Shown here: piece by piece, positions 1 through 64,000 of the stretch | How positions within the stretch are numbered: the stretch's first letter is position 1 | How the letters are laid out: each line of letters begins with the position of its first letter | Source of the DNA: Anaerobaca lacustris | Lineage (GTDB): Bacteria; Planctomycetota; Phycisphaerae; Sedimentisphaerales; Anaerobacaceae | DNA length: 64,000 nt | Direction of reading: 5' to 3' | Assembly: GCF_030012215.1 (NCBI RefSeq) | Contig: NZ_JASCXX010000006.1 | Coordinates: 1 to 64,000 of the forward strand | Program-made: the position numbers and the translations under genes | Notes under the pieces: model-generated | What the model saw: the letters and a program-made list of their open reading frames with translations, nothing else | The model's database searches: none | Told to the model about the DNA's origin: nothing

Positions 1-42
1 TGGTACGACGTCAGACCCTATGTGAAAGAAGGAGCAGACAAC

Positions 43-2496
43 ATGGCTCGAATCGAAACACGAAGTGCCATCTTCTGGCTGTGCGTGGTCTTGTTGATAG
101 GTTCGACCACTGTGGGGAATCAAGCGAGCGGCGGCAAGATCGAATGCTGGGACATCTTTGAAGTCTCCCTCCAGGGGCCTTCGTCCGGCAACCCGTTTGT
201 GGACGTTCGCCTCCGTGCCCGGTTCCGCCAGGGCGACAGGGTGTTCACGCCGGAAGGTTTCTACGATGGTGAGGGCCTCTACAAGATTCGCTTCATGCCC
301 GATGCCCCCGGCCAGTGGACCTATGTCACCGAGAGCAACCGCCAGGAGTTGGACGGCAAGCGAGGTGCGTTCACCTGTGTCGAGGCCGGGCCCGGCAATC
401 ACGGACCGGTGCGCGTCCACAACCGGCTGCAACTGGCTTACGCCGACGGCACGCCGCACTTTTCCGTGGGGACCACCTGCTATGCCTGGGCGCACCAGGG
501 CGATGCGATGGAGGAGCAGACCCTGGCGACCCTCAAGAACGCCCCCTTCAACAAGATGCGGATGTGCGTATTCCCCAAGAGCTACACCTACAACAAGAAC
601 GAACCCCAGTACTATCCCTACGAAGGCAAGCCTCTGAAAGACTGGGACTTCACGCGCTTCAACCCGGCGTTCTGGCGGCACTTCGAGAAACGCGTCGGGC
701 AGTTGCGGGACTTGGGGATCGAGGCGGACATCATCCTGTGGCATCCCTATGATCGCTGGGGGTTCGCCGAGATGGGCGCCGAGAACGACGATCGGTATCT
801 GCGCTATGCCATTGCCCGGCTCAGCGCATACCGAAACGTCTGGTGGTCGCTGGCCAACGAATATGACCTGATGGCCCCCGGCGCTATGGCCGGTCATCGT
901 GGCGACAAAGCGATGGCCGACTGGGACCGTTTCTTCCAGATCCTGCAGAACGAAGACCCACACCAGAGGCTGCGCGGCATCCACAACTGCCGAGGTTGGT
1001 ACGACCACACCAAGCCGTGGGTGACCCATTGCAGTATCCAGACCAGCGACTTCCGGCGGGCAAAGGAGTTCCGCGACACCTACGGCAAGCCCGTCGTCTA
1101 CGACGAGTGCCGCTACGAGGGCGATATTCCCCAGGGCTGGGGCAACATCACCGCCGAGCAGATGGTGCGAAATTTCTGGATGGGTTCGCTGGCGGGCTGC
1201 TACGTCGGGCACGGCGAGACGTACAAACACCCGGACGATCTGCTGTGGTGGTCCAAGGGCGGGGTCCTTCGAGGGCAGAGTCCCGTGCGGATTCAGTTCA
1301 TGAAGGACCTCATCGAGGCGTTGCCGTACCAGCAGATGCAGCCGGACTTCGGCCACTATCCCGGCGTCTATATCCTGGCCAAGCCGGGCGACTGTTACCT
1401 GATGTACTTCGCGGAGAAGAAGCCTGTTGCGCTCGATCTGCCCGGCGGTCCGTACAAGCTGGATGCGATCGATCCGTGGGAGATGAAGGTCCTCCCAATT
1501 GGTTCGGCCGAGGGGGGCGACTTCCGCTTCACGCCGCCCAGGCAGGACTACGCGATTCGGCTGACGCGTTATGCCCCGGGCGAGAAGAGGCGTCCGACCG
1601 CGCAAGCCACGGCCGACAAGGCCGAGGGGATCGCGCCGCTGACGGTCCGGTTCTCGACGCCGTGGACGGGGCAGTGCCGCTGGGAGTTCGGCAAACTGGG
1701 CAGCTCGACGGAAAGATCGCCTGCATTCACGTTCGAACAGCCGGGGGTGTACACGGTTGCCCTGACCGTTGTGGACGACGAGGGCGCATCGGGTAGCGCC
1801 CTGTTGCCGATTCTGGTGGATCGCCGCTCGGATGAGCCTGTCGTACGATTCGGTTTCGCTCAGGGCGACCGGCCCAAGGTCACGCTTCACGGCGGCAAGA
1901 TCGACCGGGCGTCCGACGGCACGTACGATCTCGGATCGGGCCAGCCGTTCTCATGGATCAAGGTGGGGGATGGGCCCATCCGCGACCTCGAAGGCGCCCA
2001 GTCGTTCACGGTGTCGGGTTGGCTGAACGCGGCGAGCATGGACGTGGGTTCCGGCGGCAATCGCATCCTTTTCAGTCTCCAGCACAATCGGGCGGGGATC
2101 GACATGGTTCATCATGCGGACGGTCGGATGCGTCTGGCGGTCAATGAGTGGCCGGACGGGATTCGCAACGACAGTTCGCCCGGCAGGGTCAAGGTCGGCG
2201 CCTGGATCTTCTTCGCCGTCACATACGATGCGGCCAAGCAGAGCGACAACGTCTGCTGGTATTTCGGCGACGAGAGCACCCCGGCCCGGCTCGATTGCTG
2301 CAACACCTACAACAACGGACCGGTGGATGAAGGCACCGGCGATTTGGTGATTGGCAACTTCAACAAGACTCTTCAGGGCGCCGGGCTGGACCGCCAGTTC
2401 CGCGGTTGCATCCGCGGTTTGCAGATTCATGCGAGCCGTCTGGGAGGACGCGGCGCGCTGTCGCTGGAAAAGGTTCGCGAGATTCAACGTGATTGA
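43..2496 (+). CDS. Exported DUF5060/DUF4038 glycoside-hydrolase-like protein with PKD and LamG modules
   Basis: Predicted secreted glycosidase of 817 residues. I start at ATG 43 because AAGGAG lies 8 nt upstream and a signal peptide follows directly; GTG 22 in the same frame has no such site. Modules in order: signal peptide (about 1-32), DUF5060 beta-sandwich (33-105), a DUF4038 TIM barrel (110-430), a PKD-like domain (about 500-585) and a C-terminal LamG/concanavalin-like domain (590-810). The barrel has clan GH-A style acidic residues: Glu273 in SLANEYD and Glu355 in VVYDECRY. DUF4038 includes the GH140 apiosidases, but specificity cannot be read from these motifs. It leads an operon with a sugar importer and kinase, so it probably releases the sugar those genes import. 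Substrate is inferred only. Confidence 0.8.
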   Translation: MARIETRSAIFWLCVVLLIGSTTVGNQASGGKIECWDIFEVSLQGPSSGNPFVDVRLRARFRQGDRVFTPEGFYDGEGLYKIRFMPDAPGQWTYVTESNRQELDGKRGAFTCVEAGPGNHGPVRVHNRLQLAYADGTPHFSVGTTCYAWAHQGDAMEEQTLATLKNAPFNKMRMCVFPKSYTYNKNEPQYYPYEGKPLKDWDFTRFNPAFWRHFEKRVGQLRDLGIEADIILWHPYDRWGFAEMGAENDDRYLRYAIARLSAYRNVWWSLANEYDLMAPGAMAGHRGDKAMADWDRFFQILQNEDPHQRLRGIHNCRGWYDHTKPWVTHCSIQTSDFRRAKEFRDTYGKPVVYDECRYEGDIPQGWGNITAEQMVRNFWMGSLAGCYVGHGETYKHPDDLLWWSKGGVLRGQSPVRIQFMKDLIEALPYQQMQPDFGHYPGVYILAKPGDCYLMYFAEKKPVALDLPGGPYKLDAIDPWEMKVLPIGSAEGGDFRFTPPRQDYAIRLTRYAPGEKRRPTAQATADKAEGIAPLTVRFSTPWTGQCRWEFGKLGSSTERSPAFTFEQPGVYTVALTVVDDEGASGSALLPILVDRRSDEPVVRFGFAQGDRPKVTLHGGKIDRASDGTYDLGSGQPFSWIKVGDGPIRDLEGAQSFTVSGWLNAASMDVGSGGNRILFSLQHNRAGIDMVHHADGRMRLAVNEWPDGIRNDSSPGRVKVGAWIFFAVTYDAAKQSDNVCWYFGDESTPARLDCCNTYNNGPVDEGTGDLVIGNFNKTLQGAGLDRQFRGCIRGLQIHASRLGGRGALSLEKVREIQRD

Positions 2497-2586
2497 TAGC
2501 ATGATGCCCGGACGCATCGTTGCCGAAGTTCGTGATCGCTCATTGGATGATGGGGTCGGCCATTGCAGGAAGGCAGGTAGCTGGAT

Positions 2587-3537
2587 ATGAAGAAGAGGCT
2601 GTTTTTGCGGATATTGGCGGGGTGTGTGGTAGCGGCGTCGGTCGGCGGTTGCGGCCGTCGCGAGCCGCAAGCGGGAAACAGGATCGCCGTGGTCGTTTCC
2701 ACGCTGAACAATCCGTGGTTCGTCGTGCTTAAGGACGCGGCGAGAGAGCGGGCCGAAGAGCTGGGTTATCGCGTCGATGTGTTCGATTCGCAGAACTCCC
2801 CGGCGATCGAGGCGGGGCATTTCGACACGATCATCGACGGTCGATACGCGGCGATTCTGTTCAATCCGACGGACGCCGAGGGCTCCATCGCCAGCGTCAA
2901 GCGCGCGAAGGACGCCGGGATCCCCACGTTTTGCATGGACCGGGAGATCTCCGCCAGCGACATCGCCGTCAGCCAGATCCTCTCGGACAACTTCTCCGGC
3001 TGCGTGGCCCTGGGTGAGTACTTCGTCCGTCGCCTGAACGGCAAGGGCACCTATGTGGAGCTGCTCGGCCTGCTCGGCGACAACAACACGAAGAACCGCT
3101 CGGACGGATTTCACAGCGTGGTCGACAACTACCCCGAATTGAAAATGGTGGCTCAGCAGACGGCGGACTTCGACCGCACCAAGGCGATGGAAGTCACCGA
3201 GTCGATCCTTCAGGCGCATCCCCATATCGACGCGGTGTTCTGCGGCAACGATGCGATGGCCATGGGGGCCTATCGGGCTCTGGTCGCGGCCGGCAAGGAC
3301 ACGCAGGTGATGGTCTTCGGGTTCGACGGCGCCAGGGACGTGATCGACGAGATTCGGGCGGGCCATATCGTCGCGACCGGCATGCAGTTCCCCAAGACCA
3401 TGGCGCGGATGGCGGCCGAGTTCGCCGACGAGTACATCCAGGGCAAGAGGGACTTCGCCCAGAAGATCCCCGTGGCCGTCGAGTTGGTGACGCAGGAGAA
3501 CATCGACAAGTACATCGCGTACGGTCGCCAGGAATAG
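2587..3537 (+). CDS. Ribose-type sugar-binding lipoprotein of an ABC importer
   Basis: Periplasmic binding protein of the RbsB/Peripla_BP_4 class, 316 residues, the usual length. The N-terminus is basic then hydrophobic with a lipobox-like end (VGGC, Cys22; LAGC at Cys13 is an alternative), so it should be lipid-anchored. The mature part starts with the family pattern [11 protein letters not shown] and contains the conserved [15 protein letters not shown] segment near residue 217. It lies 90 nt after the glycosidase gene and 21 nt before a DUF2291 gene, followed by the cognate ATPase and permease. Ligand unknown; operon content favours a pentose or branched sugar such as apiose. The family is certain, the ligand is inference. 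Confidence 0.85.
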
Positions 3538-3558
3538 TACTGTGGACGCACACTACGA

Positions 3559-4263
3559 ATGAAACGAAGGTATCTGATTCATCTGATCGGCTGCGCCGCG
3601 CTTGTCCTGGTGCTCGGCAGTTCTGTGGAGTTTCGCCGTCTGGAGGACAAACGGGCCGAGGAGCGGGCCGAAGGATTCCAGCCGGCGGAATACGCGCGCG
3701 ACTTCTGGGACAACCGATTGGATGCCGCGCTGGGCGGCGCCGTGGCCGCCGAGGAACTGATCGGTCTGTTCAATACGAACATGGAAGCCGCTGTCCGAAA
3801 GGGCAGGATCCTTGGCCATAGCCGGGTGCGCGCCTATCTGCTTCAGGGCGCCGGCCGGATCACGGCGACTGATAGGGACGGGCTGCAGGTCAGCGTCCTG
3901 GCCGACGATCCTGGCGCGGAGGTTCTGATCTGCACCGGGGCCTACATCTCGGGCAACGCCGTCAGAGACGCCTCGGGGTTGATCGACGTCAGCGCCTTCT
4001 CCGATACCATGAGATTCAATCGGATCAGCTCCGAGATCAATCGGATCGTGGTCCAAGATGTCATCGCGCCGTTTCTGGCCAGGCGGCCGCAGGTGGGCAT
4101 GGTGATGCGTTTCGTCGGCGCTGCTGAGGTCGCCGACGACGCCACGGAACGAGTCCCCTTCGGAGGTCGGCTCAAGGACAATCAGGTCGAAAGCGATCTG
4201 CATCTTCTCAAGGTCGTCCCCATTCGGCTGGAAATGGAACCATCGTTTGTGGGCGAGCGTTGA
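3559..4263 (+). CDS. DUF2291 family protein linked to ribose-type ABC importers
   Basis: A 234-residue protein with one N-terminal membrane anchor or signal segment (about 5-22) and a soluble remainder. It matches the DUF2291 family in length, in the N-terminal region around FWDNRL and in the ISGNAVRD region. That family is repeatedly encoded between RbsB-like and RbsA-like genes but has no established biochemical role. Here it sits exactly there: 21 nt after the binding protein gene and 3 nt before the ATPase gene. Probably an accessory envelope component of the importer. No catalytic motif is visible. Confidence 0.75.
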   Translation: MKRRYLIHLIGCAALVLVLGSSVEFRRLEDKRAEERAEGFQPAEYARDFWDNRLDAALGGAVAAEELIGLFNTNMEAAVRKGRILGHSRVRAYLLQGAGRITATDRDGLQVSVLADDPGAEVLICTGAYISGNAVRDASGLIDVSAFSDTMRFNRISSEINRIVVQDVIAPFLARRPQVGMVMRFVGAAEVADDATERVPFGGRLKDNQVESDLHLLKVVPIRLEMEPSFVGER

Positions 4264-4266
4264 AGC

Positions 4267-5859
4267 ATGGTCGCAACCGGACCCCATGAAATCGTTCTGG
4301 CCGCCGAGGCGGTCAGCAAGAGCTTCGGCGGTGTCAAGGCCCTTGACGGCGCTCGTCTGGAGGTCTGGGCGGGCAAGGTCAACGCCCTGATGGGCGAGAA
4401 CGGCGCCGGCAAGTCCACGCTGATGAAAGTCCTGGCGGGCGTGTATCAGGATTACGAAGGCCGCATCCTCCTGAACGGGCAGCCGGTGGCCTTCGCCGGT
4501 CCGCGCCAGGCCCAGGAGCGGGGTGTGGCGATGATTCACCAGGAGCTGAATCTGATTGGCGGTCTGAGCATCGCGGAGAACATCTTCCTGGGCCGGGAGT
4601 TCGTCGGCGCGCTGGGTCTGATCGACTTCAAGGTCATGGCCGCCGAGGCCGCCCGGCTGCTCGATCGGCTCGATCTCAAGGTGGACCCTCGCACGCCGGT
4701 CGGCCGGCTTCGCGTCGGTCAGCAGCAGATCGTGGAGATCGCCAAGGCAATGGCGTGCAATGCCCGCGTGATCATCATGGACGAGCCCACCAGCGCCATC
4801 AGCGGCCGCGAGGTGGATGTCCTGTTCGGCCTGATCCGCACCCTGACCGAACAGGGGGTGGGGGTGGTGTATATCAGCCATAAAATGGACGAGGTCTTCC
4901 GGATTTCCGACCGCATCACGGTGATGCGGGACGGCAGGACGGTGCACGCCGGCAATTGCTGCGAGGTAAGCCAGGACGACGTCGTTCGCATGATGGTGGG
5001 CAGAGACGTCAAAGACTTCTTCGTCAGCAGCCGCGCCGACGTTGGGGCCGAGGTGTTCCGAGTTGAGAAGATGTCCTTGCCTCATCCGGATCGTCCCGGC
5101 GATTTCCTGGTCAGGGATGTCAGCTTCTCGGTGGCCCGGGGCGAGGTGCTCGGCCTGTTCGGGCTGATGGGCGCCGGCCGCAGCGAGCTATTCGAGACGA
5201 TCTTCGGACTCCACGCGCCAACGGCCTCGGGACGTGTCTTCCTGGAGGGCCGGCCGCTGGCAGCGAATACAGCGCGCGCTTCGTCTGCGGCCGAGGCGAT
5301 TGCCGCCGGACTGGGGTTGGTGCCGGAAGATCGCAAACGCCAGGGGCTGGTCATGGAGATGTCCGTTGCCGAGAATATGACGTTGGCCAGCCTCCACACA
5401 GTCGAGCGGCTGGGATTTCTCAGCGACCGATTGGAGCGGGCGATGGCCGGCGACTACGTCCGGCGTTTGGCCATTCGAACGGCATCGCACCGCCAGCCGG
5501 TCAGGCATCTGAGCGGTGGCAATCAGCAGAAGGTGGTCCTGGCCAAGTGGCTGGCTACGCGGCCCAAGGTGCTGTTCCTCGATGAGCCGACCCGCGGCGT
5601 GGACGTCAACGCCAAGAACCAGATCTATGAGCTGATCCATGAACTGGCGGCCGCCGGTCTGGCGATTGTGATGATCTCCTCCGAGTTGCCCGAGATCATG
5701 GCCATCGCCGGAAGGATTATCGTTCTGTCCGAGGGCCGGCAGACAGCCGAGTTCTCTTGCGATCAGGCATCGGAAGAACGTCTCTTGCGGGCGGCCCTTC
5801 CCGGAAGCCTTTCGGGTGGGGCGCGCGCCCGGGTGCCGCAAGGTGGGGAATTCTCATGA
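4267..5859 (+). CDS. Ribose-type sugar ABC transporter, double ATPase subunit
   Basis: RbsA/MglA-class ATPase of 530 residues with two nucleotide-binding domains. Domain 1 has Walker A GENGAGKS (residues 43-50), signature LRVGQQQ and Walker B VIIMDEPTSAI. Domain 2 has the degenerate Walker A typical of this class (GLMGAGRSE), signature LSGGNQQK and VLFLDEPTRGVD. It energises uptake of the sugar captured by the upstream binding protein. The stop codon overlaps the permease ATG (ATGA), indicating translational coupling. Confidence 0.9.
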   Translation: MVATGPHEIVLAAEAVSKSFGGVKALDGARLEVWAGKVNALMGENGAGKSTLMKVLAGVYQDYEGRILLNGQPVAFAGPRQAQERGVAMIHQELNLIGGLSIAENIFLGREFVGALGLIDFKVMAAEAARLLDRLDLKVDPRTPVGRLRVGQQQIVEIAKAMACNARVIIMDEPTSAISGREVDVLFGLIRTLTEQGVGVVYISHKMDEVFRISDRITVMRDGRTVHAGNCCEVSQDDVVRMMVGRDVKDFFVSSRADVGAEVFRVEKMSLPHPDRPGDFLVRDVSFSVARGEVLGLFGLMGAGRSELFETIFGLHAPTASGRVFLEGRPLAANTARASSAAEAIAAGLGLVPEDRKRQGLVMEMSVAENMTLASLHTVERLGFLSDRLERAMAGDYVRRLAIRTASHRQPVRHLSGGNQQKVVLAKWLATRPKVLFLDEPTRGVDVNAKNQIYELIHELAAAGLAIVMISSELPEIMAIAGRIIVLSEGRQTAEFSCDQASEERLLRAALPGSLSGGARARVPQGGEFS

Positions 5860-6842
5860 GCATGGGCATGTTGAAGCGACCGAACTACAAGACGTTCCTC
5901 TCGCAGTTTCACTCGCTGATTGCGCTGCTGATGATGGTTCTGGCGTTCAGTATCCTGGCGGACGGCTTTCTGTCGCGGGACAACTTCTGGACGGTGATGC
6001 GGCAGATTTCGGTCAACCTGTGCCTGTCGGTCGGCATGACGCTCGTGATTCTGACCGGGGGCATCGACCTGTCCGTCGGCTCGATCCTGGCGCTGAGCGG
6101 TGCGACCATGGCCGGGTTGCTCAAGCACGGCTCGGAAATCGAGGCGCTGAATTTGTACGTCGGCTATGGTGTCCCGGCCGCCATCGCCATCGGCATCCTT
6201 GTCGGCGCCTCGCTCGGTCTGTTCAACGGCATCATGATCACTCGATTCCGGGTCCCTCCGTTCATCGCGACGCTGGCCATGCTCACGATCGCGCGCGGGC
6301 TGACGCGGCTGTACACGGGCGGTCAGGCCATCACCGGCCTGGGCGACACCTTCGTGCGCATCGGATCGGGCCGGTTGCTGGGCATCCCCAACCAGTTCTG
6401 GATCGCCGCCGGGATCGTCGTCGCGGCCGTCGTGCTGTTGCGGAAGACCCGTTTCGGGCGATATGTCTACGCCGTGGGTGGCAATGAGGAGGCCGCCAAG
6501 CTCTCCGGCCTGAACGTCCATCGGATCAAACGAACGGTCTACATCCTCTCGGGCGCCTTGTCGGCTGTCGGCGGATTGATCGTGACGAGCCGCCTGAACT
6601 CGGCCACGCCCATCGCCGGAGAAGGACTCGAACTGGACTCCATCGCCGCCGTCGTCATCGGCGGCACGTCGCTGTCCGGGGGGCGGGGTTCGGTGTTCGG
6701 GACCGTCCTCGGGGCGCTGATCATCGGCGTGCTCAACAGCGGACTGGTGATTATGGGCGTCGATCCGTTCTGGCACCAGGTCATCAAAGGGCTGGTCATC
6801 CTGCTGGCCGTCATCATCGACAGGTTGCATTCCACCGAGTAA
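5856..6842 (+). CDS. Ribose-type sugar ABC transporter permease
   Basis: RbsC-class inner-membrane permease of 328 residues with about nine hydrophobic segments. The start at ATG 5856 overlaps the ATPase stop and has AGGTGGGG about 7 nt upstream; the 33 codons open upstream in this frame lie inside the ATPase gene and are not plausible membrane-protein sequence. Family hallmarks are LTGGIDLSVGSILALSG near residue 70 and GGTSLSGGRGSVFGT near 270. It forms the channel of the importer encoded by the three preceding genes and is followed 9 nt later by the transketolase genes. Confidence 0.9.
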   Translation: MSMGMLKRPNYKTFLSQFHSLIALLMMVLAFSILADGFLSRDNFWTVMRQISVNLCLSVGMTLVILTGGIDLSVGSILALSGATMAGLLKHGSEIEALNLYVGYGVPAAIAIGILVGASLGLFNGIMITRFRVPPFIATLAMLTIARGLTRLYTGGQAITGLGDTFVRIGSGRLLGIPNQFWIAAGIVVAAVVLLRKTRFGRYVYAVGGNEEAAKLSGLNVHRIKRTVYILSGALSAVGGLIVTSRLNSATPIAGEGLELDSIAAVVIGGTSLSGGRGSVFGTVLGALIIGVLNSGLVIMGVDPFWHQVIKGLVILLAVIIDRLHSTE

Positions 6843-6851
6843 GGGACCGAT

Positions 6852-7709
6852 ATGCCGTCACAATTCTCCAGGAACACCGAGCGAACCGCCGACGACCTGC
6901 AGGTCCGCTCGATCCACTATCGAAAGCGGCTGCTCCAGTGCATCAAGCGGGCGAACGCCGGCCATACCGGCGGCGATCTGTCCTGCGTCGATATCCTCAA
7001 CGTACTGTACAACCGGATTTTGAACGTTTCGCCGCAGACGTTCGACTCTCCGGACCGCGACCGGTACGTCCAGAGCAAAGGCCACTCCGTCGAGGCGCTC
7101 TACGTCGTCCTGTCGGATCGGGGGTTCTTTCCGGAGTCCGACCTCGAAACGCTCTGTTGCCGGGCCTCGCACTACGTCGGCCATCCGACGCGCAAGGTCC
7201 GGGGCATCGAGCAGAACACCGGCGCGCTCGGGCATGGGCTGGCCTTCAGCGTCGGCGTCGCTCTGGCGGGCAAGAGGGACGGCAGGGGCTATCGGGTCTA
7301 CACGCTCCTGGGCGACGGGGAGCTGGCGGAAGGGTCGAACTGGGAGTCGATGCTGACGGCGGCGCATTACCGCCTCGACAACCTCGTCGCGATCGTCGAT
7401 CGCAATACGCTTCAGATCACCGGACGGACGGAAGACGTCTGTGCCCTCGAACCGCTCGCCGGCAAGATGGAGGCGTTCGGCTGGGCCGTCCGCGAAGTGG
7501 ACGGGCACGATCTCGATGCGCTGACCGAGGTCTTCGATGCAGCGCCGTTTGCAGCAGACAAACCCAGCGCGGTCATCGCACGAACGATCAAGGGCAAAGG
7601 AGTCCGCTTCATGGAGAACGATCCCAAGTGGCATCACCACGTCCCGACCGACGAGCAGCTTGCGCGGGCGCTGCATGAACTGGACGAACGGCTGAAGGAG
7701 GCGCAGTGA
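6852..7709 (+). CDS. Transketolase-like enzyme, N-terminal (TPP-binding) subunit
   Basis: First half of a split transketolase, 285 residues, matching the thiamine-diphosphate binding half. The cofactor motif runs from GDGELAEGSNWE to IVDRN (about residues 155-180), and conserved catalytic-site segments KGHSVEALY and GHPTRKV precede it. Together with the overlapping next gene it should form one active enzyme that transfers two-carbon units between sugar phosphates. Split transketolases are common, but its place between a sugar importer and a kinase suggests a dedicated catabolic enzyme such as the apulose-4-phosphate transketolase pair rather than the housekeeping enzyme. Confidence 0.85.
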   Translation: MPSQFSRNTERTADDLQVRSIHYRKRLLQCIKRANAGHTGGDLSCVDILNVLYNRILNVSPQTFDSPDRDRYVQSKGHSVEALYVVLSDRGFFPESDLETLCCRASHYVGHPTRKVRGIEQNTGALGHGLAFSVGVALAGKRDGRGYRVYTLLGDGELAEGSNWESMLTAAHYRLDNLVAIVDRNTLQITGRTEDVCALEPLAGKMEAFGWAVREVDGHDLDALTEVFDAAPFAADKPSAVIARTIKGKGVRFMENDPKWHHHVPTDEQLARALHELDERLKEAQ

Positions 7710-8665
7710 TGGGCTTTGAGGCGGGGGCCGAATTGGGCCGGGCGAATCTCGACGTGTTTGCCGAGACGCTGCTTTCGATGGCGCGAGTGGACCGGAACGT
7801 GCTCGTGGTCACCAGCGATTCGCGCGGCTCCGGCAAGCTGGCGCCGTTTGCCGCGGCCCTGCCGGAGCAGATCGTCGAGGTGGGCATTGCCGAGCAGAAC
7901 CTCGTGGGCGTGGCGGCCGGGCTTGCTTCGGCAGGCAAGATCGTGTATGCGGTTTCGCCGGCGTCCTTTCTGACCGCGCGGGCCCTCGAACAGATCAAGA
8001 ACGACGTCTGCTACTCCGACCGGCCGGTCACGCTGGTGGGCATCAGCGCCGGCGTCAGCTACGGGGCCTTGGGCTCGACGCATCACTCCACCCATGACCT
8101 GGCGGCCCTTCGCGCGATCGAGAACCTCACGATTCTCATTCCGGCCGATAACTTCGAGACGGTCGAAGCGGTGAAAGCCACCGCCGGGATGGAGCACCCT
8201 GTATACCTGCGTTTTGGCAAGCGTCCCCTTCACCATCTGCACCCGCCGCAGACGCCGTTCACCGTGGGCAAGGCGCTGACCGTCCGTGAGGGCACCGACG
8301 TCGCCTTCGTCGCCACCGGCGAGACGGTCTATCCGGCCCTGGCGGCCGCGAGGGACCTGGAGAAAGAAGGCCTGTCCGGTCGCGTCATCAGTATGCACAC
8401 GATCAAGCCGCTCGATGCCGATGCGTTGGTGCGGGCCGCCGGTGAGTGCCGGGCGATCGTCACGGTCGAGGAACACAGCGTCTTCGGCGGCCTGGGCGAG
8501 GCGTGCGCCGCCGTCCTCATGCAGGCGGGTCTTCGCCGCCGCTTCCGAATCGTCGGCTTCCCCGACGAGTACATGGTCACGGGAAGCCAGGCGGAGATCT
8601 TCGAGCACTACGGGATCGATGCGCAAGGACTGGCGCGAACCGCCAGGGCGTTGCTTGACAGGTGA
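7709..8665 (+). CDS. Transketolase-like enzyme, C-terminal subunit
   Basis: Second half of the split transketolase, 318 residues, with the pyrimidine-binding domain (VGIAEQNLVGVAAGLA near residue 60) and the C-terminal Rossmann-like domain (SMHTIKPLDADAL, VEEHSVFGGLGEA). ATG 7709 overlaps the preceding stop codon (TGATG) and has GAAGGAG 8 nt upstream, so the subunits are translationally coupled. GTG 7706 is possible but less well placed. Its natural partner is the upstream subunit. Specificity is unknown; the operon favours a pentose- or apulose-derived phosphate. Confidence 0.85.
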   Translation: MGFEAGAELGRANLDVFAETLLSMARVDRNVLVVTSDSRGSGKLAPFAAALPEQIVEVGIAEQNLVGVAAGLASAGKIVYAVSPASFLTARALEQIKNDVCYSDRPVTLVGISAGVSYGALGSTHHSTHDLAALRAIENLTILIPADNFETVEAVKATAGMEHPVYLRFGKRPLHHLHPPQTPFTVGKALTVREGTDVAFVATGETVYPALAAARDLEKEGLSGRVISMHTIKPLDADALVRAAGECRAIVTVEEHSVFGGLGEACAAVLMQAGLRRRFRIVGFPDEYMVTGSQAEIFEHYGIDAQGLARTARALLDR

Positions 8666-8682
8666 AACACGAGAGGAATGAA

Positions 8683-10185
8683 ATGGGTACCCGTTACATT
8701 CTGGCCATCGATCAAGGAACCAGCGGAACCAAGACCGTCCTGTTTGATGCGGAGGGGCGAATCGTTGCGAAGGCGACGGAGCCGCTGAAATCGTATTTCC
8801 CCCAGCCGGGCTTTGTCGAGCAGGACCCGTTGGAGATCTATCAGAACGTTCTGGTCTCGGTGAGGAAGTGTCTTGAGGCATTCCGAAACACGGTGGGCGC
8901 CGATCCGGGCGCGATTGTGACGTGCGGCATCTCCAACCAGCGCGAGACGTTTGTCCTGTGGGACGAATCGGGCCAGCCGTTGTGCAATGCCGTGGTCTGG
9001 CAGTGCAAGCGGTCGGTGGCCGTCTGTGACCGCCTCCGGAATACAAAACTGGCCGGCCAGATCGAACGGAGGACGGGATTGATCGTCGATCCCTATTTCT
9101 CCGGGACCAAGCTGCTTTGGCTGCGCGAGCACGATCCCAAGGTGGCGGAGGCGATCCGGGCCGGCAGGGCCCTCTTTGGGACGGTGGACACGTGGCTGTT
9201 GTACAAACTCACCTCCGGGCGAAGCTACCTGACCGACCACACAAACGCATCGCGCACGCTGCTGTTCAATATCGACCAGTTGGACTGGGACGCTCATCTT
9301 CTGGCCGAATACGGATTGACCTCTCTCCGGCTGCCGCAGGCCAGGCCTTCCTCCTTTGAATACGGCGTCACGGACTTCGAGGGGACGCTGCCCGAAGCGA
9401 TTCCGATCTCCGGGATGATCGGCGATTCCCATGCCGCGGCTTTCGGGGAACGCTGCTTCTCTTCGGGGACCGCCAAAGCCACTCTCGGCACCGGCTGTTC
9501 CATATTGCTCAACACCGGCGCCAAGAGAGTCGCCTCGAAAGCGGGCATGGTGACGACGATCTGCTGGAGCACCGCCGAGAGAGTCGATTACGCCCTGGAA
9601 GGAATCATCGTCACGTGCGGCGCCACGATCAACTGGTTGCGCGACAACATGGGTCTCTTCGCCGACAGCCGCCAAACGGAGACGATGGCGCTGGCAGTCA
9701 AGGACAACGCAGGGGTGTATCTCGTTCCCGCCTTCAGCGGCCTGGGAGCGCCCCACTGGAAAATGGATCTGCGGGCGGCCATTCTGGGGTTGACCCTGGG
9801 ATGCGACAAGAACCATATCGTGCGGGCCGCGCTCGAATCGATTCCCTATCAGATCAAGGACGTGATTGTCGCCATGGAGAAAGACAGCGGCATCCGGCTG
9901 CAACGATTGAAAGTCGACGGCGGCATCACGACCAACCGGTTTGTGATGCGGTTCCTGGCCGATCTGCTGGGTGCGGATGTGGTGAACATCGGGACCCCCG
10001 ACGTCTCGGCTCTCGGCGCCGCGTGCCTGGCCGGCCTCCAATCGAACGTATTCGAGGATATCGGTCAACTGGAGCGGCTCGATGTGGCGGAGCAGACGCA
10101 TTCGCCCGGGCCTGCGGTGCATCCGGTTCATACGGCTTACGAGGGATGGAAAAGGGCCGTTGAACAGCTTGTGACATCGCGGTAG
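8683..10185 (+). CDS. FGGY carbohydrate kinase, glycerol-kinase-like
   Basis: ATP-dependent sugar or polyol kinase of 500 residues from ATG 8683 (GAGAGGA 5 nt upstream; GTG 8662 overlaps the previous gene). It has the FGGY N-terminal fold (AIDQGTSGTKTVLFD), NQRETFVLWD, DPYFSGTKLLWL and the second-domain signature near residue 225, most like glycerol kinase. Where glycerol kinases read GDQQAA in the substrate pocket this protein reads GDSHAA, keeping the Asp but not the Gln. With a sugar importer and split transketolase in the same operon, glycerol is a doubtful substrate; a ketopentose such as D-apulose fits better. FGGY family certain, substrate open. Confidence 0.8.
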   Translation: MGTRYILAIDQGTSGTKTVLFDAEGRIVAKATEPLKSYFPQPGFVEQDPLEIYQNVLVSVRKCLEAFRNTVGADPGAIVTCGISNQRETFVLWDESGQPLCNAVVWQCKRSVAVCDRLRNTKLAGQIERRTGLIVDPYFSGTKLLWLREHDPKVAEAIRAGRALFGTVDTWLLYKLTSGRSYLTDHTNASRTLLFNIDQLDWDAHLLAEYGLTSLRLPQARPSSFEYGVTDFEGTLPEAIPISGMIGDSHAAAFGERCFSSGTAKATLGTGCSILLNTGAKRVASKAGMVTTICWSTAERVDYALEGIIVTCGATINWLRDNMGLFADSRQTETMALAVKDNAGVYLVPAFSGLGAPHWKMDLRAAILGLTLGCDKNHIVRAALESIPYQIKDVIVAMEKDSGIRLQRLKVDGGITTNRFVMRFLADLLGADVVNIGTPDVSALGAACLAGLQSNVFEDIGQLERLDVAEQTHSPGPAVHPVHTAYEGWKRAVEQLVTSR

Positions 10186-10198
10186 GGTGCAGACGACA

Positions 10199-10227
10199 TT
10201 GACCCGTGGACGCCATTCTGGTACAAT
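10199..10227 (+). promoter_or_regulatory. Sigma-70 type promoter for the CotH-domain gene
   Basis: TTGACC (10199-10204), a 17-nt spacer and TACAAT (10222-10227). Five of six bases match consensus in each box and the spacing is optimal. It ends about 78 nt before the ATG at 10306, so the CotH gene has its own promoter and is not merely the tail of the sugar operon. Confidence 0.6.
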
Positions 10228-10305
10228 GTATCTGGTGCGTCTCCTGCCTGTAGTGGGGATCCTGACCGGTGAGAGGGGGCCTGGAACCGAACCGAGGATG
10301 GATGA

Positions 10306-13300
10306 ATGAAACTCGCTTGCGCAAGATTCTGCACTATCGCATGTCTTCTGACGATCTTCGTCGCGGCTTCTGCCTGGGCCCAGCCGCACGTGTGCATCAA
10401 TGAGATCATGGCCTCGAATGGGACGACGCTGGCGGATGAGGACGGCGATTTCGAGGACTGGATCGAGCTGTACAATCCCGGTCCGTCTGCCGTCGATCTG
10501 AGAGGTTTTGGATTGTCCGACCGGTCCGACGACCCCCTCCAATGGGTCTTTCCCGAGGTCATCATCGAGCCGGGGCAGTTCCTTCTGGTCTGGGCCTCCG
10601 GGAAGGATCGGCGAAAGGCGACGGCGCCGCTTCATGCCAACTTCCGGATTTCGACAGAGGCAGAGGAGGTGCTGCTGACCGCTCCGGAGGGCGCTCGGAT
10701 CGATGAGACGATGTCCCACGGAGTCCCGCGCGATATCTCCTGGGGTCGCGATCCCGATGGCTCGGGCAACTGGTGCACCCTGGCGCCTACCCCGGGGGCC
10801 TCCAACGACGGATGGTTTCTGCCGGTTGTGTCCGACATCGCGTTCAGCCATGAGCGCGGCTTCTACGACGAGCCGATCCGCGTGGTCCTGGAGACTGAGA
10901 CGCCGGGCGCCACGATTCGCTACACCCTCGATGGAAGTACACCGACGGCCAACCACGGAGCCATCTACGCCGGGTTGATTCCGATCGAGACGACGACCTG
11001 CCTGAGGGCCATAGCCTTCAAGGCGGGGTGGGAACCGACGAATGTGCATACCCACACCTACCTGTTTCTCGATCACGTCATCCGTCAGGCCACCGATCCG
11101 CTGACCGGCGCGCAGGTGACGCCCGAAGGGTACCCCACCTCGTGGGGCTCCGTGAGGGGCGACTATCAGATGGACCCGGACGTCGTGGGCCGGAACGGGA
11201 CCGACATCTTCGGCGGGCTGTATGCGAACACCATTCGCGACGACCTCAAGGCCGTTCCGACGATCTCGCTGGTGATGAACAGAGACGATTGGTTCGGCAG
11301 CAAGGGAATCTACATCAACCAGTCACAGGACGGCACGGAACGCGTGGCGTCGATGGAGTACATCGATCCGGCTGGGGCCGAGGGCTTTCAGGTCAACTGC
11401 GCGCTCGCCATGCAGGGCGGCATCAGCGGCGGGGGGACCAGCCTGCAACGATGGAAGACGTTCAAGCTGTCCATGCGGCCCCGCTTCAAGCCGTACACCG
11501 ACGACGGGACGCCCACGGGGGGCCCGAGCCGGCTCGACTTCAAGCTGTTTGGCGACTCGCCCGTCGAACGCCATAACACGGTGGTCCTCGACGCCGTGTT
11601 GAACCACTCGTGGCTTCACCCAGGCGGCGATCAGCGGAACACCGCCGTGTACATCCAGGACCAGTACGTCGCCGATCTCCATGACGCCATGGGCGGGCAT
11701 TCGCCCCACGGCGCCTACGCCCACATGTACATCAACGGTCTCTACTGGGGTCTGTATTACATCCACGAACGGCCCGATCATGCCTGGGCCGCTGAGATGT
11801 TCGGGGGCGGCAAAGATGAGTATGACGCGATCAAGCACGGCAGCGGAGGCGTGATCAACAGCGCAACCGGCGGCAGCGCCACGGCCAACTACAATGCGAT
11901 GGTCGCGGCGGCGAACGCCGTGGCTGCGGACCCGGACAATGCCGCGAAGTACGATGCTTTGTGCGAGCGGCTCGACGTAGACGACTTCATCGCCTATCTG
12001 CTGGCCAACTGGTACACGGGCAACCACGACTGGCCGCATAAGAACTGGTATGCGACGCGACGCAACGCGCCGGGCGGAAAGTGGCGCTTCCACTCCTGGG
12101 ACGCCGAACACACGCTCGAAGGGACGAACGAGGTAGGAAAGAGCCCTTCGGACATTCACCTCAAGCTCTCGCAGAACGCCGAATACCGCGTACGCATGGC
12201 CGACCTGGTGTATCGTTACTTCTTCCACGGCAGACCGCTGAGTTACCCGGCTTCGGCCGAAGCGTTCCTGTTCCGAATGGGCCAGATCGAGCGGGCGATC
12301 GTAGGCGAATCGGCCCGGTGGGGCGACAACCGCCAGTCACGTCCGTATACTCAGCAGGACTGGCTCAACACGCAGACGATCAAGCTGACCGGCATGTTCC
12401 CGAACCGCGCCGATCAGGTGCTCGGCTGGCTCAAGGCGGTCGGGCTGTATCCCAGGATCGACGCGCCCGAGTTTCGCGCACAGGGTCTTGCCCAGCACGG
12501 CGGGCCGATCCCGTCGGGGGGCATCGTCTCGATGACGGGCGATCCCGGCACGGTCTGGTACACCCTGGACGGCAGCGATCCGCGCCGGCCCGGCTCAGGC
12601 GGCCAGGCGGGCGAGGAGTTCGCGTGGGTCACGGAGGATGCGCCGAAGAAGGTCCTGGTCCCGACGGCATCCATCGGCGACGGCTGGCGCGGCCTGGAGT
12701 TCGGCGACTCGGCCTGGATCAGCGGCGCCGGCGGCGTCGGCTACGAGCGCAGCACGGGCTACGAACATCTGTTCGAGATCGACGTGCACGATGCCATGTA
12801 CGGGCGCAACACGAGCTGTTACATCCGCATTTCATTCGAGGTCACGCCGGAGGGTCTGACCGAGGCCGCTGGGTTGAGGCTGAAGGTTCGATACGACGAC
12901 GGCTTCGTGGCGTATCTCAACGGGGTGGAAGTGCAGCGGGCCATGTTCAATGGTGTGCCATCGTGGAACTCGGGCGCTGCGGGCAGCCATTCGGACGCCG
13001 AAGCCGTCCATCTCGAAACGTTCGACATCTCTTCCTCGATCCATCACATGCGTCTGGGCCGCAACATCCTGGCGATTCACGGCCTGAACGCCGGCGCCAC
13101 CAGCTCAGACTTCCTGATCTCCGTGGAGCTGACCTCGATCATGGGCAGCGGCGGCGCCGTTCCCAGCGGCGTCTCACCGAGCGCGAGCCAGTACGTTCGG
13201 CCGCTGATGCTGACCGAGAGCGTGCAAATCGCGGCGCGGGCGTTCGACGGACAGACGTGGAGCGCGTTGAACGAAGTGACGTTCGGCGTCGGGCCGGTGG

Positions 13301-13758
13301 CCCAGAGCCTTCGGATCAGCGAGCTGATGTATCATCCTGTCGATCCGAACGCCGAGTACGTCGAATTGACCAACGTCGGCAGCCAGACGATCAACCTGAA
13401 TCTGGTCGCGTTCACGGACGGGATTCGATACACCTTCCCCGGCGTCGAACTGGCTCCGGGGGCCTACATGCTGGTCGCCGAGGACCTCGCGGCCTTCGAG
13501 GCGGCCTACGGCGCGGGTCTGCCCGTCGTCGGGCCGTATTCAGGCAAGCTCAGCAATGCGGGCGAACGGATCGAACTCCAGGATGCGACGGGCGCGGTCA
13601 TCCAGAGCTTCACCTACCGCGACAACTGGTATCGAATCACCGACGGACAGGGCTTCTCGCTGACCGTCAAGGACCCGGCCGGATCGGACTCGCTCGACGC
13701 CAAGGACGCCTGGCGTCCCAGCGCCCAGCCGGGCGGATCGCCGGGGTTCGACGACTGA
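10306..13758 (+). CDS. Exported CotH-kinase-like protein with lamin-tail and chitobiase-like modules
   Basis: Very large exported protein, 1150 residues. It has a signal peptide (about 1-26), a lamin-tail domain (INEIMASN to about 110), a chitobiase/HEX C-terminal-like beta module with TIRYTLDGSTPTA (near 205), a CotH kinase-like domain (about 305-640; WFGSKGIYIN, WGLYYIHERPD, WRFHSWDAEHT), a second chitobiase-like module with VWYTLDGSDP (near 750), an uncharacterised beta-rich region (780-990) and a C-terminal lamin-tail module (ISELMYHPVDPNAEYVELTN). CotH proteins can be atypical protein kinases; activity here is not proven. Such combinations are common surface proteins in planctomycetes. 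It has its own promoter and ends at a hairpin shared with the convergent gene. Confidence 0.8.
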   Translation: MKLACARFCTIACLLTIFVAASAWAQPHVCINEIMASNGTTLADEDGDFEDWIELYNPGPSAVDLRGFGLSDRSDDPLQWVFPEVIIEPGQFLLVWASGKDRRKATAPLHANFRISTEAEEVLLTAPEGARIDETMSHGVPRDISWGRDPDGSGNWCTLAPTPGASNDGWFLPVVSDIAFSHERGFYDEPIRVVLETETPGATIRYTLDGSTPTANHGAIYAGLIPIETTTCLRAIAFKAGWEPTNVHTHTYLFLDHVIRQATDPLTGAQVTPEGYPTSWGSVRGDYQMDPDVVGRNGTDIFGGLYANTIRDDLKAVPTISLVMNRDDWFGSKGIYINQSQDGTERVASMEYIDPAGAEGFQVNCALAMQGGISGGGTSLQRWKTFKLSMRPRFKPYTDDGTPTGGPSRLDFKLFGDSPVERHNTVVLDAVLNHSWLHPGGDQRNTAVYIQDQYVADLHDAMGGHSPHGAYAHMYINGLYWGLYYIHERPDHAWAAEMFGGGKDEYDAIKHGSGGVINSATGGSATANYNAMVAAANAVAADPDNAAKYDALCERLDVDDFIAYLLANWYTGNHDWPHKNWYATRRNAPGGKWRFHSWDAEHTLEGTNEVGKSPSDIHLKLSQNAEYRVRMADLVYRYFFHGRPLSYPASAEAFLFRMGQIERAIVGESARWGDNRQSRPYTQQDWLNTQTIKLTGMFPNRADQVLGWLKAVGLYPRIDAPEFRAQGLAQHGGPIPSGGIVSMTGDPGTVWYTLDGSDPRRPGSGGQAGEEFAWVTEDAPKKVLVPTASIGDGWRGLEFGDSAWISGAGGVGYERSTGYEHLFEIDVHDAMYGRNTSCYIRISFEVTPEGLTEAAGLRLKVRYDDGFVAYLNGVEVQRAMFNGVPSWNSGAAGSHSDAEAVHLETFDISSSIHHMRLGRNILAIHGLNAGATSSDFLISVELTSIMGSGGAVPSGVSPSASQYVRPLMLTESVQIAARAFDGQTWSALNEVTFGVGPVAQSLRISELMYHPVDPNAEYVELTNVGSQTINLNLVAFTDGIRYTFPGVELAPGAYMLVAEDLAAFEAAYGAGLPVVGPYSGKLSNAGERIELQDATGAVIQSFTYRDNWYRITDGQGFSLTVKDPAGSDSLDAKDAWRPSAQPGGSPGFDD

Positions 13759-13781
13759 GGTGTTCCACTCCTGATTCCGGC

Positions 13782-13818
13782 TTGGGGCCTATACGGATCG
13801 ACTCCATATAGACCCCAA
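13782..13818. terminator. Bidirectional hairpin between convergent genes
   Basis: TTGGGG-C-CTATA (13782-13793) pairs with TATAG-A-CCCCAA (13807-13818): 11 base pairs with one internal C/A mismatch and a 13-nt loop. It lies between the converging CotH gene and modular LamG/discoidin-type gene. No clear T-tract follows on either strand. Confidence 0.5.
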
Positions 13819-13834
13819 ACATGCAGCCGTTGTG

Positions 13835-16705
13835 TCAATCCTGTGCCTGATTGGAGCTTGCGACCTCGTTCGAGAAGGCGTAATGGTGCCACGAGTCGCC
13901 CGTCACAAGAGCGTCGAACACGAAGCTCATTTCGGTGCCAATCGCGGTATACGTATACGTAATCAGTTGTCCGTTGCCCGAGCCGGCGCTGTTTTGATCG
14001 ACACGCGTTGGATTGCGTGGATTGTCGCCGGGCGTGATGTCCGTGAAACGTCCTCCTGCCCCGCCGTACCCAACCGTATAGAATGTCGCAACATACGTCG
14101 TGCCGGGCACCAGATTCATCAGGGTAAGCACGGGATGGTTGTCGTCCTGGTCGCCGTAGAAGAACCCTCGCGCAAGAGCCGCGCCGTCGCCGGTGACGTT
14201 GACAGGGTTGGTCGTGTCGAACACATTCGTTGCCGGACCGGTCAATGTCCAGTTCGTCCCGGAACGATCCATGTCGCGTTCGAAATAGACCCCGTTGCCC
14301 GCGAAGAATGGCTCGCCGTCGTTGCCTTCACCGCTGAATTTCCCGGTATGCGTATAGACCTTGTCGCTGCTGATGCCGGAATCGTGATCGCCGGTCCATG
14401 GATGGATGGAGAACGTGCCCGCCGGAGAAACCGTCGGAACCAGCCGGAGATCGTCGAAGTAAACCACTCCCTTGCCACCCGCTGCCCCGGCACGCTCGAA
14501 GCCAATGCTCAACTCCGTGACGCTGCGAAGGTTCACGTTCAGATCCGCCAGGTTCACATTCCACGGCCGCCACAGTGCTTGCGTCAGGTACCCGGCGTCG
14601 CCGTCATACACGACCTTGGAGCCGTTGAGTTTCAGATACATCTGCTCGGCCGAATTGTCCGGGTCGCCATGGAAATACACCGTCAGAGCTTTGACGCCAT
14701 GCCCGGTCCAGTCCGGGCCGACCTGCAGATCGCCGACATCCACGGTCGCCTCGGAATACGTGGTGGCGCTGTTGTCGTAGAAGAACGGCATGGATTGACG
14801 GCCACCGCGCACGATGCTCCGCTCGGCAAACGGGGTCTCGAGGTGGCCCACCGTCGAGCCGGTGTTGTTGACCCACCCGTCGATCCAGGTGTCGAAGATG
14901 CGATGATCGACGTCGTTGTAGCTCTCGAAATCCTCCACGACGAGATACTCTTGCGTGTCAAAGCTCCAGAGGTCGCCTTGCCAGGTGGCGGGAGTCTCGG
15001 CCTCGTTGACCTCATCGACTCTCCAGTAGTACGTCCGGGCCAGGTCCAGCATGCCGGCCTCCAGGAGAGCTTCGGACACCGCGGTCACAGGGACGGTCCG
15101 ATCGATCACCGCCTGCTCCTCGGTGCTCAGGTACACCTCGTGGATGGCTGACTCACGACCCGCGCGCCAGCGCAGGGTGAGGTCCGGGGCGAGGTTCGTC
15201 GCGCCGGAAGCCGGCTGCGGCTCGCGGGCGTACACGGGGATGTGCATGAAGCGGACTTCACTGAGCCCGTACTGCCCCATCATGCCGTGGCCGCTGTTGA
15301 CGTTGAGACGGACGAATCGAGCGGGCACGCCGCCGAAATCGACCACGGTGTTGGCGACGTAGTCGGGCCGGGCCGTCGCTCGGGCGAATTCCGCATCACC
15401 CAGCACCGTCCACTCTTCACCATCGACAGAGTACTCGATCGTCATGCTCTTGATCCCGAAGCCGAGCACCGGCTCGAACTGGACGTTGTAGTTCCACACC
15501 AGCAGCTCGTGCAGTTTCAGGACTTTCTCGAACTCATATTGAATCCACAGCGCCTCGCCCGCAACAGGGGTCGCCAGCCACATGTCGGTGCTTTCGGTCG
15601 AATGCTGATCGGCGTCGTTGAGACCTGAGCCGTCAACCGTCTTGTCGGGCCCGGCGCCTTCATCGAAGGCCCCGTTGGTCGTGGCGACGACACCTGCGAC
15701 CGGATACGCGAACGGCTCGGTCGTGAAGCTCCAGACCTCGCCTCTGTAGATCGTGCTGTCCGGAGGCGCATTGACTTCATCGACTCGCCAGTAGTAGGTC
15801 TGGCCGTATCCGAGGGGGCCGGAAGGCGCATAGGTCGTTGCCGGCTGACCCTGGCTGACCAGGACACCTCTCGGATCGGTCCGGCTTGCTTCGTTGACGT
15901 CATCGAAGGCGATGCCCAGGTACACATCATGGGTGTTGGCGAACTCTCCCGGCGTCCAGCCAAGGTCTATATCTCGGGGCACGTCCGTATCCCCTGCCGC
16001 CGGGCTTGGGTTGGAGGCGCCGGCCGGCAGCCCGATCACTTCATTGGACAGTCCATAGATGTGAGCGCTCATGTTGTCGTAATGGGTAATGAACCGAATC
16101 GTCACATCGGTGTCGTCAGCGGTGAAGGTGTAATCGAGATAATGCGCTCCGCCGGCATCGATGTTGATCTCGAATGTGTCGCTGAATACGCCGTGGCTCT
16201 CACCATCCGCCTGGACCGTGATAGTCCTGTTGGCGCCGCTCGCATACGCGCGGAAGTACCATCGCGTCGAATACGTCGTTCCCGGCGTCAGACCGGACAG
16301 CGTCACTACGGTGCCCTCGCCGACGGGCCCGCCGGAATGATAGATCATGTCACGCAACAGGCCGTTCGAATCTCCATCCGCATCGATGTTGTCATTGCCG
16401 GCGTGGACGTCTACGGTCACGCCGCTGGCCGTGCTGTTGAGGGTGTAGCCGTATCCCCAGAGACTGGTGCCTGTGTAAGCGGAACTGACGCCGGCGCTCG
16501 GCCCCTGTTCAAACGCGACGCCGTTGATGGTCACCGGTGCCCCCAGGCCGAAATCAAAGGTATGGGTGTAGATCTTGTCGCTGTCGATGCCAATGGCATC
16601 ATCGGTGCCGGCGGCCGGCAGGTCCACGACGGTGAACGTGGCGGCCCGGGCGGCGGGATGCATCGTCAGCAGGCACAGTAGAGAGATGACAACTCTGGTA
16701 CACAT
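13835..16705 (-). CDS. Exported modular protein with Fn3-like and discoidin (F5/8 type C) domains
   Basis: Secreted or surface protein of 956 residues. I start at the ATG whose complement ends at 16705 because GGAGG lies 9 nt upstream and a signal peptide ending in AARA follows. Modules: an N-terminal beta domain (SDKIYTHTFDFG), an Fn3-like interdomain module ending YYWRVDEVNAPPDS, a discoidin-like module (about 350-500), a second Fn3-like module, a jelly-roll module opening VEDFESYND with GWVNNTGSTVGHL, and a C-terminal domain resembling the N-terminal one (SDKVYTHTGKF). No catalytic site is visible; probably carbohydrate binding or adhesion. The gene at 25641-28517 is a paralogue sharing the central modules. 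Confidence 0.75.
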   Translation of the reverse strand: MCTRVVISLLCLLTMHPAARAATFTVVDLPAAGTDDAIGIDSDKIYTHTFDFGLGAPVTINGVAFEQGPSAGVSSAYTGTSLWGYGYTLNSTASGVTVDVHAGNDNIDADGDSNGLLRDMIYHSGGPVGEGTVVTLSGLTPGTTYSTRWYFRAYASGANRTITVQADGESHGVFSDTFEINIDAGGAHYLDYTFTADDTDVTIRFITHYDNMSAHIYGLSNEVIGLPAGASNPSPAAGDTDVPRDIDLGWTPGEFANTHDVYLGIAFDDVNEASRTDPRGVLVSQGQPATTYAPSGPLGYGQTYYWRVDEVNAPPDSTIYRGEVWSFTTEPFAYPVAGVVATTNGAFDEGAGPDKTVDGSGLNDADQHSTESTDMWLATPVAGEALWIQYEFEKVLKLHELLVWNYNVQFEPVLGFGIKSMTIEYSVDGEEWTVLGDAEFARATARPDYVANTVVDFGGVPARFVRLNVNSGHGMMGQYGLSEVRFMHIPVYAREPQPASGATNLAPDLTLRWRAGRESAIHEVYLSTEEQAVIDRTVPVTAVSEALLEAGMLDLARTYYWRVDEVNEAETPATWQGDLWSFDTQEYLVVEDFESYNDVDHRIFDTWIDGWVNNTGSTVGHLETPFAERSIVRGGRQSMPFFYDNSATTYSEATVDVGDLQVGPDWTGHGVKALTVYFHGDPDNSAEQMYLKLNGSKVVYDGDAGYLTQALWRPWNVNLADLNVNLRSVTELSIGFERAGAAGGKGVVYFDDLRLVPTVSPAGTFSIHPWTGDHDSGISSDKVYTHTGKFSGEGNDGEPFFAGNGVYFERDMDRSGTNWTLTGPATNVFDTTNPVNVTGDGAALARGFFYGDQDDNHPVLTLMNLVPGTTYVATFYTVGYGGAGGRFTDITPGDNPRNPTRVDQNSAGSGNGQLITYTYTAIGTEMSFVFDALVTGDSWHHYAFSNEVASSNQAQD

Positions 16706-17220
16706 CGTTCCTGTCCTCCAACTTGCGCTTCCGTAGTGTTTCTGTTCCCTGCGGCGTAGACCCTGCTGGATCATCAGGAGCCTCCAGCATCATGATACCG
16801 TTTCACGAGGACGTCTGCAAGTGTTCCTGATTCGTCCGGAAGGTGGCCTGTTTTTGCCTTGACAGGAGGGTGGACCATATTGTAGATGAAAGATGTGAAG
16901 CTTGTGCCTGCGTGGTCGGGCGCTTGTGGTCCGAGCTCATCCAGCGGGTACACCCTTTTTGCATTTCTCGACCGAGGAAGGAAATGTATGTCGTGCAAGG
17001 CATCCGGTCTTCCGTGGCGACTTCGTGCCTTGCAGTTTGGATATACGCATTTCCGTTGATGGCTTACATTGCTTCTCTGAAGGAAGGAGGTATCGTCACG
17101 TCGTACACGGTCATCCTGGGCAAAGGCGGTGAAGTGAGCGTGGAATCATCATCGGTTGCTGCGGCGTGTGGCCAAAGCACGAATCTCAAGTGAGGTGATT
17201 TGGGGGGGAGGAGGACTGTC
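16706..17220. other. 515-bp divergent intergenic region
   Basis: Lies between two divergently transcribed surface-protein genes and should hold both promoters. A perfect TTGACA occurs at 16859-16864 on the plus strand, but the best -10 partner at 17 nt (GTAGAT) is poor. A 69-codon frame (16984-17193) with a Shine-Dalgarno-like AGGAAGG and one hydrophobic stretch is present, but I see no family and do not call it. No RNA gene recognised. Confidence 0.4.
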
Positions 17221-19854
17221 ATGCGTAAGAAACTGACCTATCTGGCTTCGTTCATTCTGGTGCTCGGCTTGGCCTCGGCCGGCGGAGCGGAAGCGGCAGA
17301 CCCGCATCTGGTGGGGTGGTGGCCCTTGAGTGAAGGCTCCGGAGAGACCGCCTTTGATTTGTCCGGCCGTGGCGATGACGGCACGATCAACAACCCCAAT
17401 GGAGGTCTGGGGCTCGACGGCTCGGTCTGGGTGGACGACCCTGTGCGCGGCGCCGTCATCAGTTTTGAAGGGATGGCGACCAGCGCCTTCGTTCGCGCCG
17501 GCAACATTCCTCAGATGACACTCAGCAACGACTTCACCTGGGCCTTCTGGGCGAAGCAGGACGCGACGAACACTCTGGACAACGACATCATTCTCGGCAA
17601 TCGGTACAACGAGAACGGTGTCGATTTCGTCCCGCGCCAGTTCATCAAGTTCACACCCACGAAATTCGAGTGGCACATGAACGGCAACGGCGACGACAAC
17701 CTGGAATATGACGACATTCCCAACGACGTTTGGCTCCACCATGTGGTCGTGAAGGCCGCAGATCAGTTGACCTATTACCGCAACGGTGTGGAATCCAGCT
17801 CGGGAGCGATCACACAGGCTCTGGATTTCCCTCAGCCCCTTTACTTTGGCGGTGACAACACAGGCACAGCCACGGAAAACTGGGGCGGGATGATGAGCGA
17901 CGTCCGCATCTATGATACAGCGCTGACCAGACTCGGAGTTCTGGCGGCCATGGTGGGTATCGGACAGATCGATATGGAAATCGGCTATGCTCTGGAGCCC
18001 CCTGCGATCGACGGCCAGGTTGATTCGATCTGGGCGAGCGCATCGACGCAGTACCTCGTCCCTGAGGGTGATCCGGCCGATGCCTCCGGTAGCTGGAAGG
18101 CGTTGTACGATTCCGAGAACCTCTACGTGATTGTGGAGATCACCGATGACATCCTGGTAGGTGATTCCGCCAGCTTCTGGCAGGACGACAGCGTGGAGTT
18201 CTACTTCGACGGCGGCAACACCAAAGATGGCCCGCCGCTGTCCGGACACAATCGCCAGTATACATTCGGCTGGTCAAGAGACGAAATACAGGGAACCAAC
18301 ATTCAGCTCGAAGGCGTGGAACACGCACAGGTCACCACCGACACCGGCTGGCGTCTCGAGATCAAGCTGCCCTGGCTGACGTTGCAGGGCACAGCGCCGC
18401 AGGCGAATGATCTGATCGGCATCGATCTCTTCTACAATGACGATGACGACGGCGGCGATTCGCGCGAAGGTCAGATCTTCACGTTTGCCACCGATGGCAG
18501 CGCCTGGAACGATGCCTCGCAGTGGGGCACCGCCATCCTGGCGGCCCCGCCGACGCCGGTAGATCCGGGCACGGACGGTCTGGTGGCCTACTACCCGCTG
18601 GACGCCGACGCGACCGATGCGTCGGGCAACGGCCTGGACGGGATAGTGATGGGCGATACCCAGCCGACGGATGGGGCCGCCGGCGGCGCGATGCTGTTCG
18701 ACGGCGACGGCGACTACATCGAAGTGGCCCACGATGCCGCGCTGGACATCACCGGTCCGATCTCGCTGTCGCTGTGGATTCGTCCCGACGCCGAGGACCC
18801 GGAGGGCCAGGGCACGGAGACCGCGCCGATGGCCAAAGCCGGCAGTGCAGCCAGTCCACCTTGGAGCTGGCAGGTGCGCTACGGCTGGGGCAGCCCCAAG
18901 CCCTACATGGCGTTCACGTTCAATACCTCACCGAGGGCCTGGGCCTACGTCGGGCAGAATCTCGAGCAAGGCGAGTGGCATCACATCGCCTGCTCGGCCG
19001 ACGGTGAAACGCTGACGGCCTATCTCAACGGCCTGGCCACCGAATCGACGCCGATGGGCGCCATCACCAGTAGTCCGACCCCGCTGCTGATCGGCTCGGA
19101 TGGCTGGAGTTCTGACTGGATCGGCGCCATCGATGAGGTCGCCGTGTACAACAGGGCCCTGTCTGCCGAAGAGATGCTCTATCTGGCTGGCTTCCGTGCC
19201 GCCGCCGAAGACCCTTCTTTGAGCATCTACTATTCCTTCGACGAGGTCGGTGAGATCGTGCCCGATGAATCCGGCAATGGCAACGACGGCACGGTCGTTG
19301 GCGACGTGACCGGTGCGGCCGAAGGCGCGGTGAACGGCGGGGCGAAGTTCGCCAACGGCGGCTACCTCGATCTGGACGGCCCGAACGTCGCGGCCGAATT
19401 CATCCCGACGTCCGGCATGACGCTCGCCGCCTGGATGAGGTGCGAGAACACGGGCGACCATCACGCCCTGTTCAACGCCAGGGCGTCCGACCAGACGTGG
19501 GTGGTTCACCCTGAGGCCCGCAGCAACGGTGAGTTCCGATGGCTGCTCCGCTCGTACGGCGGGGCCACCCTGTTCGACGTCCGCGCAGGTGTCGTGACGT
19601 GGGATGAGTGGCTGCATTTCGCCGGCACATACGACAAAGCATCGGGCAAAGCGGCGGTGTGCGTCAATGGAGTGTTGGCCTCCGAGGTTGACGTGGCGGC
19701 CCCCGCGGATATCGCCGGAGATTGGGCCATGGGCGCTCGTGTGGGAAAGAACATCGACGACGCCAGGCCCTTCACGGGACTGATGGACGAATTCCGCCTG
19801 TACACACGGGCGCTGTCCCTGGACGAGATCGTGGACATGATGGCAGGTCTGTAG
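17221..19854 (+). CDS. Exported LamG / CBM9-like / LamG multidomain protein
   Basis: Secreted carbohydrate-binding protein of 877 residues. ATG 17221 follows GGAGGAGG and opens a signal peptide cut near GGAEAA. First LamG-like domain at about 20-235 (HLVGWWPLSEGSGETAFDLS), then a family-9 carbohydrate-binding domain (about 245-440; PPAIDGQVDSIWASA, DSVEFYFDGG, WRLEIKLPW), then two more LamG domains (about 455-655 and 665-875), each opening with the same pattern (YYPLDADATDASGNG, YYSFDEVGEIVPDESGNG). No hydrolase domain is present, so it is likely a binding or scaffold protein. It ends just before a 13-bp terminator hairpin. Confidence 0.8.
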   Translation: MRKKLTYLASFILVLGLASAGGAEAADPHLVGWWPLSEGSGETAFDLSGRGDDGTINNPNGGLGLDGSVWVDDPVRGAVISFEGMATSAFVRAGNIPQMTLSNDFTWAFWAKQDATNTLDNDIILGNRYNENGVDFVPRQFIKFTPTKFEWHMNGNGDDNLEYDDIPNDVWLHHVVVKAADQLTYYRNGVESSSGAITQALDFPQPLYFGGDNTGTATENWGGMMSDVRIYDTALTRLGVLAAMVGIGQIDMEIGYALEPPAIDGQVDSIWASASTQYLVPEGDPADASGSWKALYDSENLYVIVEITDDILVGDSASFWQDDSVEFYFDGGNTKDGPPLSGHNRQYTFGWSRDEIQGTNIQLEGVEHAQVTTDTGWRLEIKLPWLTLQGTAPQANDLIGIDLFYNDDDDGGDSREGQIFTFATDGSAWNDASQWGTAILAAPPTPVDPGTDGLVAYYPLDADATDASGNGLDGIVMGDTQPTDGAAGGAMLFDGDGDYIEVAHDAALDITGPISLSLWIRPDAEDPEGQGTETAPMAKAGSAASPPWSWQVRYGWGSPKPYMAFTFNTSPRAWAYVGQNLEQGEWHHIACSADGETLTAYLNGLATESTPMGAITSSPTPLLIGSDGWSSDWIGAIDEVAVYNRALSAEEMLYLAGFRAAAEDPSLSIYYSFDEVGEIVPDESGNGNDGTVVGDVTGAAEGAVNGGAKFANGGYLDLDGPNVAAEFIPTSGMTLAAWMRCENTGDHHALFNARASDQTWVVHPEARSNGEFRWLLRSYGGATLFDVRAGVVTWDEWLHFAGTYDKASGKAAVCVNGVLASEVDVAAPADIAGDWAMGARVGKNIDDARPFTGLMDEFRLYTRALSLDEIVDMMAGL

Positions 19855-19886
19855 TTTCTCGTCGGTCGACGACTCTGCATTCCTCC

Positions 19887-19919
19887 GGGGCCTGCACTGA
19901 TGCCCGCAGTGCAGGCCCC
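19887..19919 (+). terminator. Strong hairpin after the CBM9/LamG gene
   Basis: GGGGCCTGCACTG (19887-19899) and CAGTGCAGGCCCC (19907-19919) form a perfect 13-bp stem with a 7-nt loop, 33 nt after the stop codon. No T-tract follows, as in many GC-rich bacteria. Confidence 0.65.
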
Positions 19920-20079
19920 ATATCCATTCTTGAGACTTGCGGACCATTGCCTTCGCGGAGACAATGGACTGGCCCCGCAATCGTTGTGGGTCGCTTGGGT
20001 TGATGCATGTCGTTCCGACGGGTCTGTCAGCTTTGGGTGCCTGCGGAAGCTGGACGGACTATAAGAAGGAGGTGATCTC

Positions 20080-20991
20080 ATGAGAACGAGTGGATTGAGT
20101 CGTCGTGGGTTTCTTGCGTCTGCGGGAGGTTGGGGGGCCGGAGCCGTCCTGGCCATGACGGCCGGGGGAATGTCCGCAGAGACACAGCGGGTCAGGTTGA
20201 GCACGCCTCATGCGGAGAAGCTCGGGTGGCGGCTGTCGTGCGGGCTCTACACGTTCCGCGATCGCAGCTTCTACGAGGCCCTGGAGGTGATCGGGGCGTT
20301 GGGCATCCGGCGGGTCGAGCCGGCCTTCTTCCTGCCGCTGAGCAAGGAGCAGCCGGATCTCAGGACGAGCGAGTCACTCACACCGGCGCAGCGCCGCGAG
20401 ATGAAGAAGCGATTGGACGATCGCGGCATGCAGATGACGAGCTACTACGCGCCCCTCGAAGCCGACACGACCGCGTTTCGAAAGGTATTCGACTTCGCGA
20501 AGGAAATGGGCGTCGAGACGCTCGTCGCCGAGCCGCCGGCGGAAGTGTTCGATACGCTCGACGAGCTGTGCCGCGAGTATGAGATCGGCCTGGCGGTGCA
20601 CAATCACCCGCAATCGCCACAGTCGAGGTACTGGCGTCCGGAGAACGTCCTGAAGGTCTGCGAGGGCCGCAGCAGGTTCATCGGCGCCTGTCCGGACACC
20701 GGACACTGGGTCCGTTCGGGGCTGGACCCGGTGGAGTGCCTCAGGAAGTTGAGCGGCCGTATCCTCGCCGTGCACCTGAAGGACGCCGCCGAATTGGGCA
20801 ACCGCGAATCGCGCGACGTGCCTCTGGGCGAGGGTGACGCGAACTTCGCGCAGGTGCTGCAAACGCTGCGCGATCTGGGATTCCGCGGCCTTGCGACCAT
20901 TGAGTACGAGCATTTGTCGCCCCGACTGGTTGAAGACGTGGCCCAGTGCGCCAAGTTCGTTGAGGACTTTGCCGCGTCGGCAGATGCGTAG
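20080..20991 (+). CDS. Tat-exported sugar phosphate isomerase/epimerase-like TIM-barrel protein
   Basis: AP_endonuc_2/xylose-isomerase-like TIM-barrel protein of 303 residues with a twin-arginine signal (SRRGFLASAGG, residues 7-17). The start is fixed by an extended Shine-Dalgarno AGAAGGAGGTGAT (20064-20076). Barrel residues usually used for metal and substrate binding are visible: RRVEPAFF, HNHPQS, CPDTGHW, VHLKDAAELG, ATIEYEH. Export makes a role in cytoplasmic sugar-phosphate metabolism unlikely; homologues of this type act on free sugars or remain unassigned. It stands alone between the CBM9/LamG gene and a peptidase gene. Confidence 0.8.
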   Translation: MRTSGLSRRGFLASAGGWGAGAVLAMTAGGMSAETQRVRLSTPHAEKLGWRLSCGLYTFRDRSFYEALEVIGALGIRRVEPAFFLPLSKEQPDLRTSESLTPAQRREMKKRLDDRGMQMTSYYAPLEADTTAFRKVFDFAKEMGVETLVAEPPAEVFDTLDELCREYEIGLAVHNHPQSPQSRYWRPENVLKVCEGRSRFIGACPDTGHWVRSGLDPVECLRKLSGRILAVHLKDAAELGNRESRDVPLGEGDANFAQVLQTLRDLGFRGLATIEYEHLSPRLVEDVAQCAKFVEDFAASADA

Positions 20992-21177
20992 CATCGCTTC
21001 GCCTGCACGGACCGAAATGGATCGCGGCCAACCACGTCGTATCCGGATGTGCTCATCATGCTGGCGACTGGCTGGCAGGATAAAATCGACGGTTTGCACT
21101 TGAGGTGTTGGCAGGTTGAGTGTTATCTCATAGGTCGGTCTTTGCAGAACTCCAGCTCAGTCTACAGGAGACGATGC

Positions 21178-23358
21178 ATGAAGAGAAGTTCCTATGCGGC
21201 ATGGTTGTGGGGGACACTGATGACGGGATTCTTCACCGTGGGTTTGCATCCGTTGTATGCGGCGGACGGGAGCGGTCCGGACGCGAGCCCATTGCCGAGC
21301 GAGAGCAACACCGCCGCATCGGCCGGACGCGACAATCCCCTGTTGGCTGACTGGGATACGCCCTTCGGCGTGCCCCCGTTCGTGCGGATCGCGGAGGACC
21401 ACTATTTCCCCGCCTTCGAAGCGGCCATCGCCCAGACGCGGCGGCAGGTGGATGCGATTGCCACGGACCACCGGCCAGCGACGTTCGCCAATACGATCGA
21501 GGCCCTGGACGCTTCGGGCGAGCTGCTCGACCGGGTCGGCGGCGTCTTCTATAACCTGCGGTCGGCCGAGACCACCGACCGGCTCCAGGAGATCGCCCGG
21601 CAGGTCGCCCCGCTGACCTCGGCGCTGCAGGACGACATCCTGCTCAACGAGCAGCTTTTCGCAGGGGTCAAGGCCGTCTGGGAGCAGCGCGATGCGCTCG
21701 ATCTCACCGCCGAGCAGCGAAGGCTGCTGGATGAGACGCACAAGCGGTTCGTTCGGGGCGGGGCCAATCTTCCCGCCGAGCAGAAGACGCGCCTGCGGGC
21801 CATCAACGAGGAGCTTTCCCTTCTGGGGCTGCAATTCGGCGACAACGTGCTGAAGGAGACGAACGCCTACCGGCTTGTGATCGAGGAGAGGAAGGATCTG
21901 GCCGGTCTGCCCGAGAACCTCGTGACCGCCGCGGCCGACGCCGCCAGGCAGGCGGGGATGGAGGGCAAATGGGTGTTCACCGTGCACGCGCCGAGCATCT
22001 GGCCGTTCCTCACCTACGCCGAGAATCGCGAACTGCGCCGGCAGATCTTCACCGCCTACATCCAACGCGGCGACAACGGCAACGAGTACGACAACAAATC
22101 GGTCCTCGTCCGAATAGCCGCACTGCGTGCCGAGCGGGCGCGGCTTCTGGGCTATTCCGATCACGCCCATTTCGTGCTCGAAGAGCGGATGGCCAAGGAC
22201 GCCGACGGGGTCTACGGCCTGTTGAACCAGCTTTGGCCGCCCGCCTTGGCCGTGGCGAAGAAGGAGGCCGCCGATCTCCAGGCCCTGATTCGCCAGGAAG
22301 GCCACGATTTCAAGCTTGAGCCCTGGGACTGGTGGTTCTACACGGAGAAGATCCGACGGGCCCGCTACAACCTGGACGAGAACGAATTGCGCGCGTACTT
22401 CACGCTGGAAAACACACTCCGGGGGGCCTACCGCGTCGCCGAGCGGCTCTACGGATTGCGCTTCGTCGAGCGGACCGACCTGCCGAAGTATCATCCGGAG
22501 GTCCGCACGTTTGAAGTGAAGGACGCCGACGGCTCGCACCTGGGCGTGTTCTTCGTCGATTTCCACCCGCGTCCCGGCAAGCGGGGCGGCGCATGGGCCA
22601 GCGCGTTTCGACGTCAGCACGTTCGGGACGGGCGGGACATTCGTCCCCTGGTGGTCAACGTCTGCAACTTCACGCGGCCGGCGGGCGATGCCCCCGCGCT
22701 GCTGGGTCTTCGAGAGGTCGAGACGCTCTTCCACGAGTTCGGCCACGGATTGCACTCGCTGCTGGCGCGGATTCAGTACAAGAGCCTGGGCTCGGTGCCG
22801 CGGGATTTCGTCGAGCTGCCGTCGCAGATCATGGAGCACTGGGCGATGGAGCCGGAGGTGCTGCGGATGTACGCCCGGCACTGGAAGACCGACGAACCGA
22901 TTCCCGATGAGCTGATCGAACGGATCGAGCGGGCCGAGCGGTTCAACCAGGGGTTCATCACGACCGAGTACCTGGCCGCCTCGTTCCTCGATATGGACTG
23001 GCACACCCTCACGAACGTCGAGGACGTGGATGCCGTCCGCTTCGAGGACGCGGCGCTCGAGAGGATCGGTCTGATCCCGGAGATCGTGACCCGTTACCGC
23101 AGCACCTATTTCCAGCACATCTTCGCCGGGGGCTATTCGGCCGGATACTACAGTTACATCTGGAGCGAGGTGCTCGACACCGACGCCTTCCAGGCGTTCA
23201 AAGAGAGAGGGATCTTCGATCCGGCGACCGCCCGCTCCTTCCGCACCAACATTCTCGAACGGGGCGGCACCGCCGACGCCATGGAAATGTACAAGGCCTT
23301 CCGGGGTCGCGAGCCCTCCGTTGGGCCCTTGTTGGAAAAACGCGGCCTCAACAATTGA
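21178..23358 (+). CDS. Exported M3 family oligopeptidase (Dcp/OpdA type)
   Basis: Zinc metallopeptidase of 726 residues. ATG 21178 has ACAGGAG 7 nt upstream and begins a signal peptide ending near LYAADG, so it acts in the periplasm. The catalytic motif HEFGH is at residues 519-523, followed by the family segment VELPSQIMEHW with a further zinc-ligand glutamate, and GGYSAGYYSYIWSEVLD near the C-terminus. Length and motifs match peptidyl-dipeptidase Dcp and oligopeptidase A, which cut small peptides. Dcp in proteobacteria is often described as periplasmic, so that is the more likely equivalent. Confidence 0.85.
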   Translation: MKRSSYAAWLWGTLMTGFFTVGLHPLYAADGSGPDASPLPSESNTAASAGRDNPLLADWDTPFGVPPFVRIAEDHYFPAFEAAIAQTRRQVDAIATDHRPATFANTIEALDASGELLDRVGGVFYNLRSAETTDRLQEIARQVAPLTSALQDDILLNEQLFAGVKAVWEQRDALDLTAEQRRLLDETHKRFVRGGANLPAEQKTRLRAINEELSLLGLQFGDNVLKETNAYRLVIEERKDLAGLPENLVTAAADAARQAGMEGKWVFTVHAPSIWPFLTYAENRELRRQIFTAYIQRGDNGNEYDNKSVLVRIAALRAERARLLGYSDHAHFVLEERMAKDADGVYGLLNQLWPPALAVAKKEAADLQALIRQEGHDFKLEPWDWWFYTEKIRRARYNLDENELRAYFTLENTLRGAYRVAERLYGLRFVERTDLPKYHPEVRTFEVKDADGSHLGVFFVDFHPRPGKRGGAWASAFRRQHVRDGRDIRPLVVNVCNFTRPAGDAPALLGLREVETLFHEFGHGLHSLLARIQYKSLGSVPRDFVELPSQIMEHWAMEPEVLRMYARHWKTDEPIPDELIERIERAERFNQGFITTEYLAASFLDMDWHTLTNVEDVDAVRFEDAALERIGLIPEIVTRYRSTYFQHIFAGGYSAGYYSYIWSEVLDTDAFQAFKERGIFDPATARSFRTNILERGGTADAMEMYKAFRGREPSVGPLLEKRGLNN

Positions 23359-23484
23359 GGGGATGGGTGAGAGATCATAGAGCAGCAGATGAGTCTTCCG
23401 CACCAGTCGAGGACGGTCTTTGGCGTGAACACGCGAAATGACTCAAAGCAATTGTCCACACGGACACCAGGAAAGGATCAGCAC

Positions 23485-24729
23485 GTGGCAAACCAGAACA
23501 GCAAACCAGTGAAGGACCGGGGCACGTTTCATGGTCGAAGGGCATTTCTGAAGGCAACGGCGGCGTCGGTGACATTCCCCTATCTGATTCCGGCGTCGGC
23601 AATGGGAAACGCCGGCGCCACCGCGCCGAGCAACCGCATTGTGATGGCCGGCATCGGCATCGGCAACATGGGCCGGGGCGACCTGGGTTCGTTTCTCGGT
23701 CGTGACGATGTCCAGTACGTTGCCGTCTGCGACGTCAAAAGAGATGTCCGCGACAGTCAGGCGAACCGTGTGAACGAGAAGTACGGCAACAAAGACTGCA
23801 AGGCCTATCGCGATTTCCGCGAGGTCATGGTGCGCGGTGATATCGACGCGGTCCATTGCGCCACGCCGGACCACTGGCACGCAATCATCGTGATCGAGGC
23901 GTGCCGCAACGGAAAGGACATCTACTGCCAGAAGCCCGAGACCAAGACGCTCCGCGAGGGCAAGCTGATGGTCGACGCCGCCCGGCGCTACAGCCGGGTC
24001 GTATCCGGCGGCAGTCAGCGTGTGCTCGAGGATTACCGAGGCATCGTCGACGCCTGCTGGGGCGGGAACAAGGGCATCGTCAAATCGATCAACGTCAACG
24101 TGGGGCCGCTGCCGACCGACTGCAACAAGGCGGGCGAATCGGTCCCCGACGGCTTCGACTGGGACATGTGGCTTGGCCCGGCCCCCTGGGCGCCGTACCA
24201 TCCCCACCGGTGCAGCGGCAGTTACAGCATCGACGGCACGAGCTGGCGGTCGTTCAAGGACTACTCCGGCGGCGGCATGACCGACTGGGGCGCCCACCAT
24301 TTCGGCGGCGCGACCTTTGCCATCGATGTCAGAGAACTCGAGCCCGAGGAAGTCATCTTCCATAACGAGAACGGCAGGAAGTTTGCGACCTGCCGCTACC
24401 CGAACGGCAAGCTGCTTCACCACAATCATCCGGGCCGGGGCAATCTGGACGTGGAAGGCACGAATGAAGCGGGCCCCGTCAAGCCGGTCCCAGGGTACGC
24501 CGGAACCGGCGGGATCTACGGCGACTTCATCGATTGCGTCAAGACGCGCAGCAAGCCCTTCCGTGACATCGAGTACGCGGTCCACACGGCGACCGTATGC
24601 CACCTGTTCCTCATTGCCTACGAGCTGGAACGTTCGCTGAAATGGGACACGGCCAGGCAGCAGTTTGTGAACGACGACGAAGCCAATCGCCTTGTCGACG
24701 TGGCGCGAAGAGAACCCTGGGTGATTTAA
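23485..24729 (+). CDS. Tat-exported Gfo/Idh/MocA family oxidoreductase
   Basis: NAD(P)-dependent sugar oxidoreductase-like protein of 414 residues. I place the start at GTG 23485 (AGGAAAGGA 7 nt upstream); ATG 23389 would add 32 atypical residues. The N-terminus carries a Tat motif GRRAFLK and a hydrophobic stretch. The Rossmann fold begins IVMAGIGIGNMGRGDL, and the conserved EKP-like loop reads CQKPETKTL. The C-terminal half has MTDWGAHHFGGA, typical of the planctomycete/Bacteroidetes exported branch. Substrate unknown. A HEAT-repeat gene follows 32 nt later and is probably co-transcribed. Confidence 0.85.
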   Translation: MANQNSKPVKDRGTFHGRRAFLKATAASVTFPYLIPASAMGNAGATAPSNRIVMAGIGIGNMGRGDLGSFLGRDDVQYVAVCDVKRDVRDSQANRVNEKYGNKDCKAYRDFREVMVRGDIDAVHCATPDHWHAIIVIEACRNGKDIYCQKPETKTLREGKLMVDAARRYSRVVSGGSQRVLEDYRGIVDACWGGNKGIVKSINVNVGPLPTDCNKAGESVPDGFDWDMWLGPAPWAPYHPHRCSGSYSIDGTSWRSFKDYSGGGMTDWGAHHFGGATFAIDVRELEPEEVIFHNENGRKFATCRYPNGKLLHHNHPGRGNLDVEGTNEAGPVKPVPGYAGTGGIYGDFIDCVKTRSKPFRDIEYAVHTATVCHLFLIAYELERSLKWDTARQQFVNDDEANRLVDVARREPWVI

Positions 24730-24761
24730 GAACGCAACCGTTGCGACAAGGAGACTGGATT

Positions 24762-25556
24762 ATGACGAGCAAAGAAGGCACAACCATGGCCGTGGCGGTT
24801 GGAGCGGCTGCGATCGCAGCCGGCAGGGCGATGGCCCAGACGGGTTCGGCCGCAGTAGATACGGCATTCGAAACGCTCAAGACCTATGACTGGGGCTCAG
24901 ACCGCGAGGCGCTGAAGCCGATCGATCAGGCCATCATCGCTTCGCACGGCGATCCGGCGGCACGCAAAGCGCTCGAGAAACGCCTGGTGGACGCACTTGC
25001 CGGCGGCCTTTCGCGGTCGGCGCAGGACTATGTGTGCCGCAAGCTGAAGGTCGTGGGCACGAGCCAGTCGGTCGAGGCCCTCGCCGCTCTCCTGCCGGCA
25101 CAGGAGACCTCGCATATCGCACGCTACGCCCTGGAACGTATTTCGGATGAGAAGGCGGCCGAGGCGATGCGGGATGCGCTGCCGAAGGTCAGCGGCAAGC
25201 TCAAGCCGGGCATGATCGGTTCGCTGGGCGTACGCCGTGACGCCAAGAGCGTCAAGCCCATCTCGGGTCTTCTCGGCGACTCCGACGGCCAGATCGCGCA
25301 GACGGCGGCCCAATCGCTGGGTCTGATCGGCACGCCCGCGGCGGCCAAGGAACTGAGTGCGTTCGCGAAGAAGGCGCCCGCCAACATGAAGATCCCCGTG
25401 GCCGACGCCTGCCTGGTCTGTGCAGAGCGGCTGCTGGCCGACGGGGAGAGGGCCGCTGCATTGGCGTTGTACAGAGAGCTCAATAGCGGCGACCAGCCTG
25501 CGCACGTCAAGGTGGCCGCCATGAAGGGCATGCTGGCCGCCACGACGAAGCAGTAG
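24762..25556 (+). CDS. Exported HEAT-repeat protein
   Basis: A 264-residue helical-repeat protein. ATG 24762 has AAGGAGA about 8 nt upstream and starts a signal-like hydrophobic segment ending at RAMAQ. The rest is a run of HEAT/PBS-lyase-like helical pairs of about 30 residues (DRALKPIDQAI-type, then VEALAALLP, AAEAMRDALP, VKPISGLLGDSD, AAKELSAFAKK). No catalytic residues are apparent; a protein-interaction role is likely. It is paired with the preceding Tat oxidoreductase gene, a combination seen in other planctomycete clusters. It ends 20 nt before a strong bidirectional terminator. Confidence 0.7.
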   Translation: MTSKEGTTMAVAVGAAAIAAGRAMAQTGSAAVDTAFETLKTYDWGSDREALKPIDQAIIASHGDPAARKALEKRLVDALAGGLSRSAQDYVCRKLKVVGTSQSVEALAALLPAQETSHIARYALERISDEKAAEAMRDALPKVSGKLKPGMIGSLGVRRDAKSVKPISGLLGDSDGQIAQTAAQSLGLIGTPAAAKELSAFAKKAPANMKIPVADACLVCAERLLADGERAAALALYRELNSGDQPAHVKVAAMKGMLAATTKQ

Positions 25557-25576
25557 CGAAGCCGAATGGGTAGAAC

Positions 25577-25607
25577 CGGGGCCCATGCCGTATTGGCAAG
25601 GGCCCCG
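25577..25607. terminator. Bidirectional terminator hairpin
   Basis: CGGGGCCC (25577-25584) pairs with GGGCCCCG (25600-25607), and the inside adds TGCC/GGCA after an A/A mismatch, giving 12 base pairs around a 5-nt loop. TTTGTGTT follows on the plus strand. It lies between two convergent genes and can serve both. Confidence 0.75.
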
Positions 25608-25640
25608 TTTGTGTTCGGCTGCCGCGAGCCCTGCCGGACG

Positions 25641-28517
25641 TCATTCTTGTGCGGGTCGCCCGTAGCCGATATCGTCTATGTAGATCGTCCCTGTGCCGGC
25701 GGCGCTCGGGCTCGTCCTGTTGCCGACGCCGATGACGATCGTCTGCACCCGGCTCAGGTTCACGCCCGCCAGGTCGGCGTACGGGATCTTCCATTCCTGC
25801 CACGTCGGACGCAGCGTGATGGTCGCATCGGCATTCACGACTGTCGCGGCCATGCCGGTGCTGTCTTCGATCCGGACGTACATCGGCTGGGCCGAGTTGC
25901 CCTCCGGCTGCGTCGCGCCGATCCCCGCCGTCTGCCAGGCGCCGGTGACGTTGCCCGTCGTCGTCAGGTTCGAGAACTCCGCCGCTGTCGACACGCTCGC
26001 GTTGTGGCTGGTCAGCGCCAGGCCGATGAATACGTTGGCGGCCATCGTGATCTCCACCGACTCCGTCGGGGTGATGTCCACCCACGTTACGCCGTCGGCC
26101 GACTGCTGGGCCGTGAAGACGTTGCCCGTTCGCGTCAGCTTCACCCAGTGCGGCGCCACGATCCCGGCCGCATCGGTGTTGTAGCTGGTCGTCCCGGCCA
26201 CCGGGCGGCGCTGGAACGACACGCCGTTGTCCGGCGTCACGGCCACGAACGCGTGCTTCGAGCCCGGCTCCAGCGTCTCACGGATCATCACGCCTGCCTT
26301 CGCCCATCCATCGCTGCGGACCAGGCTGTCGACGCGGACGACGATGGACCCGTTGCCGCTGAGGCTCTTGTAGGCATAGCGGAACTGGTCGGCGCTGTCC
26401 CAGATGTCGGTGCCGATCGCGCTCATGAGAATCTGGCCGTCGGCGGTCTCCAGGAAGGCCGGCGCGTTGCCACGAACGTAGAGCACCAACGTGTCGGCGC
26501 CGTTGCCCGTCCAGCTCTGCGGCGAGGCGAACGCCCGCTCGGCCTCGGAGTAGAACGGCGAAGTCGCGTTGTCGTAGTGCAGCGGCATCGACTGACTGCC
26601 GCTGTGGACGATGCTTCGCTCCGCAAACGGCGTCTGGAGGTGGCCGACCGTCGAGCCGGTGTTGTTGACCCAGCCGTCGAGCCACGTGTCGAAGATCGCC
26701 TCGCCGGCGTCAATGTCGTCGGTATAGGTCTCGAACCCGTCGATCGACGCGTATTCCTGTGTGGAGAAGATCCAGAGGTCGCTGCTCCAGACAGGGGTTC
26801 GCACATGGGCCGGGTTGATGGCATCGACGGTCCAGTAATAGGTGCTGCCAAACTCGAGGTTGCCCGGGGCCAATGTGGCGCCATCGGTTGTACCGACCAG
26901 GGCCAGTTCGTCCGGATCGGTGCCCAGATACACCTCGTGTGAGGCGGCGTCGCGACCGCCGCGCCAGCTCAGGGCGCTGCCGACGGCCACACCCGCCGCG
27001 CCGTCGGGCGGCTGCGGCTCGCGGGCCTGCGCCGGGATGAACAGGAAGCGAACCTCGCTCAGGCCGAACTGGCCCATGGTGCCGTGCCCGCTGTGAACGT
27101 TGAGACGGACGAACCGCGCAGGGACCCCGCCGAAAGCGACGACCGTATTGGCCGTGTACGTAGCTGTCGCGGCGGCCTTGGCAAACTCCACGTCGCCCAG
27201 TGCAGCCCAGTCCTCACCGTCAGTGGAGTACTCGATCGTGACCTCTTTGACTCCGAAGCCGAGAATGATCTCGAACTGAACGTTGTAGTTCCAGACGCGC
27301 ATCTCGTGGAGCTTGTAGACGCGATCGAACTCGTATTGGATGTAGAGCGGTTCCTCGCCGGGCCTCACCAACCACATGTCCGTGCTGTTGGTGGAGTGCT
27401 GATCCGACGCATCGAGGCCTGAGCCGTCAATGGTCTTCTCCGGCCCAGCGCCCGTGTCGGAGACGCCGTTGGTCGTGGCGGCGACGTTCGCGATCGGATA
27501 GGCGAAGGGTTCGGCGGTGAAGCTCCAGACCTCGCCCTTGTAGATTGCACTGCTCGGCGGAGCGTTGACCTCGTCGATTCGCCAGTAGTAGGTCGTTTCG
27601 AAATCGAGCAGGCCGGGCGGATCGAAGCTGGCCGCCGTCTGACCCTGGCCCAGAAGCACACCCATCGGGTTGCTCCGGCTGGCATCGTTGACATCGTCGA
27701 AGGAAGTGCCGAAGTAGATATCGTGCGTGTCCGCAAACTCGCCGGCCGCCCAGTGCAGGACCACGTCGCGAGGCACGTCCATGGTCTCATCCTCAGGATA
27801 AGGGTCGGAGGCCAGTTCCGCCGGAGCGATACCCTCCATGACGTTCCGGATCTCTTCTGCCCCCAAGGCGCGGTCAAAGACGGCGACGTCATCGATCATC
27901 CCACAATAGTAATGGGAGCTGCCGTTGCGATGCCCAATGCGCAGCGGCACTCTTGGAGGAACCAGGGCTCCGGTCCGGGCTTGCTCCAACCTCATCTCTC
28001 CGTTCACGTAAATCCTCGCGGCGAAGCCATCCCACGTGGCGCAGACATGCTGCCACGTGTCCGGCTCTGTGGCGTTGTTGGGGGTTTGCTGTACGACGTG
28101 CTCGCCGCCGAGAGAAAGCGTGAAGTAGACGAAGCGCGATGTTCGGTTCACAAACAAGCCATAGTTTTCCCATGGACCGTTCTGTTGTCCGTTCGCCAGG
28201 ACGCATAGCCAGGTATCACCGGCGTCCAGCCACCGTATCCAGGCTGCGATCGCTACGTTGCCCTCGATCTCAAGACTGTCGGACGTGGGTACTTCAACGT
28301 AGTCGTTCACTCCGTTGAATTCCAGGGCGCCTTTGTATCGGCCGTCCCCCCAGACGGCGCCATGGACCGTGCCATGGTTGCCGTTGCCGGAGCGGTCTCG
28401 GACAACAGTGCCCGTACCCTCGTCCAGATTCCAGTACGCCATCAGGTTGGCGGAGGCGTTGGCCACCCATCCCAGCACCAGAACACAACAAACCAGATCG
28501 ATCAGTCGTCTACACAT
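25641..28517 (-). CDS. Exported LamG / Fn3-like / discoidin modular protein
   Basis: Surface protein of 958 residues. The start codon is complementary to 28515-28517, with AGGAGG 7 nt upstream, and a signal peptide ends near NASA. Modules: LamG (about 25-225; YWNLDEGTGTVVRDRSGNG), Fn3-like (ending YYWRIDEVNAPPSS), discoidin-like, a second Fn3-like, the VNNTGSTVGHLQTPFAER module, and a long beta-rich C-terminal part (about 650-950) ending in a jelly-roll-like segment with YIDDIGYG. It shares the central modules, partly at DNA level, with the gene at 13835-16705 but has a LamG front and a different tail. Probably carbohydrate binding; no hydrolase motif. Confidence 0.75.
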   Translation of the reverse strand: MCRRLIDLVCCVLVLGWVANASANLMAYWNLDEGTGTVVRDRSGNGNHGTVHGAVWGDGRYKGALEFNGVNDYVEVPTSDSLEIEGNVAIAAWIRWLDAGDTWLCVLANGQQNGPWENYGLFVNRTSRFVYFTLSLGGEHVVQQTPNNATEPDTWQHVCATWDGFAARIYVNGEMRLEQARTGALVPPRVPLRIGHRNGSSHYYCGMIDDVAVFDRALGAEEIRNVMEGIAPAELASDPYPEDETMDVPRDVVLHWAAGEFADTHDIYFGTSFDDVNDASRSNPMGVLLGQGQTAASFDPPGLLDFETTYYWRIDEVNAPPSSAIYKGEVWSFTAEPFAYPIANVAATTNGVSDTGAGPEKTIDGSGLDASDQHSTNSTDMWLVRPGEEPLYIQYEFDRVYKLHEMRVWNYNVQFEIILGFGVKEVTIEYSTDGEDWAALGDVEFAKAAATATYTANTVVAFGGVPARFVRLNVHSGHGTMGQFGLSEVRFLFIPAQAREPQPPDGAAGVAVGSALSWRGGRDAASHEVYLGTDPDELALVGTTDGATLAPGNLEFGSTYYWTVDAINPAHVRTPVWSSDLWIFSTQEYASIDGFETYTDDIDAGEAIFDTWLDGWVNNTGSTVGHLQTPFAERSIVHSGSQSMPLHYDNATSPFYSEAERAFASPQSWTGNGADTLVLYVRGNAPAFLETADGQILMSAIGTDIWDSADQFRYAYKSLSGNGSIVVRVDSLVRSDGWAKAGVMIRETLEPGSKHAFVAVTPDNGVSFQRRPVAGTTSYNTDAAGIVAPHWVKLTRTGNVFTAQQSADGVTWVDITPTESVEITMAANVFIGLALTSHNASVSTAAEFSNLTTTGNVTGAWQTAGIGATQPEGNSAQPMYVRIEDSTGMAATVVNADATITLRPTWQEWKIPYADLAGVNLSRVQTIVIGVGNRTSPSAAGTGTIYIDDIGYGRPAQE

Positions 28518-29203
28518 GGCGGTTCCTCCTTCAACAGGGCTCAGGGAAATACCTTGCGTTACTGTCCGGCTCCACGCGCCGGGACCGCGCCATTGCCGGC
28601 GGCGCAGACCTATCGGCGCATATCGCTGATCGGAGACAACACTTGGTGCATGCGGTCCTTTGCAGTGGTCTTCACCTCCTTTCGTACGAGACGCCTCAGC
28701 AGGTGAACCAACAAGAAAAGGAAGCAACTCCTCTGATTCCCGTATCAGACAGGAACGCATGCGTCTGACCGGCAGGCGACATGTGCGTTCCGTCCTCTAA
28801 GAACCTCCGCGCCCGGAAGGGTGTACCCACCTCAGGCAATCAATGGAAGAAAAACGGTCCGGGCGTCCCCTATATGTTAACGCTGGGATGCTCGCTCACC
28901 AAGACAAATCTGCGACCATTCATGAGTACCCCGGATAGCATCCCACGGACCCCGCTCATCTCCACGACAATGTGCGAAGAAACGCCCTGGCCGGTTGCGT
29001 TTTTGATGCAATGTACGGCCGGTGCCGGGGAGACGCCGTTTGTGCGAGGGCCGGCCGGCCCGGCGGGGGGGCAAAATCCTGGCGTCGGGGGCAAGGCGGG
29101 AGTTTACTCCTGGGGTGCGGATGCGTATAATCTGGCGTTTGAGCCTGTGGAATCCCGACAGATGCATTCGATGCTTATTTGACATAGAAAGGAGAACAAC
29201 GAA
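28518..29203. other. 686-bp region upstream of ilvC
   Basis: Separates the leftward modular surface-protein gene from ilvC. It contains a 14-bp GC palindrome GGGCCGGCCGGCCC (29048-29061) followed by a G-run, small inverted repeats near 28735, and the ilvC promoter at its right end. A plus-strand frame at 28781-29182 has low-complexity, non-protein-like composition and I reject it. I see no T-box or leader peptide with branched-chain codons. Confidence 0.4.
29103..29131 (+). promoter_or_regulatory. Promoter of ilvC
   Basis: TTTACT (29103-29108), a 17-nt spacer and a perfect TATAAT (29126-29131). It precedes the ilvC start by 72 nt; AAAGGAG (29188-29194) is the ribosome binding site. Confidence 0.6.
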
Positions 29204-30208
29204 ATGGCAGCAACGATTTACTACGAGGAGCAAGCCCCGATCGCACCGCTGGCGGGCAAGAAAGTCGCGGTCATCGGTTACGGCAGTCAGGGCCACGCCC
29301 ACAGCCAGAACCTCCGCGACAGCGGCGTCGAGGTGGCGATCGCCGAGCTGGAGGGGACGGACAACTTCAGGCTGGCGGTCGAGCACGGCTTTACGCCGGG
29401 CGATATCAAGACCGCGATGGACGGGGCGGCCCTGATCATCGTGACGCTGCCGGACGAGGTGCAGGCGAAGGTCTACGAGGGGCAGATCGCACCGAACCTC
29501 AAGGCCGGCCAGACGCTCGGGTTCTGCCACGGGTTCAACATCCACTTCAAGTACATCGTGCCGCCGAAGGACGTCAACGTCGTCATGATCGCGCCGAAGG
29601 GCCCCGGGCATCTGGTCCGCAGCGAGTACGAGAAGGGCGGCGGCGTGCCGTGTCTGGTCGCGGTCGAGCAGGACGCCACCGGCGACGCCAAGGCGATCGC
29701 GCTGGCCTGGGCCAACGGAATCGGCGGCGCCCGCGCGGGCATCCTCGAGACGACCTACAAGGAAGAGACCGAGACCGACCTGTTCGGCGAGCAGGTCGTC
29801 CTCTGCGGCGGCCTCTCGGCTCTGATCAAGGCGGGCTTCGAGACGCTCGTCGCCGCCGGCTACCAGCCCGAGATCGCTTACTTTGAGTGTGTCCACGAGG
29901 TGAAACTTATTGTGGATCTGATTTATCAAGGTGGGCTGAGCTATATGCGATATAGTATTTCGAATACTGCAGAATACGGCGACCTGAGTCGCGGGCCGCG
30001 GATCGTCACCGACGAGACCCGTGCCGAGATGAAGAAGATCCTCGGCGAGATCACCAGCGGCGCCTTCGCCCGGGAGTGGGTGAGCGAATACCAGGGCGGG
30101 CTGAAGAATTTCAACGCGTTGTACGCCAAAGACCACGACAGCCAGGTGGAGGTCGTCGGCCGCAAGCTGCGGAAGATGATGAAATGGGTCAACGCCAAAG
30201 AGGTGTAG
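29204..30208 (+). CDS. ilvC: Ketol-acid reductoisomerase (class I)
   Basis: Second enzyme of valine/isoleucine synthesis: isomerises and reduces acetolactate or acetohydroxybutyrate with NAD(P)H and magnesium in the cytoplasm. The 334 residues are the normal short class I length. The N-terminal Rossmann motif is [13 protein letters not shown], then CHGFNIHF and [13 protein letters not shown], then the knotted C-terminal domain with [10 protein letters not shown] and the metal-binding segment [13 protein letters not shown]. It stands alone behind its own promoter. About 85 nt inside the most conserved C-terminal part (29881-29965) uses clearly AT-richer codons than the rest of the gene; the protein sequence there is normal. 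Confidence 0.95.
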
Positions 30209-30282
30209 GGATTGATTAGGGATTACTGATGATTGATGATTGATCCCACCTGCATCGGGATTGAGATAGCCAGGGAGCCGGT

Positions 30283-31104
30283 ATGAGAGCCACGAGACGG
30301 ACGATGACGCAGGAGCCAGCCGCGAGCGGGCTTGCATCGTTCGGTCTTGTGGCTCTGGCCGGCTCCTTTTTTGCGCTCTGTGGCTGTGCGGCTCAGTGGT
30401 ACGTCCGCAGCGACCCGCTCGCCTACAGTCGCCTGGTCGGCCCGTACCGCCACATCCAGCTCAAGGCCAGCTCCACGCTCGACGCGCTCGGCGCGTTCGA
30501 CGCCCCCGACCACCGGCTCGACCCCGAGGCGACCGGCAGGCAACTCGTCAGCCAGAGCGATACGACGATCGCCGTCTGTGGCCAGAGCGCCAACGCCCGG
30601 CGGACCTGGGTCACGCTGGTCGCCTTCGACGAGCACCGGATGACCGCCCGCCGCAAATACTTCTTCTGCATCGACGAGTGGGCCACCGCCGCACCGACCG
30701 AGCGGGGCCAGAAGCTGGTCCCGCCGCGAAAGGGGCTTGTCTTCGACGCCGAACTCGTCCTGGCCCCCGAGATCCAGACGACGCCCTACGCCACCGAGGA
30801 GGCCCGCCAGCTCGCCACCGTCCGCTGGCTGATCGAGCAGTTCGCCGCCGATGCCCGCCGCTTGAGCGGGCCGCCGGGCCAATCGGCCCAGGCCAACGAA
30901 CTCGTTTCGCTGGCCGCCATGATGATGAACCAGACCTTCGAAGGCCTCATGATCGAGCTGGCCAAGTCCCACGGCCTGGCCCGCCGCTTCAGCGACCCCA
31001 AAGGCGTCGCCTTCCCCCACATCAGCATGAACGAAGGCCGCCTCCAACTGACCACCGCCGCCGGCATCACCACCGCCAAACTCCGCGTCAACCTGCCCAT
31101 GTAG
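30283..31104 (+). CDS. Putative lipoprotein of unknown function
   Basis: A 273-residue protein I do not recognise. An N-terminal hydrophobic segment (about 17-35) ends LCGC, a weak lipobox with Cys35, so it is probably anchored in the envelope. The rest is soluble, moderately charged, without a known motif; a helical stretch near 190-225 contains a run of methionines (AAMMMNQTF). It opens the accessory island. Its last 100 nt, coding for the ending VAFPHISMNEGRLQL...LPM, recur with four differences at 31516-31615 beyond the antitoxin gene. Confidence 0.6.
   Translation: MRATRRTMTQEPAASGLASFGLVALAGSFFALCGCAAQWYVRSDPLAYSRLVGPYRHIQLKASSTLDALGAFDAPDHRLDPEATGRQLVSQSDTTIAVCGQSANARRTWVTLVAFDEHRMTARRKYFFCIDEWATAAPTERGQKLVPPRKGLVFDAELVLAPEIQTTPYATEEARQLATVRWLIEQFAADARRLSGPPGQSAQANELVSLAAMMMNQTFEGLMIELAKSHGLARRFSDPKGVAFPHISMNEGRLQLTTAAGITTAKLRVNLPM
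31005..31104 (+). repeat. 100-bp direct repeat, copy 1 (3' end of the lipoprotein gene)
   Basis: Matches 31516-31615 at an offset of exactly 511 bp with 4 mismatches in 100 positions. It ends at the TAG stop codon of the lipoprotein gene. Confidence 0.9.
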
Positions 31105-31151
31105 CCGGCGAGTCGCAAGATGACGCGGAAATATCTGGGAGGTGATTCCAA

Positions 31152-31424
31152 GTGAAACTGACGAAAGAAGAAAGAGACATCCTCCGGTCGGTCGAGAAGG
31201 GCGAATGGCGCGGCGTGCCGCGTCAGGCCCAGGAAGTCGGGCGATACCAGGATGCGGCCCGCGCCACGATCCGCAAGGACAAGCGCGTCAACATCCGCAT
31301 GTCGGAGAAGGACCTCGCGCAATTCCAGAAGAAGGCGATGCAGGAGGGGCTGCCCTATCAGACCCTCATCTCCAGCGTCCTGCACAAATACATCACCCGC
31401 CGCCTGAACGAGAAAGCAGGATAG
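31152..31424 (+). CDS. Ribbon-helix-helix (CopG-like) antitoxin, no toxin adjacent
   Basis: A 90-residue DNA-binding protein. GTG 31152 is preceded by GGGAGGTGATT, a strong ribosome binding site. The basic middle part KDKRVNIRMSEKDLAQFQKKA followed by EGLPYQTLISSVLHKYI is the ribbon-helix-helix pattern of CopG/BrnA-type antitoxins. Such proteins normally pair with a toxin gene; neither neighbour is a recognisable toxin, since upstream is the lipoprotein and downstream only a duplicated gene end. It is therefore an orphan antitoxin, a regulator, or the remains of a broken pair. Confidence 0.7.
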   Translation: MKLTKEERDILRSVEKGEWRGVPRQAQEVGRYQDAARATIRKDKRVNIRMSEKDLAQFQKKAMQEGLPYQTLISSVLHKYITRRLNEKAG

Positions 31425-31476
31425 CCACTCCGGCACGCCTCGACCGGCAGCCGTTGGACATCCCGGGCGGCCGCCT

Positions 31477-31495
31477 CATCCGCCACAGGCGGATG
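31477..31495. repeat. Short palindromic hairpin
   Basis: CATCCGCC, loop ACA, GGCGGATG: a perfect 8-bp stem 52 nt after the antitoxin stop codon. A related motif with a TCGCC/GGCGA stem and an ATA loop lies at 31653-31665. Could be a terminator or a REP-like element; no T-tract. Confidence 0.4.
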
Positions 31496-31515
31496 GGGAT
31501 GGCTTCCCGCACGGA

Positions 31516-31615
31516 CGTCGCCTTCGCCCATATCAGCATGAACGAAGGCCGCCTCCAACCGACCACCGCCGCCGGCATCACCACCGCCAAACTCCGCCTC
31601 AACCTGCCCATGTAG
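31516..31615 (+). pseudogene. Direct repeat copy 2: detached 3' end of the lipoprotein gene
   Basis: Nearly identical (96 of 100 bp) to the end of the gene at 30283-31104, including its TAG. Upstream of 31516 the similarity stops abruptly, so this is a fragment with no start of its own. The rest of the gap to 31942 holds two small hairpins and a possible promoter (TTGCTG, 18 nt, TACAAT at 31769-31774) for the next gene. Confidence 0.75.
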
Positions 31616-31942
31616 CTGGGGCGCCCAGTCTCCCCTGCGCCTTTAAGGCCTTTCGCCATAGGCGATGCTACTCCCGGCGCAAGCATCTTGCCCCCGGGAA
31701 AGGCCGGGCACCCCTATGGCTCTGTCTCGGGGTTGATTTCCCTCTTGCTGTTCCCAGCCAATTGCGCATACAATAACCCGTACACCCATGGCAGTGATAG
31801 CTTGCGAGGCGACGTGACGAGTAGTGCCGGGCAGCTATACCGCTGCCAGACGTGCGTCATACTGGCGCTGAGATGAAGGCAGTCAAGGCTTCCCGCAGCC
31901 AGATAGGACAAGCGGAAGAGATGACTCAGGGAGTACGCGCCC

Positions 31943-32620
31943 GTGTCTGCGACACTCGGTGACGAGCACTACTGGACGAAACAGCGTCGCGAGTTGATCT
32001 GGTGGATGGAAGATCAAGCGCCATCCTTCGTCGAAGGGTATGTCGGTGCGGTACGATTGCTGTACACGCCATCTTTTCCGGCACGAGTGCATTTCATCTG
32101 CCATGTAGTCCGAGATATCTATAGGCGGCTCCCGTCATCTCTCGGGGTGAAGTCCCTGCCAAGGCCAGCCGAGGTCTTTCCGAACATGGTGAAGGAACTG
32201 GTCACGCGATGGGAAAAGTCCCCCGTTTCCGCCAAGAACAGATCTGACAATATGGATCCCCAATTCGTCATCAGTTCTCAGGTATACCGTCAAATCAAGG
32301 CGATAGTACAGAAGAGCAAGCAGATTGCCGAACAGCCAACTGTTGGCAAACAGCTCGCCATTGTGCTGTTTCGTTCTCTTGATCGACGCCAGGATGATTT
32401 CATTCACCCATGGATCATAGAGTCTTTTGACTCCGAGTATGATTTCTTCGTGCAAAGAGCCCATCTCGCGGAGAGCATGGACAAGGTGCCAAATGGTGCC
32501 GGCTTAGTCCCCCACTTTGAGGGATTTGAACGAGCTTTCCACTCGTTGGTCGGCCCGTATTTCAGTGGTAAGGAAGAGCTTGATGCCATCCTTCAAGACA
32601 CCAACCAGCCAGCAGATTGA
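31943..32620 (+). CDS. Unknown protein, first gene of an AT-richer two-gene pair
   Basis: A 225-residue predicted cytoplasmic, mostly helical protein that I cannot assign. It begins at GTG 31943 with GGGAG about 9 nt upstream. The N-terminal third is aromatic-rich (LIWWMEDQAPSFVEGY) and is followed by FPARVHFICHVVRDIYRRLP, which looks like a conserved core. No signal peptide, membrane span, Walker or nuclease motif is seen. It overlaps the next gene by 38 nt, so the two are coupled. Codons are visibly AT-richer than in flanking genes, suggesting acquisition. The setting among antitoxin, HNH and MNT genes makes a defence role possible but unproven. Confidence 0.55.
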   Translation: MSATLGDEHYWTKQRRELIWWMEDQAPSFVEGYVGAVRLLYTPSFPARVHFICHVVRDIYRRLPSSLGVKSLPRPAEVFPNMVKELVTRWEKSPVSAKNRSDNMDPQFVISSQVYRQIKAIVQKSKQIAEQPTVGKQLAIVLFRSLDRRQDDFIHPWIIESFDSEYDFFVQRAHLAESMDKVPNGAGLVPHFEGFERAFHSLVGPYFSGKEELDAILQDTNQPAD

Positions 32621-35429
32621 GACGGTGTTGCAGCGCATACGGTCGCCTGAATTCGGCGCATACTTTCTATCGCAATTAAAAAATCCGAAATGGATTGCTC
32701 CGCTTCAAGACAGTGGTCTGTTCAGCAGTCCTCCCCCAGCCATTCATTCGGAGGGTGGCTATGTTCGGTATTCGAATTGGCCCGCATCCAGGTACTTAGC
32801 GCGAATGGCTCAGCAGGCACCGACTGAGGTGGCTGACATCCTCGCCACGATTGAGACGGACAACCCATATGTTGTCGGTAATGTCGTGGATGCAGCGCTT
32901 GCGATGCGTCCTGACGTAGCGGGTTCCCTTGTGCCTGTGATCGCTCGGGCGGCAAGAGATGGAACGCTATGGATTGCCTTCAAGGATGCCAGTGATCTGT
33001 GCGTTCGACTGGCGGAGGGTGGAGAAGTCAATCCGGCGATGGAACTGGCCGATGCTCTATTTGCTCCAGCGTTTGAGGCGGGCCAAGAGAGGCCTAAAGG
33101 GCGCGACGCGTATTGGTATAAGGACGGTCTCAAGAAGGTTGCTCCCATTCTGAGTGAAACCAGCGCGCGGGAGTTTCTTCCGAAACTGTGCGATTGGCTG
33201 AAGGCTGCAATCGATGCAAAGAGGAATGTCGACCCAGGCACCGGATCGGATTATTCAGATATCTGGCGGCCTGCAATTGAGGAGCACGAACAGAATCACG
33301 ATTACGACTTCGCCGGTGGCGTGGTGGGATATGTGAGAGAGGCATTCGAGCGGGCCATACAGAGCAAGCAAGTGCTACTCGATGAGGGGCTGCAAATCCT
33401 TGGCCAGTATCCTTATCTCGTTTTCAAACGACTCCGGCTCCATTTGACTGGCGAATTCGCCGAGCAGAATGTGGATCTCGCGAGAGAAACCATGCTCGAT
33501 CGGAGGCTCTTCGAGGAGTACGGGTGCAAGCATGAGCACGCAAGACTTCTCGCCAAGCGGTTTCCCATGCTCGACTTGACTCAACGAGGACAATGGTTGG
33601 GGTGGGTCAAGTGCGGGCCGATGGGGAAACTCGCGGAAGCCATTGCTTCCGACGACGCAGAGAAGGCCGAGGGACGGCGCCGGTACTGGCGATTCGAACG
33701 GTTGCACTGGGTCCACGACTATCTTACGGGCGAGCACCGCGCATTCTACCAGGAGATGCTCGCCAAGTGCGGCGAGCCAGACATGGCGGACCTGAATTTC
33801 CGGTCTGGGCCTGCACGTTGGGGCAGCGAGAGTCCGATGGCGCTCGCTGAGTTGTCGGAGATGACGTTTGAAGAAGCGGTCGAAAGGGTCTGCTCGTGGA
33901 AGCCGGAGCAATCTCGGTCTGTGGGGCCTGATGTTGAAGGACTCGCTTCCATATTCGAGCAGTATGTCGGGACCAACCCTGAGGCGTTTTCCGCGAAGGG
34001 TCAGGTTCTAACTGACCGACCAGCGCTCTTTGTGCGTAAGTTCATTACCCAGATGCGTGAAGCTGTAAAGGCAGGGCGCGAGATCAGTTTGTCTGGTGTG
34101 CTTGACTTGTGCGATTGGGTCTTGTCGCGGCCGGTTGATGAACGGACGACACCTGAGCTGGAACGAGACGTTCTCGTTGACAAGGACTGGCAGTGGACGC
34201 GTGGGCAAGTCGCGAGCCTGATCGAGAACATCTGCACGGCCCGGACTGACGATGTGCCGAGGTATCCGCTGAATGGTCTCAGAGAGCGCCTGTGGGGAAT
34301 GCTCGGGATTCTATGCCGGGACCGACCCGGATCGGTTCAGGATAGCGCACAGGACGATCCCCGAATGCACGATTATCTGAACTCTGCCATCAACACGCCG
34401 CGCGGCAAGGCTGTGGAGGCCGCCCTCGAATATGCGCGATGGATGGCAAATCATGTCAAGGAATTGGAGGGAAAGAACGAGATCATCCCCGGCGGCTTTG
34501 GCGCCATGCCCGAGGTCCGCGAGATGCTGGAATGGCAGATTGCAGAAGAGAACAGAACGGTCGACGTGATGGCTGTAATCGGATCGCGAATCGGTCTGAT
34601 CTATTGGATCGACAAGAAATGGCTGGCCGAAAACGTACATCGCCTGTTTCCGCTGGATGAGATGAAGGAGACGCCGTTTGTCCGTGAGGCATGGGCGGCG
34701 TGGACCGCGTTCCTGGTCTGGGAAAGAACGCATATTGAGTTCTATCGAATGCTCAAGTCTCAGTTCGCCTATGCCGTCGAGCAGACAGCAGGTATTGAGT
34801 CGGGTGAGGACCGTCGAGAAGAGCCAATGCGCCGTTTCGGGGAGCACTTGATGCTCCTTCATGGGCGGGGACAGCTTGGGCTCGATGACGATGGAGGACT
34901 GATCCGCCGATTCATTGAGAATGCATCTCCCAATCTCAGACGGCACACAATCAGCTTCGTGGGACAGAGCCTTGACGAGAGCGAGAAGGTGCCATCTGAG
35001 GTGATCCAACGGTTCATGGTGCTGTGGGAGGAGTATTGGGCCGGTCTCGGCAAGAGGGATGCCGAGGAGAAACCTGATGCGTGGCTATTCGGCTGGTGGT
35101 TCTCATGCGGGAAGTTCCCCGATCAGTGGGCATTGGATCAACTGGAGCAGTTTGTCAACGTGACGCCCACACCTGAGCCCGACCACAGCATTGTCGAGAG
35201 ACTGGCAAAGATCGCTCACGTTGATATTCGCAAGTCGGTCCGCATCCTCGATCGAATGATCCGTGGCGATCAGGAAGGTTGGCGGATTCACAGTTGCCTC
35301 GATCAGGCGAAAGCAATCCTGAGACAGGCAATGAAGACCCAAGGAGAGGCACAAGAGAGGGCCGTCGCTCTGATCGACTACATAGGACGTCGAGGCTACA
35401 CAGAATTCGGGCAACTGCTGCATGAGTAG
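32583..35429 (+). CDS. Large helical protein of unknown function, second gene of the pair
   Basis: A 948-residue soluble protein, start at ATG 32583 (AGGA 8 nt upstream, inside the preceding gene). Composition and spacing suggest alpha-helical repeats throughout, with many Trp-containing segments (WRPAIEEHEQNHDYDF, RYWRFERLHWVHDYL, WLFGWWFSCGKFPDQW). I find no Walker A, helicase, nuclease, protease or transmembrane motif. It resembles in style the long helical C-terminal parts of antiphage NTPases, yet lacks the NTPase. Base use is AT-richer than the genome background, like its partner. Function unknown; the operon pair is probably one system. Confidence 0.55.
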   Translation: MPSFKTPTSQQIETVLQRIRSPEFGAYFLSQLKNPKWIAPLQDSGLFSSPPPAIHSEGGYVRYSNWPASRYLARMAQQAPTEVADILATIETDNPYVVGNVVDAALAMRPDVAGSLVPVIARAARDGTLWIAFKDASDLCVRLAEGGEVNPAMELADALFAPAFEAGQERPKGRDAYWYKDGLKKVAPILSETSAREFLPKLCDWLKAAIDAKRNVDPGTGSDYSDIWRPAIEEHEQNHDYDFAGGVVGYVREAFERAIQSKQVLLDEGLQILGQYPYLVFKRLRLHLTGEFAEQNVDLARETMLDRRLFEEYGCKHEHARLLAKRFPMLDLTQRGQWLGWVKCGPMGKLAEAIASDDAEKAEGRRRYWRFERLHWVHDYLTGEHRAFYQEMLAKCGEPDMADLNFRSGPARWGSESPMALAELSEMTFEEAVERVCSWKPEQSRSVGPDVEGLASIFEQYVGTNPEAFSAKGQVLTDRPALFVRKFITQMREAVKAGREISLSGVLDLCDWVLSRPVDERTTPELERDVLVDKDWQWTRGQVASLIENICTARTDDVPRYPLNGLRERLWGMLGILCRDRPGSVQDSAQDDPRMHDYLNSAINTPRGKAVEAALEYARWMANHVKELEGKNEIIPGGFGAMPEVREMLEWQIAEENRTVDVMAVIGSRIGLIYWIDKKWLAENVHRLFPLDEMKETPFVREAWAAWTAFLVWERTHIEFYRMLKSQFAYAVEQTAGIESGEDRREEPMRRFGEHLMLLHGRGQLGLDDDGGLIRRFIENASPNLRRHTISFVGQSLDESEKVPSEVIQRFMVLWEEYWAGLGKRDAEEKPDAWLFGWWFSCGKFPDQWALDQLEQFVNVTPTPEPDHSIVERLAKIAHVDIRKSVRILDRMIRGDQEGWRIHSCLDQAKAILRQAMKTQGEAQERAVALIDYIGRRGYTEFGQLLHE

Positions 35430-35742
35430 GCCCTTCAATCTGTGACAATGGGACTGGTCTGCGCTCCCGGCCAGCGAGCACACGCAGATTCTTGCGTCCC
35501 GCAATACCGTTGGGCCGTAAAGCACTGTCATTTCGATAGTTGCGCCGAGCAGGGCTTCAGTGCCGCGGTCTTGGGCGGAGCGGTTGCGCGTTCTCCGCTG
35601 GCGGTCCCCCCCCCGATAAGAATGTCGGAATTTTCTTGTGGACAAGCATCCGTTGTTGTGTTAGCATACAACCAAATACTGAAGTTGTGATGATGAATGG
35701 GTATCAACATGGATTGCGGGCGAGATGAGAAAGGAGGGGGTT
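35430..35742. other. 313-bp gap before the HNH gene
   Basis: AT content rises towards the right end. A possible promoter is TTGTTG (35653-35658), 16 nt, AATACT (35675-35680). I searched the minus strand for the missing C-terminal part of the HEPN gene and see none. No RNA gene recognised. Confidence 0.3.
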
Positions 35743-36564
35743 GTGGCGAAGCGGAGTTGTTACGACTGCGTGTATGTGTGGGTCGATCCGGAGCGGTGGC
35801 TGCGGGATTTGTGGGCGGGCCGGACGCTGGTGCCGATGTGTGCGAACCATCCGGACTGGCCGGGGGAGCTGCACGATGTTCCGGGCGTGCCCTGCTGCCA
35901 CTTCCGGCCCAGGCACGTCGAGCCGGAAGGCGATGTGAAGCGGATTCCGATGGGCGACGGGCGGTATGCGCTGGTCGATGCGGCCGACTACGAATGGCTG
36001 AGCCAGTACCAGTGGCATCTGTGCGGAGGCGGGTACGCGGCGCGGTGCGAGAAGAACAAGCGGATTCTCATGCACCGGGAGATCATGAATCCGCCCAAGG
36101 GCATGGTGGTGGACCACATCGACGCGAATCGCGCGAACAACTGCCGGGCCAATCTGCGGGTCTGCACGCCGGGAGAGAACCAGCGCAACCAACGCAAGCA
36201 GCGGGGGTCGGCCTCCCAATACAAAGGCGTCGGCTATCTGAAGAACTGCAAACGCTGCCATGCAAAGCTTGTCTTCAAGGGCGAGACGGTCTGGCTGGGG
36301 CACTTTGACAGCGAACCCGAGGCAGCGAGGGCGTACGATCGCAAGGCGGTCGAGCTGTTCGGGGAATTCGCCCGCCTGAACTTCCCGGAAGAATGGCCGG
36401 AGGAGCGGCGAGCGCAGGTCCGCGCCGAGGCAAAGGCGGCGGGACGCAGTGAAGAGCCGAAGAGCAGACGCAAGAGGACAAAGGCGAAGAAGACAACGAG
36501 CCCGAAGAAAGAACGCGTCATGGCCGGTAAGACGGGCGAGAAGAAGGCCACCCGCCGGCGGTGA
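35743..36564 (+). CDS. HNH endonuclease with AP2-like DNA-binding domain (homing-type)
   Basis: A 273-residue nuclease from GTG 35743, chosen because AAGGAGG lies 5 nt upstream; ATG 35725 is in frame but lacks a site. The N-terminal part holds paired cysteines (CYDCVYVWVD, MCANHPDWPG, CCHF) that may bind zinc. The HNH core is HREIMNPPKG...VVDHIDANRANNCRANLRV, about residues 110-145. An AP2-like domain follows (SQYKGVGYLKN...WLGHFDSEPEAARAYDRKA, 155-210), then a Lys/Arg-rich tail. HNH plus AP2 is typical of phage and mobile homing endonucleases. Its 3' end abuts the broken HEPN gene on the opposite strand. Confidence 0.85.
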   Translation: MAKRSCYDCVYVWVDPERWLRDLWAGRTLVPMCANHPDWPGELHDVPGVPCCHFRPRHVEPEGDVKRIPMGDGRYALVDAADYEWLSQYQWHLCGGGYAARCEKNKRILMHREIMNPPKGMVVDHIDANRANNCRANLRVCTPGENQRNQRKQRGSASQYKGVGYLKNCKRCHAKLVFKGETVWLGHFDSEPEAARAYDRKAVELFGEFARLNFPEEWPEERRAQVRAEAKAAGRSEEPKSRRKRTKAKKTTSPKKERVMAGKTGEKKATRRR

Positions 36565-36631
36565 ACGCAACGATCTTCTCGGCGGCGTCCCGCATGTGGC
36601 GCAGGCGAAGCCGGTCCTGGTCAGCGTTCAT
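36518..36631 (-). pseudogene. Truncated HEPN (HepT/DUF86-like) toxin gene
   Basis: Starting at ATG (complement of 36629-36631), overlapping the MNT stop by 3 nt, the frame reads [19 protein letters not shown] then IVAFTAGG. This is the beginning of a DUF86/HEPN protein, which is normally about 110 residues. The match stops after about 26 residues, at about 36555, where the HNH gene ends on the other strand, and a stop follows at 36518. The Arg-rich RNase core (RxxxxH) is absent, so the toxin should be inactive. Confidence 0.65.
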
Positions 36632-36920
36632 AGGCAACGACCGCCTCCTTGAGAACTTCGTCGCGGAAATAACGGCTGAGGAAACCGGGGGTGTTGAGAT
36701 CGACTTTGCGTCCCAGCAGTTCGGACAGTTCTTCCTGCATGCCGAAGAAGGCCCACCCCGGCGTGTGCCCCGGCTCGAATTCGACGAGTACATCCAGATC
36801 GCTGTCCGCCCGGAAGTCGTCGCGCAACACCGACCCGAACAGGGCCAGCCGTCGGATGTGGTGACGAGTGCAAAACGCAGAAATCATCTCTGATGGCAGT
36901 TCTATGTTCCGGATGACCAC
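36621..36920 (-). CDS. MNT-type nucleotidyltransferase (antitoxin of an MNT-HEPN pair)
   Basis: A 99-residue minimal nucleotidyltransferase. The catalytic signature [20 protein letters not shown] (GSxxR...DxD) is intact near residues 29-48, and the length is that of MntA-type antitoxins. In intact systems this enzyme AMPylates and silences the HEPN RNase encoded immediately downstream. Here the downstream HEPN gene is cut off after about 26 codons, so the antitoxin is left without a partner. Confidence 0.8.
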
Positions 36921-37034
36921 AGGTCCACCTCACCGCAATAGTCCATACCCATCACCCTGCCTGCACAGTATCGCCCGAATCCGGGATCCCACAAGAGAAA
37001 ACTCGCCGTCTCGCCGGTGGGTGAGTGACGCGGT

Positions 37035-37904
37035 TCAATCGAGGCGGACGCCCTTCTGGTGGAGCCACTGTTTCAGGTCGGTCATCTGGCTGTCGAAGAT
37101 CTCGTTGTCGTAGTCCTGTTCGAGCCTGGTGACCGTCTCGGCCAGCTCGGGCTGCTCGTTGACCACCTCGGTGAGCCGGCGTTCGAAGTCATCGGCCGCG
37201 GTCCGCAAGTCGTCCAGGTGCAGCTCGAGGCTCAACAGGCCCGCCACCCGCCGCACCATCGCATCGATGCACTTCGGATTGCCCCCCTGCACGTACGCGG
37301 GCACCGTCGCCACGAGGCTGACCATCTGGACATCGCGCCGCTGGGCCAGGGTCGTCAGATACGTGACGATGCTGGCCGGCCCCTCGTAGTCGCTGAACCG
37401 GATGCCGTACGCGGCAAGCACCGGCTTGAGGGACTCGCTGCTCACCGAGCAGAATAGATGCGGGTCGCGCGTGTGCGGCACCAGACTCGAGACGCTGCCA
37501 ACGAAATAGACCGTCTTGACGCCGAACCTGTCACAGAGCCCGAAGAGGCAGTCGGCATAGTCGTGCCACGCCAGGTTCGGCTCCTTGCCCAGAAAGAGGA
37601 TCACGTCGCTGTCCGGCGCGGCGAAGAACGCGTTCTCCGGCAGATCGAACGCCCGCACGAGCCCGCCGTGAATCCGGCAGTGCGGCCGGAACAGCGCGGT
37701 CAGCTCCATCGCGCCGGGGAAGTTGTAGATGTAGAACCCTTCCGGCTGGATCTCCGCGAACCGCCGGGCCCCCAGCTTCTCGGCCAGGATGCGGATCGTC
37801 CCCGTCGAGACGTCGCCCCCGTCCATCCACCCGGAGAACCCGACGACCAGCCGAGGATTCGAAAACGTCGGACTGTCGTAGATGCGCAGTCTGTCATCCG
37901 CCAT
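37035..37904 (-). CDS. PAC2 family protein (proteasome-assembly-chaperone-like)
   Basis: A 289-residue cytoplasmic protein of the PAC2/DUF75 family. It starts MADDRLRIYDSPTFSNPRLVVGFSGWMDGG-like; further family segments are FLGKEPNLAW, VYFVGSVSSLVPHT and SLVATVPAYVQGGNPK. Archaeal and eukaryotic relatives help assemble proteasomes; bacterial members have no settled role. The C-terminal 60 residues look like a coiled coil (FERRLTEVV...VTRLEQDYDNE). It is divergent from the TetR gene and probably monocistronic. Confidence 0.8.
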   Translation of the reverse strand: MADDRLRIYDSPTFSNPRLVVGFSGWMDGGDVSTGTIRILAEKLGARRFAEIQPEGFYIYNFPGAMELTALFRPHCRIHGGLVRAFDLPENAFFAAPDSDVILFLGKEPNLAWHDYADCLFGLCDRFGVKTVYFVGSVSSLVPHTRDPHLFCSVSSESLKPVLAAYGIRFSDYEGPASIVTYLTTLAQRRDVQMVSLVATVPAYVQGGNPKCIDAMVRRVAGLLSLELHLDDLRTAADDFERRLTEVVNEQPELAETVTRLEQDYDNEIFDSQMTDLKQWLHQKGVRLD

Positions 37905-38099
37905 GGCTCTTCCTTATCGCAGATCGATTTTCGGTACCGTACCCTGCGCATGCTAAAGCACCCCGCTGTCCTCTGCAAGCCCCTTTCGCCTAACCCACAG
38001 AGCCCTGACGCACGCCGCGCGACACGGATTCCTGCGGAAGGAATTGGGCAGGCAGGGCAGAGAGTGCGAAGTATTTCGGAAAAGGACGAGATTTTTCTA

Positions 38100-38127
38100 T
38101 TGACTAATTCAATTTGCCAGTTAAACT
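38100..38127 (+). promoter_or_regulatory. Promoter and candidate operator for the TetR-efflux operon
   Basis: TTGACT (38100-38105), 16 nt, TAAACT (38122-38127) form a plausible promoter 36 nt upstream of the TetR start. TTGACT and AGTTAA (38119-38124) are an inverted repeat with one mismatch spanning the promoter, as expected for an autorepressing TetR dimer site. The site is inference. Confidence 0.45.
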
Positions 38128-38162
38128 ATGCGGTAGGATTGTGACCCAGTAAGGACCGGACG

Positions 38163-38873
38163 ATGAAGAAGAAACTGAGAAAGGACGCGCAGGCGACGCG
38201 GGGGCGGCTGTTGGCGGCGGCGGCCGAGGTGTTCGCCGCGAAGGGGTACTGGGAGGCGACGCACGCGGAGATCTGCGAGCGCGCCGGCACCAATACGGCG
38301 TCGGTGAACTACCACTTCGGCAGCAAGGAGAACCTGTACGTTGAGGCGTGGCAGCATTCGCACGACGAATCGATGCGGGCCCATCCGCCGGACGGCGGCG
38401 TGTCGCCCGAGGCGGCGCCCGAAGAGAGACTGTACGGCCGGATTCTGGCGTTCATGCACCGAATCACCGATCCGGACAACCACGAGATCGAGATCGTTCA
38501 CAAGGAGATGGCGAACCCCACGGGGCTCCTGATGGGCGCGATGCAACGCACCATAGAGTCGGAGCGTCAGTGCACGCTGGCCCTCGTCCGGGAGTTGCTG
38601 GGCGCCAAGGCGAGCGAGCGGGCGGTGTGTCTTTGTGAGATGAGCTTGATGAGCCAGTGTTTCGGCCCGATGCTGCACCTGCGGCACCGCAAGATGCCGC
38701 CCGGTATGCCGCGTCCACCTGCGCCGCTGGCCGAATTGAGCGTCGAGCAACTGGCCGATCACATCGTGCAATTCACCCTGGCGGGGATCCGGGGGATTCG
38801 CGAGAACCTCAAGAACGCCAAAGCGAGTGGCACGAGGCGACAACCGCGCAAGACCGCCTCCAGACGGGAGTAA
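38163..38873 (+). CDS. TetR family regulator of the efflux operon
   Basis: A 236-residue repressor-like protein. The N-terminal helix-turn-helix is typical (AAAEVFAAKGYWEATHAEI, then AGTNTASVNYHFGSKENLY, residues 18-58). The C-terminal ligand domain resembles the YbiH/CerR (DUF1956) type, with VHKEMANPTG and HIVQFTLAGIRGI. It is the first gene of a tight operon with an outer-membrane efflux protein, a MacA-like and a MacB-like pair, so it most likely represses that operon and itself until a toxic compound binds. Effector unknown. Confidence 0.85.
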   Translation: MKKKLRKDAQATRGRLLAAAAEVFAAKGYWEATHAEICERAGTNTASVNYHFGSKENLYVEAWQHSHDESMRAHPPDGGVSPEAAPEERLYGRILAFMHRITDPDNHEIEIVHKEMANPTGLLMGAMQRTIESERQCTLALVRELLGAKASERAVCLCEMSLMSQCFGPMLHLRHRKMPPGMPRPPAPLAELSVEQLADHIVQFTLAGIRGIRENLKNAKASGTRRQPRKTASRRE

Positions 38874-38876
38874 TCC

Positions 38877-40346
38877 ATGAGTATCATTCGTAACGCAGGC
38901 TCCATCAAGCTGTTGTCATGGCGGTACGGGGCGATGGCGCTGGTGATGTTGGCCGGGTGCAAGGTCGGGCCCGACCATGTCGCGCCCGAGCCGGCGGCGC
39001 CGGCGGCCTGGCGCAGTGAACTGCCGACCAGCCTGATCGGCGAACCGACCGATCCCAATCTGCTCGCATCGTGGTGGACGACGCTCGACGATCCGCAACT
39101 ATCGAGCCTGATCGAACGCGCCGTGGCGGGCAACCTGAACCTCAAGACCGCGCAGTCGCGGCTTCGCGAGTCGCGGGCCCGCCGGAGCATCGCCAAAGGC
39201 GCACAGTTCCCCACGCTGAACGCTACGGGTTCGGCTACGTCGAGACGGACCGACACGAACGTGGGCTTCGATTCGCACGGCGAGGTCTACTCGGCGGGCT
39301 TCGATGCCGGCTGGGAACTCGACCTCTTCGGCCGAGTCCGTCGCTCCGTCGAGGCGGCTGAGGCCGACCTGGCGGCCGGTGAGGAGGACCTGCGCGACGT
39401 GCTCGTGTCTCTGCTGGCCGAGACGGCCCTGAACTACGTCGAGCTGCGTACCTTCCAGTCGCGTCTGGCGGCAGCCGAGGCGGGCCTGGCGACACAGGAG
39501 GAGAGCTACGAACTGACGCTGTGGCGATCGCAGGCGGGCCTCGACGACGAACTGGCCATGCACCAGGCCCGGTACAATCTCGAAAACACGCGATCCCAGA
39601 TCCCCAGCCTGCGCAGCGGGCTGTCGGAGGCGATGAATCGCCTGGCGGTGCTGTTGGGCGAGACGCCGGGCAACCTTCACGCGGAGCTGGCCGAACCTCG
39701 GGCGGTCCCGCTGCCGCCGGAGAGGATCGCAGTCGGCGTGCCGGCCGATACGCTGCGGCGGCGGCCCGACGTGCGACGCGCCGAGCGCGAGCTGGCGGCC
39801 CAGACGGCGCGGGTCGGCGCGGCCATGGCCAGTCTCTATCCGCAACTGACGCTGAACGGCTCGATCGGGCTGGAGACGACGTCGCTGCGCGACCCGTTGT
39901 CGGAGCGGACGTGGAGCATCAGCGGCGGCCCGCGCATCACCCTGCCGCTCTTCGATCGGACCATCCGCCCGAACATCGAGGTGCAGTCGGCCCTTCAGGA
40001 GCAGGCCCTGATCCGGTACGAGGCGGCCGTTCTGACGTGCCTGGAAGAAGTCGAGAATGCCCTGGTCGCCTACGGTCAGGAGTTACAGCGACGAGAGAAC
40101 CTGCGAGAGGCAATGGAGGCGGCCCAGTCCGCGGCGACGCTGGCGCAGTACAAGTATCAGGCGGGCCTGACCGATTTCGGCAACGTGCTGGAGGCGGAGC
40201 GTTCGCTGCTGTCGTTCCAGGACCAGTTGCGTCAGAGCGACGGGGCCGTGACATCGAACGTGATCCGCCTGTACAAGGCCCTCGGCGGCGGATGGACCCC
40301 GATGACAGCGGTCGCGGCGACACAAGGGCCGGCCGAACCACTCTAA
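38877..40346 (+). CDS. TolC/NodT-type outer-membrane efflux lipoprotein
   Basis: Outer-membrane channel of 489 residues for tripartite efflux. The lipobox is LAGC at about residues 22-25, then KVGPDHVAPEP-AAP typical of NodT/OprM proteins. Two outer-membrane efflux repeats of long helices follow (ESRARRSIAKGAQFPTLNATG; GVPADTLRRRPDVRRAERELA). It starts 3 nt after the TetR gene and is followed by the membrane-fusion and MacB genes, with which it should make a complete pump. Confidence 0.9.
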   Translation: MSIIRNAGSIKLLSWRYGAMALVMLAGCKVGPDHVAPEPAAPAAWRSELPTSLIGEPTDPNLLASWWTTLDDPQLSSLIERAVAGNLNLKTAQSRLRESRARRSIAKGAQFPTLNATGSATSRRTDTNVGFDSHGEVYSAGFDAGWELDLFGRVRRSVEAAEADLAAGEEDLRDVLVSLLAETALNYVELRTFQSRLAAAEAGLATQEESYELTLWRSQAGLDDELAMHQARYNLENTRSQIPSLRSGLSEAMNRLAVLLGETPGNLHAELAEPRAVPLPPERIAVGVPADTLRRRPDVRRAERELAAQTARVGAAMASLYPQLTLNGSIGLETTSLRDPLSERTWSISGGPRITLPLFDRTIRPNIEVQSALQEQALIRYEAAVLTCLEEVENALVAYGQELQRRENLREAMEAAQSAATLAQYKYQAGLTDFGNVLEAERSLLSFQDQLRQSDGAVTSNVIRLYKALGGGWTPMTAVAATQGPAEPL

Positions 40347-40362
40347 CATCTGGAGACCCCAT

Positions 40363-41637
40363 ATGAGTGCGAAATCGCATGCACCATCGGACATTGCCAA
40401 GACCCTCGGCGTAGACCACACCGCCAAGCGCGGCCGACACCTGAAGCGCTGGGTCATTATCATCCTGTTGGCCGTAGCGGCGCTGGCGTTCCTGGCCATG
40501 CGAAAAGGCTCCGGCCAGACGATGCAGTACGAGACACAGCAGGCCCGCCGAGGCGATCTGGTCGTCCTCGTGACTGCCACCGGGACGCTGGAGCCGACCA
40601 ACCAGGTTGAGGTGGGCAGCGAGATCTCCGGCATCGCCAAGAGCGTCGAGGCCGACTACAACGACGAGGTCAAGGTCGGCCATGTGCTGGCCCGGCTCGA
40701 CACGTCCAAGCTCGATGCGCAGGAGACGCAGCACAAGGCCGCCCTGGAAGCCGCCAAGGCCAGGGTCCTGCAGGCCCAGGCGACGCTTCGCGAGACCACC
40801 AACAAACTCGCCCAGCTTCAGCGCGTGCGGGAGCTGAGCGATGGCAAGGTGCCCTCGCAGACCGAACTCGATGCGGCCGAAGCGGCGTTCGAACGGGCCA
40901 AGGCCGACGACGCCAATGTCAAGGCGGCGGTCGCCCAGGCCCAGGCCACCCTCGAAGCGACGCAGACGGACATCGCCAAGGCGGTCATCCGCTCGCCGAT
41001 CAACGGGGTCGTGCTGACCCGCAGCATCGAGCCGGGCCAGACCGTGGCGGCCGCGTTCCAGGCCCCGGTCCTGTTCACGCTGGCCGAAGACCTGACGCAG
41101 ATGGAGCTGCGCGTCAACGTCGACGAGGCGGACATCGGGCAGGTGAAGGAAGGCCAGGACGCCGAGTTCACCGTGGCCGCCTACCTCGACCGGATCTTCC
41201 AGGCCCGGATCGTGCAGACCCGCTTCGGGCCCAAGACCGTGGACGGCGTGGTCACCTACGAGACCGTGCTGAAAGTGGACAACGCGGACCTGTCGCTGCG
41301 TCCCGGCATGACCGCGACCGCGAACATCACGGTCCAGCAGGTGGCCGACGCGCTGCTGATCCCCAACTCCGCGCTGCGTTTCTCGCCACCGGTCCAGGAG
41401 CAGACACGGCGTCGCGGTCTGGCTATGCTGCTGCCCGGTCCCCCTCGGCAGGCTTCGTCGGGGGAGATCGTGGATACGAGCAAACGGCAGCAGACCGTGT
41501 GGGTCTTGCAGGACGGCCGGCCCGTGGCGGTGCCCGTGACCATCGGGGCCTCGGACGGGATCATGACGCAAATCGTCTCGGGCGAAATCCAGCCGGATAC
41601 ACCTCTGATCGTCGATACAATGAGCGCAGGGAGATAA
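40363..41637 (+). CDS. macA: MacA-like periplasmic adaptor of an efflux pump
   Basis: Membrane-fusion protein of 424 residues. A single N-terminal membrane span (about 27-47) is followed by a barrel-sandwich half (VEVGSEISGIAKSVEADYNDEVKVG), a long coiled-coil hairpin (about 110-190), and the returning half IRSPINGVVLTRSIEPGQTV. A further C-terminal domain includes an insertion of about 45 residues around PPVQEQTRRRGLAMLLPG. It bridges the inner-membrane MacB-like transporter and the upstream outer-membrane channel. ATG 40363 lies 16 nt after the channel gene. Confidence 0.85.
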   Translation: MSAKSHAPSDIAKTLGVDHTAKRGRHLKRWVIIILLAVAALAFLAMRKGSGQTMQYETQQARRGDLVVLVTATGTLEPTNQVEVGSEISGIAKSVEADYNDEVKVGHVLARLDTSKLDAQETQHKAALEAAKARVLQAQATLRETTNKLAQLQRVRELSDGKVPSQTELDAAEAAFERAKADDANVKAAVAQAQATLEATQTDIAKAVIRSPINGVVLTRSIEPGQTVAAAFQAPVLFTLAEDLTQMELRVNVDEADIGQVKEGQDAEFTVAAYLDRIFQARIVQTRFGPKTVDGVVTYETVLKVDNADLSLRPGMTATANITVQQVADALLIPNSALRFSPPVQEQTRRRGLAMLLPGPPRQASSGEIVDTSKRQQTVWVLQDGRPVAVPVTIGASDGIMTQIVSGEIQPDTPLIVDTMSAGR

Positions 41638-41639
41638 GC

Positions 41640-42362
41640 ATGGTCGCCTCTACTCAAACGAATGGCACGCCCCTGATCGAGCTCCAGGGCGTCACCAAGG
41701 TCTATGGCGAGGGCCAGGCGGCCATGCGGGCCCTGGCCGGGATCGATCTGCGAATCGAGCAAGGCGACTTCGTAGCGATCATGGGTCACAGCGGCTCGGG
41801 CAAGTCCACCTGCCTGAATATCCTCGGATGTCTGGATTCGCCCACCGGCGGGTCCTATCGCTTCCAGGGCGTCGAGGTCTCGCAACTGACCCGCGACCAG
41901 CGGGCGAAGCTGCGCCGCTACTACCTGGGGTTCGTTTTCCAGGGCTACAACCTCCTGAAGCGCACCACGGCGATCGAGAATGTCGAACTGCCGTTGATCT
42001 ATCGCGGCGTGCCGGCGCGAGAACGCCATCAGATCGCGCGTCGGACCCTGGCGGCGGTCGGGCTGGAAGGCTGGGAATCGCACAGCCCCAGCGAGCTGTC
42101 CGGCGGCCAGCAGCAGCGCGTGGCCATTGCCCGCGCGATCATTGCCGATCCATCGGTCCTCATGGCCGACGAGCCCACGGGCAACCTGGACACCGCCCGC
42201 AGCGAGGAAATCATGGACCTTCTGTGTCGGCTGAATCGCGAGGCCGGCATCACCATCGTCATGGTCACGCACGAAGCGGACATGGCCGAGTACGCCAGGC
42301 GAATCGTTCACTTCAAGGACGGCCGGATCGAGTCGGACAAGCAGAATGGGAGGACGAACTGA
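41640..42362 (+). CDS. macB: MacB-like ABC exporter, ATPase subunit
   Basis: LolD/MacB-class ATPase of 240 residues. Walker A is GHSGSGKST, the signature is LSGGQQQRVAIARAI, Walker B is VLMADEPTGNLD, and the H-loop is MVTHEADMAEYARR. It starts 2 nt after the adaptor gene and its stop codon overlaps the permease start (TGATG). In classical MacB the ATPase and permease are one chain; here they are split into two genes, as in many non-proteobacteria. Confidence 0.9.
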   Translation: MVASTQTNGTPLIELQGVTKVYGEGQAAMRALAGIDLRIEQGDFVAIMGHSGSGKSTCLNILGCLDSPTGGSYRFQGVEVSQLTRDQRAKLRRYYLGFVFQGYNLLKRTTAIENVELPLIYRGVPARERHQIARRTLAAVGLEGWESHSPSELSGGQQQRVAIARAIIADPSVLMADEPTGNLDTARSEEIMDLLCRLNREAGITIVMVTHEADMAEYARRIVHFKDGRIESDKQNGRTN

Positions 42363-43564
42363 TGCTCTGGAATACGCTGCTGCTGGCCCTGCGAGAGATC
42401 CGACGCAACGTCATGCGGTCCTTCCTGACGGTGCTGGGCATCGTCATCGGCGTGGCTTCCGTGATCACCATGGTGACCTTGGGCAACGGCGCCACCCAAC
42501 ACGTGACCACCCAGATCGCCAGTATGGGCAGCAACCTCCTGATGGTCACGCCGGGCCGACGCATGGGCCCGGGCCAACAGGGCATGGCGCCCGCCTTCAA
42601 GGGCGAGGATGCCCAGGCCATCGCCCGCGAGATCGGGTCGGTCTCGGCGGTAGCACCCGTATCCACGGGAGCGGCCACCGCCATCTTCGGCAACGAGAAC
42701 TGGTCCACCTCGGTCACGGGGACCACCAGTGAGTTCATCGCTCTGCGCAACATGGCTCTCGATAGTGGACGCAACTTCACCACCAGCGAAGCGCATGCGG
42801 GCGCCGCCGTCTGCATCGTGGGCCAGACCGTCCGAGAGAAGCTCTTCGGCAGTCAGGATCCCGTCGGCCAGCGGATCCGCCTGGGCTCCCTGTCGTTTCA
42901 GGTCATCGGTCTTCTGGCGGCCAAGGGCCAGAGCATGGGCCAGGACCAGGACGACCTCGTCATCGTGCCCTTGCGCACCTTCCAGCGGCGGATCTCGGGC
43001 AACCAGGACGTCCGCCTGATCCAGGTCTCCGTCCGCGACGGCGCCTCGACGGAGAAGGCACAACAGGACATTCGACTGCTTCTGCGGGACCGTCGCCGAC
43101 TGGCCGCAGGCGAGGAAGACAACTTCCAGGTGATGGACACCAAGGAAATCAGCACGATGCTCACCGGGGCAACACAGGTGCTCACCGGCCTGCTCGGCGC
43201 CGTCGCCGCCGTCAGTCTGGTGGTCGGCGGGATCGGCATTATGAACATCATGCTCGTCTCCGTCACCGAGCGGACGCGCGAGATCGGCACCCGGTTGGCC
43301 ATCGGCGCGATGGAGCGCGAGGTGCTCTTGCAGTTCCTGGTCGAGGCGGTGGCGCTGTCGTCGCTGGGCGGACTGTTCGGAATCCTGCTGGGCCTGGGTG
43401 CGTCGTTCGGCCTCAAGAGCGTCCTGCAGGTCCCCTTCGTTTTCGATCCGGGCATCGCGATCATCGCCTTTTTGTTCTCGGCGGCGGTGGGTGTGGTCTT
43501 CGGCTACTTCCCCGCCCTCAAGGCCGCCCGTCTCGATCCCATCGACGCCCTGCGCCACGAATGA
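42362..43564 (+). CDS. MacB-like ABC exporter, permease subunit
   Basis: A FtsX/MacB-type permease of 400 residues with four membrane spans: one near the N-terminus (SFLTVLGIVIGVASVITMV) and three at the C-terminus. Between them is the periplasmic MacB core domain (about 50-240). Conserved segments include GIGIMNIMLVSVTERTREIG and the C-terminal PALKAARLDPIDALRHE. ATG 42362 overlaps the ATPase stop, with GGGAGGA 7 nt upstream. It exports an unknown toxic compound or peptide through the adaptor and channel. Confidence 0.9.
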   Translation: MLWNTLLLALREIRRNVMRSFLTVLGIVIGVASVITMVTLGNGATQHVTTQIASMGSNLLMVTPGRRMGPGQQGMAPAFKGEDAQAIAREIGSVSAVAPVSTGAATAIFGNENWSTSVTGTTSEFIALRNMALDSGRNFTTSEAHAGAAVCIVGQTVREKLFGSQDPVGQRIRLGSLSFQVIGLLAAKGQSMGQDQDDLVIVPLRTFQRRISGNQDVRLIQVSVRDGASTEKAQQDIRLLLRDRRRLAAGEEDNFQVMDTKEISTMLTGATQVLTGLLGAVAAVSLVVGGIGIMNIMLVSVTERTREIGTRLAIGAMEREVLLQFLVEAVALSSLGGLFGILLGLGASFGLKSVLQVPFVFDPGIAIIAFLFSAAVGVVFGYFPALKAARLDPIDALRHE

Positions 43565-43737
43565 CGGTGTCGCACCGGTGCATCGGGTTTGTGCGGGGTG
43601 TTGCCGGGCTCTAAAACGCCTCCTTTGTGGAAGGCATATCGAGAACCTCTGAACTCTCTCGGTCTTCGGTACGATAGATATAGCGGGCAGAGAACATGCC
43701 CACGCGTGAATGGAATCCGTGGGAAGGACACAGTGCG

Positions 43738-44736
43738 ATGACGGACGAGGCCAAGACACGTGACAATTCGAGTTTGCCGGACAAGGGAGCCATTGAAGCC
43801 GGAAAGGTCATCACCGCCGGTCTGCTCAAACACGTCCCCGCGATCGTTGAATCGTGCGGAGCGACCGCCTTGTTCGTTTATGTCGATGCTCTGGATGATC
43901 CGCGACTTGACCTGGATCTTCCCGTGAAGGCCAAGGTTTTCTATGTGAGCAAGGAGCGAACCGACGAGGCCGCCTCAGAGTGCTTGCACTGCCTGCGTGT
44001 GCCCGACGTGCCACTGACCCGCATCGGGCGGGTGAAGATCGCCATCTTCCTGGCCCTTTCCAGGGGGTTGGTCAAGCACAAGGATCGCATCGTGTTTCTT
44101 TCGGGACTTGCGGCGAGCAAGACGCTCGATACGGTCATCGTCACGGAGGTGGGACGGGAGTATGAGTTCTTCTCCTCGGGCATGGATCTCACGGACGCCC
44201 CCCCAAAAGTGTTGCCCGAGGTCATCGAACGGGTGATCGATATCGCTTCGGAATTGGGCAGCGAGGGGCGAGAGGGCAAGGGGGTCGGCGCCATGTTTGT
44301 CGTCGGGGATACCGACTGTGTGATCCCCTTGACGCGTCAGCTCGTGCTCAACCCCTTCAAGGGCTATCTTCCGAGCGAGCGGAACATTCTTGACTATTCG
44401 CTGGAGGAGACCGTCAAGGAACTGGCTACCCTGGACGGGGCGTTCATCGTGCGGGGCGACGGAGTGATCGAGACCTGCGGCGCCTACGTCCGGACGGCCA
44501 GCCAGGAGGAGTTCGAACTGCCGCGCGGGTTGGGTTCGCGCCATCACGCCGCGGCGGCCATCACGGCCGTGACGGGCTCCCTGGCCGTAACGGTCAGCGA
44601 ATCGACAGGGTCCGTCACCATCTTTCGGGCCGGACGGATCATCACCGAGATCGAGAAACCTCGGAGCACGGGCCAGAAACGCATGCTCTCCCTCATTCGC
44701 CATCGCAAGGCGAAGAAGACCTCCACGGATTCGTAG
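43738..44736 (+). CDS. DacZ-like diadenylate cyclase (c-di-AMP synthase)
   Basis: A 332-residue protein whose C-terminal half is a DisA_N/DAC domain that condenses two ATP to cyclic di-AMP. Catalytic motifs are LDGAFIVRGDG (Asp233-Gly-Ala) and GLGSRHHAA (Arg268-His-His, against the usual RHR). The N-terminal half (about 15-190) looks like the pyruvate-kinase-C-type alpha/beta domain found in archaeal DacZ, not the membrane part of CdaA or the DNA-binding part of DisA. I prefer ATG 43738 (GGGAAGGA 9 nt upstream) over ATG 43696. It stands alone between the efflux and hydrogen operons. Confidence 0.75.
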   Translation: MTDEAKTRDNSSLPDKGAIEAGKVITAGLLKHVPAIVESCGATALFVYVDALDDPRLDLDLPVKAKVFYVSKERTDEAASECLHCLRVPDVPLTRIGRVKIAIFLALSRGLVKHKDRIVFLSGLAASKTLDTVIVTEVGREYEFFSSGMDLTDAPPKVLPEVIERVIDIASELGSEGREGKGVGAMFVVGDTDCVIPLTRQLVLNPFKGYLPSERNILDYSLEETVKELATLDGAFIVRGDGVIETCGAYVRTASQEEFELPRGLGSRHHAAAAITAVTGSLAVTVSESTGSVTIFRAGRIITEIEKPRSTGQKRMLSLIRHRKAKKTSTDS

Positions 44737-44896
44737 TCGGTCGCGGCGGGTTCGAGGCCTGAGGCCGGCGTGGTCCTATATTCTGCGGCTTGGCGTGTGA
44801 TCCTCGCGTCATCTGGACCGTTCTGTGCTGTATTGCTTCGCCACAAAACACTGTCATACAAAGACTTAAAACCTGCGGCATTCCGCGTCAGTCTAA

Positions 44897-44914
44897 ATGT
44901 GACAGAAATAACAA
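44897..44914 (+). promoter_or_regulatory. Candidate Rex operator
   Basis: ATGTGA, six bases, TAACAA. The Rex consensus is TTGTGA-N6-TCACAA; 10 of 12 defined positions match. It lies 8 nt upstream of the -35 box of the rex promoter, suggesting NADH-responsive autoregulation of the whole hydrogenase operon. Confidence 0.55.
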
Positions 44915-44922
44915 CAAATGCC

Positions 44923-44951
44923 TTGACCTGTGCTTATGTCTTGCAGATAAT
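44923..44951 (+). promoter_or_regulatory. Promoter of the rex-hydrogenase operon
   Basis: TTGACC (44923-44928), exactly 17 nt, GATAAT (44946-44951), five of six matches in each box. It is the only strong promoter I see before the nine-gene unit starting at 45048. Confidence 0.65.
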
Positions 44952-45047
44952 GTCGCATGTTGTCTCATGTGGTGGTTAATATAGAACGTGTGCCTCGGTA
45001 GCGTGTGAGGCGGATAGCACAAACTCTTCGCATCCGGGTTGAAAGCT

Positions 45048-45671
45048 ATGGCCAATAGAAGCTGCATCATCAGGCTGTCCAGGTACAAGAATGCGCTGAA
45101 CCGGTTGAAGACGCTGAACTTCGTACGTGTGTTCTCCGACAATCTTGCCGATGCGGCGGGGGTGACAGCGGCGCAAGTCCGCAAGGATTTCTCGCTTTTT
45201 GGCATTACGGGGAACCGTCGCGGCGGGTATAAGGTGGATGAGTTGAGCGACCAGCTCAACAAGATCCTGGGCAAGGACCAGCTCCAGGAGGTGGTCGTCA
45301 TCGGCATGGGCAATATCGGCAAGGCTCTGTTCCACTATGGGGGGCTGGAGAAGAGCGGCATCAAAGTCGCCGCCGGCTTCGACATCGATCCGGTCAAGTT
45401 CGACAGAGACTCGTCTCAGCCTGTGTTGCCTCTGGAAGGCCTGGTCGATTTCGTCCGGGGTCACAACATCGTGCTGGGCGTCATCGCGGTGCCCGACTAT
45501 GCGGCCCAGCAGGTCCTGGAGTTGATGCTGTCGGCCGGGATCCGGGGCGTGCTCAACTTCGCGCCGATCTGCCTGAAGGCGCCGGAAGGATGTATCGTCA
45601 ACAACATCAATCTCGAGAGCGAGTTGGAAAACCTGATCTACTTCGTCAACGCCTTGGAAGACGGGAAATGA
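45048..45671 (+). CDS. rex: Redox-sensing transcriptional repressor Rex
   Basis: A 207-residue NADH/NAD+ sensor. The N-terminal winged helix (RLSRYKNALNRL...VFSDNLADAAGVTAAQVRKDFSLFG) binds DNA, and the Rossmann domain has VVVIGMGNIGKAL. The C-terminal swapped helix reads ESELENLIYFVN. When NADH is high Rex leaves DNA and fermentation and hydrogen genes are expressed. It is the first gene of a co-directional operon encoding a NADH-linked hydrogenase, a natural Rex target. ATG 45048 is chosen over TTG 45039, which has no better site. Confidence 0.95.
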   Translation: MANRSCIIRLSRYKNALNRLKTLNFVRVFSDNLADAAGVTAAQVRKDFSLFGITGNRRGGYKVDELSDQLNKILGKDQLQEVVVIGMGNIGKALFHYGGLEKSGIKVAAGFDIDPVKFDRDSSQPVLPLEGLVDFVRGHNIVLGVIAVPDYAAQQVLELMLSAGIRGVLNFAPICLKAPEGCIVNNINLESELENLIYFVNALEDGK

Positions 45672-45675
45672 CCCG

Positions 45676-47520
45676 ATGCTGCCTCCGGTCTCCATCAAAA
45701 CAAGGATCTTGATCTCATTCTTCGTCGTGGTTCTGACGCTTTCGGTGTCGATCGCGCTGCTCGGATACTACGTGATCGAGCACGACATCTTCAGACGAAC
45801 CGAGCGAAAGGTGCTCAACGATTTGAAGGTCGCTCGGATGGTCTATACGGGCGAGATCGACCGAATCGGCCAGGGTCTGCGGCTGGTGCCTCCTGATGGA
45901 GATCTTGAGGAACTGCGGCATCGGCTCGATCTGCACTACCTGCGGTATGTCCCGGCGGCGGCGTTCGCGAGCCTCCGCAGCGATCTGGCGCGGCTTGCGG
46001 CGGCGGATGGACGGGCCCGGGGAGGGACCCGAAGGATGTCGCCCGAGGAGCTGGACTTGCTGCCGGGTGACTTCGCGGGCAAGCGTCGCATTCAGATCAA
46101 GGCCACCCCGATGGCCGGGCCCACGGAGCGGGAGGTCCTCGATTACGTCATGGCCAAGGAATATGTGGTGCCGGTGACAGGCGAGGCGGGTCGGGTTGAC
46201 GGTGTCCTCTACGGCGGGCGCATCGTCAATCGCGACTACACGTTCGTCGACCGCATCCGCGACCTGGTCTACAGCAGGGAGCTGTACCGGGGCAAACCGG
46301 TCGGCACCGTGACCATCTTCCAGGACGATGTCAGGATCTCGACGAATGTGCTCGACGAAAACGGGCAGCGGGCGATCGGAACGAGGGTTTCGGCGCAGGT
46401 TTATGAGAAGGTGGTCAAGGAAGGACAGGTCTGGCATGACAGGGCATTTGTCGTGACGGACTGGTACAAAACGGCGTACGAGCCGATCAGGGACATCGAA
46501 GGCGAGGTCATCGGCATTCTCTATGTTGGTACGCTGGAGCAGCCGTTCAGCGACACGGCCCGCCAGATCCTGCTGATCTTCCTGGCCGCCGTTGGGGCGG
46601 CGACCGTCATTGCGGTGCTGTTCTCGTTCGTCCTGGCCGGTGCGCTGTCGAAGCCCCTGACACAGGTGGTCCACGCCAGCGAGTGCCTGGCCTCGGGCGA
46701 CTGGGGCTGCCAGGTGAATGCGAACACCTCGATCAAGGATATCAACAGCATGGCCGAGGCCTTCAATGCGATGGCCATCGGCTTGAAGGAACGCCAGGAG
46801 AGCCTGCGGGTTTCCAACGAGAAACTGGCGGCGATGAACAAGAGCTACGTGGACCTCATCGGGTTCGTCGCCCACGAACTGAAGGGGATCCTGGCCTCGG
46901 CGGTGATGAACGCCTACGCCGTGCGCGATGGCTATCTCGGCATGGTCAATTTCAAACAGCGCAAGGCCCTCGATTCGGTCGCACGGAACCTGGATTACCT
47001 CGATGCGACCGTCAAGAAGTTCCTGAACCTCGGGCGGGTCGAGCGAGGCGAGCTCGAAGTGCACAAGACGACGCTCAATCTGAAGAAGGACGTGTTCGAC
47101 GCTTCGATGCATTCGCTGGCGGCGATTTCTCTGCGTAAGAAGCTGGATATCTCGAACGAGATCGACCCGAGTCTGGACGTTCAGGCCGACGCCGACCTGA
47201 TGCAGATCGTGGCCAACAATCTCGTGAGCAACGCGATCAAATACAGTCCCGACGCCGGGCGGATCAGCGTGACGGCGCGGCCGATCAACGGCAAGGTCGA
47301 AGTCGACGTGTACAACGATTCGACGCCCATCAGCGAGGAACAAAGGGCCCGGCTGTTCCAGAAGTTCTCGCGGCTGGACAGCCCGGAAACCAAGAAAGTC
47401 AAAGGCACCGGATTGGGCCTGTACATCACCAAGCAGATTATCGAGCGGCACGGCGGCAGCATCCGGGTCGAGCCTCGAGAACACGGCAACTCGTTCGTTT
47501 TTCAGATCGAAAGGAACTGA
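45676..47520 (+). CDS. Cache-domain sensor histidine kinase
   Basis: Membrane sensor kinase of 614 residues, 4 nt after rex. Membrane spans at about 12-32 and 295-317 flank a large periplasmic Cache-type domain that ends with the usual YEPIRDIEGEVIGILYVGTL. HAMP follows (about 318-370), then a coiled segment and the phospho-acceptor region FVAHELKG with His400, then the ATPase domain with NNLVSNAIKYS and GTGLGLYITKQIIERHGG. Likely output is the receiver-only regulator encoded at the end of the same operon (54857). It probably senses a small periplasmic metabolite; the ligand is unknown. Confidence 0.85.
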   Translation: MLPPVSIKTRILISFFVVVLTLSVSIALLGYYVIEHDIFRRTERKVLNDLKVARMVYTGEIDRIGQGLRLVPPDGDLEELRHRLDLHYLRYVPAAAFASLRSDLARLAAADGRARGGTRRMSPEELDLLPGDFAGKRRIQIKATPMAGPTEREVLDYVMAKEYVVPVTGEAGRVDGVLYGGRIVNRDYTFVDRIRDLVYSRELYRGKPVGTVTIFQDDVRISTNVLDENGQRAIGTRVSAQVYEKVVKEGQVWHDRAFVVTDWYKTAYEPIRDIEGEVIGILYVGTLEQPFSDTARQILLIFLAAVGAATVIAVLFSFVLAGALSKPLTQVVHASECLASGDWGCQVNANTSIKDINSMAEAFNAMAIGLKERQESLRVSNEKLAAMNKSYVDLIGFVAHELKGILASAVMNAYAVRDGYLGMVNFKQRKALDSVARNLDYLDATVKKFLNLGRVERGELEVHKTTLNLKKDVFDASMHSLAAISLRKKLDISNEIDPSLDVQADADLMQIVANNLVSNAIKYSPDAGRISVTARPINGKVEVDVYNDSTPISEEQRARLFQKFSRLDSPETKKVKGTGLGLYITKQIIERHGGSIRVEPREHGNSFVFQIERN

Positions 47521-47524
47521 CACA

Positions 47525-47881
47525 ATGCCGACTCCATTGGACCTCATCAAGAAGAAACGGGCCGAAGCGGTCAGTCGGATCATCGGCAAGGGGTATCTCT
47601 CGACCAAGCGCGTCTACATCGGGATGGCCACGTGCGAGATCGCGGCCGGATCCAAGGACGTCATGGAGGTCTTCCAGAAGGCGATCAGTCTCGGATTGAC
47701 GGACGTTTACCTCAGCCAGAAGGGCTGCGCCGGGCGATGCAACCTCGAACCAACCGTCGAGGTGATCGAATCGGGCAAGAGTCCCGTCAAGTACGGCAAG
47801 GTGGACAAGGACAGGGCGATCCAGATCATCGAACGACACCTCAAGAACGGCCAGGTCATTCAAGAGTGGGTCATTGACTAA
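47525..47881 (+). CDS. hndB: Thioredoxin-like [2Fe-2S] ferredoxin subunit (HndB type)
   Basis: A 118-residue thioredoxin-like ferredoxin with four cysteines expected to hold one [2Fe-2S] cluster: Cys37 in ATCEIAAG and the CAGRC pair with the preceding KGC region near residue 67. The same small protein accompanies NAD(P)-linked [FeFe]-hydrogenases as the HndB subunit. It lies 4 nt after the kinase gene and 18 nt before the flavoprotein subunit. Confidence 0.8.
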   Translation: MPTPLDLIKKKRAEAVSRIIGKGYLSTKRVYIGMATCEIAAGSKDVMEVFQKAISLGLTDVYLSQKGCAGRCNLEPTVEVIESGKSPVKYGKVDKDRAIQIIERHLKNGQVIQEWVID

Positions 47882-47899
47882 GTACGAAGGGAACCTGCG

Positions 47900-49690
47900 G
47901 TGGCTACAACCTACGGAATCATTGTGTGTGACGGCACTCCGTGCATCAACAGCGGGGCGCGAACGCTGACCTCGGCGTTGCAGGAGCAACTGGACCGGCA
48001 CGGCCTGCGCGATCGGGTGACCATCAGCCTGTCGGGCTGTCTGGGGATGTGCGACAAGGGCCCGATCCTGGTGGTCAATCCGGGCTATACGATCTACGGC
48101 CACGTGACCGAAGCGGATATCCCCGAAATCATCGAGGAGCATCTGGTGCACGGCCGACCCCTGGCGCGACTGGCGATCCAGGAGGACCATCTGTACAACC
48201 GTTTCTTTCGCGTGTTCGGGGACGAGAAGTTCTTCGGCAAGCAGATGCGCATTGCGCTTCGCAACTGCGGGATCATCGACCCGGAGAACATCGACGACTA
48301 CCTTTCGCTTCGCGGCTTCGAGGCGCTGGCCAAGGCGCTCACGGAACTGACGCCGGAGCAGGTGGTGGCGGAGGTCGAGAAGTCCGGCCTGCGGGGTCGC
48401 GGCGGCGCCGGCTTTCCGACCGGATTGAAGTGGAAGTTCACCGCCGCACAGAAGGCCACGCCCAAGTACGTCATCTGCAACGCCGACGAAGGCGACCCGG
48501 GCGCCTTCATGGACCGCAGCGCCATCGAGGGCGATCCGCATACGGTCGTTGAAGGCATGGTCATCGGCGGCTATGCCGTCGGCGCCAGCAAAGGGATCGT
48601 GTATATCCGAGCCGAGTATCCCCTGGCGATCCGACGCATCACCAAAGCGGTCGAGGATGCCCGAGCCCACGGTCTGCTCGGCGAGAACATCCTGGGTTCG
48701 GACTTCTCGTTCGACATCGAGATCCGGCTCGGCGCCGGCGCCTTCGTCTGCGGCGAAGAAACCGCGTTGATTCACTCGATCGAAGGGGCGCGCGGCATGC
48801 CTCGTCCCCGCCCGCCATATCCGTCGGTCCAGGGCCTTTTCGGCCGGCCGACGCTTATCAACAACGTCGAGACGTGGGCCAATATCCCCGTCATTCTCCT
48901 CGACGGCGCCAACTGGTTCCGTACGGTTGGGACCGAGAACAGCAAGGGGACGAAAGTCTTCGCGCTGGCGGGCAAGGTTGTCAATACGGGCCTGATCGAG
49001 GTGCCGATGGGCACGACGCTGCGCGAGATCATCTACGAGGTGGGAGGGGGCATCCCTGACGGCAAGAAGTTCAAGGCCGTTCAGACGGGCGGTCCGTCCG
49101 GCGGCTGTTTGCCCGAGGGGTATCTCGACACGTCCATCGACTACGATTCGCTGGCGCGGGCCGGCTCGATCATGGGCTCCGGCGGCATGATCGTCATCGA
49201 CGAAGACTCGTGCATGGTCGATATCGCGAAGTTCTTTCTCGAGTTCACGCAGAACGAATCGTGCGGCAAGTGCACGCCGTGCCGCGAAGGCACCAAACGA
49301 ATGCTCGAGATCCTCACGCGGATCACCGAGGGCCAGGGCCGCCCCGGCGACGTCGAGAAGCTCGAACGGTTGGGAGACACCATCCAGAAGGCGTCGCTCT
49401 GCGGGCTGGGCCAGTCGGCGCCGAATCCGGTCCTGAGTACGATCAAGAACTTCCGCGAGGAATACGAAGAGCACATCCACGAGAAGCGATGCCGCGCCAG
49501 GGCCTGCACGAACCTCGTGACCTATCAGATCACCGAGAAGTGCGTCGGCTGCGGCGCCTGCCGAAGGGTGTGCCCGGTGGCAGCCATCACCGGCGCGGCG
49601 AAGAAGCTGCACGTCATCGATCAGGACAAATGCGTCAAGTGCGGGATGTGCTTCAACACCTGCAAGTTTGACGCCATTGCGAAGGTTTGA
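47900..49690 (+). CDS. hydB: NADH-binding flavoprotein subunit of [FeFe]-hydrogenase (HydB/HndC)
   Basis: A 596-residue NuoF-like subunit, GTG start with GAAGGGA upstream. An N-terminal [2Fe-2S] thioredoxin-like domain (CDGTPC, SGCLGMC) leads into the flavin and NADH sites (GRGGAGFPTGLKW, GAGAFVCGEETALIHSIEG), then the [4Fe-4S] motif ESCGKCTPCREG. A C-terminal two-cluster ferredoxin domain follows (CVGCGACRRVCPVAA, CVKCGMCFNTCKFDA). It exchanges electrons between NADH, ferredoxin and HydA, the architecture of electron-bifurcating enzymes. Cytoplasmic; no signal peptide. Confidence 0.9.
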   Translation: MATTYGIIVCDGTPCINSGARTLTSALQEQLDRHGLRDRVTISLSGCLGMCDKGPILVVNPGYTIYGHVTEADIPEIIEEHLVHGRPLARLAIQEDHLYNRFFRVFGDEKFFGKQMRIALRNCGIIDPENIDDYLSLRGFEALAKALTELTPEQVVAEVEKSGLRGRGGAGFPTGLKWKFTAAQKATPKYVICNADEGDPGAFMDRSAIEGDPHTVVEGMVIGGYAVGASKGIVYIRAEYPLAIRRITKAVEDARAHGLLGENILGSDFSFDIEIRLGAGAFVCGEETALIHSIEGARGMPRPRPPYPSVQGLFGRPTLINNVETWANIPVILLDGANWFRTVGTENSKGTKVFALAGKVVNTGLIEVPMGTTLREIIYEVGGGIPDGKKFKAVQTGGPSGGCLPEGYLDTSIDYDSLARAGSIMGSGGMIVIDEDSCMVDIAKFFLEFTQNESCGKCTPCREGTKRMLEILTRITEGQGRPGDVEKLERLGDTIQKASLCGLGQSAPNPVLSTIKNFREEYEEHIHEKRCRARACTNLVTYQITEKCVGCGACRRVCPVAAITGAAKKLHVIDQDKCVKCGMCFNTCKFDAIAKV

Positions 49691-49699
49691 GGATTCCAC

Positions 49700-51478
49700 A
49701 TGGACAACAGCAAGATCACCATCACGATCAACAATCAGCCGTACAAGGTCGATCCGGGGCAGACGGTGATGCAGGCGGCCGATCAGTGCGGATACCGCAT
49801 CCCCCGCTTGTGCTATCATCCCAAGCTGTCGATCGAAGGGGCGTGTCGCGTTTGCATCGTCCAGATCGAGGGCGTCCGGAACTATGTGGCGTCCTGCGCC
49901 TATCCTGTGGCGGACGGCATGAAGGTCCACACCAACACCAAGGAACTGCGCCGGGCCCGACGGGACATCGTCGAGCTGCTGCTCGACAACCATCCGATGG
50001 ACTGCCACACCTGCGACCGGGACAGCAACTGCGAATTGCAGCGACTGGCCTACTCGATGGGCATTCGCCAGCGGCATTTTGAAGGGGAGCGCAAACACTA
50101 CGAGATCGACCTGTCCTCGACCAGTGTCGTTCGCAACCCGGACAAATGCATCCTTTGCGGGCGCTGCGTCCGCATGTGCTCGGAAATCCAAGGCGTCCAC
50201 TGCCTGACGCAGGCCCATCGGGGGTTCAATACGGTCGTCATGCCGGCCTACAATCTGCCGTTTGCCGAGACCGTGTGCACAACCTGCGGCCAGTGCATCA
50301 ACGTCTGCCCGACGGCCTCGTTTGTGGAGAAGAACTACACCCAGGACCTGTTCGAGAAGCTCAACGATCCGGACCTGATCACGGTTGCACAGGTTGCGCC
50401 GTCGGTTCGCGCCGCCATCGGCGAAGGTTTCGGCCTGCCGCCCGGACGCAACATGGAGGGCCAGATCGCCGCAACGCTGCGGCACATGGGCTTCAACTAC
50501 GTTTTCGACACGCAATTCTCGGCCGATCTGACCATCATGGAGGAAGCCAGCGAATTCCTCGAACGCGTTCAGTCCAAGGGCCCGCTGCCCCTGATCACCT
50601 CGTGCTCCAGCGCCTGGATGAAGTACTTGGAGCAGTTCTATCCCGACCTGATCGAGAACATCTCGACGGCCAAGTCGCCGATGTCGATGGCCTCGGCGAT
50701 GATCAAGACGTACTTTGCCGAGAAGATCAAGGTCGATCCGCAGAAGATCCTCAGCGTGGCGTTCATGTGCTGCACGGCCAAGAAGTACGAGGCGGCCCGG
50801 CCGGAGCTGGACGTGCGCGGGATGCGGGCGACCGACATCGTCATCACCACGCGCGAGCTGGCCTGGATGGCCAAATCGGCCGGCATCGACTTCGTCAACA
50901 TCAAGCCGGAGAAGTTCGACGAGCCGCTGGGACTCTCCTCCGGCGCCGGCGCCATCTTCGGCGTCACCGGCGGCGTGATGGAGGCCGCGATTCGTACGGC
51001 CTACGAACTCTGTACCGGCGAAACGCTGATCGACATCGAGTTGAACGATATTCGCGGCTTCAAAGGCATCAAGGAGGCCAAGGTCGTCCTCGACGGCCAG
51101 GAACTGCGCATCGCCGTCGCGCATGGGCTGGGCAACGCCCACGAGGTGCTCGAGATGGTTCGCAAGGACCGCAGCCGGTTCCACTTCGTCGAGGTGATGG
51201 GATGCCCCGGCGGGTGCATCGGCGGCGGCGGCCAGCCCTATGCGACCGCCAACTCGATTCCGTTGGATGAGGAATGCCTCAGACTGCGCGCCCAAGCACT
51301 CTACGGCCTGGATCGCGAGAAGACGATTCGTCGCAGCCATGAGAACCCGGACGTGCAGCGGCTGTACCGGGAATTCCTGGGGCGGCCGCTCAGCGAGAAG
51401 TCGCACGAGTTGCTCCACACGCATTACAAGGCGCACCTGCCGAAGGGGATCGTCTCGCCCAATCTCAAGGTGGTCTAA
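49700..51478 (+). CDS. hydA: [FeFe]-hydrogenase catalytic subunit with non-canonical H-cluster motifs
   Basis: A 592-residue HydA/HndD homologue. N-terminal [2Fe-2S] domain, a His-Cys3 [4Fe-4S] site (NHPMDCHTCDRDSNCELQ), a two-cluster ferredoxin (CILCGRCVRMC, CTTCGQCINVC), then the H-cluster domain. The L1 motif reads T300-S-C-S-S-A-W306 instead of TSCCPxW, so the position of the second Cys, a known [4Fe-4S] ligand, is Ser303. L2 reads M356-C-C-T-A-K-K-Y-E instead of MPCxxKxxE, giving an extra Cys357. L3 is normal (E498, C502, C506, GGGG). A small-subunit-like tail follows. It is fully embedded in a hydrogenase operon, so it is probably functional, but its active site may be modified. Confidence 0.85.
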   Translation: MDNSKITITINNQPYKVDPGQTVMQAADQCGYRIPRLCYHPKLSIEGACRVCIVQIEGVRNYVASCAYPVADGMKVHTNTKELRRARRDIVELLLDNHPMDCHTCDRDSNCELQRLAYSMGIRQRHFEGERKHYEIDLSSTSVVRNPDKCILCGRCVRMCSEIQGVHCLTQAHRGFNTVVMPAYNLPFAETVCTTCGQCINVCPTASFVEKNYTQDLFEKLNDPDLITVAQVAPSVRAAIGEGFGLPPGRNMEGQIAATLRHMGFNYVFDTQFSADLTIMEEASEFLERVQSKGPLPLITSCSSAWMKYLEQFYPDLIENISTAKSPMSMASAMIKTYFAEKIKVDPQKILSVAFMCCTAKKYEAARPELDVRGMRATDIVITTRELAWMAKSAGIDFVNIKPEKFDEPLGLSSGAGAIFGVTGGVMEAAIRTAYELCTGETLIDIELNDIRGFKGIKEAKVVLDGQELRIAVAHGLGNAHEVLEMVRKDRSRFHFVEVMGCPGGCIGGGGQPYATANSIPLDEECLRLRAQALYGLDREKTIRRSHENPDVQRLYREFLGRPLSEKSHELLHTHYKAHLPKGIVSPNLKVV

Positions 51479-51490
51479 GGGGGTGGTTTT

Positions 51491-53008
51491 GTGACGACAG
51501 TTGCATTCAACAACAACACAACGGCCAGCGTGGCCGATTGGATCAAAGACCGGATCAAGCCGGAGCAGATCGAGAAGTATCTCGACGACGGGCGATGCTT
51601 TATCGACGCCGAGGCCATCGAACGGGCTCTGGATGCCAACAGGAAGCCCGATCCGAAGCGGGTCAGAGACATTGTGCAGAAGTCTCTGGCCATCGAGACG
51701 CTGACGCCGGAGGAGACGGCGTGCCTGATCCACGTGGACGATCCCGAACTGCTCGCCGAGATGCGGCAGGCAGCGCAGGCGGTCAAGATCAAGGTCTACG
51801 ACAATCGCATCGTAACATTTGCGCCGTTGTATCTGGGCAATCTGTGCGTCAACAACTGCGCGTACTGCGGTTTCCGCAGCAGCAACGGCTCGGAACATCG
51901 CCGCGTGCTGACGCTCGACGAGGTCCGGCGGGAGATCGAAGTCCTGGCCGGGCAGATCGGCCACAAGCGGCTGATCGTCGTCTACGGCGAACACCCGGCC
52001 ACCGACGTTCAGTACATCGCCTCGACACTCCAGGCGATTGCAGATGTGAAGGTCAAGACACGGAGAGGCTGGGGCCAGATTCGCCGCTGCAACGTCAATG
52101 CGGCCCCGATGTCGGTCGAAGAGCTGGCCATGCTCAACGAGGTCGGCATCGGCACGTTCCAGGTGTTCCAGGAGACGTATCACCGACCGACCTACGAGCG
52201 GCTGCATCCGCAGAACACCATCAAGGGCAACTACCTTTGGCGGCTTTATGCGATGCACCGCGCGATGGAGGCCGGCATCGACGACGTCGGGATCGCCCCG
52301 CTGCTCGGCCTCTACGACTGGCGGTTCGAGGTGATGGCGCTGCTGTATCACGCCATCGAACTCGAGGCGAAGTTCGGCATCGGGCCGCACACGATCTCGT
52401 TCCCGCGAATCGAGCCGGCGCACAACACGCCGTTGACCCAGAACCCGGGATATGCCGTCGGCGACGAGGAATTCAAGAAGCTGGTGACTGTCATCCGGCT
52501 GGCGGTTCCGTATACCGGCATGATCCTCACCGCACGGGAAGACGCCCAACTGCGGCGAGAGGTCCTGCCGCTGGGCTGCACCCAGACCGATGCATCGAGC
52601 CGGATCGGGATCGGCGGCTACGCCGATCTGATCGACGGCGATCAGCAGGGCGACCGCCAGCAGTTCCTTCTGGGCGACACCCGTTCGCTCGATACCGTGG
52701 TCCGGGAGTTGGCCGAGGCCGGCTGCATCACGTCCTTCTGCACCGCCGGCTATCGCTGCGGGCGAACCGGGCAGAAGATCATGGGACTGTTGCGGAGCGG
52801 CAAGGAAGGGCAGTTCTGCAAGCTCAACGCCGTCATCACATTCCGGGAATGGCTCGATGATTTCGGCAGTCCCGAGACGATTGCGGTCGGCGAGAAGGTG
52901 ATCGCCCAAGAGATCGAGCAGGTCAGAGAGAAGATGCCGGAGATCTTTGACCAGTTCATGCGCTATTACGAGAAAACTCAGGCCGGCGATAGAGACCTGT
53001 ATTTCTGA
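51491..53008 (+). CDS. hydG: [FeFe]-hydrogenase maturase HydG with altered auxiliary-cluster motif
   Basis: Radical SAM tyrosine lyase of 505 residues that makes the Fe(CO)2CN synthon of the H-cluster. The SAM cluster motif is C119-V-N-N-C123-A-Y-C126. The C-terminal auxiliary cluster motif, normally CX2CX22C, here has Cys417 and Cys443 at the expected spacing but Gly420 in place of the middle cysteine, with Cys423 three residues on (CTAGYRCGRTG). GTG start with AAGGGGGTGG upstream, 12 nt after hydA. Its stop codon lies inside the left copy of a 14-bp repeat flanking the inserted element. Confidence 0.9.
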   Translation: MTTVAFNNNTTASVADWIKDRIKPEQIEKYLDDGRCFIDAEAIERALDANRKPDPKRVRDIVQKSLAIETLTPEETACLIHVDDPELLAEMRQAAQAVKIKVYDNRIVTFAPLYLGNLCVNNCAYCGFRSSNGSEHRRVLTLDEVRREIEVLAGQIGHKRLIVVYGEHPATDVQYIASTLQAIADVKVKTRRGWGQIRRCNVNAAPMSVEELAMLNEVGIGTFQVFQETYHRPTYERLHPQNTIKGNYLWRLYAMHRAMEAGIDDVGIAPLLGLYDWRFEVMALLYHAIELEAKFGIGPHTISFPRIEPAHNTPLTQNPGYAVGDEEFKKLVTVIRLAVPYTGMILTAREDAQLRREVLPLGCTQTDASSRIGIGGYADLIDGDQQGDRQQFLLGDTRSLDTVVRELAEAGCITSFCTAGYRCGRTGQKIMGLLRSGKEGQFCKLNAVITFREWLDDFGSPETIAVGEKVIAQEIEQVREKMPEIFDQFMRYYEKTQAGDRDLYF

Positions 53009-53014
53009 CAAGAG
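53001..53014 (+). repeat. 14-bp direct repeat, left copy
   Basis: ATTTCTGACAAGAG, containing the hydG stop codon. Identical to 53186-53199. The pair flanks the inverted-repeat element. Confidence 0.9.
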
Positions 53015-53180
53015 TTCTGTAAAATGGAGGTTAGGCCTACATTGCTCAAGGAAATCGTTCTTCTGATTTCCTTGAGTGATTACGACAACAAACTACATCT
53101 GCAGGGTTACGGTTATGGGAGGAAAAATCAAGACACCGATTTTTCCTCCCATAAGTAGGCCTAACCTCCATTTTTCAGAA
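53015..53180. mobile_element. MITE-like nested inverted-repeat element
   Basis: A 166-bp non-coding element with 26-bp terminal inverted repeats (53015-53040 and 53155-53180) that differ at one position. Inside are two further hairpins: a 16-bp stem with two G-U pairs (53041-53056/53065-53080, 8-nt loop) and a perfect 17-bp stem (53113-53129/53138-53154, 8-nt loop), joined by a 32-nt unpaired linker. The whole can fold as a three-way junction. It is AT-richer than the genes around it. The flanking 14-bp direct repeats look like a target-site duplication, although CCCCA separates the right one from the terminus. Removing the element and one repeat copy would leave a normal 25-nt hydG-hydC spacing. 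Confidence 0.7.
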
Positions 53181-53185
53181 CCCCA

Positions 53186-53199
53186 ATTTCTGACAAGAG
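53186..53199 (+). repeat. 14-bp direct repeat, right copy
   Basis: Second ATTTCTGACAAGAG, 5 nt outside the right inverted-repeat terminus and 20 nt upstream of the next start codon. Confidence 0.9.
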
Positions 53200-53219
53200 A
53201 TTTGACGAGGACATTGGAC

Positions 53220-53738
53220 ATGGCAACGACCCAGGCGAACGACGCCGTCGCACCGGATGAACAGAAACTCGCACAACTGAAGGACTTCATCGCTCAGACG
53301 CGGCAGGACGAGCATCCCGACTCCTTCCTGATCGCCGTCTTGCACAGGGCGCAGGAGCTTTACGGCTATCTGCCGGTTCCGGTGATGGACGAAGTCGCCG
53401 AGGCGATGGGGATTCCGACGGCGCATATCTGGGGTGTCGCGACATTCTATCACTACTTCAATCTGACGCCTCCGGGCCAACACGTGATCTCGGTCTGTCT
53501 TGGGACGGCCTGCTACGTGCGCGGGGCCGGACAGATCCTTCAGGCCCTCAAGGACGAACTGAAGATCGACATGGGGCAGGTGACGGAGGACGGGTTGTTC
53601 TCGTTGCAGCCGGCGCGCTGTCTCGGCGCCTGCGGTCTGGCCCCCGTCGTGATGATCGACGACAAGATTCACGGCGATCTGACGCCCAAGAAGATGGTCC
53701 AGATCGTCAACCAATACCGCAAGCAGGCCAAGAAGTAA
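53220..53738 (+). CDS. hydC: NuoE-like [2Fe-2S] subunit of the hydrogenase (HydC/HndA)
   Basis: A 172-residue 24-kDa-type subunit. The cluster is held by CLGTACYVRGA (C-X4-C) and RCLGACGLAP (C-X3-C). It pairs with HydB in NADH oxidation. ATG 53220 is chosen; the 48 codons open upstream read through the inserted element and are not part of the family. In most operons this gene is first; here it follows hydG, separated by the inverted-repeat element. Confidence 0.9.
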   Translation: MATTQANDAVAPDEQKLAQLKDFIAQTRQDEHPDSFLIAVLHRAQELYGYLPVPVMDEVAEAMGIPTAHIWGVATFYHYFNLTPPGQHVISVCLGTACYVRGAGQILQALKDELKIDMGQVTEDGLFSLQPARCLGACGLAPVVMIDDKIHGDLTPKKMVQIVNQYRKQAKK

Positions 53739-53741
53739 GTG

Positions 53742-54827
53742 ATGCTCTCGCGGACACAGACCATATTGGAGAGGGTCTTTACCGCCGACGTTCCCGACCG
53801 GGCGGATATCGAGCACCTTCTGCGTCTGGATGACGAGCGGTACGTTCAGTTGCTGTTCGACTTCGCCGACGTGGTCCGCCGGGAGTACGTCGGCGACGGA
53901 GTGCTGCTGCGTGGGATCATCGAATTCTCGAATTCCTGTCGGGGCACGTGTGCGTATTGCGGGCTGCGGGCGGCCAACCGCCGGCTGAAACGCTATCGTC
54001 TGACGCATGCGGAGATCCTGACGGCGGCGGAGAATGTCTGTCGCTCCGGCCTGAAAACCGTTGTCTTGCAGAGTGGCGAAGAGGATAATCTCGACGCCGA
54101 CGCCCTTGCGGCGGTCATTGAAGAGATCAAATCGCGATTTGACGTGGCGGTGACGCTCTCGGTGGGGGAACGCGACCGCCGCGACTACGCGATGTGGAAA
54201 GAGGCCGGGGCGGATCGATACCTGCTCAAGATCGAGACCTCCGACCCCGAACTGTACGGTCAGTTGCATCCTGGAATGAGCTTCGAGAACCGGATACGAT
54301 GCCTGGTGGACCTGGCGGAACTGGGATATCAGACCGGTTCCGGCAACCTGGTCGGTCTGCGCGGTCAGACCGCCGAGTCTCTCGCCGGTGACATCGTGTT
54401 CTTCAAGAAGGGCGATTTCGACATGATCAGCGTCAGTCCGTTCATCGCACACGCCGAGACGCCTCTGGCGGACGAGCCGGCGGGCGATTTGGTGATGACC
54501 CTGAAGATGACGGCTCTGGCCCGGATCGTCAGCCGCAACGCCCATATCCCCGCCACCACGGCGATCGGATCGCTGGGCGGCCGGGACGAGCGGCCTCGGG
54601 CGCTCGGTGTCGGCGCCAACGTGTTGATGCCGAATTTCACCCCGGCGCCGTATCGGCAGCAGTATGAGATTTATCCCAACAAGCGGTGTGTGATGGAAGA
54701 CCCCGGCGCCTGCCCGGGCTGCATGGGGCACATGGTCGCCGCCCTGGGCCGGTTCGTCGATCTGGACAAGGGCCACTCTCTGAAGTCAAGATCGGCGGTG
54801 GGCCCAATCGCGATACGAAGCAAGTAA
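53742..54827 (+). CDS. hydE: [FeFe]-hydrogenase maturase HydE (radical SAM)
   Basis: Radical SAM enzyme of 361 residues. The cluster motif is CRGTCAYCGLR (CX3CX2C) near residue 67, with SGEEDN, KIETSDPELY and QTGSGNLVGLRGQT typical of HydE, which acts on the HydG product during H-cluster assembly. A C-terminal CPGC pair is also present. ATG 53742 lies 3 nt after the previous stop. With hydG it gives two of the three maturases; the GTPase hydF is not in this window. Confidence 0.9.
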   Translation: MLSRTQTILERVFTADVPDRADIEHLLRLDDERYVQLLFDFADVVRREYVGDGVLLRGIIEFSNSCRGTCAYCGLRAANRRLKRYRLTHAEILTAAENVCRSGLKTVVLQSGEEDNLDADALAAVIEEIKSRFDVAVTLSVGERDRRDYAMWKEAGADRYLLKIETSDPELYGQLHPGMSFENRIRCLVDLAELGYQTGSGNLVGLRGQTAESLAGDIVFFKKGDFDMISVSPFIAHAETPLADEPAGDLVMTLKMTALARIVSRNAHIPATTAIGSLGGRDERPRALGVGANVLMPNFTPAPYRQQYEIYPNKRCVMEDPGACPGCMGHMVAALGRFVDLDKGHSLKSRSAVGPIAIRSK

Positions 54828-54856
54828 GATTCTGCCAAGTGAAGGAGAAGTGCGCA

Positions 54857-55246
54857 ATGGCGAAAAAGGTGCTGATGATTGATGATGATCCGGAATTTGT
54901 CGATGCGATCTCGAACCTGCTCGATGCCAAGGGTTATGAGGTGCATACCGCTTCGAACGGCAAAGACGGGGTGGCGGCCGCCAAGGCGGAAGACCCGGAT
55001 CTCATCTTGCTCGACGTGATGATGACGACCAAGCACGAGGGCTTCGACGTGGCGCGGGAACTGCACGAGGACCCGAAGGCCAAGGATACGCCGATTCTGA
55101 TGATGACGGGGATTCGCCGCGAGATGAACCTGCCGTTCGGTTTCGAGCCCGATGAGGCATGGCTGCCGGTCAAGCAGGTGCTGGAGAAGCCGGTGAAGCC
55201 CGAGGTCCTGCTCAAGGCGATCGACGAGCACATTCGCAAGGCGTGA
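54857..55246 (+). CDS. Receiver-only response regulator
   Basis: A 129-residue CheY-like protein, ATG 54857 with AAGGAG 9 nt upstream. Acidic residues Asp9-Asp11 and the phospho-acceptor Asp53 (LILLDVMM), then the Lys of LEKPVKPE. A short insertion near residues 100-112 (PFGFEPDEAWLPV) is characteristic of a stand-alone receiver subgroup. It has no output domain, so it works by protein contact. As last gene of the hydrogen operon it is the probable partner of the Cache kinase at 45676. Confidence 0.8.
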   Translation: MAKKVLMIDDDPEFVDAISNLLDAKGYEVHTASNGKDGVAAAKAEDPDLILLDVMMTTKHEGFDVARELHEDPKAKDTPILMMTGIRREMNLPFGFEPDEAWLPVKQVLEKPVKPEVLLKAIDEHIRKA

Positions 55247-55261
55247 CGGAAACCCGCACGG

Positions 55262-55292
55262 GCCGCGCGCGTGCATGCGACAGGCGCGCGGC
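55262..55292 (+). terminator. GC-rich hairpin after the hydrogen operon
   Basis: GCCGCGCGC (55262-55270) and GCGCGCGGC (55284-55292) form a perfect 9-bp stem with a 13-nt loop, 15 nt after the response-regulator stop codon. No T-tract. It would also lie at the 3' end of the convergent small ORF. Confidence 0.5.
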
Positions 55293-55309
55293 AACGTGCG
55301 TCGACGGAC

Positions 55310-55546
55310 TCAGGATGGCCGGAGCCTGCTGTGACCGGTTGCGGCCTGCGTCCTCGCGCCGGCGCCGACGGCAGGGCTGTCGTGCAGGTCAGGAAGGCGT
55401 GGCTTCGGCCCCGAGGACGCTTGCGTCGCCGATGCGCCGTCGCGCACGATGCCGTCGCGGAGGGAGCCTATGGAGCGCCACAGATGCAGGATCAGGTAGA
55501 GGATACCGATGCTGCAAAGGACGTCTGTGAGTATGCTGTCCATCAT
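55310..55546 (-). CDS. Possible small membrane protein, candidate Pho-regulated gene
   Basis: A 78-residue frame starting at the ATG complementary to 55544-55546, with AGGGG 5 nt upstream. The first 22 residues form a hydrophobic segment (MMDSILTDVLCSIGILYLIL), then a basic, Pro/Ala-rich tail. No family is recognised and the tail composition is typical of GC-rich non-coding frames, so coding is uncertain. What favours it is position: a six-unit Pho-type repeat array with a -10 box points directly at it. The transcript could instead be a regulatory RNA. Confidence 0.35.
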   Translation of the reverse strand: MMDSILTDVLCSIGILYLILHLWRSIGSLRDGIVRDGASATQASSGPKPRLPDLHDSPAVGAGARTQAATGHSRLRPS

Positions 55547-55634
55547 CGCACCCCTGAGAAGGCCTCTGCCGACCTCTTTGATTTCACTTCGCCAACGGTC
55601 TCTGCGCCGCCGCGCGGGGCAGGCCATTGCTGAA

Positions 55635-55710
55635 AACATACGGCTTGAGCGTTAGGGTGGAGTTAGTCATATGTTAGAACTTGGTTAGGATTGTGTTCGT
55701 GTTGTGTTAG
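55635..55710 (-). promoter_or_regulatory. Leftward Pho-box array with -10 element
   Basis: On the plus strand GTTAG begins at 55651, 55662, 55673, 55684 and 55706, with GTTCG at 55695: six units at an exact 11-bp period. Read on the minus strand this is CTAAC(N6) repeated, as before pstS and the porin. A TATGTT -10 box (55640 to 55635) follows the last unit after 10 nt, the same spacing as at pstS. A separate perfect TATAAT (55789-55794) on the plus strand may serve phoB. Confidence 0.6.
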
Positions 55711-55858
55711 AATCGGCCTTGGCGAGGGAGGCAGCCGCGGCGTTCCACGTCTTGGCAAAACTTGCGTGTCGCCTGTGCCGTGGTCCCGTATAATCATCCG
55801 CAAAATCAACCTGCGGTCGGCGTGACTGTGGGCCGTCCCTGCGGCGTGGGAGATCGCG

Positions 55859-56542
55859 ATGGCAAAACCAACTGTTCTTGTCGTGGACGACGAAGAAGAC
55901 ATCCGGGAACTGGTCGAGTTGAACCTGCGCCGCGAGGGGTATCAGGTCCTGGCGTGTGAAACGGGCGAGCAGGCCCTGAACCGAGTTTTGTCCAAGGCCC
56001 CTGACGTGGTCATTCTCGACCTGATGCTGCCGGGGATCGACGGACTGGAGGTCTGCAAGCGATTGAAGGCCGATCCCAAGACCCAGAAGATCGCTGTGGT
56101 GATGCTGACGGCCAAGGGGGAGGAGGCGGACATCGTTACCGGCCTGGAACTGGGCGCCGACGACTACGTGACGAAGCCCTTCAGCGGCAAGGTCCTCGTG
56201 GCCCGCGTGCGGCGTCTGCTGCGAAAGCAGCGTGATGAGACCGACCTGCAGGCGGTCGTCAGAATCCACGAACTGACCATCGATCCGAGCCGGCATGAGG
56301 TCCTGATCGGCGAACGAGCGGTCGCTCTGACGCTGACGGAATTCAACATCCTGCACACGCTGGCCCGCAGGCCGGGGCGGGTCTTCACACGCTATCAGAT
56401 CGTGGATTCCATCCACGGCAGCGATTACCTCGTGACGGATCGGGCCGTGGACGTGCAAATCGTATCTCTCCGCAAAAAACTGGGCCCCTGTGCGAAATAT
56501 ATCGAGACGGTCAGAGGCGTTGGATATCGGTTCACGGACTGA
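55859..56542 (+). CDS. phoB: PhoB-type phosphate response regulator
   Basis: An OmpR/PhoB-class regulator of 227 residues. The receiver domain has Asp10/Asp11, phospho-acceptor Asp54 (VVILDLMLP) and VTKPF; the winged helix (about 130-226) has LTLTEFNILHTLARRPGRVFTR and DVQIVSLRKKLG...VRGVGYRF. Gene content downstream (phosphate transporters, PhoR-like kinase, porin, pstS) identifies it as the phosphate-starvation activator. It should bind the CTAAC-type 11-bp repeats found upstream of pstS, the porin and in its own upstream region. Confidence 0.9.
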   Translation: MAKPTVLVVDDEEDIRELVELNLRREGYQVLACETGEQALNRVLSKAPDVVILDLMLPGIDGLEVCKRLKADPKTQKIAVVMLTAKGEEADIVTGLELGADDYVTKPFSGKVLVARVRRLLRKQRDETDLQAVVRIHELTIDPSRHEVLIGERAVALTLTEFNILHTLARRPGRVFTRYQIVDSIHGSDYLVTDRAVDVQIVSLRKKLGPCAKYIETVRGVGYRFTD

Positions 56543-56662
56543 TTTGCCGCCGCGAGAGGACGCGCGTTTGACGAGAAGCTTCTTGACCGATCCGGGAGAA
56601 ACGAATAAAAAGACCCTTCCGTCAGGGGTATTTGACATTCGCGTGTTTCGTAAGCGGATTCT

Positions 56663-58378
56663 ATGACCAAAGACATGATTTTCTACACAGTTGGGGGACT
56701 GGGTCTCTTCCTCTTTGGCATGAAATTGATGTCGGAGGGTCTACGGGCTTGCGCTGGTCGGCGTCTGAAGAGCATCCTTGAATCCATGACGAAGAGGGCG
56801 TTTGTCGCCTTCCTCATCGGTGCGGCCGCGACCGCGCTGATCCAGTCGAGTTCGGCCGCGACCGTCATGGTCATCGGTTTCGTCAATGCCGGCTTGCTGA
56901 CGCTCAAGCAGGCCATCTGCGTCATCATCGGCACCAACGTCGGCACGACCGCCACCGCCTGGCTTGTCTCGATCTCGGGCCTTGGGGCCTTCAAGATCAC
57001 CGCGTACGCCTTGCCGGCCGTGGGGCTCGGATTCCTCATGCATGTGGGCGGGCGAACGCGCAGGGTCAAGAACCTCGGGCAGATCCTCCTCGGCTTCGGG
57101 ATGCTCTTTGTCGGCATCGGTTTCATGCAGGATGCGTTTGCGCCTCTGGAAGAGAGCCCGAGGGTCCACGAGTTTTTCGTCTCGCTCGGCCATCGACCGT
57201 TGTTGGCGATCCTGGCGGGGACCGTGGTCACCATGCTTCTGCAGAGCAGCTCGGCGGCCATTGCGATCGTCCAATTGCTGGCCATCGAGGGTGCGTTCGG
57301 CCTCGATTGGCACGTGGCATTGAATATCGCGATTCCCTTCGTGCTTGGCAGCAACATCGGCACGACGATCACCGCGCAGCTCGCCGCGATTCAGACCAAC
57401 GTCAGCGCGCGTCGGGCGGCCTGGGCCCATACCGTGTTCAACGTTGCGGGAGTTGCCGCAGGGTATCCGTTCGTTCATTGGGGATGGTTCGGGTCGTTCG
57501 TTGCCGCGATTTGTCCCTGGACGCTGGGCCCGACGACCATTGCCATGTCCATCGCCGTGGCCCACACCCTCTTCAAGCTCGCCGACGCCGCCATCTGGCT
57601 GCCCCTGGCCGGGGTGCTGGAGCGGTTTGTCGTTCGCATCGTGCGCGAGAGGCCCGGCGATGCGGCGATGCGGCCGATCATGCTGGAGAAACACCTTCTG
57701 GACACTCCGGAGATTGCCCTCGAGCAGACCAAACGCGAGATCGTTCGCATGGCCAAGACCGCCAAGCGAGCGCTGTGTGCCTCGATTGCCGGCATCGCCG
57801 AGAATGATGCGCGCAAGCTGGCCGCCGTCAGAGAGATCGAGGACTTCATCGACTGCTTTCAGTTGGAGATCACCTCCTATCTGTCGGCCATGTCGGGTCG
57901 GCATCTTTCGGAGGAGGTCTCGATCGAGCTGCCGGTGCTTCTGCACACGGTCAACGACCTGGAGCGCATCGGCGACCACGCCGTCAATATTGCCGAGATC
58001 GCCGAGCGAAAGATGGATCAGAAGCTTCTGTTCACGGACTTGGCGCTTCGCGAAGCCGACCGGTTGAAGCGGGAAGTGGACCAGATGTTCGATTGTATCA
58101 TCGCGGCGCTGCGGGACAACGACGTGGAGCAGGCCCGGTCGGCCCTGACGAACGAGAAGAACCTCAACCGCATGCAGATCGAGTTTCGTCGCAGCCACGT
58201 GGACCGGATGCGCGACGGCCTCTGCACGCCGGAGACGGGTTTGATCTTCGTCGATCTGGTCGACAACGTCGAGAAGATCGGAGATCATCTGACGAATATC
58301 GCGCAGGCGGTCATCGGGGGGCTCCAGTGGGCGGGGGTCGAGCCCAAGATCGCCCAGGATGCGCGGATGGTTGATTGA
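56663..58378 (+). CDS. Na/Pi cotransporter with C-terminal PhoU domain (copy 1)
   Basis: Inner-membrane sodium:phosphate symporter of 571 residues. The N-terminal 330 residues hold about eight or nine spans with the two family repeats marked by QSSSAA (ATALIQSSSAATVM and TMLLQSSSAAIAI) and GTNVGTTATAW / GSNIGTTITAQ. The C-terminal part (about 350-560) is PhoU-like, with VNDLERIGDHAVNIAEIAE and VDNVEKIGDHLTNIAQA. It lies 120 nt after phoB with only a weak ribosome site. The next gene is a close paralogue. Confidence 0.9.
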   Translation: MTKDMIFYTVGGLGLFLFGMKLMSEGLRACAGRRLKSILESMTKRAFVAFLIGAAATALIQSSSAATVMVIGFVNAGLLTLKQAICVIIGTNVGTTATAWLVSISGLGAFKITAYALPAVGLGFLMHVGGRTRRVKNLGQILLGFGMLFVGIGFMQDAFAPLEESPRVHEFFVSLGHRPLLAILAGTVVTMLLQSSSAAIAIVQLLAIEGAFGLDWHVALNIAIPFVLGSNIGTTITAQLAAIQTNVSARRAAWAHTVFNVAGVAAGYPFVHWGWFGSFVAAICPWTLGPTTIAMSIAVAHTLFKLADAAIWLPLAGVLERFVVRIVRERPGDAAMRPIMLEKHLLDTPEIALEQTKREIVRMAKTAKRALCASIAGIAENDARKLAAVREIEDFIDCFQLEITSYLSAMSGRHLSEEVSIELPVLLHTVNDLERIGDHAVNIAEIAERKMDQKLLFTDLALREADRLKREVDQMFDCIIAALRDNDVEQARSALTNEKNLNRMQIEFRRSHVDRMRDGLCTPETGLIFVDLVDNVEKIGDHLTNIAQAVIGGLQWAGVEPKIAQDARMVD

Positions 58379-58467
58379 TTGGAGTGGCCGGCTGCCGATG
58401 TGTCCCGCGAAGGTGAAGGCCAGATGCGTAGCCCAGAATCCGCAACCGAGACGTCCGGAGGACGAGA

Positions 58468-60171
58468 ATGGATATTAAGGACATGGTCTTTGGGACGGTC
58501 GGTGGATTGGGGCTGTTCCTCTTCGGCATGGGGCTGATGACCGACGGCCTTCGGCAGGTCGCCGGACAGAAGCTCAAGAGCCTGCTCGAAGCACTGACGA
58601 AGCACCGCGTCGTGGCCGTCCTGATGGGCGCATCGGTCACGTTCCTCATCCAGTCCAGTTCCGCGACGACGGTGATGACGGTCGGTTTGGTCAACGCGGG
58701 CCTTCTGACCCTCCGACAGGCGCTTTGCGTCGTTCTCGGGGCCAACGTGGGGACGACGTTCACGGCGTGGCTCGTTTCGGCGTTCGCCGTCTTCAAGATC
58801 AGCAGTTACGCCCTCCCCATGGTCGGTCTGGGATTCCTCTTCAGTGTTGCCGGCAAGTCGATGAAGGCCCGAAGTGTCGGACAGATCATGATCGGGTTCG
58901 GGCTGCTGTTCCTGGGCATCCACTTCATGAAGGAGACTTTTGCCCCTCTCGGTGACAGCGAAGGCACCCGACGGGCATTGATCTGGCTCGGGACCAATCC
59001 GATCCTGGCGATTCTGGCCGGAACGATCCTGACGATGCTGCTCCAGAGCAGTTCGGCCTCGATCGCCCTGATTCAAACGCTCGCGTTGCAGGGCGCATTC
59101 GGTACGGACTGGGACGTGGTGCTGCGTGTGGCCATCCCCTTCGTCCTCGGCGACAACATCGGTACGACGATCACCGCGCAGATTGCGGCGTTACGGACCT
59201 CGCGGAACGCCCGGCGAACGGCGATGGGGCACACGATGTTCAATGTGATCGGGGTTCTTTACGTTCTGCCTCTGGTCTGGCTCGGGTGGTTCGCCGACCT
59301 GGTGGAATGGATCGCGCCGGTCGAGCTGTCGCAGGGGACGGTCATGGTCTTCCTGGCCATTGCGCACAGTACGTTCAACGTATTCAACACGATCGTGTTC
59401 CTGCCGCTGATCCGCCTGCTCGAGATCGTCGTTCTGAAGATCCTTCCGCTTCGCGCAGACGAGACGTTGTCCCAGCCGGTGATTCTGGAGAGGCACCTGC
59501 TGCACACGCCGGTGCTGGCCCTGGAACAGGCCCGGCGCGAGATCGTGCGGATGGCCAAGACGGCCGAGACGGCCGTATTGCTGGCGATCGAGAGCATTCT
59601 CGAAGACCTTCCGAAGAATTTCGTCTCGGTCAGAGAGATCGAGGACCAGGTCGACGCTTTTCAGATGGAGATCACCTCCTATCTGACGGACCTGTCCGAG
59701 GAGGCGTTGTCCGAGGACGTCAGCGCCGAGCTTCCCGTGCTTCTGCACGCGGTCAACGATCTCGAGCGAATCGGCGACCATGCGGTCAATATCGTCGAAA
59801 TCGCGGAACGCAAGAACTCGCAGAAGCTCGGATTCAGCGACGCCGCACGGCAGGAGGCCGAGCAGATTCGTGATGAGTTGATCCAGATGTTCAGTCGCGT
59901 GGTGGCCGCTCTGGAGGCGAGGGATGTGGCGAAGGCCAGGTCCGCTCTGGCCAACGAGCGGAAGCTCAACGAGATGCAACTGGAATTCCGGCGAAGCCAC
60001 GTGGCGCGCATGACCGACGGCGTCTGCACGGCGGTAACGGGGCTGATCTTCATCGACCTGGTGGACAACGCCGAGAAGATCGGCGACCACCTGACGAACA
60101 TCGCGCAGGCGACCATTGGGGGCCTGCAATGGGAGGGCGTCAAGCCGCAGAAGGTCGCGCCGGCCTCGTAG
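58468..60171 (+). CDS. Na/Pi cotransporter with C-terminal PhoU domain (copy 2)
   Basis: A 567-residue paralogue of the preceding transporter with the same architecture: QSSSATTVMTVG and LQSSSASIAL repeats, GANVGTTFTAW and GDNIGTTITAQ, then a PhoU-like C-terminus (VNDLERIGDHAVNIVEIAE, VDNAEKIGDHLTNIAQA). ATG 58468 has GGAGGA about 6 nt upstream. Start-to-start similarity shows tandem duplication with divergence in the third quarter. The PhoU part may regulate transport or signal to the PhoR encoded next. Confidence 0.9.
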   Translation: MDIKDMVFGTVGGLGLFLFGMGLMTDGLRQVAGQKLKSLLEALTKHRVVAVLMGASVTFLIQSSSATTVMTVGLVNAGLLTLRQALCVVLGANVGTTFTAWLVSAFAVFKISSYALPMVGLGFLFSVAGKSMKARSVGQIMIGFGLLFLGIHFMKETFAPLGDSEGTRRALIWLGTNPILAILAGTILTMLLQSSSASIALIQTLALQGAFGTDWDVVLRVAIPFVLGDNIGTTITAQIAALRTSRNARRTAMGHTMFNVIGVLYVLPLVWLGWFADLVEWIAPVELSQGTVMVFLAIAHSTFNVFNTIVFLPLIRLLEIVVLKILPLRADETLSQPVILERHLLHTPVLALEQARREIVRMAKTAETAVLLAIESILEDLPKNFVSVREIEDQVDAFQMEITSYLTDLSEEALSEDVSAELPVLLHAVNDLERIGDHAVNIVEIAERKNSQKLGFSDAARQEAEQIRDELIQMFSRVVAALEARDVAKARSALANERKLNEMQLEFRRSHVARMTDGVCTAVTGLIFIDLVDNAEKIGDHLTNIAQATIGGLQWEGVKPQKVAPAS

Positions 60172-60255
60172 TCGGTCCCCTCGATGAACCCGGCACGGCG
60201 CCGGGCCGTAGGTCACGGAGTAGGTCATGGTGTTCGAAAGCAATGGGACTGAACG

Positions 60256-62031
60256 ATGTTCCGAAGGAAACTGATCTGGCAACTCTATCCGTCCTTCCTG
60301 GCCACCACCCTGCTGGCCTTGATCGCGGCGACCACGTATTCGTCGTACACGCTGCGCACGTTCTATCTCGATCAGCTCAAAGAGGAGCTTCGCCTGGTAG
60401 GGGATGTGGCAGCCTCGCAGGTGGCGTTGACGCTTCGCACGGGGACCTCGGCTGACGTGGATGCCCTGTGCAAGACGCTGGGGCAGGCCGGCAGCGGCCA
60501 GATGCGGCTGACCGTGATCGCGTCCGATGGAAAGGTCCTGGGCGATTCGGACGAGAACCCCGCGCTGATGGAGGACCACTCCAATCGGGCCGAGATCATC
60601 GAGGCGATTGCCGATGGGCTCGGGCGGTCGATGCGATTCAGCCCGACGCTCGGCCGAAACATGATGTACGTGGCGGTGCCGGTCAGCGAAGACGGCCAGC
60701 CGGTCGCCTTCGTTCGCATGGCGGTCCCCGTTACGGAGATCGAGCGCGCTCTGAGCCGCGTCTACGTCACGATCATCTGGGCCGGAGCGATTGTTGCCGT
60801 GTGTGCGGCCGTTCTGAGTCTGCTGATCAGCCGCCAGATCAGCGAGCCGATCACGCGCATGAAGCGCATCGCCCAACTGTTTGCACAGGGGCAGCTCGAT
60901 ATGCGGGTCCCCGACGCCGGCGCCGCGGAGCTGGATGAGCTGGCCAGGGCGTTGAACGAAATGGCCACGCAGCTTCAGGACCGGATTCTCACCATTACCC
61001 GGCAGCGAAACGAGGTAAAGGCGATTCTCTCCAGCCTGGGCGAGGGTGTTCTGGCCGTGGATTCCCGGGGTCGGATCGTGAGCGTCAATAAGGCGGCCGC
61101 CCAGTTGCTGGGCATCGACCCGATCGCTGCGCAGGGGCGCAGTATCGAGGAAGTCGTCCGCAACGTCGGATTGCAGCAGTTCGTTCGCCGGACGCTGGAA
61201 GGCGATCAGCCTGCCGAGGGCGATATCTCCTTCCCTGAAGAGGGGGGGCGGTTTTTCCACGTCCACGGGGCGCCTCTGGCCGATCCGCCGACCGACCGAG
61301 CCGGGGCGGTGATCGTGCTCAGCGACATGACGCGGATCCACCGTCTGGAGAGCCTGCGGCGGGACTTCGTCGCCAATGTTTCGCACGAGTTGAAGACCCC
61401 CGTGACGTCGATCCAGGGCTTCGTGGAGGCCCTGCTGGACGGCCGGCCCGACGACCCCGAGCAGACTTCGCGGTATCTGGGGATCATCGCCAAGCATGCC
61501 GAGCGTCTCAACGCGATCATCGACGACTTGCTGAGCCTGTCCCGCCTCGAGGAAGGCGCCGAGAAGCGAGCGATCCTGTTCGAGGACGTCAAGCTTCGTC
61601 CCGCTCTTGAAGCGGCGGTCGAGTTGGCGGGCGTCCGCGCCGAACAGAAGCGAATCAGGGTGGAATTGTCCTGCGACGATTCGATCCGCGCCAAGATCAA
61701 TGCGCCGCTTCTGGAGCAGGCGATCGTCAATCTTGTGGACAACGCGGTCAAGTACAGTGACGAAGGGACGACGGTGTGGATCGAGGTCCAGCCGCAGGAC
61801 AAGGGGGTCGCGATCCGTGTGAAGGACACCGGCTGCGGCATCCCGCGGGAGCATCTGGCCCGGATCTTCGAGCGGTTCTACGTCGTGGACAAGAGCCGGA
61901 GTCGCAAGTTGGGGGGCACCGGCCTCGGTCTGGCCATCGTCAAGCACATCATCGGCGTCCACGGCGGCCATATTGGCGTGGAGAGCATCCCCGGAAAAGG
62001 CAGCACTTTCACCCTGCATCTACCCCAGTGA
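60256..62031 (+). CDS. phoR: PhoR-type phosphate sensor histidine kinase
   Basis: Membrane histidine kinase of 591 residues. Spans at about 10-32 and 170-195 enclose a periplasmic domain (about 33-168, longer than the tiny loop of enterobacterial PhoR). HAMP (about 195-250), PAS (260-350; ILSSLGEGVLAVDSRGRIVSVN), the phospho-acceptor FVANVSHELKTP with His377, and the ATPase domain (VNLVDNAVKYS, GGTGLGLAIVKHI) follow. Although separated from phoB by two transporter genes it is clearly its partner. Confidence 0.9.
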   Translation: MFRRKLIWQLYPSFLATTLLALIAATTYSSYTLRTFYLDQLKEELRLVGDVAASQVALTLRTGTSADVDALCKTLGQAGSGQMRLTVIASDGKVLGDSDENPALMEDHSNRAEIIEAIADGLGRSMRFSPTLGRNMMYVAVPVSEDGQPVAFVRMAVPVTEIERALSRVYVTIIWAGAIVAVCAAVLSLLISRQISEPITRMKRIAQLFAQGQLDMRVPDAGAAELDELARALNEMATQLQDRILTITRQRNEVKAILSSLGEGVLAVDSRGRIVSVNKAAAQLLGIDPIAAQGRSIEEVVRNVGLQQFVRRTLEGDQPAEGDISFPEEGGRFFHVHGAPLADPPTDRAGAVIVLSDMTRIHRLESLRRDFVANVSHELKTPVTSIQGFVEALLDGRPDDPEQTSRYLGIIAKHAERLNAIIDDLLSLSRLEEGAEKRAILFEDVKLRPALEAAVELAGVRAEQKRIRVELSCDDSIRAKINAPLLEQAIVNLVDNAVKYSDEGTTVWIEVQPQDKGVAIRVKDTGCGIPREHLARIFERFYVVDKSRSRKLGGTGLGLAIVKHIIGVHGGHIGVESIPGKGSTFTLHLPQ

Positions 62032-62090
62032 AACGGTTCTGACCGACAATCATTGACGGCTCGGTCTCCGAGCACTACTCTTGTCTCCTG

Positions 62091-62144
62091 TTAACACGAT
62101 CCTAACGTGAAATTGATCTGCGCCTAACAATTCACGACTACGAC
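62091..62144 (+). promoter_or_regulatory. Candidate Pho box of the porin gene
   Basis: TTAAC (62091), CTAAC (62102), a degenerate unit TTGAT (62113) and CTAAC (62124), all in an 11-bp register. TACGAC (62139-62144), a weak -10, starts 10 nt after the last unit. Lies 84 nt upstream of the porin start. Confidence 0.55.
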
Positions 62145-62227
62145 GTGGCACCAAGCTTCGGTTGAGGCGTTTCAGGATCGGCCTGATCGCGCCATGAGCA
62201 TCCGAAGATCTGTACGGAGACGCTGAG

Positions 62228-63595
62228 ATGGGTATGGGAACATGGAGCATCTGTGGCAGCATTGCCGGGGGATTGTTGTTGACGTTCGGCTGGGCGACGG
62301 TCTGCGGCGCCGACGAACTGGGCGACCTCAAACAGCAGCTTGAAGACCAGAAAACGCGGTCGGCTGAGCTTGAGGATCGGATCAACCAGCTCGAAGCCCG
62401 GCAGAAACTCAAGGAACGGGCGATGGGCGAGGAAATCGCCGCCTTGAAGGACTCCCACGTTGAGAAATCACCTACGGATCTACAGGCGTATTGGAGGGAT
62501 GGGCTTCGATTCAAGACGGCCGATGATATGTTCCAGTTGCGGATCGGCGGGCGCATGATGTTCGACTGGCTCTGGATCAGCGAAGACGACGACATCAAGG
62601 CCGCCATTGGCGATCAGGAAGACGGTGTCGGGTTCCGGCGGGTGCGCTTCTATATGGCCGGCAGCATCTACGAGAACGTGGACTACATGCTGCAGCTCGA
62701 TTTTGCCGGCGGGGCCACCGCTCTCAGGGATGCCTACATCGGCCTGACGGATTTCCCGGTAGGCAAGCTGCGTATGGGCCAGTTCAAGGAGCCCTTCAGC
62801 CTGGAAGAGTTGACCAGCAGCAACTACATGACGTTCGTCGAGAGGGCGCTGCCCAACACGTTCTCTCCCAGCCGCAACGTTGGTTTCATGCTGCATGACG
62901 CCGCTTTGGAGAACCGCATGACCTGGGCCGCCGGGCTGTTCCGCGACACCGACGATACCGGCCTGGCCATAGACGACGGCGGCTACAACCTTACGGGTCG
63001 CATCACCGGCCTGCCCTGGTACAACAACAAAGGCGAATCGTTGATACACCTCGGCGCCGCCTACAGCCACAGAAACCCGGATGAGACGCTGCGCTATCGC
63101 GCCCGCCCGGAAACGCCTCTGACGGACCGCTTCGTCGACACGGGCGCCATCCCTACTGATCGAGCGAATCTGCTCGGGCTGGAGGCCGCCTGGCTGGCCG
63201 GGCCGCTCTCCATCCAGGGCGAATACATCCGCGCGAACGTGGACCGAAGCGGGGCCTCCGACGTCGATTTCAGTGCGTATTACGCACAGGCCAGCTACCT
63301 TCTGACCGGCGAACGCCGTTCCTACAGCACCTCCTCCGGCACGTTCGGTCTGGTCAGGCCGAAGAAGAACTTCCGTTTCGGCGGCGGTCCCGGTGCCTGG
63401 GAGCTCAAGGCCCGCTACTCCGGCATCGATCTGAACCACAAGGACATCCGCGGCGGAGAGCTGGACAACTTCAGCGCCGGGGTGAACTGGTACCTCAACC
63501 CCAACATGCGGATCATGTGGGACTACATTCGTGCCGATCTCGACGATGTGGGGCAAGCCGATGTCCTGCTGATGCGGCTGCACGCCTTTTTCTGA
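62228..63595 (+). CDS. Phosphate-selective porin (OprO/OprP family)
   Basis: Outer-membrane beta-barrel of 455 residues. Signal peptide (about 1-28), then a coiled coil (about 30-80; LGDLKQQLEDQKTRSAELEDR) as in many planctomycete porins, then the OprO/P barrel opening with GLRFKTADDMFQLRIGGRM and ending with aromatic Phe (LLMRLHAFF). The family region FGGGPGAWELKARYSGIDLN is clear near residue 385. It should let phosphate across the outer membrane. It lies between phoR and pstS behind its own candidate Pho box. Confidence 0.85.
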   Translation: MGMGTWSICGSIAGGLLLTFGWATVCGADELGDLKQQLEDQKTRSAELEDRINQLEARQKLKERAMGEEIAALKDSHVEKSPTDLQAYWRDGLRFKTADDMFQLRIGGRMMFDWLWISEDDDIKAAIGDQEDGVGFRRVRFYMAGSIYENVDYMLQLDFAGGATALRDAYIGLTDFPVGKLRMGQFKEPFSLEELTSSNYMTFVERALPNTFSPSRNVGFMLHDAALENRMTWAAGLFRDTDDTGLAIDDGGYNLTGRITGLPWYNNKGESLIHLGAAYSHRNPDETLRYRARPETPLTDRFVDTGAIPTDRANLLGLEAAWLAGPLSIQGEYIRANVDRSGASDVDFSAYYAQASYLLTGERRSYSTSSGTFGLVRPKKNFRFGGGPGAWELKARYSGIDLNHKDIRGGELDNFSAGVNWYLNPNMRIMWDYIRADLDDVGQADVLLMRLHAFF

Positions 63596-63620
63596 GTGGT
63601 CTTCCGTTGCTCATGGGATA

Positions 63621-63663
63621 TTAACTGCGGTCTAACACGATGCTAACATTCTCTGCGTACAAA
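63621..63663 (+). promoter_or_regulatory. Candidate Pho box and promoter of pstS
   Basis: TTAAC (63621), CTAAC (63632) and CTAAC (63643): three units with an exact 11-bp period. TACAAA (63658-63663) follows after 10 nt and can serve as -10, so the array takes the place of the -35 box as in known Pho promoters. Confidence 0.7.
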
Positions 63664-63689
63664 GGGCAAAAAGTAAAGGAGATCAATGT

Positions 63690-64000
63690 ATGCAGAAGAT
63701 GCTGATAAGTGCCCTGTTGTTTTCCCTGTTGGTCGGTGGCTCGGTTCAGGCGCAGACCCTTCAGATCGAGGGCTCGACGACTGTCGGGCCGATCGCGGAT
63801 GCTTTCGCCGAGTACTTCAAGCGGGTCTATCCCGACCTCAACATCACCGTCAAGAAGACCGGCAGCGGCGACGGGGCGGCGGCCCTCGCCGATGGGCGTT
63901 GTGACATCGCGACGATGAGCCGGTTCATGAAGGACAAGGAGTTCAAGGACGCGGTGGGCAACGGGGTCTATCCGGTCGCCCACGTCGTGGCGATGGACGG
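63690..64000 (+). CDS. pstS: Phosphate ABC transporter binding protein PstS (5' part, cut by window end)
   Basis: The first 103 codons of a periplasmic phosphate-binding protein, still open at the window end. ATG 63690 has AAAGGAG 8 nt upstream; the ATG at 63686 is in another frame. A signal peptide ends SVQAQT, then IEGSTTVGPIADAFAEYF and KKTGSGDGAAALADGRCDIA, the PstS phosphate-binding loops (STT, TGSGDG). It directly follows a three-unit Pho box. The permease and ATPase genes would be expected just beyond the window. Confidence 0.85.
   Translation, partial: MQKMLISALLFSLLVGGSVQAQTLQIEGSTTVGPIADAFAEYFKRVYPDLNITVKKTGSGDGAAALADGRCDIATMSRFMKDKEFKDAVGNGVYPVAHVVAMD

What the first reader, a model, noticed from the sequence alone, without database searches (positions are those of the whole stretch)
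53001..53199. Nested inverted-repeat element with duplicated flank inside the hydrogenase operon
Seen directly: 26-bp terminal inverted repeats with one mismatch, two internal hairpins (16 and 17 bp) with a 32-nt single-stranded linker, and identical 14-bp direct repeats outside. The left repeat includes the hydG stop codon. Removing the element and one repeat restores a tight hydG-hydC junction, which argues for insertion of a non-autonomous mobile element. The transcript would also carry a three-way-junction RNA between two cotranslated genes, possibly tuning hydC/hydE expression. I know of no named family with this layout.
Basis: partly seen in the sequence, partly recalled or inferred. Interest (0 to 1): 0.75.

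Follow-up and report, generated by a model that had tools for sequence, protein, structure and literature searches.

The report
Unnamed MITE family in planctomycetes
The folded DNA segment between two hydrogenase genes is one copy of a short 'hitch-hiker' transposable element, too small to move itself, that has scattered copies through many related planctomycete genomes, very often just in front of the ribosome-binding site of a gene.

Summary
In detail: a 166-bp core (53015-53180) with 26-bp terminal inverted repeats (one mismatch), two internal hairpins, a 32-nt linker and identical 14-bp flanking repeats (folding z about -13). It is one copy of a dispersed non-autonomous MITE-like family. 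The own genome holds two more copies, one internally deleted. A covariance model finds the family in 24 of 89 genomes of the GTDB family, some with dozens of copies, and rarely elsewhere in the class. At this site only sister species G005 shares it; four congeners have the empty junction. A second insertion is empty in two species. Target duplications are 6-7 bp in one subfamily, 8-12 bp in another. All three helices covary (40 of 52 pairs doubly changed in 76 copies), but G-U is not significantly commoner than A-C, so the constraint looks like DNA palindromes rather than a one-strand RNA. In 41 of 96 copies the core ends 20-40 nt from an SD plus start codon (controls 4-8%), in either orientation. 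No autonomous partner was found. The mobile-element reading is supported; the RNA-tuning idea is untested. No named family with this layout was found in the sources held here.

The parts
53001..53014 (.). left 14-bp direct repeat ATTTCTGACAAGAG; contains the hydG stop codon (53006-53008)
   Evidence: element-free junction in G001-G004
53009..53014 (.). CAAGAG: possible terminal extension of the element (CTCTTG in canonical orientation) or native target bases
   Evidence: other copies end CTCTTG; G003 empty site has AAGAG
53015..53180 (-). element core, canonical A-to-B orientation on the minus strand; R1 model positions 1-167
53015..53040 (.). terminal inverted repeat, left
53041..53080 (.). 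internal hairpin B
   Evidence: covariation
53081..53112 (.). linker, 32 nt, least conserved part
53113..53154 (.). internal hairpin A
   Evidence: covariation
53155..53180 (.). terminal inverted repeat, right
53181..53185 (.). CCCCA, element bases between the inverted repeat and the target duplication (other copies have 5-6 such bases)
53186..53199 (.). right 14-bp direct repeat
53204..53222 (+). hydC ribosome-binding region (GACGAGG) and start codon ATG at 53220, left intact
   Evidence: same bases in congeners
51491..53008 (+). hydG-like radical SAM gene (Radical_SAM + BATS)
53220..53738 (+). hydC-like gene (thioredoxin-like [2Fe-2S])

Best explanation
It is a non-autonomous mobile element of MITE type, one copy of a family found mainly in one family of the Sedimentisphaerales. 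Shown: dispersed copies, conserved ends, target duplications, element-free orthologous sites, no room for a transposase gene. Inferred: a transposase supplied in trans, most likely of the cut-and-paste DDE type, acts on the two ends and inserts the element into AT-rich DNA, duplicating about 6-12 bp. The terminal repeats and the two internal palindromes are kept as Watson-Crick palindromes at DNA level, probably because they serve end recognition or a hairpin/cruciform step. Copies accumulate, or are retained, just upstream of Shine-Dalgarno sites and then decay by internal deletion. Here it entered the hydG-hydC gap in the common ancestor of G000 and G005; a very stable hairpin in the operon mRNA would be a by-product whose effect on hydC/hydE is unknown.
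For: Further copies in the own genome and in 24 of 89 genomes of the family, 94 or so in G014 judging from 188 arm matches. Element-free hydG-hydC junction in G001-G004. Second filled/empty site, G005:C144 against G000 and G001. Target duplications above shuffled flank pairing: 6-7 bp beside CTGGAC/GTCCAG-type ends, 8-12 bp beside AAGGC/CTCAT-type ends. Orientation-independent placement and AT-rich targets. Deletion derivatives and solo ends. G-U 63 against A-C 48, p 0.18.
Against: No autonomous partner was found, so the transposase type is inference. Duplication length varies more than for most DDE transposases, and the 14-bp repeat here exceeds the family range unless CAAGAG is counted as element end. 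The second empty site differs from the filled one by an extra 8 bp beside the insertion. Most genomes are draft assemblies.
Confidence: 0.92

Rival explanations
1. A cis-acting RNA module (three-way junction, possibly with kissing loops) that regulates the downstream gene from just upstream of the Shine-Dalgarno, spread by transposition and kept because it is useful.
For: 41 of 96 copies lie 20-40 nt from an SD plus start codon. Helices covary. Hairpin loops are complementary beyond shuffled partners, 4.74 against 4.06 +/- 0.08.
Against: G-U is not significantly commoner than A-C, also on the strand transcribed into the neighbouring gene, 40 against 26, p 0.11. Either orientation is used (24 against 18). 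Patchy presence among congeners at the same gene. Many copies are decayed to solo ends.
Confidence: 0.15
2. The covariation is mutational and not selective: quasi-palindromes are kept perfect by template switching during replication, so neither RNA nor DNA structure needs to be functional.
For: Changes are almost purely Watson-Crick with few G-U or A-C intermediates. One double change separates the two species at the hydG site.
Against: Hairpins A and B keep consistent differences from each other across subfamilies, and all three helices are 97.9% paired in 76 copies, with wobble and single changes present too.
Confidence: 0.3
3. A REPIN-like element moved by a Y1/HUH (RAYT or TIRYT) transposase: two REP-like hairpin units in inverted orientation.
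For: The two halves (end plus hairpin) are related inverted units. Y1 genes are common in the family, 77 of 89 genomes.
Against: Target duplications are present, which established HUH single-strand transposition does not make. G014, with over 90 copies, and G018 have one weak Y1 match each. Ten sampled Y1 loci lack the ends. No GTAG tag 5' of the hairpin.
Confidence: 0.05

Closest known systems
Prokaryotic MITEs in general (review PMC10969869; e.g. Chunjie, QMITE1/2)
   Same: Short, no transposase gene, terminal inverted repeats, flanking duplications, AT-rich intergenic targets, truncated copies down to solo ends.
   Different: Two covarying internal palindromes plus linker inside the terminal repeats; sharp placement just upstream of Shine-Dalgarno sites; related autonomous element not found.
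Correia / NEMIS elements of Neisseria (PMC10969869, PMC2229807)
   Same: About 100-155 bp, long terminal repeats (about 26 bp, from memory), mostly immediately upstream of genes, hairpin in transcripts.
   Different: TA duplication (from memory) against 6-12 bp here; no sequence relation found; no sigma-70 promoter match in the window copy.
CIR elements of Caulobacter (PMC2229807)
   Same: Two long inverted-repeat arms joined by a linker, intergenic.
   Different: CIR lacks end-to-end pairing; here the terminal repeats pair and flanking duplications are seen.
REP / REPIN / TIR repeats with RAYT or TIRYT (PMC3733652)
   Same: Inverted hairpin units, known from Planctomycetes too.
   Different: Target duplications, no GTAG or CGTC tag, no link to Y1 genes.
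IS4-family insertion sequences (PMC2266710)
   Same: Target duplications of about 10 bp, variable in some elements.
   Different: No DDE_Tnp_1 gene with these ends among the 24 loci sampled in five copy-rich genomes.

Membership tests
MITE | shorter than about 500 bp with terminal inverted repeats | tested here: met
   166-bp core, 26-bp repeats
MITE | multiple dispersed copies at unrelated sites | tested here: met
MITE | flanking target-site duplication | tested here: met
   against shuffled pairing; lost or mutated in many older copies
MITE | empty orthologous sites | tested here: met
MITE | no transposase gene of its own | tested here: met
   166 bp; no transposase-sized ORF
MITE | ends shared with an autonomous element that can move it | tested here: inconclusive
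   none found in sampled loci and genomes; assemblies are drafts and lists were truncated
REPIN / RAYT-linked REP | GTAG (or CGTC) tag 5' of the hairpin | tested here: not met
   alignment; CTAC precedes hairpin A on the canonical strand
REPIN / RAYT-linked REP | linked Y1 transposase | tested here: not met
IS4-family-derived element | IS4-type transposase gene bounded by the same ends | tested here: inconclusive
   not found in 24 DDE_Tnp_1 loci
Known Rfam RNA family | match above gathering score | tested here: not met

The most novel reading that the evidence does not exclude
A transposable-element family whose insertion is actively directed to the stretch just upstream of Shine-Dalgarno sites, or kept there as an orientation-independent leader module, and whose terminal repeats, two palindromic arms and complementary loops form a nucleic-acid structure needed for mobility by a transposase not yet recognised.
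Probability: 0.25. Interest if true: 0.75.

Novelty: new variant of a known kind. Interest (0 to 1): 0.5.

Why it matters
It explains a striking structure inside a hydrogenase operon, describes an abundant repeat family for an order of mostly uncultured planctomycetes, and warns against reading these hairpins as locus-specific riboregulators. The sharp placement beside ribosome-binding sites and the Watson-Crick-only covariation make a concrete question testable: what directs or retains a mobile element at translation starts, and what moves it.

Tried and rejected
Rfam, phage and plasmid records and viral contigs: no match. Promoter and terminator scan of the window copy: none. Y1/RAYT as mobiliser: not correlated with copy number, ends absent from ten sampled loci. 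DDE_Tnp_1 loci in five genomes: ends absent. Widely spaced inverted ends in all fetched loci: one case, L197, which encloses host genes (an ndk-like and an OmpA-like ORF) and no transposase. Single ends in G125, G014, G018, G106, G107: deletion derivatives, decayed copies or contig edges. Target-primed retrotransposition was considered because duplication length varies; solo copies keep either end, so there is no one-sided truncation. An attC-like GTTAGGC core was noticed and dropped: reversed order and not conserved across subfamilies. Selection on structure at resident orthologous copies: pairwise comparison is uninformative because its consensus fold hides broken pairs. A first gene-context script was noisy at cut edges and is not used.

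Full report
WHAT IS THERE. The window's plus strand carries a [FeFe] hydrogenase operon; domains of the hydA-, hydG-, hydC- and hydE-like genes were checked. Between hydG (stop 53006-53008) and hydC (start 53220) lies a 166-bp core, 53015-53180, with 26-bp terminal inverted repeats, hairpins B (53041-53080) and A (53113-53154) and a 32-nt linker, flanked by identical 14-bp direct repeats. It folds far better than shuffled sequence, z about -13.

IT IS REPEATED. The own genome (G000) holds two further copies, one internally deleted. By DNA alone, 11 of 99 genomes including the own have matches. A covariance model built from 13 copies (R1) finds the family in 24 of 89 genomes of the GTDB family and 12 of 45 genera, with dozens of copies in several (arm counts). 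In 397 genomes of the class, 16 are positive, four of them outside the family and one of those weak. Records with exact matches to a degenerate end pattern are metagenome-assembled Phycisphaerae, Sedimentisphaerales or Planctomycetota. In the window's genus only G000 and G005 have it.

IT INSERTED. At hydG-hydC, G005 has the same element at 95% identity, while G001-G004 have an element-free junction; from hydG's TATTTC to TTTGACG it is 22 nt in all four against 23 nt deduced for G000 after removing the element and one repeat. A second site, G005:C144, is empty in G000 and G001, with an additional 8-bp difference beside the insertion. Over 89 copies, flank duplications exceed shuffled pairing: 6-7 bp beside CTGGAC/GTCCAG-type ends and 8-12 bp beside AAGGC/CTCAT-type ends. 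On that pattern the window's 14-bp repeat is probably an 8-bp duplication plus CAAGAG, which resembles both an element end and native target. In a few other copies, such as L022 and L161, the repeat likewise runs into element-end sequence.

HOW IT IS CONSTRAINED. In 76 copies, 52 pairs in three helices are 97.9% paired (85.7% in shuffles), 40 pairs show changes on both sides, and sliding partners by one to three columns destroys the signal. These counts are of related sequences, and the structure was derived from the same alignment. G-U (63) is not significantly commoner than A-C (48), also when read on the strand transcribed into the neighbouring gene, 40 against 26. That argues for Watson-Crick palindromes at DNA level, kept by selection or by template switching, rather than selection on one RNA strand. 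The loops of A and B are more complementary within copies than between copies, 4.74 against 4.06 +/- 0.08 for the longest run; this may be a kissing contact or a trace of the common origin of the two hairpins.

WHERE IT GOES. Of 96 copies, 41 have an SD plus start codon 20-40 nt from a core end, against 4.2% of non-coding control positions in the same loci (p 6e-27) and 8.1% of AT-rich ones (p 3e-17); either end may face the gene, 24 against 18. Ten bases beside each end are 63% AT, against 43% at 60-110 nt. The start caller is a simple script, and copies in related genomes are not fully independent. Targeting and retention are not distinguished.

MECHANISM. Duplications and paired ends suggest a DDE-type transposase acting in trans (inference, about 0.6 in my judgement). 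Y1/RAYT genes are widespread but nearly absent from the copy-rich G014 and G018. Sampled Y1 and DDE_Tnp_1 loci lack the ends, and the one widely spaced pair of ends encloses host genes. Many copies are reduced to solo ends or, in L220, to a bare 44-bp palindrome.

WHAT IT MEANS HERE. The hairpin lies between the hydG stop and the hydC ribosome-binding region, which is intact. An effect on hydC/hydE is possible and untested. Against the literature read (PMC10969869, PMC2229807, PMC3733652, PMC2266710) it belongs among prokaryotic MITEs. I found no named family with this layout in the sources held, which lack ISfinder and most subscription journals.

Noticed in passing
L125, L129, L152 (G014 copies), loop of hairpin A; L207 near 2466, hairpin B: Other short sequences sit inside hairpin loops of some copies, for example about 32 extra bases in loop A and a tccgccggcggattg block in hairpin B; probably nested small repeats.
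   Followed up: no
L195, L196, L197 (G014): A second repeat beginning GGGCATGGTTCAA and ending in a long inverted repeat around GGTGGCAGCC recurs next to or inside element copies.
   Followed up: no
L220 1485-1528; L221 1543; L222 1619: Copies reduced to the two terminal repeats back to back, a near-perfect 44-bp palindrome.
   Followed up: partly
L013, L035 (G012): A 207-bp variant with a longer linker; many G012 contigs end in or at such copies, so the repeat probably breaks that assembly.
   Followed up: no
L022 978-1149, L161 1151-1317, L135 1192-1354; window 53001-53199: Direct repeats extend into bases matching the element's own terminus (AAGGCTT, CTCAT, CTCTTG), hinting at microhomology between terminus and target.
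   Followed up: partly
window 47438-53011, minus strand: A 1857-codon open frame runs antisense to most of the hydrogenase operon; probably a by-product of GC-rich codon usage.
   Followed up: no

Follow-up and report, generated by a model that had tools for sequence, protein, structure and literature searches.

A predicted Pho box of 11-bp-period YTAAC repeats in the order Sedimentisphaerales

Introduction

In Bacillus subtilis, the PhoP box consists of TTAACA-type repeats that come about every helical turn, with a spacing that is said to vary more. In the case of Escherichia coli, PhoB acts on tandem repeats placed 10 bp ahead of a -10 element of the type TAN3T/A (PMC1906773), and the pho box has been redefined as two 11-nt units on which PhoB sits head to tail (PMC4415409). 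The cyanobacterial SphR box, CTTAACCT, is made up of three or more repeats separated by 3-bp linkers (PMC1906773). Here we compare these systems with arrays of CTAAC-like repeats found in the window (the whole analysed stretch of DNA, 64,000 nucleotides), which a preliminary description had taken for the Pho box of this lineage.

Repeat arrays in a phosphate gene cluster

The arrays belong to one gene cluster. It starts with a small ORF on the minus strand, followed on the plus strand by a phoB-like gene (55859-56542) for the presumed binder of the arrays, two genes for Na/Pi cotransporters with PhoU domains, a phoR-like sensor kinase gene (60256-62031), a phosphate porin O/P gene (62228-63595; 206.3 bits against PF07396, Porin O/P, and thus above the gathering cutoff of 20.9) and pstS, which starts at 63690 and continues beyond the window end at 64000. 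Past this end, pstS is followed by pstC, a second permease ORF at the position of pstA, pstB and phoU.

Upstream of pstS, on the plus strand, three units (63621-63647) follow each other with an 11-bp period: TTAAC at 63621-63625, CTAAC at 63632-63636 and CTAAC at 63643-63647. After a further 10 nt comes the -10-like element TACAAA (63658-63663), whose position is conserved in relatives. Thus, the three units, the exact period and the 10-nt distance to a -10 box held as first described. In the case of the porin, the claimed four-unit register at 11 bp does exist (62091-62128, plus strand; TTAAC at 62091, CTAAC at 62102, TTGAT at 62113 and CTAAC at 62124-62128), but the unit at 62113 is degenerate, leaving three good ones. 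Likewise, the spacing of 10 nt to the -10 position is present, but the element found there, TACGAC (62139-62144, plus strand), is weak and lacks the final T/A of TAN3T/A. The strongest array was absent from the preliminary description. It comprises six units, one of them CGAAC, on the minus strand (55651-55710), lies between the small ORF and phoB, divergent from the latter, and is conserved in the genus; 10 nt past its last unit stands the -10-like element TATGTT (55635-55640, minus strand). In the window's genus, this divergent array was the only one seen next to phoB, with none in phoB's own orientation.

The core of these arrays is nearly the same as that of the B. subtilis PhoP box, which comes from a different phylum. 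Like the E. coli box (CTGTCAT-N4), they are head-to-tail direct repeats of 11 nt placed 10 bp before the -10 element. The E. coli unit upstream of phoB, CTGTCATAAAT, and the lineage unit CTAACAnAAnn have C1, T2, C5, A6, A8 and A9 in common, whereas positions 3-4 read GT in E. coli and AA in the lineage. With the SphR box the arrays share the TTAAC core, the 11-bp period and at least three units (PMC1906773), but the extension and the regulator are other ones. The likeness to 11-bp direct repeats of PhoB and SphR in other phyla, as proposed initially, is borne out (PMC1906773, PMC4415409). As in described Pho boxes, at least two head-to-tail units at 11 bp and a genome-wide association with phosphate genes are found here, and the position about 10 bp upstream of TAN3T/A is found at pstS (TACAAA) and at the small ORF (TATGTT). 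The architecture is already known; the novelty lies in an operator specific to the lineage and in the small ORF.

Chance expectation and whole-genome scans

With at most three mismatches allowed, the three-unit pattern had 9 matches in the window, all of them inside the three arrays, where shuffled sequences gave 0.76 on average (at most 4 in a single shuffle). Perfect three-unit matches in the 5.73-Mb genome were limited to 63621 (plus strand) and the array at 55651-55688 (minus strand), both in the cluster. When two mismatches were allowed, the genome contained 17 matches against 27 for the reversed control, i.e. no enrichment, so that weight can be given to near-perfect arrays alone.

A set of 23 pstS sites, several from the genus but none from this genome, served to build a sequence-only model, R1. 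Over the 5.73 Mb, it returned three matches at E<=10: the pstS array at 63621, the porin array at 62091 and the divergent array at 55671 (minus strand). The preliminary description had suggested a genome scan, in which arrays scattered at random without a link to phosphate genes would speak against a Pho box. Such scattering was looked for and not found; in this genome R1 matches occur in the phosphate cluster only.

Pattern search, as distinct from R1, yielded some leads elsewhere in the genome. On contig C2, units followed by N10 and a -10 element stand before a gene for a Ppx/GppA domain III HD protein (C2:156358) and before one for a ferritin-like protein (C2:165002; Pfam matches below cutoff). 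A partial array at C30:22885, with one perfect unit, two partial ones and a wrong -10 spacing, precedes a gene with a VTC domain (polyphosphate polymerase-like) and is likewise a lead only. The sites C1:21242, C24:84495, C5:123228, C15:43650, C26:3120 and C30:56428 were dropped, as they do not combine three good units with N10 and a -10 element.

Conservation in relatives

When 30 pstS upstream regions, including that of the window, were scored for three units, N10 and TAnnnT, 28 reached 15-18 of 18 points. Under the same score, 6 of 6000 shuffles reached 15 and none went higher. Of the remaining two regions, one (L079) is truncated where its contig ends. Four of the 28 (L084, L085, L086 and L088) fit better if the array is placed one unit further on; in the last three of these, the -10-like element then follows 11 nt, not 10, past the last unit.

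A larger set of 80 named pstS loci, mostly from Phycisphaerae/Sedimentisphaerales MAGs, was scanned more permissively, with gaps of 9-11 allowed; here 61 loci reached 15 (59 with N10, 2 with N9). The two sets have many identical or closely related genomes in common, and are for this reason not independent. Distances between YTAAC pairs in the 80 upstream regions, taken without any geometric scoring, accumulate at 11 bp (71 pairs), 22 bp (45) and 33 bp (21), while every other distance up to 45 bp occurs at most 3 times. TAnnnT past the last unit peaks at an offset of 10 (25 cases). Similar YTAAC arrays also stand before pstS in single loci labelled Krumholzibacteria (L190), TA06 (L182) and UBP1 (L186), which might mean that such arrays are more widespread or that the pst cluster has been transferred.

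R1 was further applied to 40 relatives, and the first ORF was read behind the 28 matches lying away from the training pstS genes. Thirteen of the 28 are phosphate genes: PhoB (7), Na/Pi transporter (3), porin O/P (2) and a second PstS (1). The others comprise 2 small ORFs of the phoB-divergent kind, 2 DUF3450 genes and 8 unrelated or unclear ORFs, with no ORF in reach in 3 cases. Pfam checks covered the two porins, one of the Na/Pi transporters and one DUF3450 protein, the remaining names coming from reading the sequence. The DUF3450 genes behind Pho-like arrays belong to loci L224 and L225 of relatives G020 and G050, the Pfam check concerning L224.

Could the repeats be a product of chance or base composition, with no regulatory role? 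The missing genome-wide enrichment of the two-mismatch pattern over its reversed control points in that direction. A chance origin is contradicted by the distance spectrum, the conserved N10, the shuffles, the cross-trained genome scan and the recurrence before phosphate genes, and we regard chance as having almost no likelihood left. Altogether, the R1 scan, the phosphate genes of the relatives and the PhoB-operator geometry support the initial reading, and the CTAAC repeats are almost certainly the PhoB switch (Pho box) predicted here for the order Sedimentisphaerales.

Regulators and predicted mechanism

The PhoB-like protein scores 251.1 bits against the equivalog TIGR02154, below the cutoff of 296.2, though this is still its best NCBIfam match. 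The PhoR-like protein also stays below curated cutoffs, with 310 against 334.2 for TIGR02966 (PhoR) and 394.2 against 400 for NF046044 (PnpS). Since these scores fall short of the NCBIfam equivalog cutoffs, although the families are among the best matches, we use the names PhoB-like and PhoR-like.

Alignment to E. coli PhoB shows R193, T217 and R219 kept in the window protein and in the aligned cluster PhoBs of relatives. The E. coli stretch H198-I-R200-R201, by comparison, aligns with Q-I-V-S of the window protein and with Q/M-I/V-V-S/G of the relatives' cluster PhoBs, so that Arg201 is replaced by Ser/Gly and His198 by Gln/Met. In E. coli PhoB, Arg201 contacts, and thereby reads, the G of the box. 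We infer that the change from GT to AA at positions 3-4 of the box may be paired with this change of the recognition helix. A paralogue, L109, has Tyr at the position aligned with Arg201.

This genome encodes a second close PhoB-like regulator at C30:51950 (plus strand). Its gene is divergent from an MFS gene preceded by a partial array at C30:51735 (minus strand), with N10 and TAATGT (L223); this array is a lead from the pattern search rather than from R1. The best NCBIfam matches of the MFS protein are PgtP/UhpC-type transporters, below cutoff. The paralogue could bind the arrays, which would then be the operator of another OmpR-family regulator that also controls phosphate genes. The presence of such a close paralogue divergent from a partial array fits with this, as does the general preference of OmpR-family regulators for tandem repeats. 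However, the arrays precede phoB orthologues in many relatives and share a cluster with phoB and phoR, and, while the arrays are order-wide, a second close paralogue (E<=1e-60) was present only in this genome (G000), G004 and G005. We therefore consider a different OmpR-family owner of the arrays quite improbable.

The architecture is the same as that of the E. coli and SphR boxes, for which reason activation by a PhoB-like regulator in place of a -35 element is the best explanation. Under phosphate starvation, the PhoR-like kinase would phosphorylate the PhoB-like regulator of the same cluster. PhoB molecules would then line up head to tail on YTAAC half-sites, 11 bp or about one DNA turn apart, replacing the -35 element, and with the last half-site 10 nt before the -10 element they would recruit sigma-70 RNA polymerase. 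Such a mechanism is ordinary for PhoB-type regulators. Very probably, then, the arrays serve this lineage as its Pho box, and the PhoB-like protein of the cluster, activated by the PhoR-like one, would turn on the pstS operon, the phosphate porin and the gene of a small protein on the opposite strand, divergent from phoB.

A small ORF divergent from phoB

The small ORF is unannotated (55310-55543, minus strand) and encodes 77 aa, of which the N-terminal 33 or so are conserved. The conserved part starts at 55543 (minus strand) and is preceded by AGGGGTG. The ORF is kept in all five other genomes of the genus that were examined. An HMM built on 11 seed peptides was used for a six-frame search of 61 genomes and found it in 14 of them (own included); with one further named locus this makes 15 copies, 6 of them from one genus. 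In most of the genomes the ORF neighbours phoB. Outside the seed, it occurs in G033, G023, G036 and G029, in all four divergent from phoB with an array in between. In G043, G026 (the genome of named locus L122) and L152, it lies upstream of porin and pstS instead.

A Pho-like array is present within 350 nt upstream in 14 of the 15 copies (weak in G023 and G007, and lacking in G026), where the link to the box is not independent for the seed peptides of G021 and G043, as it was the box model that led to them. The best three-unit register before the small ORF in G003, G021, G033, G023 and G029 lacks a complete TAnnnT at N10.

Hydropathy maxima of 1.1-2.3 make a membrane segment probable but not certain. 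Changes at the three codon positions (51/24/52) are only moderately coding-like, and searches of Pfam (E 0.01) and NCBIfam (E 0.001) gave no match. The six-unit array probably controls the gene of this putative protein. More tentatively, and with the balance rather against it, the genome's longest Pho array may drive an undescribed small protein, conserved among some Sedimentisphaerales and probably associated with the membrane, with a feedback effect on PhoR or on the adjoining Pst or Na/Pi transporters. In E. coli, the 34-aa protein YoaI is transcribed under PhoR-PhoB and is reported to connect PhoR-PhoB with EnvZ-OmpR (PMC11853020); as a small protein under PhoB control it resembles the one predicted here, the likeness being one of regulon position only.

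Conclusions

Sedimentisphaerales is represented here mainly by metagenome bins, and a literature search at the level of titles and abstracts found no earlier description of a Pho box for Planctomycetota or for this lineage. The operator matrix, YTAAC at 11 bp followed by N10 and TAN3T, can be used for predicting phosphate regulons in this order. The change from GT to AA in the box, together with that of the PhoB recognition helix, offers a directly testable pairing. Finally, it was the arrays, and not annotation, that revealed the putative small protein gene.
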